64,000 nt of DNA, from contig JAWZYU010000019.1 of the NCBI GenBank assembly GCA_038380435.1, positions 23,523,801-23,587,800 of the forward strand. The letters run 5' to 3'. The stretch is from Ryuthela nishihirai (taxonomy: Eukaryota > Arthropoda > Arachnida > Araneae > Heptathelidae). Position numbers and translations under genes: made by a program. A model generated the notes under the pieces. The model searched no databases. It was given only the letters and a program-made list of their open reading frames with translations, and was not told the DNA's origin. Positions 1 through 64,000 of the stretch are shown piece by piece (position 1 is the stretch's first letter; each line of letters starts with the position of its first letter).

Positions 1-261
1 ATGGCCAGCCTCTAATTATAGAGGACCTCTAGCCAGAACTAGCCTAAATCTGCTAATCATTGTAGGCTGTGCGGCAAATGATTGACACTAGCATGGTAAC
101 ACACGCAAAAATATTGGTAAATACTGTTTTATTTAATAAATGTCCAAAATATGATTTAAAATTTGTTTAAACCTTGGTTTAAGGCAAATTAAAATAACAA
201 ATTGTCGATTTATTATATAAAGTAAATGATCATAAAATCTCATTTATTTCTGCAGCTCAAA

Positions 262-1266
262 TATATGTCACCGGCAAAGTTTGAAATCCGGCATTCTATA
301 GAATGCCTGGGCATTGTATATAATGCCTAAAACTAGCCGGCAATGTATGAAACGATTCATATTTCACACATTTCCTAGGCATTCTATAGAATGCCAAAAG
401 GCAAATCGGCAAAGTATAAAATACTCCCGGCAGTGATGTTTAATGTCGCAATGCGAGTCACGTGACTCTCGATGCTCGCCTCAAACAGAGAGCCAGAGCA
501 CTCAGTCCAATTCGAATTGACTAGTAAATGTTCCCCTGGGTCCCCTATAGGCTCACCCTGATTGCCAGATCCGCCAGTCCCTAGTTTCGGTAAAAAAGAG
601 CGCCGTAGTTGGTCACTTTGGACACCAAAAAGACACCCTTCCATTCGGAAAAGCGCCTCCTAGCGTTGTAAGAGTGTAAAAGAGGGTTGCCTCAATAGGG
701 ATCCCAAAGTTTGAGAACCCTAGCTTCCATAGAAAGAGAGTTAAGGTAAAAAAACAGATTAAAAAATGTCATCAAAAAACGACATATCACAAGCATCTCG
801 GAACTCTACTGAAATAGATTTGACAAGTAGTAAAGTGAAATACGAGTATCCTAACTCGAATTGCAAACTTCGAATATTCAACACTTTACTGATTCGCTCT
901 CACTTGGCTTTACCTCATTTGGGGCGTATTTTATAATGCGGACGACAGATTCATTACAGGTTATGACGTTAATATTTCTGGCGGTAGTTCAGAAATGGTA
1001 TTTTTCTCTTTTTGTAGAAAAATCCCGTATCTTATATTTTGTACTTCTTACATTTTCACATGCATCTTTTCAATAAAAGCCTTTTTCATACTTTGCCGAA
1101 ATAGTATTTGTCATTCTATATAATGCCTAGGTATTCTATACAATGCCTAGGGAAAGTATGTAATAATTCTCATATTTCATACATTGCCTAAAAACGCCGG
1201 GTATTCTATAGAATGCCTAGGCATTCTATAGAATGTCGGCTTTTCATACATTGCCGGTAACATATA
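262..1266. mobile_element. DNA element with long palindrome-rich inverted repeats
   Basis: The left arm (about 262-437) and right arm (about 1080-1266) are reverse complements over roughly 180 bp with mismatches. Both begin TATATGTYACCGGCAA reading inward. Each arm contains copies of the 18-bp perfect palindrome GGCATTCTATAGAATGCC and relatives of CCGGCAAAGTATGAAA, so the arms can fold on themselves as well as pair with each other. CAAA at 258-261 and again at 1267-1270 is a possible 4-bp target duplication, but so short a match can arise by chance. I cannot assign a superfamily. Long inverted repeats with a 4-bp duplication would be compatible with a Sola-like element, which is speculative. 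Confidence 0.6.
766..936 (+). CDS. small unrecognised ORF inside the inverted-repeat element
   Basis: A 56-codon frame starts at an ATG preceded by an A-rich run (AAAAAATGTC) and begins MSSKNDISQASRNSTEID. It lies between the two inverted-repeat arms. A polyadenylation-type AATAAA occurs at about 1071-1076, just before the right arm. Another frame stays open from about 861 to 1076, which would fit one decayed coding region with a frameshift near 930. I recognise no domain, and the serine-rich start could be chance. It is the only candidate cargo of this element. Confidence 0.2.
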   Translation: MSSKNDISQASRNSTEIDLTSSKVKYEYPNSNCKLRIFNTLLIRSHLALPHLGRIL

Positions 1267-1270
1267 CAAA

Positions 1271-1946
1271 ACAAAACTGCGATGATATCGCCACTTATGG
1301 TTCAATGTAAAGTGGATAGTTAAAGGCAAAAGCGAATTTAAGCTACTGATCTGAAGCAATTTGGGCTGAAATTGCAGTTAAGTCCTCGTTGTTTCGTTAA
1401 TTCGTCGCCGGTATAGCTCTACCTTTTTAACATACGCATAGTTACACGATTTACCAGAAACTGTTAAATAAACATGTCAAACTTTCAATCTGTGCTTGAG
1501 ATTCGATCCTTTGGTTTGAAGCAAGGACATTTCCAAATGTTTTATTATTATCATTATTGATGAAAATCTGTAACCTAATGCAGAACAAAAAAATATAACT
1601 TTAGACTGAAACATAACTTGTATATGTTTGTATGTTTGTGTCTAAGCTATTTTGGGCTATACTACTATATATATATAAGTTTCATTGTATATTGTTCACT
1701 ATCAAAGTATCAGGTAACGAAATACATTAATGCGATTTTCAATGCTGTCATTTAAATGAAAAGTACATAGGCGCAATTGCAAGTGGTGCGCATGCGTGTA
1801 TACAGTATAAAAGTACGTGGCATGTTGAGACAGTTGACGTGTAGCAGGCGAGAAATGGGGTTCTGTGAAATTGGGAAGGATGACGAAAACATATGTGCGT
1901 CGAATACAGTTATTCGAGAGGGTTACTTCATTAGCTTAACTGGGAA
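1271..1946. other. no recognised feature
   Basis: AT-rich sequence between the inverted-repeat element and the first SINE. Its right part (about 1800-1946) probably belongs to the 5' part of the mariner copy that follows. I could not find a convincing mariner terminal repeat in it. Confidence 0.4.
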
Positions 1947-1958
1947 CTAAAGCAGCGC

Positions 1959-2349
1959 GTTGGGTTGTTGGGTTGTTTTACCTCTGAGCGGCACTTTTTT
2001 GCACACCATGGGCTAAATGGCCAGGTCACATGGACCCCGAAGGCTCAGAGAAGGTTGGGGGAGGAGACCTACTGGAACAGCTGTTGGGAGACAAATGGTA
2101 GCCTCCCGTCAAGGCCATCCAGCGTGTTCTTTAACGTGCACAGGGTATGGCTCTCCCGTACACGGGGCCACGGCTTAACGTCCCATCCGACAGACGGCGT
2201 CCTTTCCAAGCCCATCGGCGTCCCCTACTGACCGTGGGCAGGGCGGGGAGTTTTGCGGAGATAAATCTCAACGCTGACCTAGCTGGGACTCGAACCTGGG
2301 AACTACAGATTACGAGCCTGGCGCGCTACCGACTAAGCCACCCCCGCCC
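1959..2349 (-). mobile_element. SINE-A, full length, inserted in mariner
   Basis: Full-length copy in reverse orientation, with its tRNA-like head at the right end and its ACCCA-type tail at the left. The A box is near 2330 and the B box (GGTTCGAGTCC on the minus strand) near 2290. A 12-bp target duplication flanks it: CTAAAGCAGCGC at 1947-1958 and CTAAAGCGGCGC at 2350-2361. Such duplications indicate target-primed insertion using a LINE's enzymes. Open frames on both strands inside it are by-products of the SINE consensus, not genes. Confidence 0.93.
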
Positions 2350-3960
2350 CTAAAGCGGCGCAAGCAGCCCCCAAGATATGTAGGACATTTGGAGATAACA
2401 CAGCGATTTCGAGCGAACGGACAGTCCAAGAGTGGTTCAGAAAATTTGCGTCAAGCGATGAGACATTTGAAGATGTAGAGTCGCTCAAAAAAGTATCCGA
2501 ACACTATGGTTGATTACAGAATTCAGAAAAAATATCTGGCAGCGATTTTTTTAGAAATTAGTTAGATGGCAACCTTCGTGTCACGTGACACGAAGGTTGC
2601 CACTAACAAATTTCTAAAAAAATCGCTGCCAGATATTTTTTCTGAATTTTGTAATCAACCGTGACACGAAGGTTGCCATCTAACTAATTTCTAAAAAAAA
2701 CACTGCCAGATATTTTTTCTGAATTCTGTAATCAACCATAGTGTTCGGATACTTTTTTGAGCGACTGTAGGTGATCATATTATTTTGATACTAGATCGTG
2801 TGGGCTCACTCACGGAAATATTGAGCGTGTGCAGTTACCGTTCACAGCAAACTGGAGCGTGTGCAGGCAAACTGGAGCGTGTGCAGTAACTGCACACGCT
2901 CCAGTTTGCTGTGAACGGTAACTGGAGCGTGTACAGTTGCTGTACACGCTCCAGATATTTTTCCTGAATTCTGTAATCACGTGACACGAAGGTTGCCAGA
3001 TCACTGATTTCTAAAAAATTCGCTGCCAGATATTTTTTCTGAATTCTGTAATCAACCATACTGTTCGGATACTTTTTTGAGCGACTGTACCCTGAGGGGG
3101 AAGACCGACCGTCAGTGATGACAATGAACTGAAGGCCAACATCAAGTTGGATTCATGTCAAATGTGCCAACAGCTTGCAGAAAGGTTCCTGTTTACCTGT
3201 AAGTGAGGAAACCATTCGTTTGCATTTACACAGGTAAGAAATGTCTTTAAGCTGAGTAAATGGGTTTCACATGAATTGACTGCCGACAACAACCTCCAGC
3301 GACTTACGGTCTACTCGTCGCTGCTTTCATACCACAAGAATGAGCCATTTTTGAACAGGTTGTTGACGTGCGAAAATGGATTGTTTATAGAAAATGGAAT
3401 GTTCGTATCATTTGTTGTCGTCCAGTGAACCTGTACCGAACACACAAAAGCCTCAGGATCCACCAACGAAAACTTCTGTTGTGTGTTTGGTGGGGTTTCA
3501 GCTGGTATCGTCCATTAATAAGCTTCTGGTCACTGGCAAACAGTCGCTGTGGAAGTTACTCGGCACAGCTTCTACGAGTTGCAGATGCACTGCTCCAAAA
3601 AACAGCCCGTACTTGTTCATCGTAAAGGTTGTGGTCCTTCGGGACAGTGCGAGCCCTCACACAGCGCAAGTCACCTGAGATAAGCTCCACAGCTTTAGCT
3701 GGGAATATCTACCCCACCATCCGTATTCTCCAGATATTGCGCATCCGACTACCATCTTTCCTTGGCGCCGGACAATCATATGCGCAAATGACAATTTTGA
3801 AACCACTGAAAACGGAATTGGTTGCTTTCTTCGCAACTAAACATCGGGAGTTCTCCCGGAGTGACATTTACAAACTTGTATCTCTTTGGGAATAGGTTAC
3901 AGATTGTGCTGGTGCTTACTTTCCTGAATAAAATACCTTTTTTTTTTTAATTTTTACCTA
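2350..3960 (+). pseudogene. mariner transposase pseudogene
   Basis: Degraded mariner-family (DDE) transposase. Helix-turn-helix-like peptide (ERTVQEWFRKFASSDETFED) is readable at about 2415-2475. It resumes after the composite MITE with RPSVMTMNELKANIKLDS (from about 3105) and CQQLAERF. The catalytic half follows in several frames: LLRVADALLQK near 3570, a block resembling HDNARPHTAQVT near 3640-3675, a PYSPDIAPSDYHLF-like stretch near 3715-3760, and a C-terminus FFATKHREFSRSDIYKLVSLWE ending at 3895. Stops and frameshifts make it non-functional. Insertion of SINE-A at 1959 and of the MITE at 2478 came later, because both carry target duplications cut from this sequence. Confidence 0.85.
2478..3087. 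mobile_element. composite MITE-T (whole unit + hairpin spacer + half unit)
   Basis: It begins with a complete MITE-T (2478-2767, with end GAGTCGCTC, one base off the usual CAGTCGCTC). A spacer follows (about 2768-2950) with stacked short hairpins around TGGAGCGTGTGCAG and its complement, and then a half MITE-T ending GAGCGACTG at 3087. The mariner reading frame resumes right after the outer TA (GATGTA|CCCTGAGG), so the whole 610-bp composite was inserted as one unit at a TA. The same composite occurs at 31206 and 59989. Confidence 0.85.
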
Positions 3961-6049
3961 TGGTTTAGTCTTACCCTCAAAAACCGCACGAACGTTTTTG
4001 GTTGCCCGATATATTTTAAAACAAAAGGGTGATTCATTAAAAAATGTATTTTTAGCTACTAAATTAAGTAAATGAATAAATAAATAAATACAATATGAAT
4101 ACATATACCCATACAGGCCCGGATCTAGGAAAAAATAAAGGAGGGTGATAAAATAAAGGCAAGCGATGCAATCGAGTCGGAAAAAAGTATAGGTGTGTGT
4201 GTGTGTGGTGGTGGTGGTTGGGGGGGGGGGGTGAATAAGAGACTGGATTTCCGATGCAGCAAAGCATTTTCCTTTCCATCATTTTAGAGATCTTTCAAGC
4301 ATTTCTTGAAAAAAGTATGAAATATGCAAAGTTCAATAATATTTTGCTTGGTGTGTGTGTGTGTGGGGGGGGGGTAGGCGTTACGGCTCCGTTCTTCGCC
4401 GTTTCATTGTTAGTTCACTGCTTCCCTATTGCAGGCCATTCAGGAGGAAGAATAAATCGTGTATCTCGTCCTAGCCCCACAAGTGACTACATATTGTTCT
4501 GCTGTTAATTGCCACCGTATCGCAATTTGTTTCAATTTGCATACACTGCTCCCTGCCCTTGAAGTGACGTTGTGTTGCCACATATCGTGTATTAGCTCGT
4601 ACAAAAAGCTGCCAATTGCTGGCGACCGAAGTCCACGAATTAAATGATCCACCTACTTAGATGTAATGAAACCCATCGCAACTGATCTGAAATCATCCCT
4701 TCACTACGATGAAGACAATAGCTGTGTTTGTCAATAGTTATGTCTGTTGTTTCAAGTACGTTCATCTGTTTCTGAAAACTAGAAGCAATATCTCTTCTTT
4801 ATTCGGAAACTCAATGATTATGCTTTGACCTTGTGATTGATAATGAATAACTGGGCCTCTATAATCCGAATCACTAGCTGCTTAGTTATCCTGCTATGCA
4901 CCACCGAAAGACGCCATCGATTCTATTAAATCAATCGGCATTTCATATAATTTTGGTGTGTTTGTTTTTCCGACAATAACTCTAAAACTGCTCATATCAT
5001 ATTTTTGGTATGTAATTTCAACATGTATTAGTTACCAACTAAGATTAAAGAAACTAACATAATTTTACTTGTTACAGCATTTTTTTCCCGTATGTGTATC
5101 ATTATTATGATATACGTTATACGGAACCTTCTGTTTCACTGAATGATGCGAGTTGCTTGGTAAGGCAATAGCCCTACAGATACTTTCAAATTATTGTATT
5201 TACATTATCACATTATACTTTAATAACCGCATTTACTTTTTCTTTGCTCACTATTGCGGTAAACTAACTACTTAGTCAGTGGCACTCTGGATAGCCTCAA
5301 AATTATCGTATTTACGTATATATATATATACTGTACAATTAAATGGATAGAGATCTGTTAGCCAGAGATGCTCAGAGGAAAACCTGTAAACGAATTTTTC
5401 TTTGTGACAGAATTGAAAAAGAGTGCACAGAAAAAAAATAACTACAAAATAACAAAGTGAACTAAAAAATAATTCTCCACGGCTTACATTTTTTAACTCT
5501 ATTTTGAGAACTGATAATCGCATTAATTGTACTTAAATATTGAAAGTGTAATACAGGAAGAAAAGAAGCATATAGCATAAACTTCTATTTTTCTCTTAGC
5601 TACTTAGCATGCTGTATAAGGAATCGAAGAGGAATAAACACTTACTTAAAAGAAGCTGGATTTAAGGGTCTGGTAGCGCTTTAAACCAAAGTCATCTCTT
5701 TTTTTTCCTGCTCATGAACCACTTCTCTTTTAAAGTCTATGCTCTGCTTCATCAGTCATGTGCAGCATTCAACTTCTTTCCTTAATTGGAGCCAAACCCT
5801 GGTGAATTCTTGTCTCCATCCGCTACACAAGCAATTTTATCTACATATCTAAACATAAAAAGACTTTCATTTGTCCAAGATAAACATCACGGAAAGACAA
5901 GCCTTGCAAGGAAATTTTTCCTACAATTTTCCTATTCTTCAGTTCAAGCTTGGATTGATGTTCTCATTCTGTTGAAACCTAGAAAGGATCGCTTCATGTC
6001 AAAACAATCAACGAAAAAAAAAAATCTCCACATGCAACTTTAGAAAATT
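3961..6049. other. AT-rich sequence with microsatellites and one hAT-type terminus
   Basis: No gene is recognised. At 4114 a terminus CAGGCCCGGATCTAGG matches the end of the hAT MITE at 63042-63264; I could not locate its partner end here. GT-rich runs followed by poly-G lie at about 4193-4232 and 4351-4376. A cysteine-bearing frame near 4459-4647 was considered as a THAP fragment and rejected. Confidence 0.5.
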
Positions 6050-6245
6050 TTTGCCACTGAAACACGAAATTATGATATACTGAAATATTTGACACCGAAA
6101 CACGAAATGATGATATAGTGAAATTTTTACCAGTAAACACGAAATGATGATATACCGAAATTTTATCACTACAACACGAAGTTATGATATACTGTAATTT
6201 TAAAGCTGAAACACGAAATTATAATACACTGAAACGAATATTACT
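6050..6245. repeat. tandem repeat, ~42-bp unit, about five copies
   Basis: Units share the core AACACGAAATGATGATATA followed by an AT-rich spacer (TGAAATTTTT type). Cores start near 6060, 6103, 6139, 6175 and 6214, and the units have diverged from each other. No coding potential is seen. Confidence 0.75.
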
Positions 6246-6419
6246 GAAGATTATCGAAACACAGCAAAACACCATGTAAATTTTGAAATGTAAATAATGC
6301 AAATTCCATCGAGTAGTTTTGTGAATTATATAAAGTAATAAGCGCCAGACAAACTGAAAAAAATTTTCAATATCGAATATTTTTAAACTCTTGTGATATC
6401 AATTCTGTTAGATGCCATT

Positions 6420-8325
6420 TTTAAAGTCCTTAAGTTAAAATAAAAGCGACTCTATACCAGATGGAATTGAATCAACACGAAATTCATAACTGGAAGAACA
6501 TTTATCGGTTATGGCGAATATCTGATGCTCGTTTAAAAAGAGAATAATGTTTTTCATTTTCCTAATTTTACGCCCTTTAAAAGCGGTAATTCGAAGAATT
6601 AGATTGGGTAAAAAGCGAATAGCTTTTTATTTATTTATTAATTAGTATTTATAAAACATTAAAAAAAATTGGTCATTTTGCCTTTAAAATGAAAAATCTA
6701 CCTTTATCCACTATATTTACTGGGAACATACCTACTGAACTATAAACAGGTATTTTAAGACCTATTTTTAAAGGTGGTATTAAGGAGGATTTTTCTAACT
6801 ATCGACCAATAACAATTCTGCCTATTTTTTCGAAAATAATGGAAAAATATATTTATAGTACTGTCTTTAACTTTTTACTTAAACACAACAAAATTAATGA
6901 AAATCAATTTAGCTTTCAAAAAGGGAAAAACACAAATCAACTAATTTCCAAAATTGCAAATAATATTAATAAATCATTGAATAATAGAGAAAAAATTGTA
7001 ACTATGTTCTTAGATTTAAAGAAAGCCTTCGATACAATAGATCATAGCATTTTACTAAATAAATTGGAAAATTACGGTATTCGCGGTATATTGTTAGATT
7101 GGTTTAGAAATTATTTATCAGACAGATACACAATTACTAAAATAAAAAACTGTCACAGCAAAAAAAGTAGTAAGTAATTACACGATATGGAATTCCCCAA
7201 GGCTCAATTTTAGGTCCTTTATTGTTCCTAGTATACATAAATGATTTTTTCAATACAAAATTAAATAGTGCTATTTATATATATGCTGACGACATTGTTT
7301 TAATAAACAGTCAGAAATATTTAAATGATAGCATTTCAGAGGTTCAAACAGATTACAATAATATTATTAGATGGTTGAATCATAATAAAATCTATTTAAA
7401 TGAGAAAAAAACAAAATTGATGATTATTCATTCACCAGGATTTCATATTCATCAAAACCTCTTTATCAAAACTCATAAAATAAATTGCAGAAAAAAGGAT
7501 GCTTCAAATTATGAATCATTATGTAGTTGCCCACTTGTTGAGCAAGTAAATAAAATAAATTACGTATGAATCATTTTTGATGAATATTTTAGGTGGAATG
7601 CCCATATATCCCACATATGTGAAAGCTTGAGAATATCGGCGATAAAAATTCAAAAATTGAAATACGTATTAAATATGGAAACCTGTGTAATATTTTATAA
7701 AGCAATATGCGAATCTATTTTAAATTATGGAATAATTGTGCATGGAACAACTAACTTAACTAACATAAATAAAATAGAAAAACTGCAGTCTATAATAGCT
7801 AAAAATATTATTCCGTTTCATTTGCAAAAAATTTATAAAACTTCCACCGATAGATTAAAATTTTTAAAACTTTTATCCTACAGCAATTTTTATAAATATA
7901 ATGTAATAATTAAAAATTTTTTGACGATACTTACAAACTAAAAATTCAACATAACAAAAATACAAGACTTCAAAACCAAAGGTTATTACAAATTGCCAAA
8001 TTTTCGAAATAATTACGGGAAACAACCTCCGAATATCAAGACCACTTATATTTAATGCTATTCCAAAAGAATTACTAAATATAGATTGTTTTAGAAAACT
8101 TAAAATGGAATTAAAAAATTATTTGGTATTTTCTAGTTAGCTGATTATTATGTGTTGTGTTTTGTGGATTTATTTGATGTACACCATTGATGTGGCTGAA
8201 TGATCTATGTTTAATATAATTTATTCATTTTCCTGCAGATGAGCTATTTAGCTTTGCGGGTCAAATTGTAAATGTATTTGTATTCTTTACTCTTATGAAT
8301 AAAAATTATATTCTTTAAAAAAAAA
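6420..8325 (+). pseudogene. Jockey/CR1-like LINE, reverse transcriptase pseudogene with poly(A) tail
   Basis: Non-LTR retrotransposon ORF2 remnant. Weak finger-domain peptide SDSIPDGIEST is near 6448. Good similarity starts at 6752 with LRPIFKGG and SNYRPITILPIFSKIMEK, then DLKKAFDTIDHSILLNKLE near 7014 (first catalytic aspartate), PQGSILGPLLFLVYINDF near 7195 and the catalytic YADDIVLIN box near 7282. The thumb/C-terminal part (YKAICESILNYGI, then QSIIAKNIIP) runs to 7941, and a weak NAIPKELL tail lies near 8056. Frameshifts near 7170 and 7565 and in-frame stops kill it. The 3' UTR ends AATAAAAATTATATTC plus a poly(A) run near 8318, typical of a Jockey-like LINE. Confidence 0.85.
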
Positions 8326-8385
8326 AAGAGGACAAATCGTTGCTGTTAATGAAATATCTCTTTATTCTCTAAAACCGAAATTTCA

Positions 8386-8718
8386 GGGGCGGTGGTTGGT
8401 TCAGTGGGTAAGCGCGCCAGCTTCATAATCTGCAGTTACCAGGTTCGAGTCCCAACTGTGACTGCGTTGAGAATTTTCTTCGCTGACTTTCGTTCTGCCC
8501 TCGGTGACAGAGACTCGGATGTTAATCCTTGGCTTCGTGTGCACGAGGGCCATACCCTTTTTGCACGTTAAAGAAAAATCTGAATGGCCTTGACATCTGG
8601 CTTCCATTTGTCTCTTAACAATTGTCTTATGAGTCCCCTTCTCTTAGCCTTCTCTTACCATTGAGAGTTCTTGTGAACAGGTCATTTAGCCCATTGTGTG
8701 CATAAACGTGCCGCTCAT
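8386..8718 (+). mobile_element. SINE-A, old diverged copy
   Basis: Head GGGGCGGTGGTTGGTTCAGTGGGTAAGC and an intact B box (GGTTCGAGTCC at about 8442) are clear. The body is strongly diverged with indels, and the copy stops at TGCCGCTCAT without a normal tail. CAGTGGCGGAACTGG follows directly (about 8721), resembling the end of the hAT MITE at 27430. Confidence 0.8.
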
Positions 8719-10635
8719 ACCAGTGGCGGAACTGGACAAGGCCCGAGACCAGCAGGGGATCGGTGAGAGGGTCCTCGTTTGATCTCGAGAGATATTTTTC
8801 TTAACGAAAATGCTAGGTGAATGTAACTCAAAGTGGGCTGGAAGTTGTTAAAGATAAGAAAGGTTTATTACTGATACTTGCTTGAGTCAATATTTCTTTC
8901 GAGTCTTAGATTTCTTGGGTCAGGACCTCTATTCTTCGTTGTCTTCCTTCTTCTTCTGCCCGTATTCTTTCATTTATACAATTAAATAGTGGACAACGTC
9001 ATTATTAATTTTTTGCGTGTTGTTAAATGCACATGATTTTGAATGTATGAAGATATTTCCGACAATTAGGATCATACAGTGGAAGTTTGTAGGGAAACAA
9101 CAGTAGAATGTTATTGAGAACTTTTGACATTCAGTTAACCCCATAATAATTTGAAATTTTATCTAAGAAATAAATTAACATTTTTCCATTTAATAGTGGA
9201 AGACTGCACACCTCAATTTGGCAATAGGGGAATAATTATGGCAATAGGTTTCGTTTTAAAAGAAAATGAAGTTTTTATTTCTAACTTTAGCATCCTCTAA
9301 CGGCGGAAATTTTAACTAAGGATTCGCGAATGTTGAATAGCATTATTCACCAGTATATAATTACATTATTTTAATGTTTTCCCTCATTAAAAATATTTTT
9401 ATGGTTAATTCACGTCATACTCTCAGTATAATAATTTACTTAACATTCAGTCTTCAACAATTGCATCTTGATTGAGATTTTGTCACATAATAAAAATACG
9501 TCTGTAGTTCAAACTACATTGGCTTTAGATGAATGAAATTTAAAAAAAAATGAAATAAGGAGTATAATGTAATTGATAACTTAGCGGTATACCAAATTAC
9601 TGCTATTGAAATATCTGGAGGCGCAAAAAAAAGTATCGTGTGACAGGCCTACTTGTTAATCTCCTGGCTCAGATGTAAAAACACTTCAACTTCAACCACA
9701 AATGACTGTAGCATGAGCCAAGCTTTAGCTCAGCAACCTTCCATGCTCAAAACTAACTTTCGTCGGCTCCTTCATCATTCATCACTCTCGTCGGTCTCCT
9801 CCTCCTCTCACAGAAACGAATGACTCTCAGCCAACTCGTTCCCTTCGCGATCTAATCAAACGGATTGGATGACTTCCAGGTGAAGCGGAAAAAATAGATG
9901 GGCAGATTCTGTACGCAGTTGCACTCTCTGAAAGAATGGGGCTCTGATATGGGTTTTATTGAATGTCAAACCACGAAGGACATTCCGCACTGAGGCCTAA
10001 TTTTGGAACTACGGAAATGGTAAAAAGATCGAAAAATATTGCAAAAGGTTTCTGAACACTTCCATGTTACGCGAATTAGAATGTCACGTTCAGAGCTCCC
10101 TAACTTTGACGATAAGCTTTTTACGGAAAAATGTCACTGGAGAAAAATTGAAGATCTCACTGAAATCTAATTCTTCATTTTCAACGATATTGTTTTGAAT
10201 ATTTACGGAGTTATTAAGTTGGAAGCATTTAACAGCAGGCGCCGCTATCACTCTGTTCCTATACACTTTTTCACCCAAATTGTTGAAAACTCAAAAAAAA
10301 GTTATACAAATTTCAAACACTATATTTATGTTAGTGAACGATTTTTAATAACAGTTGTGTTGTTTTTTTTAAGTAAATTTACGTGGGTAGCAAAAGTTAG
10401 AGTTAAATGTTTCAGCTTCCATAATTCTTTTAACTCGTTAACGAATATTGCGGAAAACAGATGTTTAGAGATTTTTGATTGATAGCTTCAGTTTTTCTCC
10501 ACTAACTTCTTTTCTCATTAAAAATTCGTTTTCAAAGTTAGGGAGCTTCGAATACGACTTGAGGCTTCCCATTCATAAAACGATATGAAGTGCCCAGTTA
10601 CTTTTTGTGAAATACTATATACCTTATATGACATA
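8719..10635. other. no gene recognised
   Basis: AT-rich sequence. It starts with a probable hAT-type terminus (CAGTGGCGGAACTGG) of undefined extent. Short open frames at 10090-10482 lie on opposite strands of low-complexity AT-rich DNA and show no domain. Confidence 0.4.
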
Positions 10636-10722
10636 TTAAAAAAAAAATACTCCTCAAGCAGCTGCTTGCCACAGAGGACTGATAGGAGCCTGTCAGTTTA
10701 TATGCCATAGTAGAAGGTCTGA
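10636..10722 (-). mobile_element. SINE-B, 3' fragment
   Basis: Contains the 3' half only: A-rich tail, CTCAAGCAGCTGCTTGCC, then the GGAGCCTGTCAGTTTATA block. It ends in GAAGGTCTGA and the tRNA-like head is absent. Confidence 0.85.
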
Positions 10723-11249
10723 CCAGGGCCAAAATAGTAGCCTGTGTATGGATTGTAGCTGGGTAAGAGAGCAGAATTTGCAAATAGTGTCAGGGTTTCA
10801 GACAAACTGTTTGAAATCCCTTTCGTGAAAACGGTATTGTACAGTAACTTTAGGAAAGTGTTTGATTTGACATGAAAAGATTTTTACATAAAAAAATTGG
10901 AACTGTTTTGCGTTCTATTTTATGGAATCTCATGCTCATAAATTAATTGAAAACACTCTGCGCTGTAATCGTGCGAGTTTCAGCTAGTTTTAATTTAATT
11001 TTCAGCCTTACACAAGCAAGAAAATTGATTCCGGACTTCTATTCAAGTGTTTAAAGTAGATTTGAAATAATAATTGTTTCTAAGATTTCTCGAAATTACT
11101 CTGTTCAAAGTGGAAATCGTAACACCAAGGAGGAATGGAAGTAGAGATATGTAAATCGCAGGAGGCAACCAACCATCGGAGATAAGCAAATGATCAGTGA
11201 TCAGCGGCGAATGGACACGTGACACCCAGCCAAACGGTGGATAAATACT

Positions 11250-12150
11250 GGGCGCCCACGAGCTTGTACGACGACACTGAGGTTGGAGTGCATGCTGCAA
11301 AAATGTTCTGAACATGCCTTGGAGACGCTGGCGGGGACTTTTGGGCAATTGGCGCCTTCTGAGAGAGAGAGCGAATCGTCCATAGGCGAGATTTGAGCGA
11401 TCGCCGCGAGCATGGGGTTGTAATACGAGCACAGTGCAATGGTGCATCTCGCGCAACATCATGGAGCACCAAATGACACGGAGGACAGGTATCAGACCAC
11501 CATACTGTGCCACAGGATGTAAAGATCGCATGCTCTCTAGGAGGGCCGTTTGATACCCTTTCACCACAGCGACTATGGTGCAGAGTGATTTGCAGATTGC
11601 TATGGGTACAGTCGCTCAAAAAAGTATCCGAACACCATGGTTGATTACAGAATTCAGAAAAAGTATCTGGCAACGATTTTTTTAGAAATTAGTGATCTGG
11701 CAAATATCGTGTCACGTGACACGAAGGTTGCCAGATCACCAATTTCTAAAAAAATCGTTGCCAGATATTTTTTCTGAATTCTGTTATCAGCCATGGTGTT
11801 CGGTTACTTTTTTGAGCGACTGTACCATAGTCTCCACGCAAATCATTAGACAATGTTCGCACTATGCAGTAATTAGAGTAAGACGTTCAATCTGGTATCT
11901 GCCATTGTAGCATCATTGGTTATGCCATCTCCACTGGTGTCGAGTAAGGCAACATTGGACTACGGAATGGAGGAGAGTGTTGTTCACAGACAAGTCCCAA
12001 TTCTGTTTCAGCATGCCAGACGGGCATTTGTCCACGTGGCATCGGTGTCGTCAATGACATTGTAAAGCCTATTTCGTTAGCAGCCATATGGCTCCCCACC
12101 AAGGTAAAATGGTATGGAATGGCATCACATATGACAGCTGAACACCTCTG
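11250..12150 (+). pseudogene. Tc1-type transposase pseudogene split by MITE-T
   Basis: Decayed Tc1-family transposase. The N-terminal helix-turn-helix part is recognisable around 11360-11560 (RERERIVHRRDL, then a GGP-type linker). After the MITE the frame continues with VSTQIIRQ (about 11830), HLHWCRVRQHWTTEWRRVLF (11927 on) and FTDKSQFCFSMPDGH, matching the Tc1 block with the second catalytic aspartate. APHQGKMVWNGITYDS follows near 12095. Several stops and frameshifts are present, and no intact terminal repeats were found. Confidence 0.8.
11609..11822. mobile_element. MITE-T, 214 bp, inside the Tc1 pseudogene
   Basis: Begins CAGTCGCTCAAAAAAGTAT and ends in its complement GAGCGACTG, flanked by TA at 11607-11608 and 11823-11824. 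The two halves pair almost completely around the centre GTCACGTGAC, so a single strand folds into one long hairpin. Removing it and one TA rejoins the Tc1 coding sequence on either side. Confidence 0.93.
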
Positions 12151-12560
12151 TTTCTGTATCTCTGTTTCAACAATTACCTGACTGCCGCATTATATATATG
12201 AAAAAAAAAAAGCCATAGAAGATAATAAATAAATCATTTGTATTTGGGGTTTTTTTTCTATAATTTGGCGGGGGATTTACTCCGAAATAGAAAATAATTT
12301 AATCTCCGGAATATGAACTTGACCCAATTTAAGAAAAAAAAAAATCGTTGGTTATTTTGGGTACTTGGAAAGGATGTAACTTAAATTGGAACCTATGATT
12401 TCCTCAGCAACAAACTGCAAAATAACCAAAGAAACTTAGAAACTTTGAAAACGTCTTGTCAATTTGAGCACAAGATTTCTTTTCTTACTTAATTATTCAA
12501 CAAAATATAACACTTTTTAAAGATGAATATTCTTTTACGATCACCCTGTATTTATACAGT
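12151..12560. other. possible Tc1 3' flank
   Basis: AT-rich, with several A and T runs. GATCACCCTGTA near 12540 resembles a Tc1/mariner outer end, but the partner end was not found. Confidence 0.3.
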
Positions 12561-12850
12561 GGGTTGGTCGTTTTTCCTCTAAGTGCTACTTTTGTGCACC
12601 CAATGGGCTAAATGGCCAGGTCACAAGGACCCCAAGGGCTCACAGAAGGTTGGGGAAGAGTATCCTGGATAGCTGTTACAAGACGGAAGCCTCCCATCAA
12701 GGCCATCCAGCGTGTTCTATGTTGTGAACAGGTATGGGTCTCTTGCACCCACACCACGGCTTAAGGGGCCATCCGACGGACGGCTCTCTTTCAAAGCTCA
12801 TTGGTGTTCCCTTTCTTACGGAGGGCAGTGTGGGGATTAATGTGGAGATT
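12561..12850 (-). mobile_element. SINE-A, old copy lacking the tRNA head
   Basis: Reverse orientation. The tail (GGGTTGGTCGTTTTTCCTCT) and body are present and well diverged. Similarity ends near the segment just after the B box, so the head is missing. Confidence 0.82.
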
Positions 12851-13687
12851 TAATTGGAAGAGTGGCTAAGGAGCTAGCTATCGTGAGAAGGGCAAGCTTC
12901 GTGTTCTCTCATGAATTGATTCATGTATGTAAGTGTATATTGTATGGGAGGATGAATGATCCTTTCTGGATAGTTTAAGAAACCGGAATTTTATGACCTG
13001 AACATTAAGTCCACCATAGAACTAAAAATGATCGTTTAGGTATAAAACAATATTAGTTGAAAACTTCCCATTTCGTGAGTAAGTCTCATAACGGTGCCTT
13101 ATTGGGAATGATTTTAGAGAATGAATATGACGGAATGCACTGGAACTGCCACATATGTGATCATTCCATGTGCGGCGTGACGTTTCACGATGAACAAGGT
13201 CGCTTTCACTTGTGAGATGGAAAATGTTAACTGACAGGCGTAAGTTTAATTGCGATACGTTAAGCAGACAGAAGGGAAATATATCGTTGAACTAATTCAT
13301 TTATTAGAGTTGCAACTAACTGCCTTGGAGCTTTAAAATACCTGACACGTTTAACAGAAATCATTTAACAGATTTTTCGTGTTCTTTTGAGAATTCAATA
13401 AATTCATTATGTCACTGTCTCTGCAGGAAATGTTATTAAATTTACAATTGTTATTTTTTGTTTTCTGAATTGAGGCTTAGAATTGTGTTCTGTGAAGTTT
13501 TGAACGGAAAACTTCATTTTCCCCACTTCACATTCTTTTTCACATCAGCTAATCATAGGCACTATATCATACTAGCAAAAATCTTTTGGCACTTCCATGG
13601 TAATGTAATAGAAAGCAACATCTAAATCTTCTCGATTTTAAGGCGAAAATGTTACTGATTAATAAATTGAAGATCTTGCTCCAATAG
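12851..13687. other. no recognised feature
   Basis: AT-rich sequence without frames of note and without recognisable repeat ends. Confidence 0.4.
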
Positions 13688-13870
13688 CCGTCGCATGGCC
13701 CAGTGGTTAGCACGCTTTGCTACTGATCTAAGAGACCTGGGTAAGGCATGGATGTTTATATCGTATTTCTGCTGAGGTCCTGCCATCCTCTCAGATCTTC
13801 TACTTTGGCATATAAACTGACAGGCTCCTGTCAGACCTCTGTGGCAAGCAGCTGCTTGAGTGGGTATTCA
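13688..13870 (+). mobile_element. SINE-B with B-box deletion
   Basis: Head TGGCCCAGTGGTTAGCACGC is followed by ACCTGGGTAAGGCATGG. Other copies read ACCTGGGTTCGAGCCCCGGGTAAGGC at this place. The missing 13 bp lie between two GGGT repeats and remove the B box of the internal pol III promoter. The body and the CAGCTGCTTGAG end are intact. Confidence 0.9.
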
Positions 13871-14893
13871 TTTTATTCCAATAACTTTAAATCGCGATTT
13901 TCAAAAATATTCGTTTAATATTCAAAGAGCTATTGAAGTTAGAAATATTTAACAGCCGAAGCTGCTGTTGTACTCGCCTTAAATATTTTTCTTCAAAATT
14001 AATGAAATCCGAAAGAATCAGTCAATCAGTTTGTACAACTACATTTGTTTTAGAAAGCGATTTGTTGTAACAATTAATTCGCTTTTGAGGTAGCTGTTGT
14101 GATCATCAATGTGTTAATGATTCATCCTCCATAACTCATTAAATACGAAGCACATGTTGTTAATGCGTGAGACCTTGAATTTATTCCTCGTTAATCTTTT
14201 CGGTACAATTCACGTTTTTAAAGTTAGGAATCTTTAACTATGGCTTTCCACTCAAATAACATGAAAGTATTCAAACACTTTTGATGATATAAGTATACAC
14301 TGAAAGGATAATTTTGTGGGTCTGCCATTTGCCCTCACAACAACAGCAACACGTCGTGACATGGATGGACTATGAAAGATGTTGGAAAGTTCAAGTGGTA
14401 TTGTTATGAACCAATCTCAATCTGTTCATAACTTGAGAAGCATATTTCTTCAAAAACGGTGGATTTCATCAGCGCGTTGTTGTGACCTTGGCGAACCCGC
14501 TTTTTGTCCCTAAAGAGAGGAGGCTGCAGAAGCGTGGAAAATTTCTTTCACCAAGAGGAAGCTAGAGACATCCCTAGATTTGCCCCACACTCCACCAGTG
14601 CCGTTAAGCGCATCGTTTTCCCAAGGTAACAATGTGAACGAGCCATAAAACTTTAATCACATCCGTACTTCAACGGAGACCGTCACCGCTCCGAGGTATG
14701 GTTCGCATCGCACGGATTCCCTGAGGGACGATGCCCGCCGAAAAGTCCCCAATGAGTGCACGGAAGAGGCAAGACGCCAACCGCTCCTTTGTATTCAGGT
14801 GGTCCGTTAATAGCCTCCTACACTATTTCTGGGAACCATAGGCGCACAGAGAAACAAAATTCATAGTTAGGATTAACGGATGCCGCTTCCCCA
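13871..14893. other. no gene recognised
   Basis: The left half is AT-rich. From about 14330 to 14880 composition is more balanced and could include old transposon or exon sequence, but no frame stays open and no motif is recognisable. Confidence 0.35.
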
Positions 14894-14903
14894 AAATCCC
14901 AGG

Positions 14904-15304
14904 GTTGGGTTGGGTTGTTTTACCTCTGAGCGGCACTTTTTTGCACACCATGGGCTAAATGGCCAGGTCACATGAACCCCGAAGGCTCAGAAAAGGTTGG
15001 GGGAGGGGACCCACTGGAACAGCTGTTGGGAGACAGATGGTAGTCTCCCGTCAAGGCCATCCAGCGTGTTCTTTAATGTGCACAGGGTATGTCTCTCCCG
15101 CACACGGGGCCACGGCTTAATGTCCCATCCGACGGACGGCGGCCTTTCCAAACCCATTGGTGTCCCCTACTGACCATGGGCAGGGCGGGGAATTTTTGCG
15201 GAGATAAATCTCAACGCTGACCCAGCTGGGACTCGAACCTGGGAACTACAGATTACGAGCCTGTCGCGCTACCGACTGAGCTACCCTCGGCCCCCCCCCC
15301 CCCC
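14904..15304 (-). mobile_element. SINE-A, full length
   Basis: Complete reverse copy. The left end has the GGGTTGGGTTG tail; the tRNA head at the right runs into a C run (about 15289-15304), the minus-strand G run seen at the 5' end of several copies. Target duplication AAATCCCAGG is at 14894-14903 and 15305-15314. Confidence 0.95.
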
Positions 15305-16225
15305 AAATCCCAGGACCATGTGGGTCGTGCAGATCTTTGGAAGCCCCCCATTGGACCCAAAGCGAGAAACTTGGAACAGAAGACCAAGGGCGACCAATGA
15401 GGAAGAGGGGGAAAAATGATCTGATAAAATTCGACATTTCAAGAGTCCTTTTTGTCTTCTTTTAAACTCTCAGACAGTCAGATTCGGAGCGAATGCGAAT
15501 AAGGTCGATGTTTTATTTTGGGAGAGTGAGTTAAACATTCTGATGTGAAGCGAGTGCAAAGCAGGGCGACGCTTCGTTTTGGGAAAGTGTGTTCGAATTC
15601 TCTGAGAAATTATGCCTGCTGAAAATGTAATAATCGCTGCACGAAAGTTTGGTTAAGGACTTTATAAAATTTAACGTAAATATATTAAACTTTCCCCGAC
15701 CGTTGTTTTTCAAATGATTGAATCTACAGCAAAAGAAACTCCTCCAAAAAAAAAAAGGAAGAGACTATGTAGTTATAATTCAGAATGGGAAACGCGATTC
15801 TTGGATTGTCAAGTGTCCAAGTGAAGACAATAAGGCAACATTTGGGTCACTTTTGAATCTGTTCGATTGAATCATTTTTATCTCTTTGAATCTGTTCGAT
15901 TGAATCATTTTTATCTCTTTGAATCTGTTCGATTGAATCATTTTTATCTCTTTGAATCTGTTCGATTGAGCACACTAAATCATTTTTATCTCCTTTGAAT
16001 CTATTCGATTGAATACATTGAATCATTTTTATCTCTTTTGAATCTGTTCGATTGAGCACATTCAATCGTTTTTATTTCTTTTGAATCTCTTTGACTGAGT
16101 ACATTGAATCATTTTGATCTCTACTGAATTTGTTTTAAGTACACTGAAACATTTCGGCCTCTTTAAAATTGGAACGATCGGTAGAAAAATTGGGTTTTTT
16201 ATGCGATCTCTTTTGAATCTGTTTA

Positions 16226-16330
16226 AATAAAAAATAAATAAATACCCCCTCAAGCAGCTGCTTGCCACAGAGGTCTGATAAGAGCCTGCCAGTTTATATG
16301 CCATAGTAGAAGGTCTGAGAGGATGGCACC
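16226..16330 (-). mobile_element. SINE-B, 3' fragment in satellite
   Basis: Tail AATAAATAAATACCCCC, then CTCAAGCAGCTGCTTGCC and the body up to GAGAGGATGGCA. The head and both promoter boxes are absent. Confidence 0.88.
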
Positions 16331-16407
16331 TGAATGAATTAAAACTACTTGTTCCATTTCAATTGATTTAGCCATGCATATTGAAACTTTAGTCCCTTTT
16401 GAATCTG

Positions 16408-16786
16408 GGGCGGGGATGGCTCAGTCGGTAGCGCGCCAGGCTCGTAATCTGTAGTTCCCAGGTTCGAGTCCCATCTGGGTCAACGTTGAGATTTATCTCC
16501 GCAAAATTCCCTGCCCACGGTCAGTAGGGGACACCGATGGGCTTGGAAAGGCCGCCGTCCATCGGATGGGACGTTAAGCCGTGGCCCCGTGTGCGGGAGA
16601 GCCATGCCCTTAACACGTTAAAGAACACTCTGGATGGCCTTGACGGGAGGCTACCATCTGCCTCCCAACAGCTGTTCAAGTGGGTCCCCTCCCCCAACCT
16701 TCTCTGAGCCTTCGGGGTCCATGTGACCTGGCCATTTAGCCCATGGTGTGCAAAAAAGTGCTGCTCAGAGGTAAAACAACCCAACC
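16408..16786 (+). mobile_element. SINE-A, full length, in satellite
   Basis: Complete head GGGGCGGGGATGGCTCAGTC with both boxes, body and AACAACCCAACC tail. Flanks CTTTTGAATCTG (16396-16407) and CTTTTGAACCTG (16787-16798) look like the target duplication, with the caveat that the host satellite itself repeats this motif. Confidence 0.93.
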
Positions 16787-17040
16787 CTTTTGAACCTGCT
16801 CCGTCAAGTACACTGAATCTCTTTGGTCTCCTTTTCATCCCTCTGGTCGAATGCGATAAACCTTTTAGTCTTTTATGAATCGATTTGGTAGAGCACACTA
16901 AATCGTTTTGGTCTCTTTTGACTCTGACTGGGCGAACACACTGAATCTTTTTTCAATACTTTTTGTAGAGCACATTGTATCGTTTGTATCTGTTTTCATT
17001 GGGATTGTTCAAGTATAATGAATCATTTTGGTTTATTTTA

Positions 17041-17344
17041 AATGCAAACAGCAGCAACTAAAGCAAGAAAATAAAAACATGTGTGTAACAAAAACGACAA
17101 AATCATGTTGCATAATATCGACGAAGAAAAAACGGCAATAAATGCTGTTTAATTATTTTGATAATATAATTTTTTTTTCTCTAAACGTTAAGAATCATAA
17201 GTAACATAACGATTTTCCCCCACATGTATCGTAATCTTTCAAAATATGGTTTCAATTATAGCTTGGCTCTTCCCGCAAAATCAACCCAAAGTCCGTTCAG
17301 TGAGCCATTAGTGAAAACTGCAAAATGATAAAAAAATTGATAAT
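17041..17344. other. no recognised feature
   Basis: AT-rich spacer between the satellite and the next SINE-B. No repeat ends or usable frame seen. Confidence 0.4.
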
Positions 17345-17552
17345 AATGAATAAAATAAATACTCCCTCAAGCAGCTGCTTGCCACAGAGGTCTGACAGGA
17401 GCCTGTCAGTTTACATGCCATAGTAGAAGATATGAGAAGATGGCAGGACCTCAGCAGAAAAACAACACATACATCCATGCCTTACCCGGGGCTCGAACCC
17501 AGGTCCCTTAGATCAGTAGCCAAGCGTGCTAACCACTCGGCCATGGGACGTC
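17345..17552 (-). mobile_element. SINE-B, full length
   Basis: Complete reverse copy, from tail (AATAAATACTCCC) to head (GCTAACCACTCGGCCATGGG). The B box on the minus strand, GGTTCGAGCCC, is at about 17486-17497 and the A box near 17535. Confidence 0.94.
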
Positions 17553-17695
17553 TAAAAATTTGATACTTAGTAGAAATTCCCTTTTTTCAAATGTTGAGTC
17601 CCAAATGACTGATATTGTGCTCTCGAGACGCGGAATTCGTGAAATATGCTCCATTCAATAATATTTCTATAAAAAAACTGTAACTAGCGTTTGTG

Positions 17696-17737
17696 TGTGT
17701 GTGTGTGTGTGTGTCGGGGGGGGGGGGGGGGGGGGGG
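17696..17737 (+). repeat. GT microsatellite and G run at the SINE 5' end
   Basis: (GT)n at about 17690-17714 runs straight into more than 20 G residues and then GTCAGTCGGTAGC, the SINE-A A box. G expansion at the SINE head recurs near 15290, 19322 and 59030. Confidence 0.9.
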
Positions 17738-18124
17738 TCAGTCGGTAGCACGCCAGGCGCTCGTAATCTGCAGTTCCCAGGTTCGAGTCCCAGTTGGGTT
17801 AGCATTGTGATTTATCTCCGCACAACTCCCCGCTCTGCTCAAGGCCAGTAGGGGACACCTAAGGTCTTGAAAAGGCTGCCGTCCGTTGGATGGGTCTTAA
17901 GCCGTGGCGCCGTGTGCCGGAGAGCCATTACCCTGTACACGTTAAAGAACACACTGGTAATAATAACGACGGTCTTGACGGGAGACTGCCATCTGTCTCC
18001 AACAGCTGTTCCAGTGAGTCCCCTTCCCAAACCTTCTCTGAGCCCTCGTGGTCCATGTGACCTGGCCATTTAGCCCATTGTGTGCAAAAAAGTACCGCTC
18101 AGAGGTAAAACAACCCAACCCAAC
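17715..18124 (+). mobile_element. SINE-A, near full length
   Basis: The A box has lost three bases (GGTCAGTCGG for GGCTCAGTCGG); the B box is intact. An extra insertion near 17955 (TAATAATAACGAC) breaks the GGATGG segment of the body. Tail AACAACCCAACCCAAC is clear. Confidence 0.92.
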
Positions 18125-18150
18125 TGACGTTGATAATATAACTGTAGAAG

Positions 18151-18345
18151 AATAAAAGTAAATAAATTACCCCTGAAGCAGCTGCTTGCCGCAGAGGTCT
18201 AACAAGAGCCTGTAAGTATAATACGCCATAGAAGAGATCTGTGAAAAAGGCAAGACCGCAGCAGAAAGACAACATTGGAAGGAAATATCCATACGTCATC
18301 CGGGACCCCAACCTAGGTCCCTTCTATCAGTAGCCAAGCGCGCAA
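18151..18345 (-). mobile_element. SINE-B, diverged copy
   Basis: Reverse copy with tail AATAAATTACCCC, CAGCTGCTTGCCGCAG, body, and head to about GTAGCCAAGCGCGC. The B-box region is altered, so it looks older than the copy at 17345. Confidence 0.88.
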
Positions 18346-18711
18346 ATCAAATCTGAAAACAATTATCTGCAAAGATGTTATTCGAAATTGTACGTAGAAT
18401 ATGAAATACCAGTTGAGAGCAAAATGAAAAGCAATATTATTTGAATTAACTCCATTGTAATGTACCTTACTGGTCAAAATTGATTCTGATTTGCTAAGGG
18501 CCATGCGAGAACTACTCTGATAACCGATTAAAACTACAAGGTTCAAATTCAATGGAATCAATATTTTCTAGATTTCTCTGCAAGTCTCTTCCATCTAATG
18601 GTTTAGTAAATGGCATCAAAAATCTGTCCCTGTCCTAATATAGTGATTGGATGCATTTCGATTACAATTTGATGACTGAAGAAAATGTAGGAATTTTGAC
18701 TCGTGATGCAG
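18346..18711. other. no recognised feature
   Basis: AT-rich spacer. A minus-strand open frame shows no domain. Confidence 0.35.
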
Positions 18712-18916
18712 ATATTAGCTCAACCAGCAACACGTCAGCTTCGTCATCTGATGTTGCCAGGTTCGAGTCCTGAATTGTACTAGCGTTGGATTTATCTCCG
18801 CTAACTTCCATCCAGTCTTCAGTGAAAAAGGATGCACCGATAGGTTTGGAAAGGAAGCCATCCTTCGTATAGGACGTTAGCCGTGGTCCATGTGCAGGAG
18901 ATGTGCAGACTTGTAT
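18712..18916 (+). mobile_element. SINE-A, old 5' fragment
   Basis: B box (GCCAGGTTCGAGTCC at about 18757) and the GATTTATCTCCGC segment are clear. The A box is heavily mutated, and the copy ends near the GTGCAGGAGA block without the 3' half. Confidence 0.7.
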
Positions 18917-19119
18917 GGTCACACTAGCAACGAAGACTTATTGCGCTGAACAAGACAGGATAAAAAGGCACTAAGCGGAAACTTTGGTTGAGAAATGTGA
19001 AATAAATGGGTAAGAAGAAGATCGAAGATTGGAGGGCAAAAACTTAAGGCTATTTTTCAAACACAGGGGATGGGCAGCTTGTGGGGAGCCTCTGGAACTG
19101 AGCATGCGCCAGTTCTTAT

Positions 19120-19320
19120 GGGTTGGGTTGTTTTACATATAAGCGGTACTTTTGTGCACACAATGGGTTAAAGTGGCCAAGTCGCAAGAACCCCAGGGGT
19201 GCAGAGAAGGTTGGTGAAAGGGATCCACTGGATAGCTGTTAAGAAGCAGATGGAAGCCTCTCATCAAGGCCATCCAGCGTGTTTTTTAATATTCATACGG
19301 TGTGGTTCTCCTGGACATGG
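19120..19320 (-). mobile_element. SINE-A, 3' half
   Basis: Reverse copy from the GGGTTGGGTTG tail through the body to about the CTCCTGGACATGGG block. It directly abuts the forward copy that starts at 19321, giving a head-on SINE pair. Confidence 0.85.
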
Positions 19321-19683
19321 GAGGGGGGGGGGGAATGGCTCACTAGGTAGCGTACCAGGCTTGTAAATTGTAGTTTCCAGGTTAGAGTCCTATATGAGTC
19401 AGTGTTGAGATTTATCTCTGCTAAACCCCACCCAGCCCTCCATTGGAAAGGAGACATCGATAGGCTTAGAAAGGCCGCCGTCCGTCGGTTGTGATGTTAA
19501 GCCGTGGCCATGTGCAAGAGAGTCGTACTCTGTGACACGTTAAATGGCCATGATGGGAGACTTCCTTCTGTCTCCCGACAGCTGCCCACTGGGGCTCCTT
19601 ATCCAAGCTGATTGAAGCCTTGTGCCCTAACCATTTATCCATTGTGTGCAAAAAGGTTCATCTCAGAAGTAAAATAGCCCAAT
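19321..19683 (+). mobile_element. SINE-A, old near-full copy
   Basis: Starts at a G run, then AATGGCTCACTAGGTAGCG. The B box is mutated to GGTTAGAGTCC. Body and tail (GTAAAATAGCCCAA) are diverged. It may have inserted into the preceding reverse copy. Confidence 0.82.
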
Positions 19684-19758
19684 TCTTCTGCACACGGGGG
19701 CCAACATTATGAAAACCAGTTTCTTTTCACTGTTTCTGCACTGGTGTTTGCCTTATTA

Positions 19759-20165
19759 CATGGCGTGGGCAAGGCGGGGGTGGCTCAGTCGGTAGCGCGC
19801 CAGGCTCGTAATCTGTAGTTCCCAGGTTCGATTCCCAGCTGGGTCAGCGTTGAGATTTATCTCCGCAAAATTTCCCGCCTTGCCCACGGTCAGTAGGGGA
19901 CACCGATGGGCTTGGAAAGGCTGCCGTCCGTCGGATGGGACGTTAAGCCGTGTCCCCGTGTGTGAGAGCCATACCCTGTGCACGTTAAAGAACACGCTGG
20001 ATGGCCTTGACGGGAGGCTACCATCTGTCTCCCAACAGCTATTCCAGTGGGTCCCCTCACCCAACCTTCTCTGAGCCCTCGGGGTCCATGTGACCTGGTC
20101 ATTTAGCCCATGGTGTGCAAAAAAGTGACCCTCAGAGGTAAAACAACAACAACAACAACAACAAA
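19759..20165 (+). mobile_element. SINE-A, full length, (AAC)n tail
   Basis: Both promoter boxes are intact. The tail has become (ACA)n instead of the ACCCA type. Target duplication GCCTTATTA lies at 19750-19758 and 20166-20174, so about 14 extra bases (CATGGCGTGGGCAA) at the 5' end belong to the inserted unit, perhaps co-transcribed flank. Confidence 0.92.
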
Positions 20166-20370
20166 GCCTTATTATAGTCTCGCTATATATCACTTTTACA
20201 CATCGGTATCAGGTTTAGAGGGAAAATTCTCTGGTCCAGGTGGGATAGGAACCAGAGATCTGACATGTCATGAAGAGATCGTGGATTCATATCCCAAACA
20301 GCTCAAGATAATTTTTCCTCTAAATTTAGTAGCTATGTATAAAGTGATTTCATGAACGCTCCACTGAATT

Positions 20371-20575
20371 TACAGTAGAACCGTACACTGTGCCCGTTAA
20401 AGAACTCTCTGGATTGGATGACCTTCACGTGAGGCTTCCATCTGTCTTTCAACGGCTGTCCAGTGTGTTCCCTTCCGTCAACCTGCTCTAAGCGCTTGAA
20501 ATCTTTGTGATCTTACTATTGAAAACATTGTATAAAGAAATTGCTGCTCTGACCTAAAACAACCGAAACCAGTTT
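20371..20575 (+). mobile_element. SINE-A, old 3' fragment
   Basis: Resembles the 3' half from GTACACTGTGCCCGTTAAAG through CATCTGTCTTTCAACGGCTG to CCTAAAACAACCGAAACC. The head is absent and divergence is high. Confidence 0.7.
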
Positions 20576-20934
20576 AACTAAATTAACATTGAATTATTTA
20601 ATGGTGGTTATGAATATACTCGAGACAATTACATCCACTTGTTACACCCGAAGAAATTTTTTTAGTATTGGGATTTGCTATTACTTTTCATTTTGGATAT
20701 TAACAAAAATTATCTCTTTCACCTTTCTTTGATCCTATTATTCGTGACACTATGACTTAATATAATCGATGGTTGCTCTTAATGAAAAAAGTCGAAAGAA
20801 TGAAATCTATTGTTTTCCTGTCTGCTGTAGTTTCCTGCTCTTTTCCGAATGCAAAGTTTTCCCATTTAAATTAATAATTTCATTATTATTTTTTGAAAGA
20901 AGGACTGAGGTAACCTAAAAGCTCTATCTGGCTG
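20576..20934. other. no recognised feature
   Basis: AT-rich, without recognisable ends or frames. Confidence 0.4.
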
Positions 20935-21065
20935 TCCTGGCTTCTCAAAACAACACACAAGAACACAACCATGCCGAGACTCGAACCCAGACCTCCATCC
21001 CGCAACTCCAGTGTCACTATGAAGACTCAGACGCGCCTTCGAAGCGGCATTCTACCAACCTCGCA
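20935..21065 (-). mobile_element. third tRNA-like SINE family (SINE-C candidate)
   Basis: On the minus strand, GAGGTTGGTAGAATGCC (A-box-like, about 21055) is followed by GGTTCGAGTCTCGGC (B-box-like, about 20978). The body GGTTGTGTTCTTGTGTG is unlike SINE-A or SINE-B. Only one copy is evident here, so this rests on promoter-box spacing alone. Confidence 0.45.
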
Positions 21066-21619
21066 TCAGGAAAGGTAGCAATCAGTCATCTACTCCCTGA
21101 TAAGCAGTTATACAGCGGTATTATTAAATGGTCATTAATGACAGAGCCTTATGAGGCTACAGATAGGATTTCTGATCAAACGTTGACACGTTTCGTGTCA
21201 AAGCCAGCTGCCAGCTCAACCAGCCCATCCCTACACTTCGCCAACTATTCGTTACTGGCTGGTTGCATGTATGCAGCTGTTTGCTGTGGGGGAAGAATAT
21301 GCGTTGCTTTTCCAGAAGTGGATCGTGTTTGGGTAGAAACAGCTGCAGCGACATATGAAGCTTCACGTGACTCGATCTGCTGAAACGGGAGGATGAGAAA
21401 GGATGTCACGGTCAGATTCAGGAAAAATATGGTCACATAAAAATATTTTTATTACTCTGAATTAATTCTGTTTAACTGACTCTAACACTCGTTAAAAATC
21501 GACATTGAAAAGACCTGTGAGGCATGAATGAAAGGAAATTAGAAATTTTATACCATTCCCTAGATGCGACAATTTAACACCTTTTTTCGTGAAGTAATTT
21601 CCAAAATTTTCGACGTCAC
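21066..21619. other. no recognised feature
   Basis: Includes an open frame at 21138-21383 (81 codons, balanced composition, no domain) overlapped by frames on the other strand. No splice context stood out. Confidence 0.35.
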
Positions 21620-21754
21620 CCCTTTCCCCATCCCCCTTCAGGTTTTCAAGTGACTCTCATCTCATGAAATTTCTGTCTTCATACGACCCCAGTCTCCAGA
21701 GTTTTCAAATATTCATAAAAACCCTATCTCCCGAATATTCATGGGGAAAAAATT

Positions 21755-21845
21755 ATTGCCCCACGCGGCGGGAATCGGACCCGCAACTCCTTAGACACAT
21801 ACCAGAGCGCTCTACCTTTAAACCATGCATCAGGCGATAACTTGC
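21755..21845 (-). other. tRNA-like segment, SINE head or tRNA pseudogene
   Basis: On the minus strand TGGTTTAAAGGTAGAGCGC fits an A box, and GCGGGTCCGATTCCCGC fits a T-arm with B box (perfect 5-bp stem GCGGG/CCCGC). The middle is too irregular to assign an anticodon. Its head resembles the candidate SINE-C at 20935. Confidence 0.5.
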
Positions 21846-22008
21846 TTCCACGATGTGACCTGTAAATCTTTCGCTGAATGAAGCAGACCTTGCGCCATCT
21901 ATACTTCAGGAGAAGCAATTTATTTTCCAATTTTTGCTAATGATTCAGATGTTAATGAGGAAGTTACTCACGATTAAGCATTATTTATGAAAAAAATCCA
22001 TCCGTAGT

Positions 22009-22253
22009 TGGTTGGGTTGTTTTACCTCTGAGCGGCACTTTTTTGCACACCATGGGTTAAATGGCCAGGTCACAAGGACCCCGAAGACTCAGAGAAGGTT
22101 GGGGGAGGGGACCCATTGGAACAGCTGTTGGGAGACAGATCCCGTCAAGGCCATCCAGCGTGTTCTTTAACGTGCACAGGGTATGGCTCTCCCGCACATG
22201 GGGCCACAGCTTAACGTTCCATCCGACGGACGGCGGCTTTTCCAAGCCCATCG
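22009..22253 (-). mobile_element. SINE-A, 5'-truncated copy with target duplication
   Basis: The tail (TTGGTTGGGTTG) and 3' two thirds are present. The tRNA head is missing, yet a perfect duplication CCATCCGTAGT flanks it (21998-22008 and 22254-22264). Truncation therefore happened during insertion, as for LINE-type target-primed integration. Confidence 0.93.
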
Positions 22254-22669
22254 CCATCCGTAGTAAATACGCAGTTAATTTAATTAAATTCAATAATTTG
22301 ATTAATTCTATATCTACAAGTATTCACTTCTAGAATTCATTAAATACTCATGCGATCTCATCTCTTGAGTTTCCTCTTTTAATGACAGCCTCTATCTCTA
22401 CTATTCCCAACTTTGCGGCTTCAAGTATTCATGTGATCCTAATCTCCTGAAAGTTTAAGTATTCATGTGTCTTGATTTTCCAAATATTCATCTCACTCCC
22501 CTCTCCTAAGTTTTCAAAAACCCCATTTCCCGAGTTTTCATGCCATTAAACTAAAGCAACCCTAACCTTCTGATCTTTTAGCATTCATGCTACTAATATA
22601 CATCCTAAGTCCAAAAAGTTCCGAGACTGAATTTATTGCAGACAAACCAGGAATAACTGACCAGTTCTG

Positions 22670-22795
22670 TTGTTTTTCTGCTGAGGGTCTGCCATCCTCT
22701 CAGACCTTCCTACTATGGCATTTTAAACTGGCAGGCTCCTGTCAGACCTCTGTGGCAAGCAGCTGCTTGAGGGGGTGTTTATTTTATTTATTTTC
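22670..22795 (+). mobile_element. SINE-B, 5'-truncated
   Basis: Starts at TTTTTCTGCTGAGGGTCTGCC and runs to GCTTGAGGGGGTGTTTATTTT. The head and promoter boxes are missing. Confidence 0.9.
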
Positions 22796-22810
22796 TGTTC
22801 CTGCGGGAGT

Positions 22811-23378
22811 GGGGCGGGGGTGGCTCAGTCGGTAGCGCGCCAGGCTCGTAATCTGTAGTTCCCAGGTTCGAGTCCCAGCTGGGTCAGCGTTGAGATTTAT
22901 CTCCGCAAAATTCTCCGCCCTGCCCACGGTCAGTAGGGGACACCGATGGGCTTGGAAAGGCCGCCGTCCGTCGGATGGGACGTTAAGCCGTGGTCCCGTG
23001 TGTGGGAGAGCCATATGCTGTGCACGTTAAAGAACACGCTGGATGGCCTTGACGGGAGGCTACCATCTGTCTCCCAACAGCTCTTCCAGTGGGTCCCCTC
23101 CCCCAACCTTCTCTGAGCCTTCGGGGTCCATGTGACCTGGCCATTTAGCCCATGGTGCAAAAAAGTGCCGCGGTCCCGTGTGTGGGAGAGCCATATCCTG
23201 TGCACGTTAAAGAACACGCTGGATGGCCTTGACGGGAGGCTACCATCTGTCTCCCAACAGCTCTTCCAGTGGGTCCCCTCCCCCAACCTTCTCTGAGCCT
23301 TCGGGGTCCATGTGACCTGGCCATTTAGCCCATGGTGTGCAAAAAAGTGCCGCTCAGAGGTAAAACAATCCAACCCAA
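22811..23378 (+). mobile_element. SINE-A with internal tandem duplication
   Basis: Intact head and both boxes. The 3' half from GGTCCCGTGTGTGGGAG to the AAAAAAGTGCCG block occurs twice in tandem (about 22993-23170 and 23171-23349) with very few differences; one is CATATGCTG against CATATCCTG. Target duplication CCTGCGGGAGT is at 22800-22810 and 23379-23389. The near-identity suggests the duplication is recent. Confidence 0.93.
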
Positions 23379-24115
23379 CCTGCGGGAGTAAAGTAGGATT
23401 ATTCCCCTACTGATGCGCAAGTTTTGACATGTTTAGGCCTTGCACCGCTACTCGTTACAACAACGGCTCTCGATTATGCTCTGTGAGACGTTTCCACGGG
23501 CAGTTTAGCCGCTCCAATGGACGATCAGAGAGTGAACATTAAGTTTTGTGTTCGAAAACGAAAACAATGTTGTTTGTTTTCTTTCGACTGCAGAGGTAAA
23601 GTGTACAAGGAATTTGTTCCACAGGGTCAAATGTCGCTGTGCTGACATTCAGGCCATTCAGACAGCTCCGCAACATTTCAGAAAGTGCTTCGAGGACTGC
23701 TTCAAAGACTTCCAGAAACACTGGAATCGGTGTACTGATGCAGGAGAAAACTATTTCAAAGGAGATCCTTAGCATCAGAGTGTAAGTACACTGTACTCCA
23801 TGTGTATACCGTCAGTCTCGGAACTTTCCAGATATAGATTCTACATATATGTATATAATATCTCCTGAATTTCCAAGCATTCTTGCAGACCTACGTTTCC
23901 TACGTTTACAAGTTCCATCTCTTGCGTTTTTCAAGTATTCATGCCATTCACAGATTCCATCTTTTGCGTTTTTCAAGTATTCATGCCATTCTCAGATTCC
24001 ATCTCTTGTCTTTTCAACTGTTCATGTGATCCCCATCTCCCAAGTTTTGAAGTGTTCATTTAATCCCCATCTTCTGAGATTTCAAGAATTCATGAGAAGC
24101 CTATCCCCGCCCTAT

Positions 24116-24518
24116 ATCGCCAAACCCAGCCCCATTTCGCTTTATAAACAACTTGCCACAAAAATTATTATTGCATTTTAATTAGCTTTCGAAATAAATT
24201 GCTCATCACTCGCCTGCATCAGCCTTTACATGTTTCAGTGTCAATATTTATTTTTTTAATTTGACAGAAATATTGCTGAAAAATCGAGATTTGGAAAGAT
24301 TTTATTGAGATCTTAAATTTATCCTCTGCTGACAATTTTTCCTAAAGTTTGTTTTCACAGTAACAGAGAGAGCTTTTTAATCTGACTTTTCATTCAAATA
24401 ACCTGGAAGTGTATGAACTATATGTCAGCGAGCGTAAAACCGAATGCTTTGGGAAAAGCATCATTCTACAATGCACCCAAGACGTCAAAGGATGGAGAAA
24501 GATCTTATCATCCTTCAA
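24116..24518. other. no recognised feature
   Basis: AT-rich sequence; no repeat ends or coding motif recognised. Confidence 0.35.
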
Positions 24519-24532
24519 ACTCTGATCAACGA

Positions 24533-24853
24533 GGGGTGGGGGTGACTCAGTCGGTAGCGCGCCAGGCTCGTAATCTGCAGTTCCCAGGTTCGAGTCTCAG
24601 CTGGGTCAGCAGTGAGACTGGGACGCCCTCCGTCGGATGAGACGTTAAACCGCGGTCCGTGTGCGGGAGAGCGCATACCCTGTGCACGTTAAAGAACATG
24701 CTGGATGGCCTTGACGGGAAGCTACCACTGTCTCCCAACAACTGTTCCAGTGGATCACCTCCCCCAACCTTCTCTCAGCCCTTAGGGTCCTTGTGACCTG
24801 GCCATTTAGCCCATGGTGTGCAACAAAAGTGCCGCTCAGAGGTAAAACAAACC
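24533..24853 (+). mobile_element. SINE-A with internal deletion
   Basis: Head GGGTGGGGGTGACTCAGTC and both boxes are present. The segment between GCAGTGAGA and GACGCCCTCCGTC lacks about 60 bp compared with other copies. Target duplication ACTCTGATCAACGA, 14 bp, is exact at 24519-24532 and 24854-24867. Confidence 0.93.
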
Positions 24854-24927
24854 ACTCTGATCAACGAAGATGATGACCATGAGATCGTTTTCTGTCGTAT
24901 TATTGTGACAAATCTATTTTCTGGAGA

Positions 24928-25308
24928 AGTGAGGCAGGAGTTGCCTCAGTAGATAGCGCATCAGGCTCGTAATCTACAGTTGCCAGGTTCGGGTCTCAAC
25001 TGTGCTAGCTTGAGATTTATCTTCGCTAACCTCTGTTCTGCCCTCGGTGAGAAAAGGATGCCATTGAGTATGGAAAACCATCGTTCGTCGGATGAGACGT
25101 AAAGTCATGGCTCCGTGTGTAGGAAAGCCATACCCTTTTCACGTTAAAGAATACGCTGGATGACTCTAATAGAAGGCTATCATTTGTCTCTTACAATCTC
25201 TCCAGTGGATCCCCTTCCCCTAATCTTCTCTGAGCCCTTGTGATCCTTCTAATCTGGACATTTAGCCCATTGTGAGCAAAAAAGGGACACTCAGAGGTAA
25301 AACAACCT
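24928..25308 (+). mobile_element. SINE-A, old full-length copy
   Basis: Head GAGTTGCCTCAGTAGATAGC and B box GGTTCGGGTCTC are both mutated. The whole body can be followed to GTAAAACAACC. It is older than its neighbours. Confidence 0.88.
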
Positions 25309-25412
25309 AGAGGAGTAATTTCGTTTTTCAAAATAATACTAGCAAATACATACCAAGGAATTGAAAGTCCAAAATTTCACCCAAACAGACAATGGAAATG
25401 CTTTAATGTTAA

Positions 25413-25735
25413 CGGGGAGGGGGTGGCTCAGTCGGTAGCGCGCCAGACTCGTACTCTGTAGTTCCCAGGTTCGGGTCCCAGCTGGGTCAGGGTTGAGATT
25501 CATCTTCGCGAAACTCCCGCCTTGCTCTCTGTCAGTAAAGGTTACCGAGTGGTTGGGAAAGAACGCCATCCGTTGGATTGACGTTAAGCCGTGGGAGGCT
25601 ACCATCTGTCTCCCAAGAGCTCTTCCAGTGGGTCCCCTCCCCCGACCTTCTCTGAGCTTTCAGGGTTCTTGTGACCTGGCCATTTAGCCCATTGTGTGCA
25701 AAAAAAGTGCCGTTCAGAGGTTAACAACCCAACCC
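25413..25735 (+). mobile_element. SINE-A with internal deletion
   Basis: Intact A box, B box GGTTCGGGTCC. A deletion joins GTTAAGCCGTGG directly to GAGGCTACCATC, removing the middle block. A short duplication TGTTAA flanks it (25407-25412, 25736-25741). Confidence 0.9.
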
Positions 25736-25783
25736 TGTTAATTATACACTTTATAATCATTATATTTGCATAATAATTCAGTG

Positions 25784-26073
25784 GATTGGGTTGGGTTGTT
25801 TTACCTCTGAGCGGCACTTTTTTGCACACCATGGGCTAAATGGCCAGGTCACATGGACCCCGAAGGCTCAGAGAAGGTTGGGAGAGGGGACCCACTGGAA
25901 CAACTGTTGGGAGACAGATGGTAGCCTCCCGTCAAGGCCATTCAGCGTGTTCTTTAACGTGCACAGGGTATGGCTCTCCCGCACACGGGGCCACGTCTTA
26001 ACGTCCCATCCGACGGGCGGCGGCCTTTCCAAGCCCATCGGTGTCCCCTACTGACCGTGGGCAGGGCGGGAAA
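25784..26073 (-). mobile_element. SINE-A, 5'-truncated
   Basis: Reverse copy with tail GGATTGGGTTGGG at the left; similarity ends at GGGCAGGGCGGG. The segment with both promoter boxes is missing. Little diverged, so likely young. Confidence 0.93.
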
Positions 26074-26866
26074 TTAACAATTCAATACGGTAAACATACG
26101 ACTCGATGCAAGTCTTACTTATGCACAATATTGACAGTAATACGACGCAGGCAATACTCATTTGAACGCCTTGGTTCTTACCAGAAGTGATATCACTTAT
26201 CTTTTATGACTTCAATATTGATTTCAAAAGTTTCAAGAGAAGCGTCCATAACAACGGCGCCACTTTTCCGCCCGAAATAAAACATCGATTTCTTTGTTCC
26301 TAAAGTGAGCCACTCAATGGAAGCAGCAAATGGCCAGTGCCTAGCTCTATCGGGTACGGAAATAAAAAACCCTCCTCTTTGTTGATGTCTAACACGACGA
26401 CTGCTTTGAATGACATTAAGAGAGGCAATATCGTTCATTCTTTATGGAAACCAAATGAGAAGAATGTAGTTAACTCTTCTGTTAAGAGGGATTAAAATCA
26501 GAACTTACAACTCGATTTTTAGCATAACATAGTGCTTGTTATTGCGTCAGCAGCGTATGATTCGGACTCGTGAGAAAAGTGCCTATTAGTGCAAATCAAT
26601 GAGCTCCGGGATAAATATAGAGGACTGAGCTTCCATTGTGACCCAGTTCTATTCTTTGCATCCTTTTATTTGTCTGCTTTTGCGAGACTCCCATTTGCCC
26701 AGACCGATTGGCTCCTTAAAAGAGAATCATTAATTTCTCCGATACAAGGAGAGATTTGAATGTGAACTCAGAAAGAATATTGTCTCGATAACTGCTCATT
26801 TGGAGTGAATGAGAGGCATTTCCTTCCCTAAATAATATTTTACAGGGGATTGCATTGATGGAGATA
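26074..26866. other. no gene recognised; weak promoter-like spot
   Basis: A minus-strand frame at 26193-26438 has no recognisable domain. GGATAAATATAGAGG at about 26609-26623 is TATA-like and is followed roughly 30 bp later by CCCAGTTC, an initiator-like match. In AT-rich DNA this combination is weak evidence. Confidence 0.2.
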
Positions 26867-26878
26867 CTACATGAAATA

Positions 26879-27267
26879 GGTTGGGTTTTGTTGTTTTACC
26901 TCTGAGCGGCACTTTTTTGCACACCATGGGCTAAATGGCCAGGTCACATGGACCCCGAAGGCTCAGAGAAGGTTGGGGGAGGGAACCCACTGGAACAGCT
27001 GTTGGGAGACAGACGGTAGCCTCCCGTCAAGGCCATCCAGCGTGTTCTTTAACGTGCACAGGGTATGGCTCTCCCGCACACGGGGCCACGGCTTAACGTC
27101 CCATCCGACGGACGGTGGCCTTTCCAAGCCCATCGGTGTCCCCTACTGAGCGTGGGCAGGGCGGGGAATTTTGCGGAGATAAATCTCAACGCTGACCCAA
27201 CTGGGACTCGAACCTGGGAACTACAGATTACGAGCCTGGCGCGCTACCGAATAAGCCACCCCCGCCC
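26879..27267 (-). mobile_element. SINE-A, full length
   Basis: Complete reverse copy with few differences from the consensus and an intact minus-strand B box. Perfect 12-bp duplication CTACATGAAATA at 26867-26878 and 27268-27279. Confidence 0.95.
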
Positions 27268-27317
27268 CTACATGAAATATTGTCAGGACCAGTGTTGTAT
27301 TACTGACAAGGATAAAT

Positions 27318-27700
27318 TGGGTCGTTTTATCTCTGAGCAACACTTTTTTTGAATACAATGGGCTTAAACGGCCAAGTCAGAAGGACCCCAAGAGCTTAGC
27401 ATTCGGCATGGAAAGGAATCCACTAGAAACAGTGGCGGAGTGGCCAGGGTGTCAGCTTGCCCGATGGTAAGTGGGCCCCCTTAAACATTAGACAATATGT
27501 TAAAAATGATAGCCTTATAGTTGTGGGTGGGCCCCCTTTGTCTCCTGGCAACCAATATTTTTAGATCCAGTCCGTTACTGACTAGAAAGCTGTTAGGAAA
27601 CAGTTGGAAGTCTTCCGTCAATTCTCCAGTGTGCACTTTAACGTGCACGTGGCCCATGTGCTCTCCTGCACACGGTTTAAGAGAGTGTCCACTCTCTCAT
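27318..27700 (-). mobile_element. SINE-A, old copy interrupted by an hAT MITE
   Basis: The left part (tail to the CCACT block, about 27318-27429) and right part (AGCTGTTAGGAAACAG onward to CTCCTGCACACGG) join cleanly if the 151-bp element at 27430 and one 8-bp duplication are removed. The head is missing. Confidence 0.82.
27430..27580. mobile_element. hAT-type MITE, 151 bp
   Basis: Ends CAGTGGCGGAGTGG and, on the other strand, CAGTAACGGACTGG. Exact 8-bp duplication ACTAGAAA at 27422-27429 and 27581-27588. The 8-bp length and the CAGTG ends fit hAT. It sits inside SINE-A. Confidence 0.88.
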
Positions 27701-28609
27701 CAGGTGCTGAATAAAGAGTATGTAATATCCCCTCCCCCAAACCACCCAATAAGCCGCATTAATTTGCGTAATTAATGAATGTTTCTAAAATTCTATGGAA
27801 CTTTCATTGGGACTTCAGTTTCAAATTCTACCATTCCTAGCACAGGACAGAAAGACCCTTATTTCCTGTGTTTGTTGTGAGAATCCGGGTAGTCGTCCAA
27901 GCATCTGACTCTTACCATTTTTAGCATCAGGCTATTGAGTCTCACATTAGGTAGAAGTTGTCTTCGAGCTTCAGAGCTCGAGGCAGATGGGTCTGAATTG
28001 AAAAAAAAATCTACTAGTGTGAGAGAGGTAAAAAGTTTAGAGGTAAAAAAATGTGCTGAACAACATTCATCTTATTCACCGACACAGATCATCGAAAGAA
28101 TTTGGCTTTCCCATTCGCCAGTGCAGTGCGAGGAATTCATTCACAGAGAAATGCTTTTATAACGTTTTCCTTTGAGCAGTCCCTTTCAGTGTATCTGGAA
28201 GTGTTGTATGAACGTGGTTTTGGTGCTTCCAAAAGTGAACTATTGGCAGCAAATAAACATCACTCTTAAGTTGGAAATTTGAGTCACTTGAATAATTAAT
28301 TCCTCTGTGCCTCACATATCCTCTTTATCCCACAAGACATCTTGACCTTTTCGGTGAAGAGAGTCCGTAACAAACGGTGAAGTAAAGAGCATAGCTCGGA
28401 GGATAATTATTACTCTCTTCCCATCTAAACCATGGTAATGGCTACGACGACACAAATGAGAGGGAGTTACCTCACGGGATTGCGTGGGGGGAGAAGTCCT
28501 GTAAATTTAGAGACAGGAAATAATAATTTATGGAAAACAGCCCTCCATCCAAATTCTTCATTTTATATTTCCCGCAGAAATCCTCGCAACCCCTATCATG
28601 TCAGCTGTG
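27701..28609. other. no gene recognised
   Basis: Mixed composition. Short open frames at 27935-28162 and 28432-28665 show no domain; the end of the second lies in SINE-A sequence. Confidence 0.35.
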
Positions 28610-28850
28610 GGAAAGGGAATACTGATGGGATCGGAATAGCTGCTGTCCATAGGATGGGACGGTAGGTGACTTCAGTCGTGCACAGAGGAGCCGTACTCTG
28701 GGCACGTCAATGAATACGGCGAATCTGTCTCCTAACAGATGTAGAGTGAATCCCATTCTCCAACTTTTCTGAACCATTGGAGTCATTGTGACATGGTCAT
28801 TTAGCCCACTGTGTGACAGAAAAAGCCGCTCAGAGGTAAAACAATCCATT
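28610..28850 (+). mobile_element. SINE-A, old 3' part
   Basis: Runs from the ACTGATGGGATCGG block through GTCTCCTAACAG and CATTTAGCCCACTGTG to AGAGGTAAAACAATCC. The head is missing and the copy is highly diverged. Confidence 0.78.
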
Positions 28851-29367
28851 ATAGATAGCCTCATGGCTTTAGAGTCCTCAGAGAACAAAAGAGCAATGCC
28901 ATGATACGGGGATTAATGGGGAAAATCTCAATGCAGTCGGAAGCTGAACCTGGATAGATCAGTTTGGGATCAGCCTGGGATGCTACTGACGTTGAGTTAG
29001 TCCCCATCCTCTGTCTATGAGAATGATTCTGTTGATCTTTTCATTTCTCGTTATGGCTGCGCTTTGGTTGCATGGGATGACAAAATGATTAAACTTTGAT
29101 CTCATTGAAAGGTACAGAGAGCATTCTGCTTTGGGATGTTAACTCCTTAAGATACCATGAAATGCGATCACATAAATATGAGACAATAAAGGAATCATGC
29201 AGCTAAAATGAGGGTTATGACAGTATCTATCTTAAGGAAATGTTTTGAGCTGCACAAAGACAAGTACACATCGGACAAATGAACATGTATTTTTATTAGG
29301 AAACAAATGCTTCACATAAAAGAAAGTTGCAAAACAAATGACATTGTTTTGATCATAGGAAAATATT
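28851..29367. other. no recognised feature
   Basis: No frame or repeat end recognised. Confidence 0.35.
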
Positions 29368-29570
29368 AAATTGTTAGTAGCTAGCGTGCTTGACTACTGA
29401 TCAGAGGGATCTGGGTTCGAATCCCGAGTAAAGCATAGATATTTTGTGTCGTTTTTCTGCTGAGGTCCCGCCATCCTCGCATACCTACTGCTATGGCGTA
29501 TTAACTGACAGGCTCCTGTCAGACCTCTGTGGCAAGCAGCTGCTTGAGGGGAGAGAAAATTTTTATTATT
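29368..29570 (+). mobile_element. SINE-B, near full length
   Basis: Head reduced to TAGCTAGCGTGCTTGACTACTG with a weak A box. B box GGTTCGAATCCCG is retained. Body and GCTTGAGGGGA end are clear. Confidence 0.9.
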
Positions 29571-30239
29571 AATTATTATTAATAAACAATGTACAGAGAG
29601 ATATTATAAAAACAAAAGTCAATAATAAGGAGAATTATATAAATCAAAAGAAATATTCTATCATTAAAACCTTTTAATTTTCTTGTTTTGCACGATATCA
29701 TTGTCGTCTTTTTCCTTTTTTTTTCAGTAGATTCTGAAAAGACTCTTTTTATAATTATTGCTCAGATACTGCTTTGCTTTTAAAAATAATAAAATACATT
29801 AATTAAAAATAAAACTGCACATTAAACTTCCAGAATTACACGACCATGTTAGAGCTGCGCGTTAAAATAGGCTTAGGGGAAAGAAAGAACTTTCGAAAAT
29901 ATTCTATCCAACATCTCTTTTTGTATACATGTTTTTCTTTTTAAATTTTTACTAAAACTACAAGGGAACATCACTAGTACAATATTAATGGAAACAAATA
30001 AAGATAATAATAAAAAAATTACACAAGAATATGAGTTTAATATATTATTTAAATGCACATGTTTAGAAATTAAAAATCACACTTCATGTACACAAAAAAA
30101 TTAAAAAAAATTCTAATTATCCTTATTTTTGTTTTAATGGTATTTTCTTGTGCAGCCATTATTTTCAATTTAAGAAATACTGTATGAAATATTGAGAAGA
30201 AACATGGACGCTGACAGAAAGGTATATGCAGATAGTATA
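29571..30239. other. AT-rich, no recognised feature
   Basis: Very AT-rich. Minus-strand frames at 29873-30297 are low-complexity and have no domain. Confidence 0.4.
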
Positions 30240-30395
30240 TTCGAGTCCCGGGTAAGGCATGGCTGTCGGTGTCGTTTTTCTGCTGAGGGCCTGCCATCCT
30301 CTGTCCTTCTACTATGGCATATAAACTGAAAGGCTCCTGTCAGACCTCTGTGGCAAGCAGCTGCTTGAGGGGGTATTTGTTTTTTATTTATTATA
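30240..30395 (+). mobile_element. SINE-B, 5'-truncated within the head
   Basis: Begins inside the B box (TTCGAGTCCCGGGTAAGGC) and continues to GCTTGAGGGGGTATTTG. The A box is absent. Confidence 0.92.
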
Positions 30396-30435
30396 GGATC
30401 AATTAAAATGGATTTCTGGAGAAGATATGAGCAGG

Positions 30436-30718
30436 GTGGTTATGTCGTTTTACCTCTGAGCGGAACATTTTTGCACACCATGGGCTAAATGGCCAGGTCA
30501 CAAGGACCCCGAAGGCTCAGAGAAGGTGAACCACTGGGACAGCTGTTGGGAGACAGATGGCAGCCTCCCATCAAGGTCATCCAGTGTGTTCTTTAACATG
30601 CAAGGTATAGCTCTCCCGCACACGGAGCCAAGGCTTAACGTCCCATTCGACGGACGGCGGCCTTTCCAAGCCCATCGGTGTCCCCAACTGACCGTGGGGA
30701 GGGCGGGGAGTTTTGCGG
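30436..30718 (-). mobile_element. SINE-A, 5'-truncated with long target duplication
   Basis: Tail at the left (GGTTATGTCGTTTTACCTC); similarity stops at GGAGTTTTGCGG, so the head is missing. Exact 15-bp duplication GAAGATATGAGCAGG at 30421-30435 and 30719-30733 proves truncation occurred at insertion. Confidence 0.94.
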
Positions 30719-30733
30719 GAAGATATGAGCAGG

Positions 30734-31203
30734 AGACAAGAATGCATGAAATGAGAAATAAGCAAATCAAAAAAAAATCTTGAGGATAAAGGAAAACGCT
30801 GGATAGAATATCTGGAGAAAGAAACTGAGGTGGTATGAACGCATGAAGAGAATGAATAATGGAAGATGGGAAAAGAAAATATAATAATGGGAACCCAATT
30901 GGAAGATAAGGAAGGGAAAGCCAAGGAAGAAATGGAGCGATGGTGTGGAGGAAGCGATGAGAAAAAGAGATTCGAGACGCAGGAACAGAAAGAAGAGGAG
31001 AGAGATGTGCTCTCGAGGAGCATCACTAAAATACAAAACTGGCTAGGTAGCCTAGAAAATATTTTTGATTCAAATAGAATTTTCAGAACTTTTCATCGAC
31101 TTCGATTGCACACTGCGAAAATAAGACTTTTCCAAAATCCATTCTCTGACGACTGAACAATCTGCTGCCTGAATTGCAAATGGAAGCACAGAAAAATATT
31201 AAT
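30734..31203. other. purine-rich spacer
   Basis: A-plus-G-rich on the plus strand (about 30740-31020), which gives open frames on both strands, for example 30866-31156. No domain or splice structure seen. Confidence 0.4.
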
Positions 31204-31205
31204 TA

Positions 31206-31639
31206 CAGTCGCTCAAAAAAGTATCCGAACACTATGGTTGATTACAGAATTCAGAAAAAATATCTGGCAACGATTTTTTTAGAAATTAGTGATCTGGCAA
31301 CCTTCATGTCACGTGATTACAGAATTCAGGAAAAATATCTGGAGCGTGTACAGCAACTGTACACGCTCCAGTTACCGTTCACAGCAAACTGGAGCGTGTG
31401 CAGTTACTGCACACGCTCCAGTTTGCTGTGAACGGTAACTGCACACGCTCAATATTTTCGTGAGTGAGCACACACGATCTAGTATCAAAATAATATGACC
31501 ACCTACAGTCGCTCAAAAAAGTATCCGAACACTATGGTTGATTAGAGAATTCAGAAAAAATATCTGGCAACGATTTTTTTAGAAATTAGTGATCTGGCAA
31601 CCTTCGTGTCACATGACATGAAGGTTGCCAGATCACTAA
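31206..31639. mobile_element. composite MITE-T, truncated
   Basis: Order here: half MITE-T, hairpin spacer (TGGAGCGTGTACAGCAAC and complements, about 31339-31455), then a second MITE-T from 31507, cut off shortly after its central palindrome (about 31639). The left TA is at 31204-31205. Same layout as 2478-3087 in the opposite orientation. Confidence 0.85.
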
Positions 31640-32321
31640 CCATACATGACCAAAACATACATGATCACTAACCATACATGACCAAAATGAGAGAAGAAAG
31701 TCCATCGGAACAAAAAAAAAGTATGATAATCCACAAATAATGTAAACAATAGTAAATAATAACAAAAATATATACTTGATGTTATTTTCATGATCAATAT
31801 ACAGAAAAACTGTAAAGGACATACAGATACTAAAGTATTAAAAAATATAATAACAAAATATATTACTTTATTGTATAATTGGTACACCGTTACACAAATA
31901 TATGTATAAAGCATATCTGCGTGATATAAATGCATTAATGTGAAATTTTAATAAAAAAGTTTTAAGGTAATTCTACAACATATAAAGCCTTGTATTAATG
32001 TCCGAATAATTTAAGATGTAAAATAATATTAAAGTAGATTCAGTCTACCTTCTGGTCATTTAGAGTCTGAGTTGCTATCCATAATATGCAGTGGTGCTCC
32101 TGAAGTCATTGCTCTGATTTCAGACATACTGCTGAAGCTTTGCACAGAACCAGAGCCTTCGGTCTTCTAAAATGGACGCGGTTTGTTTTTTTCAGTGTCA
32201 TCTAACTTGTAATAAAACATTGTAGACTGAATCTCTAAAGCAGAATTATCGACAACCTTTTCTGAAAACATTTCGGAAATTTTTTCCGTTGCCCATTGGC
32301 AATTTTTTAATAATAATTGAA
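31640..32321. other. AT-rich, short direct repeat at start
   Basis: AACCATACATGACCAAAA-type repeats at about 31637-31688, adjoining the MITE break point. The rest is AT-rich without features. Confidence 0.45.
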
Positions 32322-32526
32322 ATAAAAAAAAAATACCCCCTCAAGCAGCTGCTTGCCACAGAGGTCTGACAGGAGCCTGTCAGTTTATATGCCACAGTAG
32401 GAGATCTGAGAGGATGGCAGGACCTCAGCAGAAAAACGACACACACATCCATACCTAATCCGGGGCTCGAACCCAGGTCCCTTAGATCAGTAGCCAAGCG
32501 TGCTAACCACTCGGCCACGGGACGGC
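32322..32526 (-). mobile_element. SINE-B, full length
   Basis: Complete reverse copy from an A-rich tail and TACCCCCTCAAGC to the head CTAACCACTCGGCCACGGG. Both boxes are intact and it is little diverged. Confidence 0.95.
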
Positions 32527-32875
32527 AATAATTGAAATGCATTATTAAATTATTCAGTTGATTTATTTTAATTTCAGTTTTTTTGCTTCATTTAATTAAA
32601 TTATTACATTACTTTTCTTTTACGTAAGGGGCAAATTTAGAGATACCCACTGCGCAGAAGTAGGGTCCATGCAGCATAGGGGCGCTCAAATTCCAACTTT
32701 TGAACATAGTCACGTTTATTTATTGAACGAATAGGGCTCCTGGAAATAGGGTGAGCTTAGGGCGCCGCAGATCCTAATTCCGCCGCTTTTTTTATGGTTA
32801 TAGTTGTTAATTGCGTCGTATTAGTAATCTATGGCCATCGACTGTTTTAGAAATTCGATGCGTTGTTCTCAAATA

Positions 32876-33092
32876 CAGTCGCTCAAAAAAGTATCCGAAC
32901 ACTATGGTTGATTACAGAATTCAGAAAAAATATTTGGCAACGATTTTTTTAGAAATTAATGATCTGGCAAACTTCGTGTCACGTGACACTAAAATCACTA
33001 ATTGCCAGATCATTAATTCTAAAAAAACCGTTGCCAGATATTTTTCCTGAATTCTGTAATTAACCATAGTGTTCGATTTTTTTGAGTGTCTG
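32876..33092. mobile_element. MITE-T, diverged
   Basis: Left end CAGTCGCTCAAAAAAGTAT after TA (32874-32875). The right end is mutated to GAGTGTCTG before TA (33093-33094). The central palindrome is imperfect, so this copy is older than those at 52614 and 61473. Confidence 0.9.
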
Positions 33093-33094
33093 TA

Positions 33095-34082
33095 CATCAC
33101 AGTTAGCAATTTCTGCACCAGTGAATGATCAGTCGCATCGGGGAATCCTCACATAAACTGACTTTCGGCGTCTGAAACGAGACATCACTGATCATGCGCT
33201 TTTCGACCATGTTTCGCCTGCTCCTCGATTTTTTTGTTCTGTTAAAAAGAAAAATTAGGTAATCGAAGGTCGGGATAATTGAGGTTTTTCTATAATTGAT
33301 ATTCCATGTAATGACATAGTAAAGGGCAAATTTAATTAATCTTGGCAAATTATTACAAATTTCTTCCAGAGGAATACAGATGCGAAGAGCTTTGCACGCA
33401 GTATCGTTTCAATCTTTAGCAATACTTTTATTTGTACAAAGACAATTTCTATAATTTAATACAGATCTTCTTTTTAGATGAGCATTGGATTATTTGAATC
33501 TCTTGTCAGATTAGAATTAAAATTCGGATTTTCTTTGTCAGATGAGCACTTGCAAACAATTCTAGCGATCAGCAATTCGAGAAAGCAAATGAATCAGTAA
33601 AAGTAGCCTCTTGTATTCTCTATCTTTCGCAGAACAAAAACAGTTGACACCCTTTATTACCTTTGATTACTACCCCTTGCGTCACGCAGTCTTTCTGCAG
33701 ATTCCTTTTCCCATTTCGTTTGCTGTATTTCAAAATAAACGAATAACAATGCGGATCAGCATTTTATCTCGGAAATGATTGTGAGAAAGGTTCAAAGTGG
33801 CAATTTTATGACTTAGCTTTTTCCAGTCTTACCTCTTCATGGATCACTGACAGCCAGACGTACTTTACTACTACTGCCATCACTCCCCTCCCCTTCTTTC
33901 TCCCCCTCCGCCAATCTATGAGAAAGCATATTGCTCAACCATGATTCCGCCTTCCTTCCCATTCTTCTCTTCCACGATCAGGGTAAACTTAACGCTACGG
34001 ATGATACAGCTGTTGAATTACGTCTGAGTGCCGCTCAGGCGTAATTCACAACTCAAAAACTTTATCATCTGTAGCACTCAGG
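33095..34082. other. no gene recognised; imperfect inverted repeat
   Basis: About 33990-34070 holds an imperfect inverted repeat (GCTACGGATGATACAGCT against TTATCATCTGTAGC) around CGTCTGAGTGCCGCTCAGG. The centre may be remnant SINE-A tail. Otherwise featureless. Confidence 0.4.
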
Positions 34083-34588
34083 GACACCAGATCACGAGGA
34101 CCTCAATGGCTCAGAGAAGTTTCGGGAAGGGGATACACTAGACCAGGGGTGGGCAATTGTTTTCGTATCTACACTGCGCATGCGTATTGACGTGGCCGTC
34201 CTAGTGGAAAATACGAGCGAATCTTCGGTCGCGCACGGGAAGGAAATCTCGGTTCAAGGCGGATTTTTCTGACTGTCTTGGCGGGCCACAAAAAACTCTT
34301 AGCGGGCCGCTATTTGTCCACCCCTGCACTAGACAGTATTTGGAGCCTCCCTTTAACGTCATACAGCGTGTTCGTTAACGTGCACAAAGTATAGCTCTCA
34401 TACACACGGACCACGGCTTTAACTTTCCATCCGATGGACGGCGGCCTTCTCAAGCCCATTAGTGTCGCCTTTCTTGACTGAGGGAAAAGTGGTGAGAGTG
34501 CGGAGATAAATTTTAATTCGGCACAGTTTGAACTAGAACATGGGAACTGGAGGTTACGAGCCTGGCGCGCTACCACTGAGCCACCCCC
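34083..34588 (-). mobile_element. SINE-A, old copy interrupted by an hAT MITE
   Basis: Reverse copy. The left part covers GATCACGAGGACC to GGGATACACTAGAC. The right part covers AGTATTTGGAGCCTCCC to the head (GAGCCTGGCGCGCTACC, GAGCCACCCCCACCCCC). The hAT element at 34144 explains the gap. Confidence 0.85.
34144..34326. mobile_element. hAT-Charlie-like MITE, 183 bp
   Basis: Ends CAGGGGTGGGCAA and, on the other strand, CAGGGGTGGACAAATAGC. The GGCGGGCCAC and AGCGGGCCGC segments are typical of this hAT group. Exact duplication CACTAGAC at 34136-34143 and 34327-34334. Confidence 0.93.
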
Positions 34589-36090
34589 ACCCCCACTCCT
34601 CTATATGATAAAGGATTGGTGGCTGGTTTCAAAAGTAATTAATACTTGTTAGAAGAGAGACTGATGAATGAGGAATTGTGAACAGCAATTTGGAACAACA
34701 GAGTAGTCACAAAAATATCGAGATGCATATAATTGCAGAAGAGGATAGTGAGTCACTAGAGACCTTATTGTGTTAAAAAATGATGCGCTTAATGAGGATT
34801 GGATTGATACCATACACCGTTTTGAGAACTAAGAAATAGAGATAATCATCTCTAATGCTGGTACAGCTTGATAGCAAGCGTTATAAGGAGATTATTCGAT
34901 TGAAAAGAAAAAGTACGATTGTTGAGTGGTTCTCTATTCCCGGAAATGATTAACGTGTCATATTTACTTAAATGAAAATATGACAGAAGCAAAAACTTGT
35001 TTTGACAGGAAAGGAATCTTGCTAGAGATAAGGTGTACAAAATATATATGCTATAACACTAAGGAAATATTCATGGAATAATCAAACGAAATATTCACTG
35101 GAAAGGTCTCGTGACTAATATACTCGAACGAGTTTCTCCAGGAGTTTCTTTTTTTAGTTCAATTTTTAAAATAATGACTTCTTACCTAAACCTTCGATGA
35201 CTTTCCTCTCTTGGGATGAAGTCGTAATCACCGTGAACACTTCACATAAGTATTCTCCTTTACAGAAATGGGATTTCAGCATTCCATAGTTCAAAATCAT
35301 TTCGAACATCATTAGTTCCAAGTCATATTGCACACTCCGACGATATTATACATTATTGCTCTATCACGTGGATGTTTTGTTTGAGAATTGTAACGTATAC
35401 AGGTAGCCGAGAAATATTTAAAGTGAATTGGCGAAAATTTCTAATACATCAGTCTATTTTGAGAATGTTTCAGATACGATTTTGCTCCAGAAAGGCCTAA
35501 ATGACGCAGTTACAAATCCCATAACAAGATTTAGGAAAAGAAACTTGGGTTTAATTTTCTTCGAGTGTTGGGGCAGATTTCTAATATGAAATTATATACA
35601 CTCCGTTATCATTGAGTTAGATCACTCAACACATAGAGTGTGAAGCTTCTTGCCCTTGAGATCAAATAATTACTTGAACCACGACCTGGTATGGATGATA
35701 CTAATTTATGATATATATCTGGAGGTAACATTCAGCCAAGCTGACTCTAAGCCTTCTAGTGTTAAGTAACAATGGCTCCTAAATCAGCTCATCGGATTAC
35801 CATTTCGTAGCTAGAATGTATGCGAATGTCCGTATTTAAAATCGCTCCGCGGATAAAAAAATTTATGTTAATGCAGATAGGGGGAGGGAGGCAGAAAAAT
35901 TAATGCTTTATGATAAAAATATTCGAACTTTTCCTTCAGATGGAGCTTTTTGTTAATGAGCGCAGTTTATTTTATAATCATAACATAATGCAACTAAGGA
36001 TGTCCGAAAACAAAACGAAAAAAAAGGAAACTTATGAGTAAAAAAATACACGAAGAAATATGTTTTTTCATGTAAGTAAATAAATATAAA
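34589..36090. other. no recognised feature
   Basis: About 1.5 kb of AT-rich sequence without frames of note or repeat ends. Confidence 0.4.
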
Positions 36091-36205
36091 TGGTGCCATC
36101 CTCTCAGACCTTCTACTGTGGCATATAAACTGACAGGCTCCTGTCAGACCTCTGTGGCAAGCAGCTGCTTGAGGGGGTATTTATTTATTTTATTTATTTA
36201 TACTT
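36091..36205 (+). mobile_element. SINE-B, 3' part
   Basis: Starts GGTGCCATCCTCTCAGACC and runs to GAGGGGGTATTTATTTATTTT. The head is missing. Confidence 0.92.
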
Positions 36206-36507
36206 CTGAAAACAAAACAAACCGCAAAAAAAAAAAACAAGAATACTTTTCCTAAGAAAAAGGAAAACATAGATTTTTGCTATACCTTATATTATTCAAT
36301 ATAAATTAAATTTTCCTTCCCTTTTTCCAGACAGAGATTTTTATCAATTGAAAATAAAATTGTCCACAAATTACATTTGACGCAAATTATTATAGAATTT
36401 GCAAAAATTAAAGCAAAGTAAATTTCATTTCTATTATTTTTAATGTGTTTTATTATAATGATAACTATGAACATACATTGTACAATGCAATGAAATTATT
36501 GAAGAGG
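36206..36507. other. AT-rich spacer
   Basis: Nothing recognisable. It is the AT-rich flank of the GC-rich block that follows. Confidence 0.4.
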
Positions 36508-36519
36508 TTAATTTTTATA

Positions 36520-36818
36520 TATGAGGGCGCCAATTTTCTCCTCATATCCCACTACGACCGTCTCTAGCGATGTGATCATCGCAGGCCAGGTGGCGATCGC
36601 TGTTGTCTTCGAGTGAAGATGACGAGGTAGATAAATGGCGCCTCTGCCGTCGACACGTGTGAGCGGCGCCAAAGTGTTGCTCACCGAGCCCCTCCCAGTG
36701 AAGCGGACACACCCGCGTCTGCCTCCGTCCGTTGTTGCGTGCCTAGTCATCGCCAGCAACAGTGACACACACACCTGCGGGGCCGCTTCAGCCGAGTGAA
36801 TCGGCCATGCATGTAAGT
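36520..36818 (+). other. GC-rich block ending in a splice-donor consensus; candidate first exon
   Basis: The only GC- and CpG-rich stretch of this size outside SINEs. It contains GGCGATCGCTG, GCCGTCGACACGTGTGAGCGG and CACCCGCGTCTGCC. It ends GGCCATGCAT followed by GTAAGT at 36813-36818, a perfect metazoan 5' splice site. No repeat family from this window matches it. An untranslated or barely coding first exon of a host gene on the plus strand, with its promoter nearby, is possible. The minus-strand frame over the same block (36508-36774) is probably due to base composition. No downstream exon is identifiable. Confidence 0.3.
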
Positions 36819-37344
36819 GCCACCTGTAGGAGTCAATTGGCGGTGGGAGGCTCGCTATTGTTAGGGCGTTACATCGAGTTTAGCTCCTTGAAGAGGTTAA
36901 AAGTTTTCGTTTTGGTGCTCAATTCTAGGTCGATAATACAAAAGAGGATAAATCAACGCCTCGCATTTGCTTCGTTTTTATATCCTTGTTCTCTTTAACT
37001 GGATCTCATTTCAACAACAAAGCTTTCGTTAGCTGATCAACCAAGGATATTCTTTTTTGTCTATAGTAATAAATAAGCTTTGATTGAGAAGTCCTGAGAA
37101 AACCAGTTTAAATTTTCACCGACCTCGAAAAATATTTATTCGGTGTTTTACTGCTACCACTATTATTATTGTTGTACTTCACCCGCTATCACCTTCTTCA
37201 CCTTTTAAGCTTGGGCGTAGTCAGGATATTTATCTTGGATCTGCGTTCTGTACGACGTAAAAGTAAGAGACACGCGTTTCCGATTGAGAGACAATAGACG
37301 ATATTCCCCCTAACTTTTTGAAATTTAAAAAATAAATATGCATG
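36819..37344. other. no recognised feature
   Basis: Would be intron if the donor at 36813 is real. No acceptor or exon is identifiable. Confidence 0.3.
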
Positions 37345-37528
37345 TCATCGTAGCCGGATCTACTGAGAGAAATGCTGTAGGAGGGGGGGGGGGGGGTAGC
37401 CGGATCTACTGAGAGAAATGCTGTAGGAGGGGGGGGCGTAGCCGGATCTACTGAGAGAAATGCTGTAGGAGGGGGGGGGGGCGTAGCCGGATCTACTGAG
37501 AGAAATGCTGTAGGAGGGGGGGGAGGTC
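37345..37528 (+). repeat. G-run minisatellite, ~45-bp unit, four copies
   Basis: Unit: GTAGCCGGATCTACTGAGAG, then AAATGCTGTAGGA, then 7-14 G. The non-G parts look identical in all four copies while G-run length varies. Plus-strand runs could form G-quadruplexes. The array looks young. Confidence 0.92.
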
Positions 37529-38629
37529 ATGGGAATCGTGACTAACTCGAAAAATTTTAATAACTAGAATGGAGGCGAAAAATTGGTAAACACATTTACA
37601 CTATTCTAGAAAAGATTAAATTTCTACGTTTTGTTAATAGCAATTCAGCTGCCAAACTGTATAAAATTTGCATTGAATTAATTAATGGAAAAATGTGACA
37701 AAGATCATAATCAAAACTATTAAAATCTCGATTTTTTAGCAATATTCGTTCAATACTTAAAGAGTTATGGAAGTTAGAAATTTCACAACAGTAATGATAA
37801 TGTGTCCTAATTTACCACAGAAATTAAGATCTGAATAATAAGCACACCAATCCAGGGCCGCACCAAGGCAGGTAAGGATGAGCAGTCGCCCAGGGCGTCA
37901 AAGGCAGAGGGGCGCCGCGACGTGTTTAATCAAATAACATTGTAATTTTTTTCTTTTCCATTTACAAGACTTAATAATTGTTGTGTAGTACTCGCACTTG
38001 AAACTTGTAAAATATATTAAAATATAAAATCATGATTCTCCTGATCACTATGTCCAAATGGACTAAATTTAAATTTGTGTACGTGCAAATTTTTGCACTT
38101 GTTAAATTAGAAGGGTCGACAGGCGCCAAATGATTTTCTTGCACAGGGAACCGAAAGAGCTGAGAATGGCATTGCATCCATCCCATGATTTAAACGATAG
38201 ATAGATTCCGAAAAGTTCCCGTGTAAATCGAAATCATGCAAAACTTATGGAAAAAAGGAGGATAGGTTCCAAAACAAAAAAATCCTTACCATTAATAAAA
38301 TGTGCGTTGAAAGTTTTATTTATACATATTTATCTCAAAGTTCAGCAGTAATAATAAGCATTAATGTAACATTATTTTGTGCTTTATTTGCATTAATACA
38401 GATAAAGCTTATTAATTCCTCATATGTTTCATTTTTGGTCGCTAAAAATATATTCATCGTTAATGTAGATGTAAACTATCGAGTTTGAAAGCGAATTGGA
38501 AAGGATATTTATGAACTGAATATTAATTAGAATTCACATTTATACCAACATTTAATGCTTCATTTTGCAAAATTAGTATATTTTATGAAACAGTATACTT
38601 AGAATCAACTGTATTTAGCCTATATAATA
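37529..38629. other. no gene recognised
   Basis: A fragment near 37854-37920 (CAGGGCCGCACCAAGGCAG, then GGGGCGCCGCG) looks like one end of an hAT-type MITE; no partner end found. The rest is AT-rich. Confidence 0.35.
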
Positions 38630-38637
38630 GTCTAGAA

Positions 38638-38964
38638 CAGTGGTTCTCAACCTTTTATGCTTCACGCACTCCCCGGAAATGTGTATGTAACTGGCGTACT
38701 TCTTGTATATATAGATAAAACTATAGTTATAGTATAACAATGGGAATAAAATAAAACATATATATATATACACATTAAATTTTGCATTCATAAATTACAT
38801 ATATCGATAAACACAAAAAATGGCATAAACAATTTAACAAATCTTATAAAATTATAGACATTTTACTGGGTAATCAGTGAAATGGACTTCATTCAGGCGA
38901 CTTTTGAGCTCTCACGGCGTACCCCAAAAAATTTTACCGCGTAACCCACATTGAGAACCCCCTA
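38638..38964. mobile_element. hAT MITE, 327 bp, relative of the hAT at 41417
   Basis: Left end CAGTGGTTCTCAACC. The right end read inward is TAGGGGGTTCTCAATG. Exact 8-bp duplication GTCTAGAA at 38630-38637 and 38965-38972 (hAT-type nTCTAGAn). Its inner sequence (ATAACTATAGTTTTATCT region, GCGTACCCC and GAGAGCTCAAAAGTCGC homologues) matches the two ends of the larger element in inverse order, so it is an internal-deletion derivative. Confidence 0.93.
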
Positions 38965-38972
38965 GTCTAGAA

Positions 38973-39825
38973 ACTTGCTGCTAAAAATAAGATAAAACAC
39001 GATTTTTATTAGCCTCAAAAATTTCAGTGTAGAAAAGTCAGATCTCGTTCCCAATTCAAAACAGGCTACATTTCATTAAGATGTCGCGAAAAAGATTGTA
39101 TTACAATGGCAAGAATACAATTTTAGAGAGAGAATAAAACATAACTTGTTACAGATGACGATTTTTTAACACAGGAATTTACCAATATCTGTTTAATCTT
39201 GAAAATAAATGATGTCACTTAATACCATTTAACTGTTTTTTACTTTGGGATGACAATTTAGTAATCTCCCTTGACACTATTACCATTGGTACTCCATAAA
39301 AAGTATTATATCTAATACATTTAAAAAAATCTAAATCCGGACTGTGTAAAACAGATTCCATAATCGTGTAAAACTGAACTGCTTGCATTTTCTTGACCGT
39401 GTAAAACCGAAGCTGTTTAAATTAAGTGCCGTGTAAATCTAATGATGGGTATGAATGATTATTTCAGTATTAGACAATTTTCAATTGTTTTGTTTTATAA
39501 AACACGCTAATTTGCTGTTATAATAATTTGTTATTCAAGCTTCATAACTCTTTAAATATTGAATAAATATTGTTGAAAGACGAGATTAAACTGATTTGAT
39601 TACGATCTTTAATAAGTGTTCAGTCACATTTTACCATTCAATGTATATTTCAAAAGTGATAGAACATCGCAGTTAAGTTCTTATTAACATTTATGCAATT
39701 ATACCTAATTTATATTATATTAGAAATTTCGTTAACATTACAGTTTTAAAATTAATATAAATGCATGAATTAAATCACATTTGAAATGTGGATTACTATC
39801 GTGGGAAGGATCATAGTACAGTCAT
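38973..39825. other. AT-rich, no recognised feature
   Basis: Three short phrases near 39345-39440 repeat TGTGTAAAAC or TGTAAATC; otherwise nothing. Confidence 0.4.
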
Positions 39826-40250
39826 ATTAAATCACTTATTATTACACAAAATAAAATAATTAGATGTACATTGAAAAAGAAAAAATATGACAGTGTTAGA
39901 TCTTATCATAATAATTTGAATATTCTTCAATTAAGGAAATTGTATGTTTATAACATTATGCTATATATTAGAAAACATCATAAAGATAATAATGTTAAAT
40001 CCTTTAATCGTAATACGAGATCAAATGATTACAATAATCTAATTGTTCCACACCCTAAAAAAAAAGTATTGCGCAGACACTTTAAATATATATATATATT
40101 TGGCATCGAAATTTTTTAACAAATTGCCGGGAATAATAAAAAATGAAATTAAAATATATAAATTTTCCACTTTATTAAAAATATGGATTAATGAAATTAT
40201 TGGCATCGAAATATTCCTTAAGAAAAATTATTAAATTATTGTTTATTTGC
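39826..40250 (+). pseudogene. LINE ORF2 C-terminal fragment
   Basis: Shows the conserved C-terminal block seen after non-LTR reverse transcriptases: LQLRKLYVYN, NTRSNDYNNLIVPHPKKKVL, then (frame-shifted) ASKFFNKLPGIIKNEIK and FSTLLKIWI. The frameshift lies in a TA run near 40090. The reverse transcriptase core is absent. It is either the end of a truncated LINE or an old deletion copy. Confidence 0.65.
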
Positions 40251-40458
40251 TGTGATATATAAATGGGTTGAATATTGGTACTCTTTATGAATCAATAGTC
40301 ATTTTAAATTGTGAAATTTAATTCTTACCTAGAAATAAATAAATTTTATTTAATTTATATTTTCATAAAATTGCAATTCCACAGGCGAGTATGATATTCT
40401 TGTGGATGGTTGATATTCCAAATATCATTTGTAATAACAAATAAATGATTAAGAATAT

Positions 40459-40999
40459 TGTTACGACAGATGAACGAGCAACAGTGACTTCATGACTTAA
40501 CGTGACTTGAACCCTCGTGTGTGCTTCTACGTGAGATTCAATTTAGCCAACGAATTGGAACTTAGAACGATTCAGAAGAATAAAAAAGATAGCAGTGCAG
40601 TGTGTTAAAGTTGTGAGATCTGAAAGGACGTTCAGATGATCTGATTCAGTGCGCGTTAAGTGAAAATAATTAATATATTTATTAGTGTGTGCGCGGGTGT
40701 TTGTTTCCTGTTGTTAGTAATAAAAGTTTAGTGAATTAGCACAGGACGAGAGTTTGTTTACGTGTGAAGGTATTCAAGTGACATGGTAAACAAAGTGAAG
40801 AGGTAGTATTTTAGTAGAACAGAGAGAGCTGATATTGTATGCTCTGTACAAAAAGGTTAATGACTTATGTATGATAGTAGTTAATTTGTTTATAAAATAC
40901 TTCATCCATATTTTTCTAACATTTTGCAATGGTAATTGGTTTGAAAATATAGTTATTAATGCTCACGCTCAGTGCCTATCCATTTTAAAATTCGCAACA
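40459..40999 (+). repeat. solo LTR related to the 47-51 kb retroelement
   Basis: Starts TGTTACGACAG and ends TTCGCAACA, the same termini as the complete element. It is 541 bp against 643 bp, with a diverged 5' half and closer 3' half (GACGAGAGTTTGTTTACG, AATACTTCATCCATATTT, CTCACGCTCAGTG). ATAT flanks both sides (40455-40458, 41000-41003). A solo LTR with duplication implies a former full element lost by LTR recombination. Confidence 0.9.
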
Positions 41000-41196
41000 A
41001 TATCATATATTTTATTACTTAACAAAGGTATAATTAAACATATAAAAGAACTGCATTATAAAATTTGTACAGATGAAACCAATTAATATTTCATTTATGT
41101 GGGAACTCAAATTGCATAAAATGTAAATTGTACGAAATGCAAAATGGAATAATAAAAGTTGAATTGAAACTGAATTGAGAAATTGAAATTTGAACA

Positions 41197-41416
41197 GCTG
41201 TTAGGTGATATGGAAGTCTTGCTTCAAAGCCATTTATAGGGTGTTCTTTAACGTTTAAGGTTACCACCTTCTTAAGAATTAGTAAAAGAAAGAGCATCTG
41301 CAATGTTTTTATATACATTTATTTTTCGAACTCTTCACACTCTTCTCATTAACACAGAACCACGGCTTAATGTCTCATCCGAGGGACGGCGGTATTTCTA
41401 AGCTCATCGTCTACCC
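41197..41416 (-). mobile_element. SINE-A, old fragment split by an insertion
   Basis: Pieces ACAGCTGTTAGGTGATATGG to GTGTTCTTTAACGTTTAA and AACCACGGCTTAATGTCTC to AAGCTCATCGTC belong to one reverse copy. About 70 bp of foreign sequence (41262-41335) lies between them. The hAT element at 41417 cut off its head side. Confidence 0.75.
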
Positions 41417-41785
41417 TAGGGGTTCTTAAGGTGGGGTACGCGGTAAAAGTTTTTGGGGTACGCCGTGAGAGCTCAAAAGTCGCTAGTCTAGTAACACAGT
41501 CGCTAGTCTAGTAACACAGTCGCTAAGTTGGCAACACTGCTATTGATTAATTTCTGAGAACCGAGGGACGAAGCGCGGCGCTGTAGTTCATGTCTGTACA
41601 CGTTTGTCAATCCTCCCTTCCTACCTGAGAGCCGAACCTACCCGAACAGCTCGTCCAGTCAAAACATCCATTCTAAGTGAGTGATGTGCCTTCTTACTTC
41701 TCTATGTATTTGTTGTGATTTATTTCACTTGCTATGCTTAAAGTTATTTTTAGTCTTCAGTTTACTGTGAAGTTAAATGAACGTG

Positions 41786-42045
41786 TTTCTAAAGTGCCTT
41801 GAAACATGAACATGGATGTGTATATTCTGTAAAAAAAGGTTAATGACTTATGTATGATAGTAGTTAATTTGTTTATAAAATACTTCATCCATATTTATGT
41901 AACAATTTGCAATGTATTGTAATTGGTTTGAAAATATGTTTTCAAGGTTCATGTTTCAAGGCACTTTAGAACATGGATGTGTTTCTAAAATGCCTTGAAA
42001 CATGAACATGGATCTAAAGTGCCTTGAAACATGGATAAATGGATA
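41786..42045. repeat. repeated and inverted AAAGTGCCTTGAAACATG block
   Basis: Direct copies near 41790, 41975 and 42018 and an inverted copy near 41952 surround the LTR fragment. The inverted pair could form a hairpin with the LTR fragment as loop. Confidence 0.75.
41829..41945 (+). repeat. LTR 3' fragment
   Basis: GTTAATGACTTATGTATGATAG through AATACTTCATCCATATTTATG to TTGGTTTGAAAATATG matches the 3' half of the solo LTR at 40459 more closely than the 47-kb LTRs. It lies inside the hAT 5' region and stops short of the LTR end. Confidence 0.8.
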
Positions 42046-42419
42046 ATTGATAAATGAATAATTAAGAAGAAATGTAATGTGCTGCCGGAGCCGATTGTTT
42101 CTATATCTACGATACGTCATCATCCCATGTGAGTAAAAAGGTAAGCAGGTAACTAAAAGAACGTTAAATGTTAAACAATCAAGTGATAAAAAAATTAAAA
42201 ACATAAATATCATGATTCATTTTATAATTTGGCTTTACATGGACAGGAAATTTAGTAGAACCAAATCCACAGTGCGTTGTTTGCTCTGAAGTCCTGTCAC
42301 AAAATTCTATGAAACCGTCTCTTTTTATGGCGACACTTTGAAACAAAACATGAGCATTTAACAAATAAGCCCTTAAGCTATTTTGAACGTGTTTTTTCTG
42401 AAGACTTTTTTCTGGTGTA

Positions 42420-43940
42420 GAAGAAAATGAAAGTGCACTTAAAGCGTCTTACAAAGTAAGCTTTCAAATTGCCAAAGCCTGAAAAGGCACACAATAGGCG
42501 AGTCACTTATTCTTCCAGCAGCTGAAGAAATAGCTTCTTGTAAGTCTTGTAGCATCTTGTCAGAACTATTCCTTTGTCAAACGACACAGTTTCCAGGAGA
42601 ATTAAAGATATGGCCTGCAATATTAAGGACCAACTCATTCAAGTTATTCAGTGTAGCCCGTGGTTTGCCATACAAGTGGATGAGTCGACAGACGTAGCTG
42701 GTCTGCTCAATTACTTGATTTTGTGCGTGGAAAATTCCAGGATGCAATAATTGAAGATATTTTATTTTGTAAGCCTCTCAAAACTTCTACTACTGGTGAG
42801 GATTTTTTTAATAAGATTGAGTCATTTTTTGCCGAAAACAACCTTGAATGGAAATATTGTATTTCTGTATGTACTGACGGAGCAAAAGCAATGAGTGGTT
42901 ATATCACAGGACTAGCAGGTCGTATAAAACAAGTTGCACCAGAATTAAGTTCACTCATTGTTATCTTCACCGTGAAGCGCTGATAGCTACATTTCTCCCT
43001 AATGATTTGAAAAGAGTTCTGGATCAAAGTGTACAAATGGTGAATTTCATCAAAACCCGACCATTTGAAGTCTCGACTTTTTTCAATTATGTGTGAAGAA
43101 ATGGGTAGTCTGCATAAGAGATTGCTGTTTCACACAGAAGTGCGTTGGTTGTCACGAGGAAACGTTCTTTGCCATTTATTTGAACTCCACAATGAAGTAC
43201 ATCTTTTTTACATGGACCACGAGTTTCGACTTTCTTTGAGACTACAAGACTTGGACTGGCTTTTACGGTTAGCATATTTGGCTGATATTTTTGAAAATAT
43301 GAATATTTTGAACTTATCATTGCAAGGAGACAATGCTGATGTGTTCTATGTTGAGAAGAAAACAGAGGTCATGATAAAAAAAAATTCTCTCTGGGAAAAC
43401 GGAATTAAAAAGAACAGCTGTGACGAATTTCAGCGATTAGATTCATTTCCTAAAGAAAATGAGCAAATGATTGCAGACTTTGAAGACATCAGACAACAAA
43501 TAATCGTTCACTTAAGCAGTCTTAAAACTCTTATAAGGCAGTATTTTCCACGCCCTGATGAAACGCAAGAATGGATTCGAGACCCCTTCACATTTTATTT
43601 GGAAAAATGTAAGCTTCCACTGTCCGATAAAGAAGAGTTGATTGAGATATCTTGTGACAATAGTTTAAAAAGCATTCATTCCAAAAAGCCATTGATTAGT
43701 TTTTGGATTGGAGAAGGAATGCCCGACTTTGTCAAGAATTGCAGTCAAATATATGTCACCTTTCACAACAACTTATTTATATGAAACTGGTTTTTCACCT
43801 TTAACTGCTTTAAAAATAAATATAGGAACAGGCTGGATGTTGAAGATGACTTGCGACTCTACCTTAACAAGATAACCCCAACCATTGATGAACAGTGCAA
43901 GCGTAAACAAGAGCAAATATTTCACTGTTTACCCAGTGAA
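42420..43940 (+). pseudogene. hAT transposase pseudogene (ZBED5/SCAND3-like)
   Basis: Reads in at least four frames. The front part carries ASYKVSFQIAKA and, near 42665, FAIQVDESTDVAGL, the DEST box with the first catalytic aspartate. The 42723-42983 frame continues KTSTTGEDFFNKIESFF and CISVCTDGAKAMSG, the second catalytic region. The 43065-43784 frame (239 codons) has [19 protein letters not shown], a hallmark of this group, and runs through the helical insertion domain. A shifted tail near 43825-43900 gives RLDVEDDLRLYLNKITPTID, the C-terminal dimerisation region. The N-terminal BED zinc finger is not recognisable. Frameshifts and stops make it dead, though the longest frame is well preserved. 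Confidence 0.9.
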
Positions 43941-44176
43941 ATGTTTATAATTTTATAAGATTTGTTAAATTGTTTATGGCATTTTTGTGTTTATCGATAT
44001 ATGTAATTTATGAATACAAAATTTAATGTGTATATATATATATGTTTTATTTTATTCCCATTGTTATACTATAACTATAGTTTTATCTCTCTGTACAAGG
44101 GGTACGTCAGTTACATACACATTTCCAGGAGGTACGTGAAGCGTAAAAGGTTGAGAACCACTGGTCTAGAGATTAC

Positions 44177-44385
44177 AAAATTTCTCATTTAGATTATGTA
44201 GATGATTTGGGCCTGTTGGCTAATGATGTTGATGAGATGAATTCTTTCATTAGAGCTATTGATGAAACTGAGAGTAGAGTAGATTTGGTGATAAACAGAG
44301 AGAAAAGTAAAGTGATGAAAATTGATCAGGCAGACCTTGGTTGCTTCGAATTGCATAAAGACGCGCTGGTCATGAGGTTTTAACT
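44177..44385 (+). pseudogene. reverse transcriptase fragment with YVDD box
   Basis: About 68 codons without stop: ISHLDYVDDLGLLANDVDEM, then FIRAIDET and DLVINREKSKVMKI, the palm of a non-LTR reverse transcriptase (YxDD plus the downstream NxxKSKVM motif). The motif spacing differs from the YADDIVLIN LINEs at 6.4 and 51.9 kb, so this is another LINE family. It begins right at the hAT right end, so the hAT may have landed in it. Confidence 0.7.
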
Positions 44386-44419
44386 CTTTGGTGCATATGA
44401 AACTAAAGGTGATTGTCAG

Positions 44420-45465
44420 GGACGTAACCAGATTTCAAAGGGACCAGGAGCAAGCTGAGTAAAAGGGCCCCCTCCCTCTATTCACGTAGAAGGCAACTCA
44501 TCAACTCCTTGTATTATAAATGGTAGATTTAAATATATCGTAAAATACGTAAAAATGAAATGTAATCGTCAAATCAATAAATATTGGAAATGAGTAGAGC
44601 TCAATATTTTCGAGCCCGAACTATTTCAACAATTGTTGAGTCCGAACTGTTTCGATGATTGTTGAGTCCGATTTTGAGGAAAAATTATCTGATGCACGGT
44701 AAGATTTGGTTGTTTGGTTGTTTTACCTATGAGCGGCACTTTTTTGCTCACCATGGGCTAAATGGCCAGGTCACATGAACCCCGAAGGCTCAGAGAAGGT
44801 TGGGGGAGGGGACCCACTGGAACAACTGTTGGGAGACAGATGGTAGCCTCCCGTCAAGGCCATCCAGCGTGTCCTTTAACGTGTTCAGGGTATATCTCTC
44901 CCGTACACAGCTTAATGTCCCATCCGACGGACGGCGGCCTTTCCAAGCCCATCGGTGTCCTCTACTGACCGTGGGCAGGGCGGCGAATTTTACGGAGATA
45001 AATTTCAACGCTGACCCAGCTGCGACTCGAACCTGGGAACTGCAGATTACGAGCCTGGCGCGCTACCGACTGACCACCCCGCCCCACGATAAGACCTATA
45101 TACAGAAATGCATGTCGTTAATCGCTTGTTTTATTATGTTATTCAATATAATCATTTCATGGCAAAATTAAAACGTTAGTGATATTTGGAGCGAAAAATG
45201 CGAGAAATGCAAGTAGAAACCGAAAGTTCGTGGGTAGCATCATTACGAATGCTTAGAGCCATTCATTTATTAAAGACAGAGAATACGTCAAAAATAATCA
45301 AAAGACGCATGGAGTTTATTTACTAAAGAGTGATTAAAAGACTGAAACTGTAATCAAAAATATTTTATATATTAGTTTCCTTTTCAGAACAAGAAATATT
45401 TGAAATTTAAGTTATTCTGAACCGGAGCCTGGAGTTGCCTGTACTATTTTGAAGCCCACAAAGTT
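44420..45465. repeat. dispersed repeat, copy 1 (contains SINE-A)
   Basis: Outside the SINE this matches 54420-54870: GAGGAAAAATTATCTGATGCA, TACAGAAATGCATGTCGTTAA, AGAGCCATTCATTTATTAAAG and the AAGAAATATTTGAAAT segment, in the same order. The family is unknown. Confidence 0.75.
44705..45084 (-). mobile_element. SINE-A, full length, with paralogous empty site
   Basis: Complete reverse copy; a small deletion near 44908 removes part of the CACGGGGCCACGG block. Duplication CACGGTAAGA (44695-44704) and CACGATAAGA (45085-45094). The related repeat at 54420 has the same flanks without a SINE near 54515-54535. Confidence 0.95.
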
Positions 45466-47093
45466 CAATCCCAAACACTTTTCTAGTATATTTATATAAA
45501 AATAAAAATATATTTTATTTGTAGAGGTATATTTGATAACTTGAGACTCAGGAGGAGCGGCGCCCCCTTTCGCTGTGGTAGTTAGCCCCCTGGATATTAC
45601 ACAATTAAAAAATTTAGGATGTTGGGTAAGATTAGGATTGAAACAAGCCATCGAAATTATTATCATCTTAGGAATGACAGAAGCTCTCACTTTTATAGCA
45701 AAGAACGTATAAGATAAAGAGGTTCAGCTTCGACAAAGCGTAAGTGGCGACCTCAAACGATGTTTAGAATCGTATCGTGCATTTGATATAGCAGAGAAAC
45801 AAACAATAAGGGGTAGACGAATTTATACATTAAAATTTATTTCCAAAAAAATGAAAACTGAATTTGTATTTGAAAAATGATAGCATGGTTTTAATATATG
45901 GTTATTTTCTCCATTGGAAATAATATTTCGATGGAACAATTTCGATGATTTTTGCTATAATCAACTGCTATAAGTATAAGGGACGGAAAAAAATTAAATT
46001 AAAGTCATGTCATAAAAGATATATTTAACGAAAGTATTTCAACTAGTGCTCAGTTGGTACAACTGAGCTTAAAATGAACAATTTTATGAAATGTGTACAT
46101 ATATGATCCCTTTGTTAATTTTACAACTTATTTCTTAATAAGGAAACTATCTAGCGCGATTTGCTTGTTTCCGTTTTCTGCGTAATATTTCAAACATCCT
46201 GTATTAGAAAAAATAATTGACACTAGTAACTAGTATTGCTAATCACGTAAGTAATTAAATTTTTTGTGGTTTTTCTCGCCGAGATAGGATATTTACGAAT
46301 GGAATAGAAGCTGTAATTGATGCTTCTTCGGCGATCAAGCAAAATTATGAGAGTAACATTTGTTAAAATTATATATTCTCGTAAATGAAATATTTGTTTA
46401 CATGCCATAACAAATGGGCGAACCTATACACAAAATATTTATGCATATATGTATAAAATATAAATATTGTATGATAATTGTATAAAATATATAAATTGTA
46501 TGGTAATTGTATAAAATATATAAATGCTACGTATAAAATTTTAAAAATTTTTAAAAGAAATTTTTCTAAAAAAAGGGAAAACGATTCCTCGGCAGAAACG
46601 CCTAGAAGAAGCACCCTATCCGCCCCAGAAAGTGACAGAACAAAGGAAAAACGTTATTTATTTCTTTCCCGCACACAGAAAAGCGGTTAAAACCTCAGAA
46701 AGTGTCTATCTCTAGAGATGAAAAAAATAAATCACTTCTAGCCATTAGAGAGGCGAAATAAACCTGAAATAAATACAAAATTCTCTAAAATCTTCAAAAA
46801 AGTATTAATATACTGCAGGCTGATTTAAGTGAGATTAAAACTAATAACTTTTCATCAGATCAGTTTAACTGTTAAACAGCCATACCCAAAACAATGCACT
46901 ACAACCAGTTTTAAGTGTCTCACTAGGTGGTCAGTTTTGATGTCCCAGATAAAGTTCTGTGATCTGCGAAGTCATCAAAATTCACTCAGTACTGGATATT
47001 TTTTGTGCCTTCCAATAAACTTAGAGAATTGCCCGCGTCAATCCGGTATCACCAATCGGCTCGAAAAGCTGAGAGACAATCTCTCTGAAATAT
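45466..47093. other. no gene recognised
   Basis: AT-rich 5' flank of the LTR element. A short lysine/serine-rich frame near 46550-46690 and frames near 46829-47090 carry no domain; the longer of these read into the LTR. Confidence 0.4.
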
Positions 47094-47097
47094 ATAT

Positions 47098-47740
47098 TGT
47101 TACGACAGAAGGAATCTGGCAACCGAAAGCAAAAAGTTTCAGCCAACGAATAAGAACGTTGGGAGAATTTGGAGAAGAAGAGTGGAGCGTTAACGGTCAT
47201 TTTTGTATTGTAACGGTCGTTGTGTTGTAACGGTCGGAGAGTTCGAAAATGGACGGTGAGCTGTTCTGAGACAGTGCGCGTAAGTATCAAGAAGTAACTT
47301 GATGTGTTGTGTATACGCGGAAGGATAAAAGTGGGATCTTTTATCGTTAAGTATCAAGAAGTAACTTGATGTGTTGTGTATACACGGAAGTATAAAAGTG
47401 GGAACTTTTATGGCTAACTTCGAATGTCTACACGGACTGTCTTTTTGTTCGGCTAGTGTGTGAACAGTTATTAGCACAGGACGAGAATTGGTTTACGAGT
47501 GAAGATCTTCGGGTGACCTGGTAAATCAAGTAAAAGGTAGTATTTAGTAAAATACACAGAGCTGATATTGTGTGCTCTACGCAGGAAGATTGATGACTTG
47601 TGCATGTTAATAGTTGATTTGTTAATAAGATACTTCATCCATATTTCCTTTGTAACAATTTACCTTGTATTGAATTTGGTTTTGAAATATAGCTTTTAAT
47701 ACTCACGCTCAGTGGCTATCCATTTTTGTAATCCGCAACA
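47098..47740 (+). repeat. 5' LTR, 643 bp
   Basis: Compared by eye with the 3' LTR (offset 3665), one difference was found: C at 47557 against T at 51222. The U3 region holds a 67-bp tandem duplication (47282-47348 and 47349-47415). Confidence 0.95.
47282..47415 (+). promoter_or_regulatory. duplicated LTR promoter segment with TATA boxes
   Basis: Two 67-bp units start AAGTATCAAGAAGTAACTTG. The second carries TATAAAAG at 47391-47398, the first the weaker GATAAAAG at 47324-47331. Transcription would be expected to start roughly 30 bp beyond the second box. The same arrangement occurs in the 3' LTR (TATA at 51056-51063). Confidence 0.7.
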
Positions 47741-47742
47741 TT

Positions 47743-47759
47743 TGGTGTCAGAGGTGGGG
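47743..47759 (+). other. primer-binding site
   Basis: TGGTGTCAGAGGTGGGG begins two bases after the LTR. Its complement ends TGACACCA, i.e. a tRNA 3' end with CCA. This type is common in Gypsy elements and often assigned to a leucine tRNA; the exact tRNA is not settled here. Confidence 0.85.
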
Positions 47760-47771
47760 TTAATTAATTGA

Positions 47772-50700
47772 ATGCCGTTAACTAGAAGTATGGATGAATT
47801 AGTAAAGTTGATAAATAGCTTCAAAGCCGATATGACTACGCTGATGACTGATATGAAAGCCGATATGGCTACACAGATGAATGACATTAAAAGTCAAAAT
47901 AATGACTTGAAAGCCGATATGGCTAACAAAATAGGTGACCTTGCCGCACAAAAAACTGAGATTAAAGGTGATATAGCCGCCCAAAGCGATAAAATAGGTG
48001 ACTTGAAAGCCGAAATGGCCGCACGAAATAATGAGTTGAGGAATAAAAGAGGTGATCTGGCCGCACAAAATACTGAGATTAAACGTGATATAGCTGCCCA
48101 AAGCGATAAAATAGGTGATTTGAAAGCCGAAATGGCCGCACAAAATAATGAGTTGAGAACGGAGATAGTTTCTCAAAAAGATGATTTGAAAGCCGAAATA
48201 GCCGCACAAAATACTGAGATGAGAGCTGAAGTGGCTTCTCGAGTTGGTAAGATTATTGATCACTTCAAGGATCATAAAACCGAACTCAATAGACAATGCA
48301 ATAGTTTAAATGTTGAATTTGTCAGTGAAAAAGATGATCTTGATAGTGTTAAGTTAGATTGTAAACATGGAAAAGAGAAAGGCAACGCATATAAAAATGT
48401 GGATCTGCTACTGGAAATCAAGAATTGTAGAGATAGCACAGATAATGCCTTTGACCACGCAACTACTGGTAATGCACGGCAGAGTGTCTATGTCGCTGGT
48501 GACATGTCTAGGAACTGTGAAGAACAATCACACAGATTAGAGAGCTGTGAGACTAAACAGTACGCTTTGCACTTCAAAATACCTAGGTATACAAGTCTGG
48601 CACGATCTGAAGAGAGATCCACACGAAAGGTATTCTATTCCTCGCCGTCAGCAAAATGTGTCATGGACATTTATCGCAAAGGCAGAGTAACGAGTGGTAA
48701 TGAGGGGGAACGAAACAGAGTTTACGTTTCGCAGAGTGGTCCGAGTAAAGAAGAGGCGTCCATTCATCATAGATACAAAGTGCCCTTCGTCGTTACCGGG
48801 GAAGTCGGAGAGATTTTTCCGAAGCATATAGCCACACTTGAATCGTTTATAGAAAGTGGGGATTTAAGGAAGAGGAATTCCGAAGGATGGCTTAGAAGCA
48901 TAACAGGTGATGCTAGTAAAAGAGCTTCAGGCAGAGACAGTACTTCAAAGACTAACTTTCTGGATGAAACTAAGCCTCAGAGTTACGATCAGAGAGAAGT
49001 AAAGCCCTCAGACAATCTCAACGAAACCATGCTGAATTTCTTTTCTGAACAGTCAATGTGCAGATTTGGACATTATAACCATTTAGATTATAAGGATATA
49101 GAAAAGTTTTATCACGACTACAAGAGCTCTAAAGTGGACAATATCATGTTACAGAACTCGTCGCTGATCTCCAGAATGAACAATTTGGCAATCATGACTG
49201 ATATTTCCCTGGCTAATTACAATGAGAGCTCCAAGAAAGTGAATTCGGAAGAAACAGCAAATATGACCTCCTCGGGTCATGTGTTTTGCTGGAGACCTGA
49301 GTGGCGCCATCGGATGGTGGATAAACACAGCACAGGAGGTGTCAGCGACAAAGTGAGTCTTGTCTTGGCTCCTGCACTTGCTGCTTTAGGTCTCAAGGTC
49401 CCTATGATCTCCGGTCGTGCTCTCCAATTGACGGGAGATACTCTGGACAAATTGGAATCCATCCCTGGCTTCACAGTCGACTGCACTAAAGATAAAATCG
49501 AGCAGATGATGGAAGACGTCGGATGCTGCATCGTAGGACAGACAGAGGAGCTGGTGCCAACAGATAAGGAGATTTACCGCTGCAAGGATCTGACGGCTAC
49601 CGTAGATAGCGTTCCTCTAAGGAGATGCTCAATTGTGTCCAAAAAGCTGGCTGAAGGAGTGTGTGCTTTGGTTCATGATGTTGAATTCGGAAAAGGAGCT
49701 ATTGATCTCATCAGTACAGAAGATGTTGCTGTTGATTTAGTTAAGAAAGTGGTTGCAGCATCACAAGCTCGTGGAATGAAGAGTTTGAGTTGTTCAGCTG
49801 TTATCAGCAACATGGATTCACCTCTTGAAAACTCTGTTGACAACTCTCTGGAAGTGATGGAAGCTGTTCAGTGTTTCCTTGGTAACGGATCCTTAGAACT
49901 GCAAGAGCTCGTCGAAGAGTTAGGAGAACTTCTGCGTTTTGTGAACATTGTGGATAATAGGGTAGATGAAGCATCACGTGTCCGTAAGGTTCTGCATAAC
50001 GGCAATGCTTTGAACAAGTTTCGTAACATGTTAATAGAACAAGGAGTATCTGAAGATGTTGCAAGCTGGCTATGTGAAGGTAAAACAGAAAAAATATTGC
50101 TAGCAGCCCGACACATCACTGATTTCACTTATACAGGAGAAACAGGTAAGGTTGTCGGATTAGAAGCTGCAATTCTAGCAAGAGTATGGAAGGAGGAGAT
50201 GGACCGAAGAGCTAAAAAGAATTATGGAGTTGATATTATATTTGTGAAGCACCTTGGGGATCAAATGGAATCAGGTGAAATATGGCTGAAGGTTCATCAC
50301 GACAGTTCTGAATTAAGTGAAAGTCAACTGACAAAAGGGTCAGACTGGAGAATGAAACTCCTCCCTAGATTTTATGTCACTAATGACTTTCATTCCTTGT
50401 TACTGTTGATAGAAGTAAAAATCCAAAGAAGAAAACTTTCGACAAAGAAGAAAACTTTTTACAGGTTTTGCACGAAAACTCTTAGTCGATTCTTCTCCCT
50501 GCGGAGACATAAACGTGTTCACAAGGGCTATAGGCCTTACACGTATTATATTTGTGGACGAGGCTTCAGTCAGAAAAGAAATCTAAGTCATAATGAGATT
50601 CGCTTTCATTTTGACACAGACGTGGAATATCGCATTCGTCGACGTCCAGCTACAAAGAGCAAGGTGGTTCACGTGGATCGTTTGGCCCCGTTTCATCGAA

Positions 50701-50858
50701 GAACTGAAGAAACTTTGGAATCCAGAATTGTTCGGGACGAACAAGACCTAGGGAGGGGGCAGTGTTACGACAGAAGGAATCTGGCAACCGAAAGCAAAAA
50801 GTTTCAGCCAACGAATAAGAACGTTGGGAGAATTTGGAGAAGAAGAGTGGAGCGTTAA
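47772..50858 (+). CDS. chimeric ORF: coiled coil + thymidine phosphorylase + zinc-finger remnant + integrase tail
   Basis: A single open frame of 1028 codons; the first ATG lies 12 bp after the primer-binding site. Residues 1-170 form a charged heptad-type coiled coil with a 39-residue internal repeat (DNA 47934-48050 and 48051-48167), replacing a normal Gag. Residues 170-497 are charged and unrecognised. Residues 498-855 (49263-50336) are thymidine phosphorylase, colinear with the animal TYMP family: VDKHSTGG phosphate loop (K518), KVPMISGR, TLDKLESIPGF, TATVDS, SKKLAEG, LNKFRNMLIEQGV. The family's N-terminal helical part is missing. Conserved residues are changed: GLGHTGGT has become ALQLTGDT (550-557), the uracil-binding R is K605, and the K of DVKFG is E638. 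S620 and K624 remain. Near residues 895-945 lies a degenerate C2H2 zinc-finger stretch (SLRRHKRVHKGYRP, CGRGFSQKRNL) with a lost cysteine. RIRRRPATKSKVVHVDRLAPF-type Gypsy integrase C-terminus follows near 950-970. The last 31 residues are encoded in the 3' LTR. Expression and activity are unknown; catalytic function looks doubtful. Confidence 0.9.
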   Translation: MPLTRSMDELVKLINSFKADMTTLMTDMKADMATQMNDIKSQNNDLKADMANKIGDLAAQKTEIKGDIAAQSDKIGDLKAEMAARNNELRNKRGDLAAQNTEIKRDIAAQSDKIGDLKAEMAAQNNELRTEIVSQKDDLKAEIAAQNTEMRAEVASRVGKIIDHFKDHKTELNRQCNSLNVEFVSEKDDLDSVKLDCKHGKEKGNAYKNVDLLLEIKNCRDSTDNAFDHATTGNARQSVYVAGDMSRNCEEQSHRLESCETKQYALHFKIPRYTSLARSEERSTRKVFYSSPSAKCVMDIYRKGRVTSGNEGERNRVYVSQSGPSKEEASIHHRYKVPFVVTGEVGEIFPKHIATLESFIESGDLRKRNSEGWLRSITGDASKRASGRDSTSKTNFLDETKPQSYDQREVKPSDNLNETMLNFFSEQSMCRFGHYNHLDYKDIEKFYHDYKSSKVDNIMLQNSSLISRMNNLAIMTDISLANYNESSKKVNSEETANMTSSGHVFCWRPEWRHRMVDKHSTGGVSDKVSLVLAPALAALGLKVPMISGRALQLTGDTLDKLESIPGFTVDCTKDKIEQMMEDVGCCIVGQTEELVPTDKEIYRCKDLTATVDSVPLRRCSIVSKKLAEGVCALVHDVEFGKGAIDLISTEDVAVDLVKKVVAASQARGMKSLSCSAVISNMDSPLENSVDNSLEVMEAVQCFLGNGSLELQELVEELGELLRFVNIVDNRVDEASRVRKVLHNGNALNKFRNMLIEQGVSEDVASWLCEGKTEKILLAARHITDFTYTGETGKVVGLEAAILARVWKEEMDRRAKKNYGVDIIFVKHLGDQMESGEIWLKVHHDSSELSESQLTKGSDWRMKLLPRFYVTNDFHSLLLLIEVKIQRRKLSTKKKTFYRFCTKTLSRFFSLRRHKRVHKGYRPYTYYICGRGFSQKRNLSHNEIRFHFDTDVEYRIRRRPATKSKVVHVDRLAPFHRRTEETLESRIVRDEQDLGRGQCYDRRNLATESKKFQPTNKNVGRIWRRRVER
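50750..50762 (+). other. polypurine tract
   Basis: AGGGAGGGGGCAG directly precedes the 3' LTR (only the C interrupts the purines), as needed for plus-strand DNA priming. It lies within the open frame. Confidence 0.85.
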
Positions 50859-51405
50859 CGGTCATTTTTGTATTGTAACGGTCGTTGTGTTGTAACGGTC
50901 GGAGAGTTCGAAAATGGACGGTGAGCTGTTCTGAGACAGTGCGCGTAAGTATCAAGAAGTAACTTGATGTGTTGTGTATACGCGGAAGGATAAAAGTGGG
51001 ATCTTTTATCGTTAAGTATCAAGAAGTAACTTGATGTGTTGTGTATACACGGAAGTATAAAAGTGGGAACTTTTATGGCTAACTTCGAATGTCTACACGG
51101 ACTGTCTTTTTGTTCGGCTAGTGTGTGAACAGTTATTAGCACAGGACGAGAATTGGTTTACGAGTGAAGATCTTCGGGTGACCTGGTAAATCAAGTAAAA
51201 GGTAGTATTTAGTAAAATACATAGAGCTGATATTGTGTGCTCTACGCAGGAAGATTGATGACTTGTGCATGTTAATAGTTGATTTGTTAATAAGATACTT
51301 CATCCATATTTCCTTTGTAACAATTTACCTTGTATTGAATTTGGTTTTGAAATATAGCTTTTAATACTCACGCTCAGTGGCTATCCATTTTTGTAATCCG
51401 CAACA
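50763..51405 (+). repeat. 3' LTR, 643 bp
   Basis: Same length and ends as the 5' LTR; T at 51222 is the single difference noticed. The ORF runs into it and stops at 50858. Followed by ATAT (51406-51409). Confidence 0.95.
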
Positions 51406-51409
51406 ATAT

Positions 51410-51860
51410 ATTAAATAAATCATTTATTTGCTCATTTTTATACTGTTCAAAACAGATATGCGCCTTTGATATTCATTTTCTTCCTTGATGTCTAGGTTTG
51501 ATTATACAAAAATATGGTAAGCCTGTATATACATATATACACAGACAGAAATATTTGCTTTAAAAAATATAGAATTACCTGAACTCAATGATTCGGAAAC
51601 ATCAAGTACCGGAACAGTGTTCTGTTCCAAATTCTTATTCGGAAAAGCCAAAGAACGCGGTTCCGGTTCAATGATTGAAAACCTAAGCAACATAACGGAG
51701 TTTCGTTTAATGATTTAGAAACCTAAGTAACATAAAGGAGTTCCGGTTAAATGATTTGGGATCATAGGAATCGGAATAATAGCATTCCGGTTCAATGATT
51801 TGGAAACATAATTACCGGAAAGGCGTTCCGATTGAATTTGGGCAATGCTTTGAAAATTCC
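51410..51860. other. short degenerate repeats, no gene
   Basis: The phrase TTCCGGTTCAATGATT recurs with variation near 51662, 51742 and 51788, and AACATAAYGGAGTT near 51690 and 51730: a degenerate repeat of about 40-60 bp. Confidence 0.5.
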
Positions 51861-52613
51861 TTCCCCTATTCAAAAAGTCACGCTTCGCCACTGTACAATA
51901 CCTTATACACATTTCTTATTAAGCATAGCATTCTCAGTGAAAATCAATATGGGTTCGAAAAAAAGAAAAGTGCCATGGACATACTAACGAAATTTACTGA
52001 TTTAGTCTACATGGCACTAAATGGAAGTGACAGGGCAGTTTCAGTGTTTCTAGATATAGAGAAAGTCTTTCATACTTTGGATCATGACTTTTTTTTTACG
52101 GAAATTATAAACTATGGAATTAGAAGCATTGTATTACACTTGTTTCAAAGGTATTTATCAAATTGATTTACAGTAACTAAAATTAACACCTATAACGGGA
52201 AGTTTCAAGTTAAATATGGTGTTCTTCAAGGATCTATTTTAGGCCCACTTTCATTTTTGATTCACATAAACGACTTAACAAAATTAAAATTAAATAGTAC
52301 CATGTTTCTATATGCCGATGATATAGTTTTAGTTAATATCAAGAAATCTGAAGAAGATGCAGTTAAACATGTGCAAAAAAGGATACCATTCCTGAGCTAA
52401 AAAACTGTAATTGCATCAAAATTGGCAGAGTATATAAAATAAAATATGTAGGATTACATCTCAACATTACCCCGGATGGAAAGTTCCTATTGGTTCACAT
52501 TAAGGCTTTGAAGTTAAATAAACTACGATGTATAATGGATACCAACACTTGTGTTATGTTTTATAAAGCAATCTGCGACTCCGTCTTAAATTGTGCCATA
52601 ACGATACATGGTA

Positions 52614-52827
52614 CAGTCGCTCAAAAAAGTATCCGAACACTATGGTTGATTACAAAATTCAGAAAAAATATCTGGCAACGATTTTTTTAGAAAATAGTGA
52701 TCTGGCAACCTTCGTGTCACGTGTCACGAAGGTTGCCAGATCACTATTTTCTAAAAAAATCGTTGCCAGATATTTTTTCTGAATTTTGTAATCAACCATA
52801 GCGTTCGGATACTTTTTTGAGCGACTG
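52614..52827. mobile_element. MITE-T, 214 bp, inside the LINE
   Basis: Perfect-looking ends CAGTCGCTC and GAGCGACTG with TA at 52612-52613 and 52828-52829. The arms pair almost base for base around GTCACGTGTCACG. LINE peptide continues across the gap when the MITE and one TA are removed. Confidence 0.95.
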
Positions 52828-53465
52828 TACAACCAACTCACCAAATATTAGAAAAATAGAATGTATTTAATCTTCAATTGCTAAAAATATTATACCAATT
52901 AAAGACCGTATACACCTAAGATAGATTAGATTACCCAAGATAGATTTATTTACTTGAATATTACCTTACCAGAGCCTACTAAATAAACATAGTTTTACAT
53001 AATTTTTTTGACAACACACATAAAATTAAAGTCCAAATGACAAAAATTCAAGATTTAAAAAGAAATATTTTCAGCTACGAATTTTACAAATAACTATGGA
53101 AAGTGTAAAAGTAGTTGCAAAATTCCATACATTTCCAATCTCTTACCAAGGGAACTGCTAGCCGTAAGTTCTTTTATAGAATTAAAACTCGAATTAAATA
53201 GATATTTTTAAAATAAATTAGAAAATTCGTATTAACACCTACAAGCAAATTATGTAGTGCGAATGTGAATGTAAAAATTCCAATGTTATTATAAAATATT
53301 CGACATGAAAAAAAGGTAAAAATTTTAGTAAAGAGAGAAAATTATTTAAAGTTGAAATGTTCGACTGAAATAGTAAAGTGGTATATAATTATTGCAACGT
53401 GATGTAAATGAATTAAGATTAGCAGATTAAGTCAGAAAGAAGGTTTAATATTTAACTTTTATAAT

Positions 53466-53670
53466 TTAACTTAACTGGCATAGTGGTTAGGCAACTAGCG
53501 ACTATTCCAGCAAGGCAAACTTTGTGTGTTGTGTTAGCTCTAACTAAGGCAGTGGTCAGCAGTGACTTCGGTCTTAGTAGGGCATGTCCTTGTATGAGAA
53601 GGCCTGTAAAAGCTAGGAGTAGCATCTAGGATTCTTCTCTGTCCTAAATGTCGCAAATCAAAAAAAAGTA
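53466..53670 (+). mobile_element. possible tRNA-derived SINE in the LINE 3' UTR
   Basis: TGGCATAGTGGTTAGGCAAC resembles an A box, and the segment is absent from the corresponding place in the 6.4-kb LINE. No clear B box was found, so this is a guess. Confidence 0.3.
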
Positions 53671-53799
53671 CATGATGTCAATGTATTATTCTCTCCTACT
53701 GATAAGACGTTAGCTTTGTGGGTCATTTGTAAACAGAAATGATTTATTCGTAACTATATTAATAATATTTGCTTTTATCACCCTTACTAGCATTTTCAA

Positions 53800-54015
53800 A
53801 GTGTGGTACATGGTTTTCCTGCACATGGAGCCACGGCTTGACGTCCCATCTGACGGATGGCGTTCATCCCAAGCCCATCAATGTCCCCTCGCTGACCGAG
53901 GGCAGGGTGGGGTTTAGCGGGAAAAATTTTCAACGCCGGCACAATGGAGAGTAGAAACTGGGAACATCAAAGTACGAGCCTAGCGCATTACCGACTGAGC
54001 TGACCCATTTGCCCC
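53800..54015 (-). mobile_element. SINE-A, 5' half, old
   Basis: Reverse copy from the GTTTTCCTGCACATGGAGCC block to the head (GAGCCTAGCGCATTACC, GACTGAGCTGACCC). The tail half is missing. Confidence 0.85.
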
Positions 54016-54419
54016 ACAGACCAGGGTCAAAGGTGATGCTTCAAGGAGTAATTAATTAATTTATTTATTTAGGTGAAGATTGAAAAATGCTCAAGGGGAA
54101 AGCTCGAACGTTCCTAACATGCTATCAAGGGGTTGTAGAATCCTATCTCGCTAATGTCTAAACTCAGTTTTTAACCAATTCTTCATTGCTTTAGATTCCA
54201 CAGAATATCTGCATTAAAGTTATTAAATTTGAATTAATATAATTGATTTTTAGATTGAAACAATAAGCATACTTATAAATTTAAAATTAATTTGCTTCAA
54301 AATTTAGAGTTAATGTAGTAAATTCATTTATCTGAAGACAATTAGCGTTAATGAAATTGGTTATAACAAAGTCTTACTATTTGCCTAATGTTGGTGTCTA
54401 TTAGGGAGGAGTCAGGATG
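54016..54419. other. no recognised feature
   Basis: AT-rich, including a short TTTATTTATTTA run near 54058. Confidence 0.4.
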
Positions 54420-54870
54420 ATTTTTTTAGCCCACGGGCTCCCGACCTGGATCCATTTCATCAACTGCTGTGCCGAGCCCAATTGGAGGAAAATGTTTGTC
54501 TGATGCATTAGAAAAATTTCTGACATATGTACAGAAATGCATGCCGTTAATAATTCATTTCATTTTACGAAAATTAAAATGTTAATGTTATGTTGGAAAG
54601 AAAAAATATTAGAAATTCTAGTAGAAACTCAAAATTCTGGATTAACATCATTATAAACGCAAAGAGCCATTCATTTTTTAAAGTTAGAGAATACGTAAAA
54701 TTTAATCAAAATTTTGAATTACTGAAAACTAATTAAAAGGTTAAAACTATAATCAAAATTAATTTATATTTTTAACCTATTTCTTTCTCGCAATTTCAAG
54801 AAATATTTGAAATTGAAATTATTTTGAACACGAGCCCAAAGTCGTCTGTTCTATTTTGAGGTCGAGCGAG
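54420..54870. repeat. dispersed repeat, copy 2 (no SINE)
   Basis: Homologue of 44420-45465 without the SINE: GAGGAAAATGTTTGTCTGATGC, TACAGAAATGCATGCCGTTAA, AGAGCCATTCATTTTTTAAAG, AAGAAATATTTGAAATTG. It preserves the pre-insertion state of the 44705 site. Confidence 0.75.
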
Positions 54871-54888
54871 GCCGAACTCGTCTGTAAT

Positions 54889-54992
54889 GAGAACGGAACG
54901 GTTATCCATGTAATGACTTTGTATTTTGTAATGAGTAGCCATATGACAACGGAACGGTTATCCATGTAATGACTTTGTATTTTGCTTGCATT
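54889..54992 (+). repeat. tandem duplication, ~60 bp
   Basis: ACGGAACGGTTATCCATGTA and ATGACTTTGTATTTTG occur twice in a row (from about 54894 and 54949), separated by a short variable piece. Confidence 0.9.
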
Positions 54993-55660
54993 ATTATATT
55001 ACGTTATGACATATCATGTTCATTTATCACTGTATGATTTCCTCGTTTTTCATACAGTGACATACGTAACATTCATTTGAGAAATATCAACGTCAGACCC
55101 AGCAATTTTGACTTTTTCATTCAAGTTGTTTTATTCGCAAAAGCTTTTTTTACATATTGTCACAGCTTTTTAGTTGTATTTGAATATTTGGCAACCGAGC
55201 GTGAATTCGAAATGAATAAACAAACTATGAATCAACTGATTTAATAACTAAAGCGATAAAATTGCATAAATCACAAACAAATTTCTAAACTAGTCACACT
55301 AAACACCAAAATGCTACATATAAGTATTAAATGATCCTAATGATCATAATTACTAAACTATTTGTTAAACCAAGTACATTTGGAAACTGATTAACAAATC
55401 AATGTAAAGCCTAAGTCTTACAATCACATTTCAATATTTAAATAGCACTTTTTAAATTAATATGCTGTTTTACTTCGAAATAAGATTTTTCTTACCACTT
55501 CAATATCGAGAACTTATCACCGCGCGAAACACAAACTAAATTGTCTCATTAGAAACACTTGTTAAAAACTCTCTTCTACTTTGTTTCGCACTCACTTTTA
55601 ACTTAATAAATTCCTTTAGCACTTCCTGCACACACAAATGAAAATTCTACATCTTTATAT
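54993..55660. other. AT-rich, no recognised feature
   Basis: Nothing with recognisable ends or coding motifs. Confidence 0.4.
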
Positions 55661-55890
55661 TAGGGGTTCTCAACGTGGGGTACGCGTACCCCTTGGGGTT
55701 ACGCGGTAAAATTTATTGGGGTACGCAGTGAGAGCTGAAAAGTCGCTAGATATATGTTATATATATATATGTTTTATTTTATTCCCATTGTCATACTATA
55801 ACTATAGTTTTATCTATCTATACAAGGGGTACGCCAGTTACATACACATTTCCAGGGGGTACGTGAAGCATAGAAGGTTGAGGACCACTG
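55661..55890. mobile_element. hAT MITE, 230 bp, same family as 38638 and 41417
   Basis: Left end TAGGGGTTCTCAACG, right end read inward CAGTGGTCCTCAACC. Inside, GGGGTACGCAGTGAGAGC, AAAAGTCGCTAG and the ACTATAGTTTTATCTAT block match the ends of the 41417 element. Flanks (CTTTATAT left, GTCTACCC right) do not match, so no target duplication is evident. Confidence 0.88.
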
Positions 55891-55898
55891 GTCTACCC

Positions 55899-56932
55899 GA
55901 TGGCTACGGAGATATATCTCAACCGGCATTTCAACTGATGATGCATGTTGCATTTCTCCTATCTATTTAACAGATATTAAACAAAACCGGAAACTTCGTC
56001 GGCGGATGTTGCGTTGACAGGCTGATGACTCCGGATGTCATTCGGATATGAAGAACGGAAGCTTTCGGCAGACGACGCTTCAGCATGGAAGAGCACAGTG
56101 GTAGATATAATTCAATCGATGAAATGAAAGGAATGCTTCAAGTCATGCTGGTTAAAAGGCCAACTACAATCACTGTAATCCATTCTTTCCTCCAGGATGA
56201 ATCCTTTACATTTGAAGATCTTTATTTAACCAAAGGCTATACGCATGTGTTAAACTTAAATCGCGATTTTTCTACGAAACTAATAGTTAAAAATAAGTAC
56301 TGGTGAAAAACGATTGATAGAAAAATTAAAAATAACGTAAGTTTAAAAAAATAATAATTTTCAATAAAAACAACGGTCAGTCAGCTGTTAATAGTTCCAA
56401 AAATATATCTATATGAAAAGCATTTCAGTTACTCTTCCATTTACTAATTCTTAAGAAGGTGCTACCCTTTAAATGCGTTTCATATTCGTTGGATGCAAAA
56501 CTAATAGTGAAACTAAAATTACGATTGATGGATTGACGGGAACTGGTTTATAATAAAGTGGAATGACATCACTACATACCGTTAATCTGTGCATATTTAG
56601 ATCATAAGTTACATCAAAATTATTTTTTGAAGTGTTCAGAATCATCAAATATATAATAATAGGCGTGTTCCGAATGGACTCTCGCACTCTGATAGAGAAA
56701 TGCGTTTCTTTTAGGCATTTATGACGTCAGTGAATATATTAGCTTCAAACTTTTGAGAAACTGTTATTGGTAGATTTCGGCGCCCTGTAATTCCACAGAT
56801 ACTTGACAGGTTGGTCCTAAATTCGGCACACTGGTGCCCCTTGTGTCGACCCGTGATGGGCGAAAAAATCGGATCTCTACCTGCCGTGGGATGGATTTGA
56901 TTCCTCTCCGAATGCCAGGGATCTGTGGGCGC
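55899..56932. other. no gene recognised
   Basis: A 73-codon frame at 56085-56306 (begins MEEHSGRYNSIDEMKG) has ordinary-looking composition but no domain I recognise. It could be a decayed element or exon. Confidence 0.3.
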
Positions 56933-56943
56933 TGCAGTTACTT

Positions 56944-57603
56944 CGGGTTGGGTTGGGTTGTTTTACCTCTGAGCGGGGGGGCGGGGGTGGCTCAGTCGGT
57001 AGCGCGCCAGGCTCGTATTCTGTAGTTCCCAGGTTCGAGTCCCAGCTGGGTCAGCGTTGAGATTTATCCCCGCAAAATTCCCCGCCCTACCCACGGTCAG
57101 TAGGGGACACCGATGGGATTGGAAAGACCGCCGTCCGTCGGATGGGACGTTAAGCCGTGGCCCCGTGTGCGGGAGAGCCATACCCTGTGCACGTTAAAGA
57201 ACACGCTGGATGGCCTTGACGGGAGGCTACCATCTGTCTCCCAGCAGCTGTTCCAGTGGGTCCCCTCCCCCAACCTTCTCTGAGCCTTCGGGGTCCATGT
57301 GACCTGGCCATTTAGCCCATGGTGTGCAAAAAAGTGCCGCTCAGAGGAAAAACAACAACAACCAACCTCTGAGCGGCACTTTTTTGCACACCATGGGCTA
57401 AACGGACAGGTCACAAGGACCCCGAAGGCTCAGAGAAGGTTGGGGGAGGGGACCCACTGGAACAGCTGTTGGGAGACAGATGGTAGCCTCCCGTCAAGGC
57501 CATCCAGCGTGTTCTTTAACGTGCACAGGTTATGTCTCTCCCGCACACGGAGCCACGGCTTAACGTCCCATCCGACGGACGGCGGCCTTTCCAAGCCCAT
57601 CGG
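56944..57603 (-). mobile_element. SINE-A, 5'-truncated outer copy of a SINE-in-SINE nest
   Basis: Tail GGGTTGGGTTGGGTTG at the left, body resuming at 57377 and ending at CCAAGCCCATCGG (head lost). Exact duplication TGCAGTTACTT at 56933-56943 and 57604-57614. A second SINE-A interrupts it after only 33 bp. Confidence 0.95.
56977..57364 (+). mobile_element. SINE-A, full length, inner copy
   Basis: Complete, both boxes intact, tail GGAAAAACAACAACAACC. Exact duplication ACCTCTGAGCGG (56965-56976, 57365-57376), taken from the outer SINE's own 3' region. The pair lies head to tail in inverted orientation and could fold into a long hairpin if transcribed. Confidence 0.95.
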
Positions 57604-57614
57604 TGCAGTTACTT

Positions 57615-57943
57615 TGGCAACTTGGGAAAGTTATCAATGGATATGTACGTTTTACGATAAACTTTACGCGGGAAACGTTATCGATGGAGAGGCAAGCAGG
57701 CGAAAAACTTTCGGCGGAAAAAGTTATCGATATAGAAAGGGATAAGTTACACGCCAAATTTTGGCGGTATACCAAATTTTAGCCATAAGCTAGTATTAAA
57801 ATCACACCCAAAAGAAATGAACAAAAGTCTGTTAAAGGTGAAGCAAAACAGACCTAAAAATTAATAAAAAATTACAATAGTAGATGAGTGCAAAAGGGTG
57901 CGTTTTTCTTCAGTTTCCCTTGATGCTGCATCACTGGAGGAAA
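57615..57943. other. no recognised feature
   Basis: AT-rich spacer between the SINE nest and the pogo-like element. Confidence 0.4.
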
Positions 57944-58054
57944 TACAGTCGCATTTGGTTATAACGAGCACCAGGGAACAGACAAAATGTCCACGTTATA
58001 ACTATTACTCACTATATGAGTGATGACTTAAATCTACCTCCTTTTTTTTCCCTT

Positions 58055-58429
58055 AGGGGCGGGAGTGGCTCAGTCGGTAGCGTGCCAGGCTCGTATCTGC
58101 AGTTCCCAAGTTCGACCCCAGCTGGGTCAGCGTTGAGATTTATCTCCGCAAAACTCCCCGCCCTGTCCACGGTCAGTAGGGGACACCGATGGGCTTGTAA
58201 AGCCGCCCGTCGGATGGGACGTAAAGCCGTGGTCCCGTGTGCGGGAGAGCCATACCCTGTGCACGTTGAAGAACACACTGGATGGCCTTGACGGCATCTG
58301 TTTCCTAGCAATTATTCCAGTGGGTCCCCTCCCCCAACCTTCTCTGAGCTTTCAGGGTCCTTGTGACCTGATCATTTAGCCCATGGTGCGCAAAAAAGTG
58401 CATCTCAGAGGTAAAACAACCCAACCCTA
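58055..58429 (+). mobile_element. SINE-A, near full length
   Basis: Head GGGGCGGGAGTGGCTCAGTC. Small losses at the anticodon-like region, the B box (AGTTCGACCCC) and the CCGCCGTCCG block. Tail AAAACAACCCAACCC. Confidence 0.92.
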
Positions 58430-58679
58430 TTTTTTTCAATTCTCAATATCTTGATTCAAAAAAAAAAAGAATTATTAGAGAGAAATAATAGTATAATTAC
58501 ATACCTACATTTTATTTGCATTAATATGCTTGTATAAATTACAATACACTTAATATTAAACACATATTATTTGTCCGTAATTTTAAGATCATGCACTTAA
58601 TACTAAACACAATTATTTCTCCGTAATTAAAAACAATACTAATTAATAATAATTATGATTTCAATTAATCTTTTTATTT

Positions 58680-59013
58680 ATGAATCTTAAAATTGATGTT
58701 TGTTTTAAAGATTTCACTTTGATATTTCTCAAATTTCCCCTTAAAGCCCTCAACGCATTAAAAGTCGCGATATTTGCCTCAGTTCCTTCAAAAAAATCGG
58801 CTAATGTGCAATGCTTCATCGACGATTGTAAACTCGCATTTTCTAATTTTTTTTTGTTTCGGTTATATTGTTTTTCAGTGCCGATATGTAAACATCTTTA
58901 TTCTTCCACAATGGCGATACTGTTGAAAAGGACAAAGAATACTTTTTTACACACTTCAACATTTTTCATACTACATTCTATCTCACGAATAATTTCGGCT
59001 TTTTCACGATTCG
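58680..59013 (-). pseudogene. pogo/Tigger transposase N-terminal remnant
   Basis: Reading leftwards from 59013: EKAEIIREIECSMKNVEVCK, the CENP-B-type helix-turn-helix at the N-terminus of pogo transposases. A linker with HIGTEKQYNRNKKKLENAS follows, and in another frame EFTIVDEALHISRFF, like the second DNA-binding helix region. Frameshifts and a stop near 58910 break it, and the DDE domain is not seen. The plus-strand frame at 58680-59066 is its shadow. Confidence 0.65.
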
Positions 59014-59017
59014 AGAG

Positions 59018-59413
59018 GGGGGTGGGGGAGGGGGGGGGCTCAGTCGGTAGCGCGCCAGGCCGGTAATCTGTAGTTCCCAGGTTCGAGTCCCAGCTAGGTC
59101 AGCGTTGAGATTTATCTCCGCAAAATTCCCCGCCCTGCCCACGGTCAGTAGGGGACAGCGATGGGCTTGGAAAGGCCGCCGTCCGTCGGATGGGACGTTA
59201 AGCCGTGGCCCCGTGTGCGGGAGAGCCGTACCCTGAACACGTTAAAGAACACGCTGGATGGCCTTGACGGGAGGCTACCATCTGTCTCCCAACAGTTGTT
59301 CCAGTGGGTCCCCTCCCCCAACCTTCTCTGAACCTTCGGGGTCCATGTGACCTGGCCATTTAGCCCATGGTGAGCAAAAAAAGTGCCGCTCAGAGGTAAA
59401 ACAACCCAACCCA
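59018..59413 (+). mobile_element. SINE-A, full length
   Basis: Head preceded by an expanded G run, both boxes intact, little divergence. Perfect 12-bp duplication ACGATTCGAGAG at 59006-59017 and 59414-59425, cut from the pogo transposase remnant. Confidence 0.95.
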
Positions 59414-59504
59414 ACGATTCGAGAGACACTTTCTTTTGTTAGAAGACTTGTTTCGGACGGAAGATTTCTAAATGATTTTACAGTCGTGACGGTGTTTGGG
59501 CAAA

Positions 59505-59712
59505 GTGGAGGAGCAGGGCGGGAGGCTAAACCCTAGAGAGGAAGGTAGAGTGGGGTCGGTCCCAAAGGACAAGGTTAGGGCGGGAGGCTAGACCCTAGAG
59601 AGGAAGGTAGAGTGGGGTCGGTCCCAAAGGACAAGGTTAGGGCGGGAGGCTAGACCCTAGAGAGGAAGGTAGAGTGGGGTCGGTCCCAAAGGACAAGGTT
59701 AGGGCATAAGCC
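59505..59712 (+). repeat. 62-bp minisatellite, three and a partial copies
   Basis: Unit: GGGCGGGAGGCTAGACCCTA, then GAGAGGAAGGTAGAGTGGGG, then TCGGTCCCAAAGGACAAGGTTA. Copies start near 59517, 59579 and 59641, almost identical except at the start of the first. Confidence 0.93.
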
Positions 59713-59988
59713 GGCCCGTAATCCAATGCGGGTGGCCATAAAATATGTCACTCACTTTATTTTTGTCCATTCCAAGAATTGGGTATTGTTTCCGACTACC
59801 AGAGGAATTAAGAATGTTTTCATGCTTCCATAGTTACCAAAATTTGTACAGTATATCCGTGTAGTACGCTTGTCATAAAAGTGACCAACTGTATGGGAAT
59901 ACGCGTAAATTAAAATCATTAAGGCTTTTTACTCATTGCAGTCGTGATCTCGTTATTTCCGTGCTCGTTACAGCCAAGTTCGACTGTA

Positions 59989-60680
59989 CAGTTGCTCAAA
60001 AAAGTATCCGAACACTATGGTTGATTACAGAATTCAGAAAAAATATCTGGCAACGATTTTTTTAGAAATTAGTGATCTGGCAACCTTCGTGTCACGTGAT
60101 TACAAAATTCAGGAAAAATATCTGGAGCGTGTGCAGTTACTGCACACGCTCCAGTTTGCTGTGAACGGTAACTGCACACGCTCAATATTTCCGTGAGTGA
60201 ACCCACACGATCTAGTATCAAAATAATATGACCACCTACAGTCGCTCAAAAAAGTATCCGAACACTATGGTTGATTACAGAATTCAGAAAAAATATCTGG
60301 CAAACAATTTTTTTAGAAATTAGTGTCGTCCCGTGCCGAGTGGTTTGCGAGCTTGGCTACTGATCTAAGGGACCTGGGTTCGAGCCCCGGGTAAGGCATG
60401 GATGTGTGTGTTGTTTTTCTGCTGAGGTCATGCCATCCTTTCAGACCTTCTACTATGGCATATAAGCTGACACGCTCCTGTCAGACCTCTGTGGCAAGCA
60501 GCTGCTTGAGGGGATATTTATTTATTTTTATTTTTAGTGATCTGGCAACCTTCGTGTGCAGTACACTTGTCAGTACACGAAGATTGGCAAATCACAAATT
60601 TCTAAAAAAAAACGTTGCCAGATATTTTTCCTGAATTCTGCAATCAACCAGAGTGTTGGGATATTTTTTTTGAGCGACTG
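59989..60680. mobile_element. composite MITE-T with nested SINE-B
   Basis: Half unit (end CAGTTGCTC, one base changed), hairpin spacer (about 60122-60235), then a whole MITE-T from 60239 whose middle is split by SINE-B at 60325. Right end GAGCGACTG at 60680 before TA. The left TA (59987-59988) is also the pogo element's target site. Confidence 0.9.
60325..60535 (+). mobile_element. SINE-B, full length, inside MITE-T
   Basis: Complete: GTCGTCCCGTGCCGAGTGG head (A box slightly altered), B box GGTTCGAGCCCC, body, GGGGATATTTATTTATTTTT tail. TTAGTG occurs on both sides as a short target duplication. Confidence 0.94.
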
Positions 60681-60689
60681 TACTAGCAA

Positions 60690-60905
60690 ATTCGAGGTTG
60701 ATGAGCGAAAACTGGCAACTTTGAGGATTGTATAACCGACAAACTCAAGGGTGGGTTTTACATACGGGAAAGTTCGAGGTAGGGGGCGTTGCAAATCAGT
60801 TAACTCAAGGGTGCGATTACATATCGTAGACTCAAGAGTGCTGTAGCATATTGACAGATTGAAAGATGGGGATATTATATTGACATATTCAAAGGTAATG
60901 CCTAA
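60690..60905. repeat. degenerate ~35-bp tandem repeat
   Basis: Phrases such as AACTCAAGGGTGGGTTTTACATA, AACTCAAGGGTGCGATTACATA and GACTCAAGAGTGCTGTAGCATA recur at roughly 35-70-bp intervals. Confidence 0.6.
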
Positions 60906-61470
60906 TTGAAATTCAGACGTGGAGTGAATGCGCGCCAAAATCGAGGTAAACGAGCCAAGATTATCATGCTCAAGTGGAGGAAAAGGAACGATGTCAGAAA
61001 GTATGGACGAAGCTGTGTTTTTTTGATTGCCGAACTTGTTACTAAAAAACTCACTCGAAAAACCGAAGCAATAAGAATAATATTTTCAAATGAGACAACT
61101 GACTCAACAGAATAATACTAACCAATGAAAGCAAGTAACTACAGCTGAACATGTATCTGTTGATTGCAGCAGAGTCCTCAAGCATCGTGACATCCTTTTT
61201 TTGCTGTTACGCGGCCACCCAAGTAAACGATGATGATTATTCTACATATGGCACATGATGCGTGATGATTTCAGCAACTTGGTTTTTCCATTTTGTCACC
61301 TCAAGGTCGCTGGGTGTATAAACACGACTCGCTCTCAAGGACTTCTTCGAAGCGACTTGTATCGAATTCCACTGCCCACTGCTGGATATGGTAATCCACT
61401 CTGATCCTCCCACACTGCAACCTCTCTTCACAGAGCAAAGGGGAGCCATTAAAATCATTTCAATGGGAGG
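60906..61470. other. no gene recognised
   Basis: Frames at 60906-61115 (basic, no domain) and on the minus strand at 61237-61458 were inspected; neither shows a recognisable motif. Confidence 0.35.
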
Positions 61471-61472
61471 TA

Positions 61473-61686
61473 CAGTCGCTCAAAAAAGTATCCGAACACT
61501 ATGGTTGATTACAGAATTCAGAAAAAATATCTGGCAACGATTTTTTTAATAATTAGAGATCTGGCAACCTTTGTGTCACGTGACACGAAGGTTGCCAGAT
61601 CACTAATTTTTAAAAAAATCGTTGCCAGATATTTTTTCTGAATTCTGTAATCAACCATAGTGTTCGGATACTTTTTTGAGCGACTG
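61473..61686. mobile_element. MITE-T, 214 bp
   Basis: Intact ends and TA flanks (61471-61472, 61687-61688), nearly perfect palindrome. Same length as the copies at 11609 and 52614. Confidence 0.95.
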
Positions 61687-61754
61687 TACTTGATCGATAG
61701 TCCTCATCGAGGTTTAAAGTAACATAATATTTAATGTAACGTAGAGGTAATGGA

Positions 61755-61910
61755 TGTGGGTTGTGTTATTTTACTTCTAAGCTGCTTTCTTCGTGTGTTG
61801 GTCTTATTAGCCAGGTTGCAAAGACCTCAAGAGCTCAGAGCTCGATAGGAGATGGGGATCCACTCCACAGTTGTTAGGAACGGTAGCCTACGTCAAGTAG
61901 AGTGATTCAA
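61755..61910 (-). mobile_element. SINE-A, old 3' fragment
   Basis: GGGTTGTGTTATTTTACTTC, then CCAGGTTGCAAAGACCTC, then GGATCCACTCCACAGTTG follow the reverse SINE-A order with many changes. Confidence 0.65.
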
Positions 61911-62500
61911 AGTTCGCTCAACCCATATTAGAAAAATTTCATTTATTCTAATTTACGTTTACAATAGACATTGAAAGTGTCTTCCCTCTTCTTGAATGCA
62001 ACAGCAAACACTTTTCATCATATTTGTCACAACTATCAAACTATGTAATAATACTACTTTCGATCTGGGAAAATTTTATTATGGACAACTAGTACAATAC
62101 ACGTCACCAACAAAGAACTGACAGCGTGAGAACTAAATTAAACAGTCAGTAATTCAGTGACCGCAAGGTTGCCAACGTTAGAATCGGTATTTAATTCCTT
62201 TCAGTTGGCGCGAAATAATAAACATTTACATTTCGGGTTGCGCGAAGTTTGAATCTCTCTGCATATCAGCCTGTTCTTACAACGAACACCAATCATATGG
62301 CTCTCTTGCACACGTGGCCATGGACATTACAGTTTACTAGATATTTATTTATTTATTTATTTATTACACATTACAATCACTGAGAACAGTCGATACTAAG
62401 CACCTCTCGCTCAATAAATTATAGAATGTAAGAATCCTAAATAACTACGCCTCACTCTATACATGAATTTCTGATTTGCCACGTAATTAAATATTATAAA
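61911..62500. other. no recognised feature
   Basis: AT-rich, with a TTTATTTATTTATTTATT run near 62345-62365. Confidence 0.4.
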
Positions 62501-62502
62501 TA

Positions 62503-62836
62503 CAGTGGACCCCCGATATAACGCGCATGTCGGGCGGGAAACAACACCCGCGTTATAAGGTGAACCACGTTATACCGAGCGGCGCGGTGGCGACACAATA
62601 AATTTCACACTGTAAGCTTTTCTTTTACTCATCATGCATACAATAATTAAACACTATTCAAAATACATGCAGGAACTCAATACATACACAATTACTCAAT
62701 ACGCAGTAACAATAAAATGCGATACTCACTAACGCCGCACGGACCTGTATAAACATGTTTGAACTTATCGCGAACATCGCCCGCGCTATAACCGAGTGCG
62801 CGGTATAGCGAGCAGCGCTATAACGAAGGTCCACTG
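62503..62836. mobile_element. pogo/Tigger-type MITE, 334 bp
   Basis: Ends CAGTGGACCCCCGATATAAC and, on the other strand, CAGTGGACCTTCGTTATAGC; TA flanks at 62501-62502 and 62837-62838. Inner copies of the CGCGTTATA motif continue the inverted repeat. It is a different family from the element at 57946. Confidence 0.92.
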
Positions 62837-62845
62837 TATATATAA

Positions 62846-63012
62846 ATTACCTCTCAAGCAGCTGCTTGTCAGTATAATAAGCCATAGAGAAGATCTGTTA
62901 AGGTAGGCGAAACATCAGTAGGGAGACAACACAAATATTCATGCCTTATCCGGGCTCGAACCCAGTCCTTTGATCAATAAACAAGCACGCTAACCACTCG
63001 GTCACGGATAGC
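62846..63012 (-). mobile_element. SINE-B with internal deletion
   Basis: Reverse copy: CTCTCAAGCAGCTGCTTG joins directly to TCAGTATAATAAGCC, losing about 30 bp (CCACAGAGGTCTGACAGGAG in other copies). The head to CTAACCACTCGGTCACGG is present. Confidence 0.9.
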
Positions 63013-63041
63013 AAAATAGTTAAAAATTTCATACTTACAGT

Positions 63042-63264
63042 CAGAGCGGGCCGGCCCTTCCTTTCAGAATGCTAATAATGGTAAAACAGAGGAAAAATTA
63101 TGAAACTTATTTATAAATATTTCATGCTTTTTTAAAGAAATCTTTCAAAGATCTTTATACGGAGTGAGAAATGTTACTCTGAATTAGAAATTCAGTCCCT
63201 TTGCATTTTTTTAGCTGGACTGCGTTTTTTGGGACCCCTAGATTTTTTTCCAGATCCGGGCCTG
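63042..63264. mobile_element. hAT-type MITE, 223 bp
   Basis: Ends CAGAGCGGGCCGGCCC and, on the other strand, CAGGCCCGGATCTGG. Exact 8-bp duplication CTTACAGT at 63034-63041 and 63265-63272. A related end occurs at 4114. Confidence 0.92.
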
Positions 63265-63272
63265 CTTACAGT

Positions 63273-64000
63273 TATTTATTATGCATTGTTAGAAAAAATC
63301 ATGGTTTGGGGAGTGTTCACGTAAGATATTACTTACTTTTGGGGGAAGAGGCTAAATAATATTAGCAAATATGTTTAGAAACTTATGGTGGAGAGTTTCA
63401 ATATTCTCTATGGTTTTCGTAAGGCTTATAATTACTTAAAATAACTAACTTTTACCAACTTCTTTAATTTCAGATGAAGCACTTTTCTCATTCTCATATC
63501 TAATATATAATGAAGAAAGTTTGTGTGTGTGTCTGTCCGCTTATGACTCAGCCTCCCAGATGAGCTAGAGGCTTCAAACTTTGCATGAACGTTCACTTCC
63601 CCCAGGGGAAGAAGATAGCCTATGTGGGAACTGCCTGGGATCAACCAAAATTGGGGTGGGCGGGTTTGAATTTCTCAAAATTCCCTGACTTAACATTGAG
63701 GGTTGAAATTCATTCAAAATAACTGTTGAGACTAATAAATTTGGAAAAAAAGGAATACATCAAACTAAATTAATATCTGATTTCGCGTGATTTAAACATT
63801 AACAGTTCAGTTATTCAAAATAACTGTTGCCACTGTTTAATTTGAAATAATGAATGCGGCAAACTATTATATATTCAGTTTGTTGGGTCAAAAGCGCGAG
63901 CGTCCGTGGATAATGAAGTCGTTCTAATTAAGCACGAGCAGAACACGAGATTTAAAAACTAAATTCGTATCGGAAGTTAAAATCATTAACTTAATTTGAA
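63273..64000. other. no gene; dispersed-repeat-like segment
   Basis: From about 63498 (CTAATATATAATGAAGAAAG, then TTTGTGTGTGTGTCTGTCCG) to about 63680 the sequence has the look of a widespread arthropod interspersed-repeat end, but I cannot name the family. The remainder is AT-rich. Confidence 0.35.

Follow-up and report, generated by a model that had tools for sequence, protein, structure and literature searches.

The spider Ryuthela nishihirai carries, in a stretch of contig JAWZYU010000019.1, a 4308-bp LTR element at positions 47098-51405 of the window (the whole 64,000-nucleotide stretch of DNA that was analysed). Its single open reading frame resembles thymidine phosphorylase (TYMP) over about 360 residues. 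The locus raises the question of whether an LTR retrotransposon has captured a host enzyme gene and, if so, what has become of it. We consider it very probable that the element is a young, high-copy, non-autonomous Ty3/Gypsy derivative of a longer Gypsy element still present in the genome, carrying a dead TYMP sequence and mobilised in trans.

Structure of the element and surrounding DNA

The hallmarks of an LTR retrotransposon were found: paired LTRs with TG...CA ends, a primer-binding site (PBS) and a polypurine tract (PPT). The original prediction of near-identical LTRs with PBS and PPT in place was borne out by the following features, to which the target-site duplication (TSD) is added.

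47094-47097, no strand: left copy of the TSD, ATAT, flanking the element
47098-47740, + strand: 5′ LTR, 643 bp, identical to the 3′ LTR at 642 of 643 positions
47743-47759, + strand: PBS-like sequence TGGTGTCAGAGGTGGGG, beginning 2 nt past the 5′ LTR, read directly
47772-50858, + strand: single open frame of 1028 aa, with its stop within the 3′ LTR
50750-50762, + strand: polypurine tract AGGGAGGGGGCAG, abutting the start of the 3′ LTR, read directly
50763-51405, + strand: 3′ LTR, 643 bp, with a single mismatch to the 5′ LTR
51406-51409, no strand: right copy of the TSD, ATAT, flanking the element

The PBS is presumably of the tRNA-Leu type. The TSD can be read as ATAT or ATATAT on both flanks. 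The 1028-aa frame is unlikely to have arisen by chance, because the longest open stretch in 200 order-2 Markov sequences of equal make-up did not exceed 175 codons.

Several other features were seen in the window. A repeat of about 67 nt lies inside the 5′ LTR (47281-47417) and at the corresponding position of the 3′ LTR, and its copy number seems variable among copies of the element. Old remnants of a related LTR were found at 40735-40999 (79% against the element LTR) and 41836-41937 (81%). Positions 52611-52830 form a palindrome with 110-nt arms, 98% complementary and without a spacer. An interspersed repeat with a recurring translation, possibly SINE- or MITE-like, occurs at 16521-16952, 19756-20208, 22930-23406, 44779-45171, 57097-57429 and 57284-57745. 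By eye, fragments resembling LINE reverse transcriptase were seen at 6746-7941 and 51795-52166, and a 239-aa frame at 43065-43784 has the look of a hAT-type transposase derivative. Rfam gave zero matches in the window at gathering scores.

The thymidine phosphorylase piece

The 1028-aa frame is composed of several segments, given here with their relation to the likely parent element described below.

47772-48290, + strand: gag N-terminal coiled coil with tandem repeats (aa 1-173, end approximate), common to the likely parent
48291-49241, + strand: segment (aa 174-490) with no similarity to the parent gag stretch read
49254-50327, + strand: thymidine phosphorylase piece (aa 495-852), approximately human residues 92-451
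50451-50609, + strand: degenerate C2H2 zinc-finger piece (aa 894-946), from PDB matches
50619-50690, + strand: integrase p58 C-terminal remnant (aa 950-973), PF22938

The resemblance to TYMP, proposed earlier from the letters alone, was confirmed by protein searches: aa 495-852 matched human TYMP (PDB 2j0f) at E 1.7e-75 and Pfam PF00591 at E 5.9e-32. The predicted layout, about 360 TYMP residues in one unbroken frame without introns, also held. The piece is colinear with TYMP and lacks about the first 90 human residues and the C-terminal end; the N-terminal domain, PF02885, was unmatched in the 1028-aa frame at E ≤1. Identity to 14 aligned proteins was 44-49% over about 360 residues. The predicted fold of the piece (pLDDT 84.5) had human TYMP as its best PDB match (TM 0.90 by query length), although a kept fold is to be expected from a model that was built with TYMP relatives. 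The piece is thus like animal TYMP in its colinear residues and predicted core fold, and differs from it in the missing ends and in the replacement of conserved catalytic-site residues.

In a tree of 26 rows, the TYMP piece fell in a 12-row branch with horseshoe crabs, spiders and five further records (support 99/99). Its end branch was 1.1 changes per site, a length matched only by Gryllus in the same tree. This branch and the identity of about 50% to the best database relatives point to a divergence from sequenced relatives that is not in itself recent.

Comparison with an intron-containing host TYMP locus, as suggested in the original prediction, could be made on one side only: the element piece has no introns, but no separate host TYMP gene was located by three N-terminal queries and a core query, from which exon splitting or introns could hide such a gene. 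The N-terminus of P0002, a record that groups with the spiders in the TYMP tree, gave 21 weak genome matches (best E 2.5), and all 10 that were opened were element copies. The Limulus TYMP N-terminus gave one genome match, at E 7.7. The core query from P0002 gave nothing above 68 bits. PF02885 gave two adjoining hits among 9 candidates in this genome and matched 14 of 14 control genomes. Instead of capture in the present host, an origin of the element or of its cargo in a different animal is possible.

Two candidates were rejected. The lone PF02885 match was not a host TYMP gene but a bacterial-looking trpD stretch. The weak genome matches to the TYMP N-terminus query had also suggested that a divergent TYMP N-terminus might directly precede aa 501; the scores of that stretch against eight TYMP N-termini did not exceed the 95% level of shuffles. 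The locus of the PF02885 match (L052, G000:C16:11097933-11098119 and surroundings) holds bacterial-looking trpD-/trpC-like frames in a main contig, the gene names being judged by eye apart from PF02885, and could reflect contamination or transfer.

Copies across the genome

The TYMP piece is not confined to the window. In the animal's own 3.11-Gb genome it had 40 scored matches among 2001 candidates, full length and at 99-100% among the matches listed. The segment at aa 174-490 likewise had 40 scored matches among 2149 candidates, all full length among those listed, and 9 of 9 loci opened through this segment (besides the window) carry TYMP. The TYMP core query, a piece of P0002, gave 150 scored matches among 2215 candidates. 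All four places opened among these 150 were element copies, and the others were alike in score and mostly in frame. Frames at the 150 places were at least 800 aa long in 115 and at least 900 aa in 93, with a median of 941. Unscored candidates were not counted as copies.

In total, 44 copies were opened, including that in the window; the 43 others came from four genome searches (20 + 10 + 9 + 4). The ends were examined in the window copy and in 20 copies fetched whole. A 4-bp TSD was present in 18 of the 19 copies with resolved ends, L027 being the copy without one; the ends of L023 and L025 could not be assigned, and those of L029 were resolved on re-inspection. The LTR pairs of 18 copies showed 19 mismatches in total, between 0 and 5 per pair of about 640 bp, with none in 8 pairs; four pairs also had gaps of 1 to 17 positions. 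The near-identity of the LTR pairs indicates a recent spread. The N-terminal repeat part varied from 83 to 173 aa among copies. L041 and L042 are more distant copies, missing some 80 nt in the region of the integrase remnant; the middle of L042 is also decayed.

These results supply the copy count that the original prediction had proposed as a check: the same insert was found in 43 further copies at separate places. That the fusion is an assembly chimera or a single accident is hardly conceivable. Nothing was found in favour of this explanation, and it is already refuted by the 43 separate copies, the TSDs and the 150 scored places.

A likely parent element and apparent sequence exchange

In the 1028-aa frame, no Pfam match at E ≤1 was obtained for protease, reverse transcriptase (RT), RNase H or the integrase core. 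The element is therefore regarded as non-autonomous, the integrase C-terminal remnant being the sole gag-pol enzyme part that Pfam matched. This remnant scored 25.3 bits against PF22938 in the whole frame and 27.1 bits in the tail alone (cut-off 27). The zinc-finger piece had PDB matches from E 6e-12, while Pfam zinc-finger models stayed under cut-off; by eye, one finger shows a change from Cys to Tyr. Both features were absent from the earlier reading of the sequence.

For aa 174-490, no relative was found at E ≤10 among 1066 candidates (proteins of about 376-1195 aa covered), and Pfam gave sub-cut-off matches only (E 0.015 and 0.036). This segment also had no significant match to the parent gag piece (L070). 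In a search with the whole frame, none of the 74 proteins with E ≤0.001 among 7994 scored candidates had the same fusion, judging from the listing and four inspected sequences (P0042, P0123, P0125 and P0185).

PF22938 had 150 scored matches among 5509 candidates in the genome and matched none of 14 control genomes. The frames at these matches ranged from 63 to 1910 aa, with about 40 of at least 1200 aa (hand count). Starting at window position 50619, one element with a 1725-aa frame was 97.7% identical to the TYMP element across the integrase remnant and PPT and into the LTR for 426 bp. The parent data comprise 1,152 bases of this one element, 601 of them at its 3′ end, where the LTR was compared. 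Its frame shares the start Met-Pro-x-Thr-Arg-Ser-Met-Asp-Glu-Leu with the frame of the TYMP element, and the repeats that follow in the two were 93-96% identical in the four best DNA matches. A 271-base internal stretch of the parent, which we take to read like Gypsy gag capsid, had no significant match in the TYMP element. Both ends are common to the likely parent and the gag stretch is absent; therefore, the middle of the element has been replaced, with the right junction at window position 50618/50619. Within this middle, the TYMP piece is captured host sequence, and the zinc finger is likely to be. Judged by these sequence matches, the 1725-aa-frame Gypsy-like element is the likely parent and helper, and would provide protease, RT, RNase H and integrase activity.

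A readable start was available in 38 of the 39 copies given, and in 3 of them the first residues are those of the parent. For example, the first 66 nt of L043 were identical to the parent at 66 of 66 positions and the first 59 nt of L046 were fully identical to it, against 83% for the window copy in each case. This observation suggests template switching or recombination between the TYMP element and the parent; the two seem to exchange sequence, as L043 begins its frame with parental sequence. Shared ancestry is a possible explanation of the parental 5′ end in L043 and L046.

Activity of the captured enzyme

The original prediction had raised the idea that the protein alters nucleotide pools around reverse transcription. 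We compared residues of the TYMP piece across the 44 copies. At aa 605, which we take to be the Arg of the TYMP substrate site, Arg was replaced by Lys in 44 of 44. At aa 556, Gly was replaced by Asp in 42 and by Tyr in 2. The His of the DKHSTGG motif (aa 519) was kept in 23 copies and lost in 21, to Asn in 20 and Tyr in 1. The copies with Asn at 519 had LTR pairs with 0-3 mismatches, so they must have transposed lately. At aa 522, 31 copies had Gly, 12 Arg and 1 Val.

Relative to the window copy, the TYMP piece of the 43 other copies had 124 distinct variants, 30 synonymous and 94 nonsynonymous. The nonsynonymous share of 0.758 was close to the 0.747 expected (pN/pS 1.06); by batch, the first 20 copies gave a pN/pS of 1.28 and the next 10 one of 0.70. 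The TYMP residues are drifting neutrally.

It is thus very improbable that the element encodes a functional thymidine phosphorylase with an effect on nucleotide pools in reverse transcription. The retained predicted fold would suit it, as would the 89 of 102 conserved positions that the piece keeps, although the 13 departures compare with 1-10 of 99-104 in the other 14 proteins. Against it stand the missing N-terminal domain, the replacement of key residues, including aa 605 and aa 556 in every copy and the His of aa 519 in 21 of 44 young copies, and the neutral pN/pS. Taken together, these make an active phosphorylase unlikely, and the proposed effect on nucleotide pools found no backing.

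State of the open frame

The 282 distinct variants included a single stop, where 11.6 would be expected (P ~1e-4); they were counted in 43 copies for TYMP and in 30 for the aa 174-490 segment and the tail. When L041 and L042 were left out (28 copies), the distinct indels, in-frame versus frame-changing, were 4 versus 0 in aa 174-490, 2 versus 0 in TYMP and 0 versus 5 in the tail. This pattern, 6 in-frame indels upstream versus 5 frame-changing indels in the tail, has a probability of 1 in 462 (hand calculation). With L041 and L042 included, the numbers became 10 versus 8, 3 versus 1 and 0 versus 6, respectively; the odd indels of L041 look like an alignment-edge artefact, since its frame is open, and L042 was set aside as decayed. 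In the aa 174-490 segment pN/pS was 0.81 (P 0.31), and in the tail it was 0.53 (P 0.047). Among the 9 copies selected through the neighbouring segment, L059 shows a shifted frame and a stop codon within TYMP; the start codon was altered in 1 of 37 copies.

The chances are about even that the captured sequence is a pure passenger, its frame open merely from recent capture and spread, with only the LTRs, PBS and PPT being needed. The neutral changes in TYMP, the nearly identical LTR pairs, the broken TYMP frame of L059, the length variation of the N-terminal repeat part and the changed start codon can all be explained in this way. It is harder to accommodate that stops and frame-changing indels are so rare upstream of the tail, or that TYMP is so distant from its best database relatives, with a long end branch. 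A passenger role had been offered in the original prediction as well; it suits the TYMP residues, although the frame appears to be maintained.

As a refinement of our main interpretation, selection might act on the open frame and not on its residues: translation that ends close to the 3′ LTR would spare the genomic RNA from nonsense-mediated decay or be required by the gag-like N-terminus. This explanation, which we hold to be possible but somewhat doubtful, would account for the scarce stops, for upstream indels that are all in-frame and tail indels that are all frame-changing, for the neutrality of the TYMP changes and for the long frames (at least 800 aa) at 115 of the 150 scored places. 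However, the copies are young and were picked by similarity, 14 of the 43 by a protein search, which favours open frames. The variants of kin copies are not independent, and the indel tally spans the first 30 copies, with the last 13 outside it. The TYMP frame is broken in L059, the upstream frame is broken in L042, and one of 37 copies is without the start codon. It is rather unlikely that the captured enzyme gene serves the element purely as an open reading frame while the donor gene has been lost from the host, with the element as the sole TYMP carrier in the genome.

Proposed mechanism and comparison with known systems

A trans-mobilised derivative of the Gypsy element most probably arose and spread as follows. 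Spliced TYMP mRNA, together with zinc-finger sequence, would have been captured by template switching between co-packaged RNAs in reverse transcription. In plant LTR elements, reverse transcription has been described to switch between packaged RNAs that are unrelated to each other (PMC13317346). From its structure, the element would be transcribed from its own LTR, packaged and copied in trans by parent proteins, and integrated by them with a 4-bp duplication. On this reading the fused protein is not an active phosphorylase; its TYMP residues are neutral, and its frame appears, on present numbers, to be kept open.

Maize Bs1 lacks its own pol and is of low copy number. It is an LTR element with pieces of a membrane ATPase, a xylan endohydrolase and a glucanase in a chimeric gene (PMC13317346); it resembles the TYMP element in carrying host gene pieces. 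The original comparison of this element with Bs1, as a Gypsy-type LTR element with a captured intron-less TYMP, agrees with the ends shared with the parent, the TYMP match and the loss of pol. With an intron-less host gene piece between LTRs and pol lost, the element fits the description of an animal counterpart of Bs1 on the features examined. It differs from Bs1, a plant element with other cargo, in its 44 copies opened and 150 matches scored, in the position of its cargo between a gag N-terminus and an integrase C-terminus, and in having a likely Gypsy parent in the genome.

In large retrotransposon derivatives (LARDs), other DNA takes the place of much of the coding region between the LTRs, and the elements are mobilised in trans (PMC6431247). 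The TYMP element is similar in having other DNA between the LTRs in place of much of the coding region, but many of its copies keep one long frame that joins the cargo to the gag and integrase ends of the parent. Two crocodilian endogenous retroviruses, CrocERV29 (KIT-ligand) and CrocERV31 (nectin3), carry captured host mRNA, and purifying selection on captured frames in crocodilian ERVs is reported (PMC4299795). These are also animal LTR retroelements with host mRNA capture, but they are endogenous retroviruses, with purifying selection reported for their captured frames, whereas the TYMP residues are neutral. A literature search by titles and abstract openings, in which subscription journals and preprints were scarcely covered, found no nucleoside phosphorylase in an LTR element.

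Implications

Gene capture by LTR elements has mostly been described as occasional events. In the genome of R. nishihirai, a coding sequence has been captured and then multiplied to many places, with a likely parent alongside and signs of exchange between the two. Many natural copies are thereby available on which to measure how such sequences are captured, how they are mobilised in trans and what becomes of the captured frame. These copies can also be used to test if a mobile element requires an open frame whatever its content.
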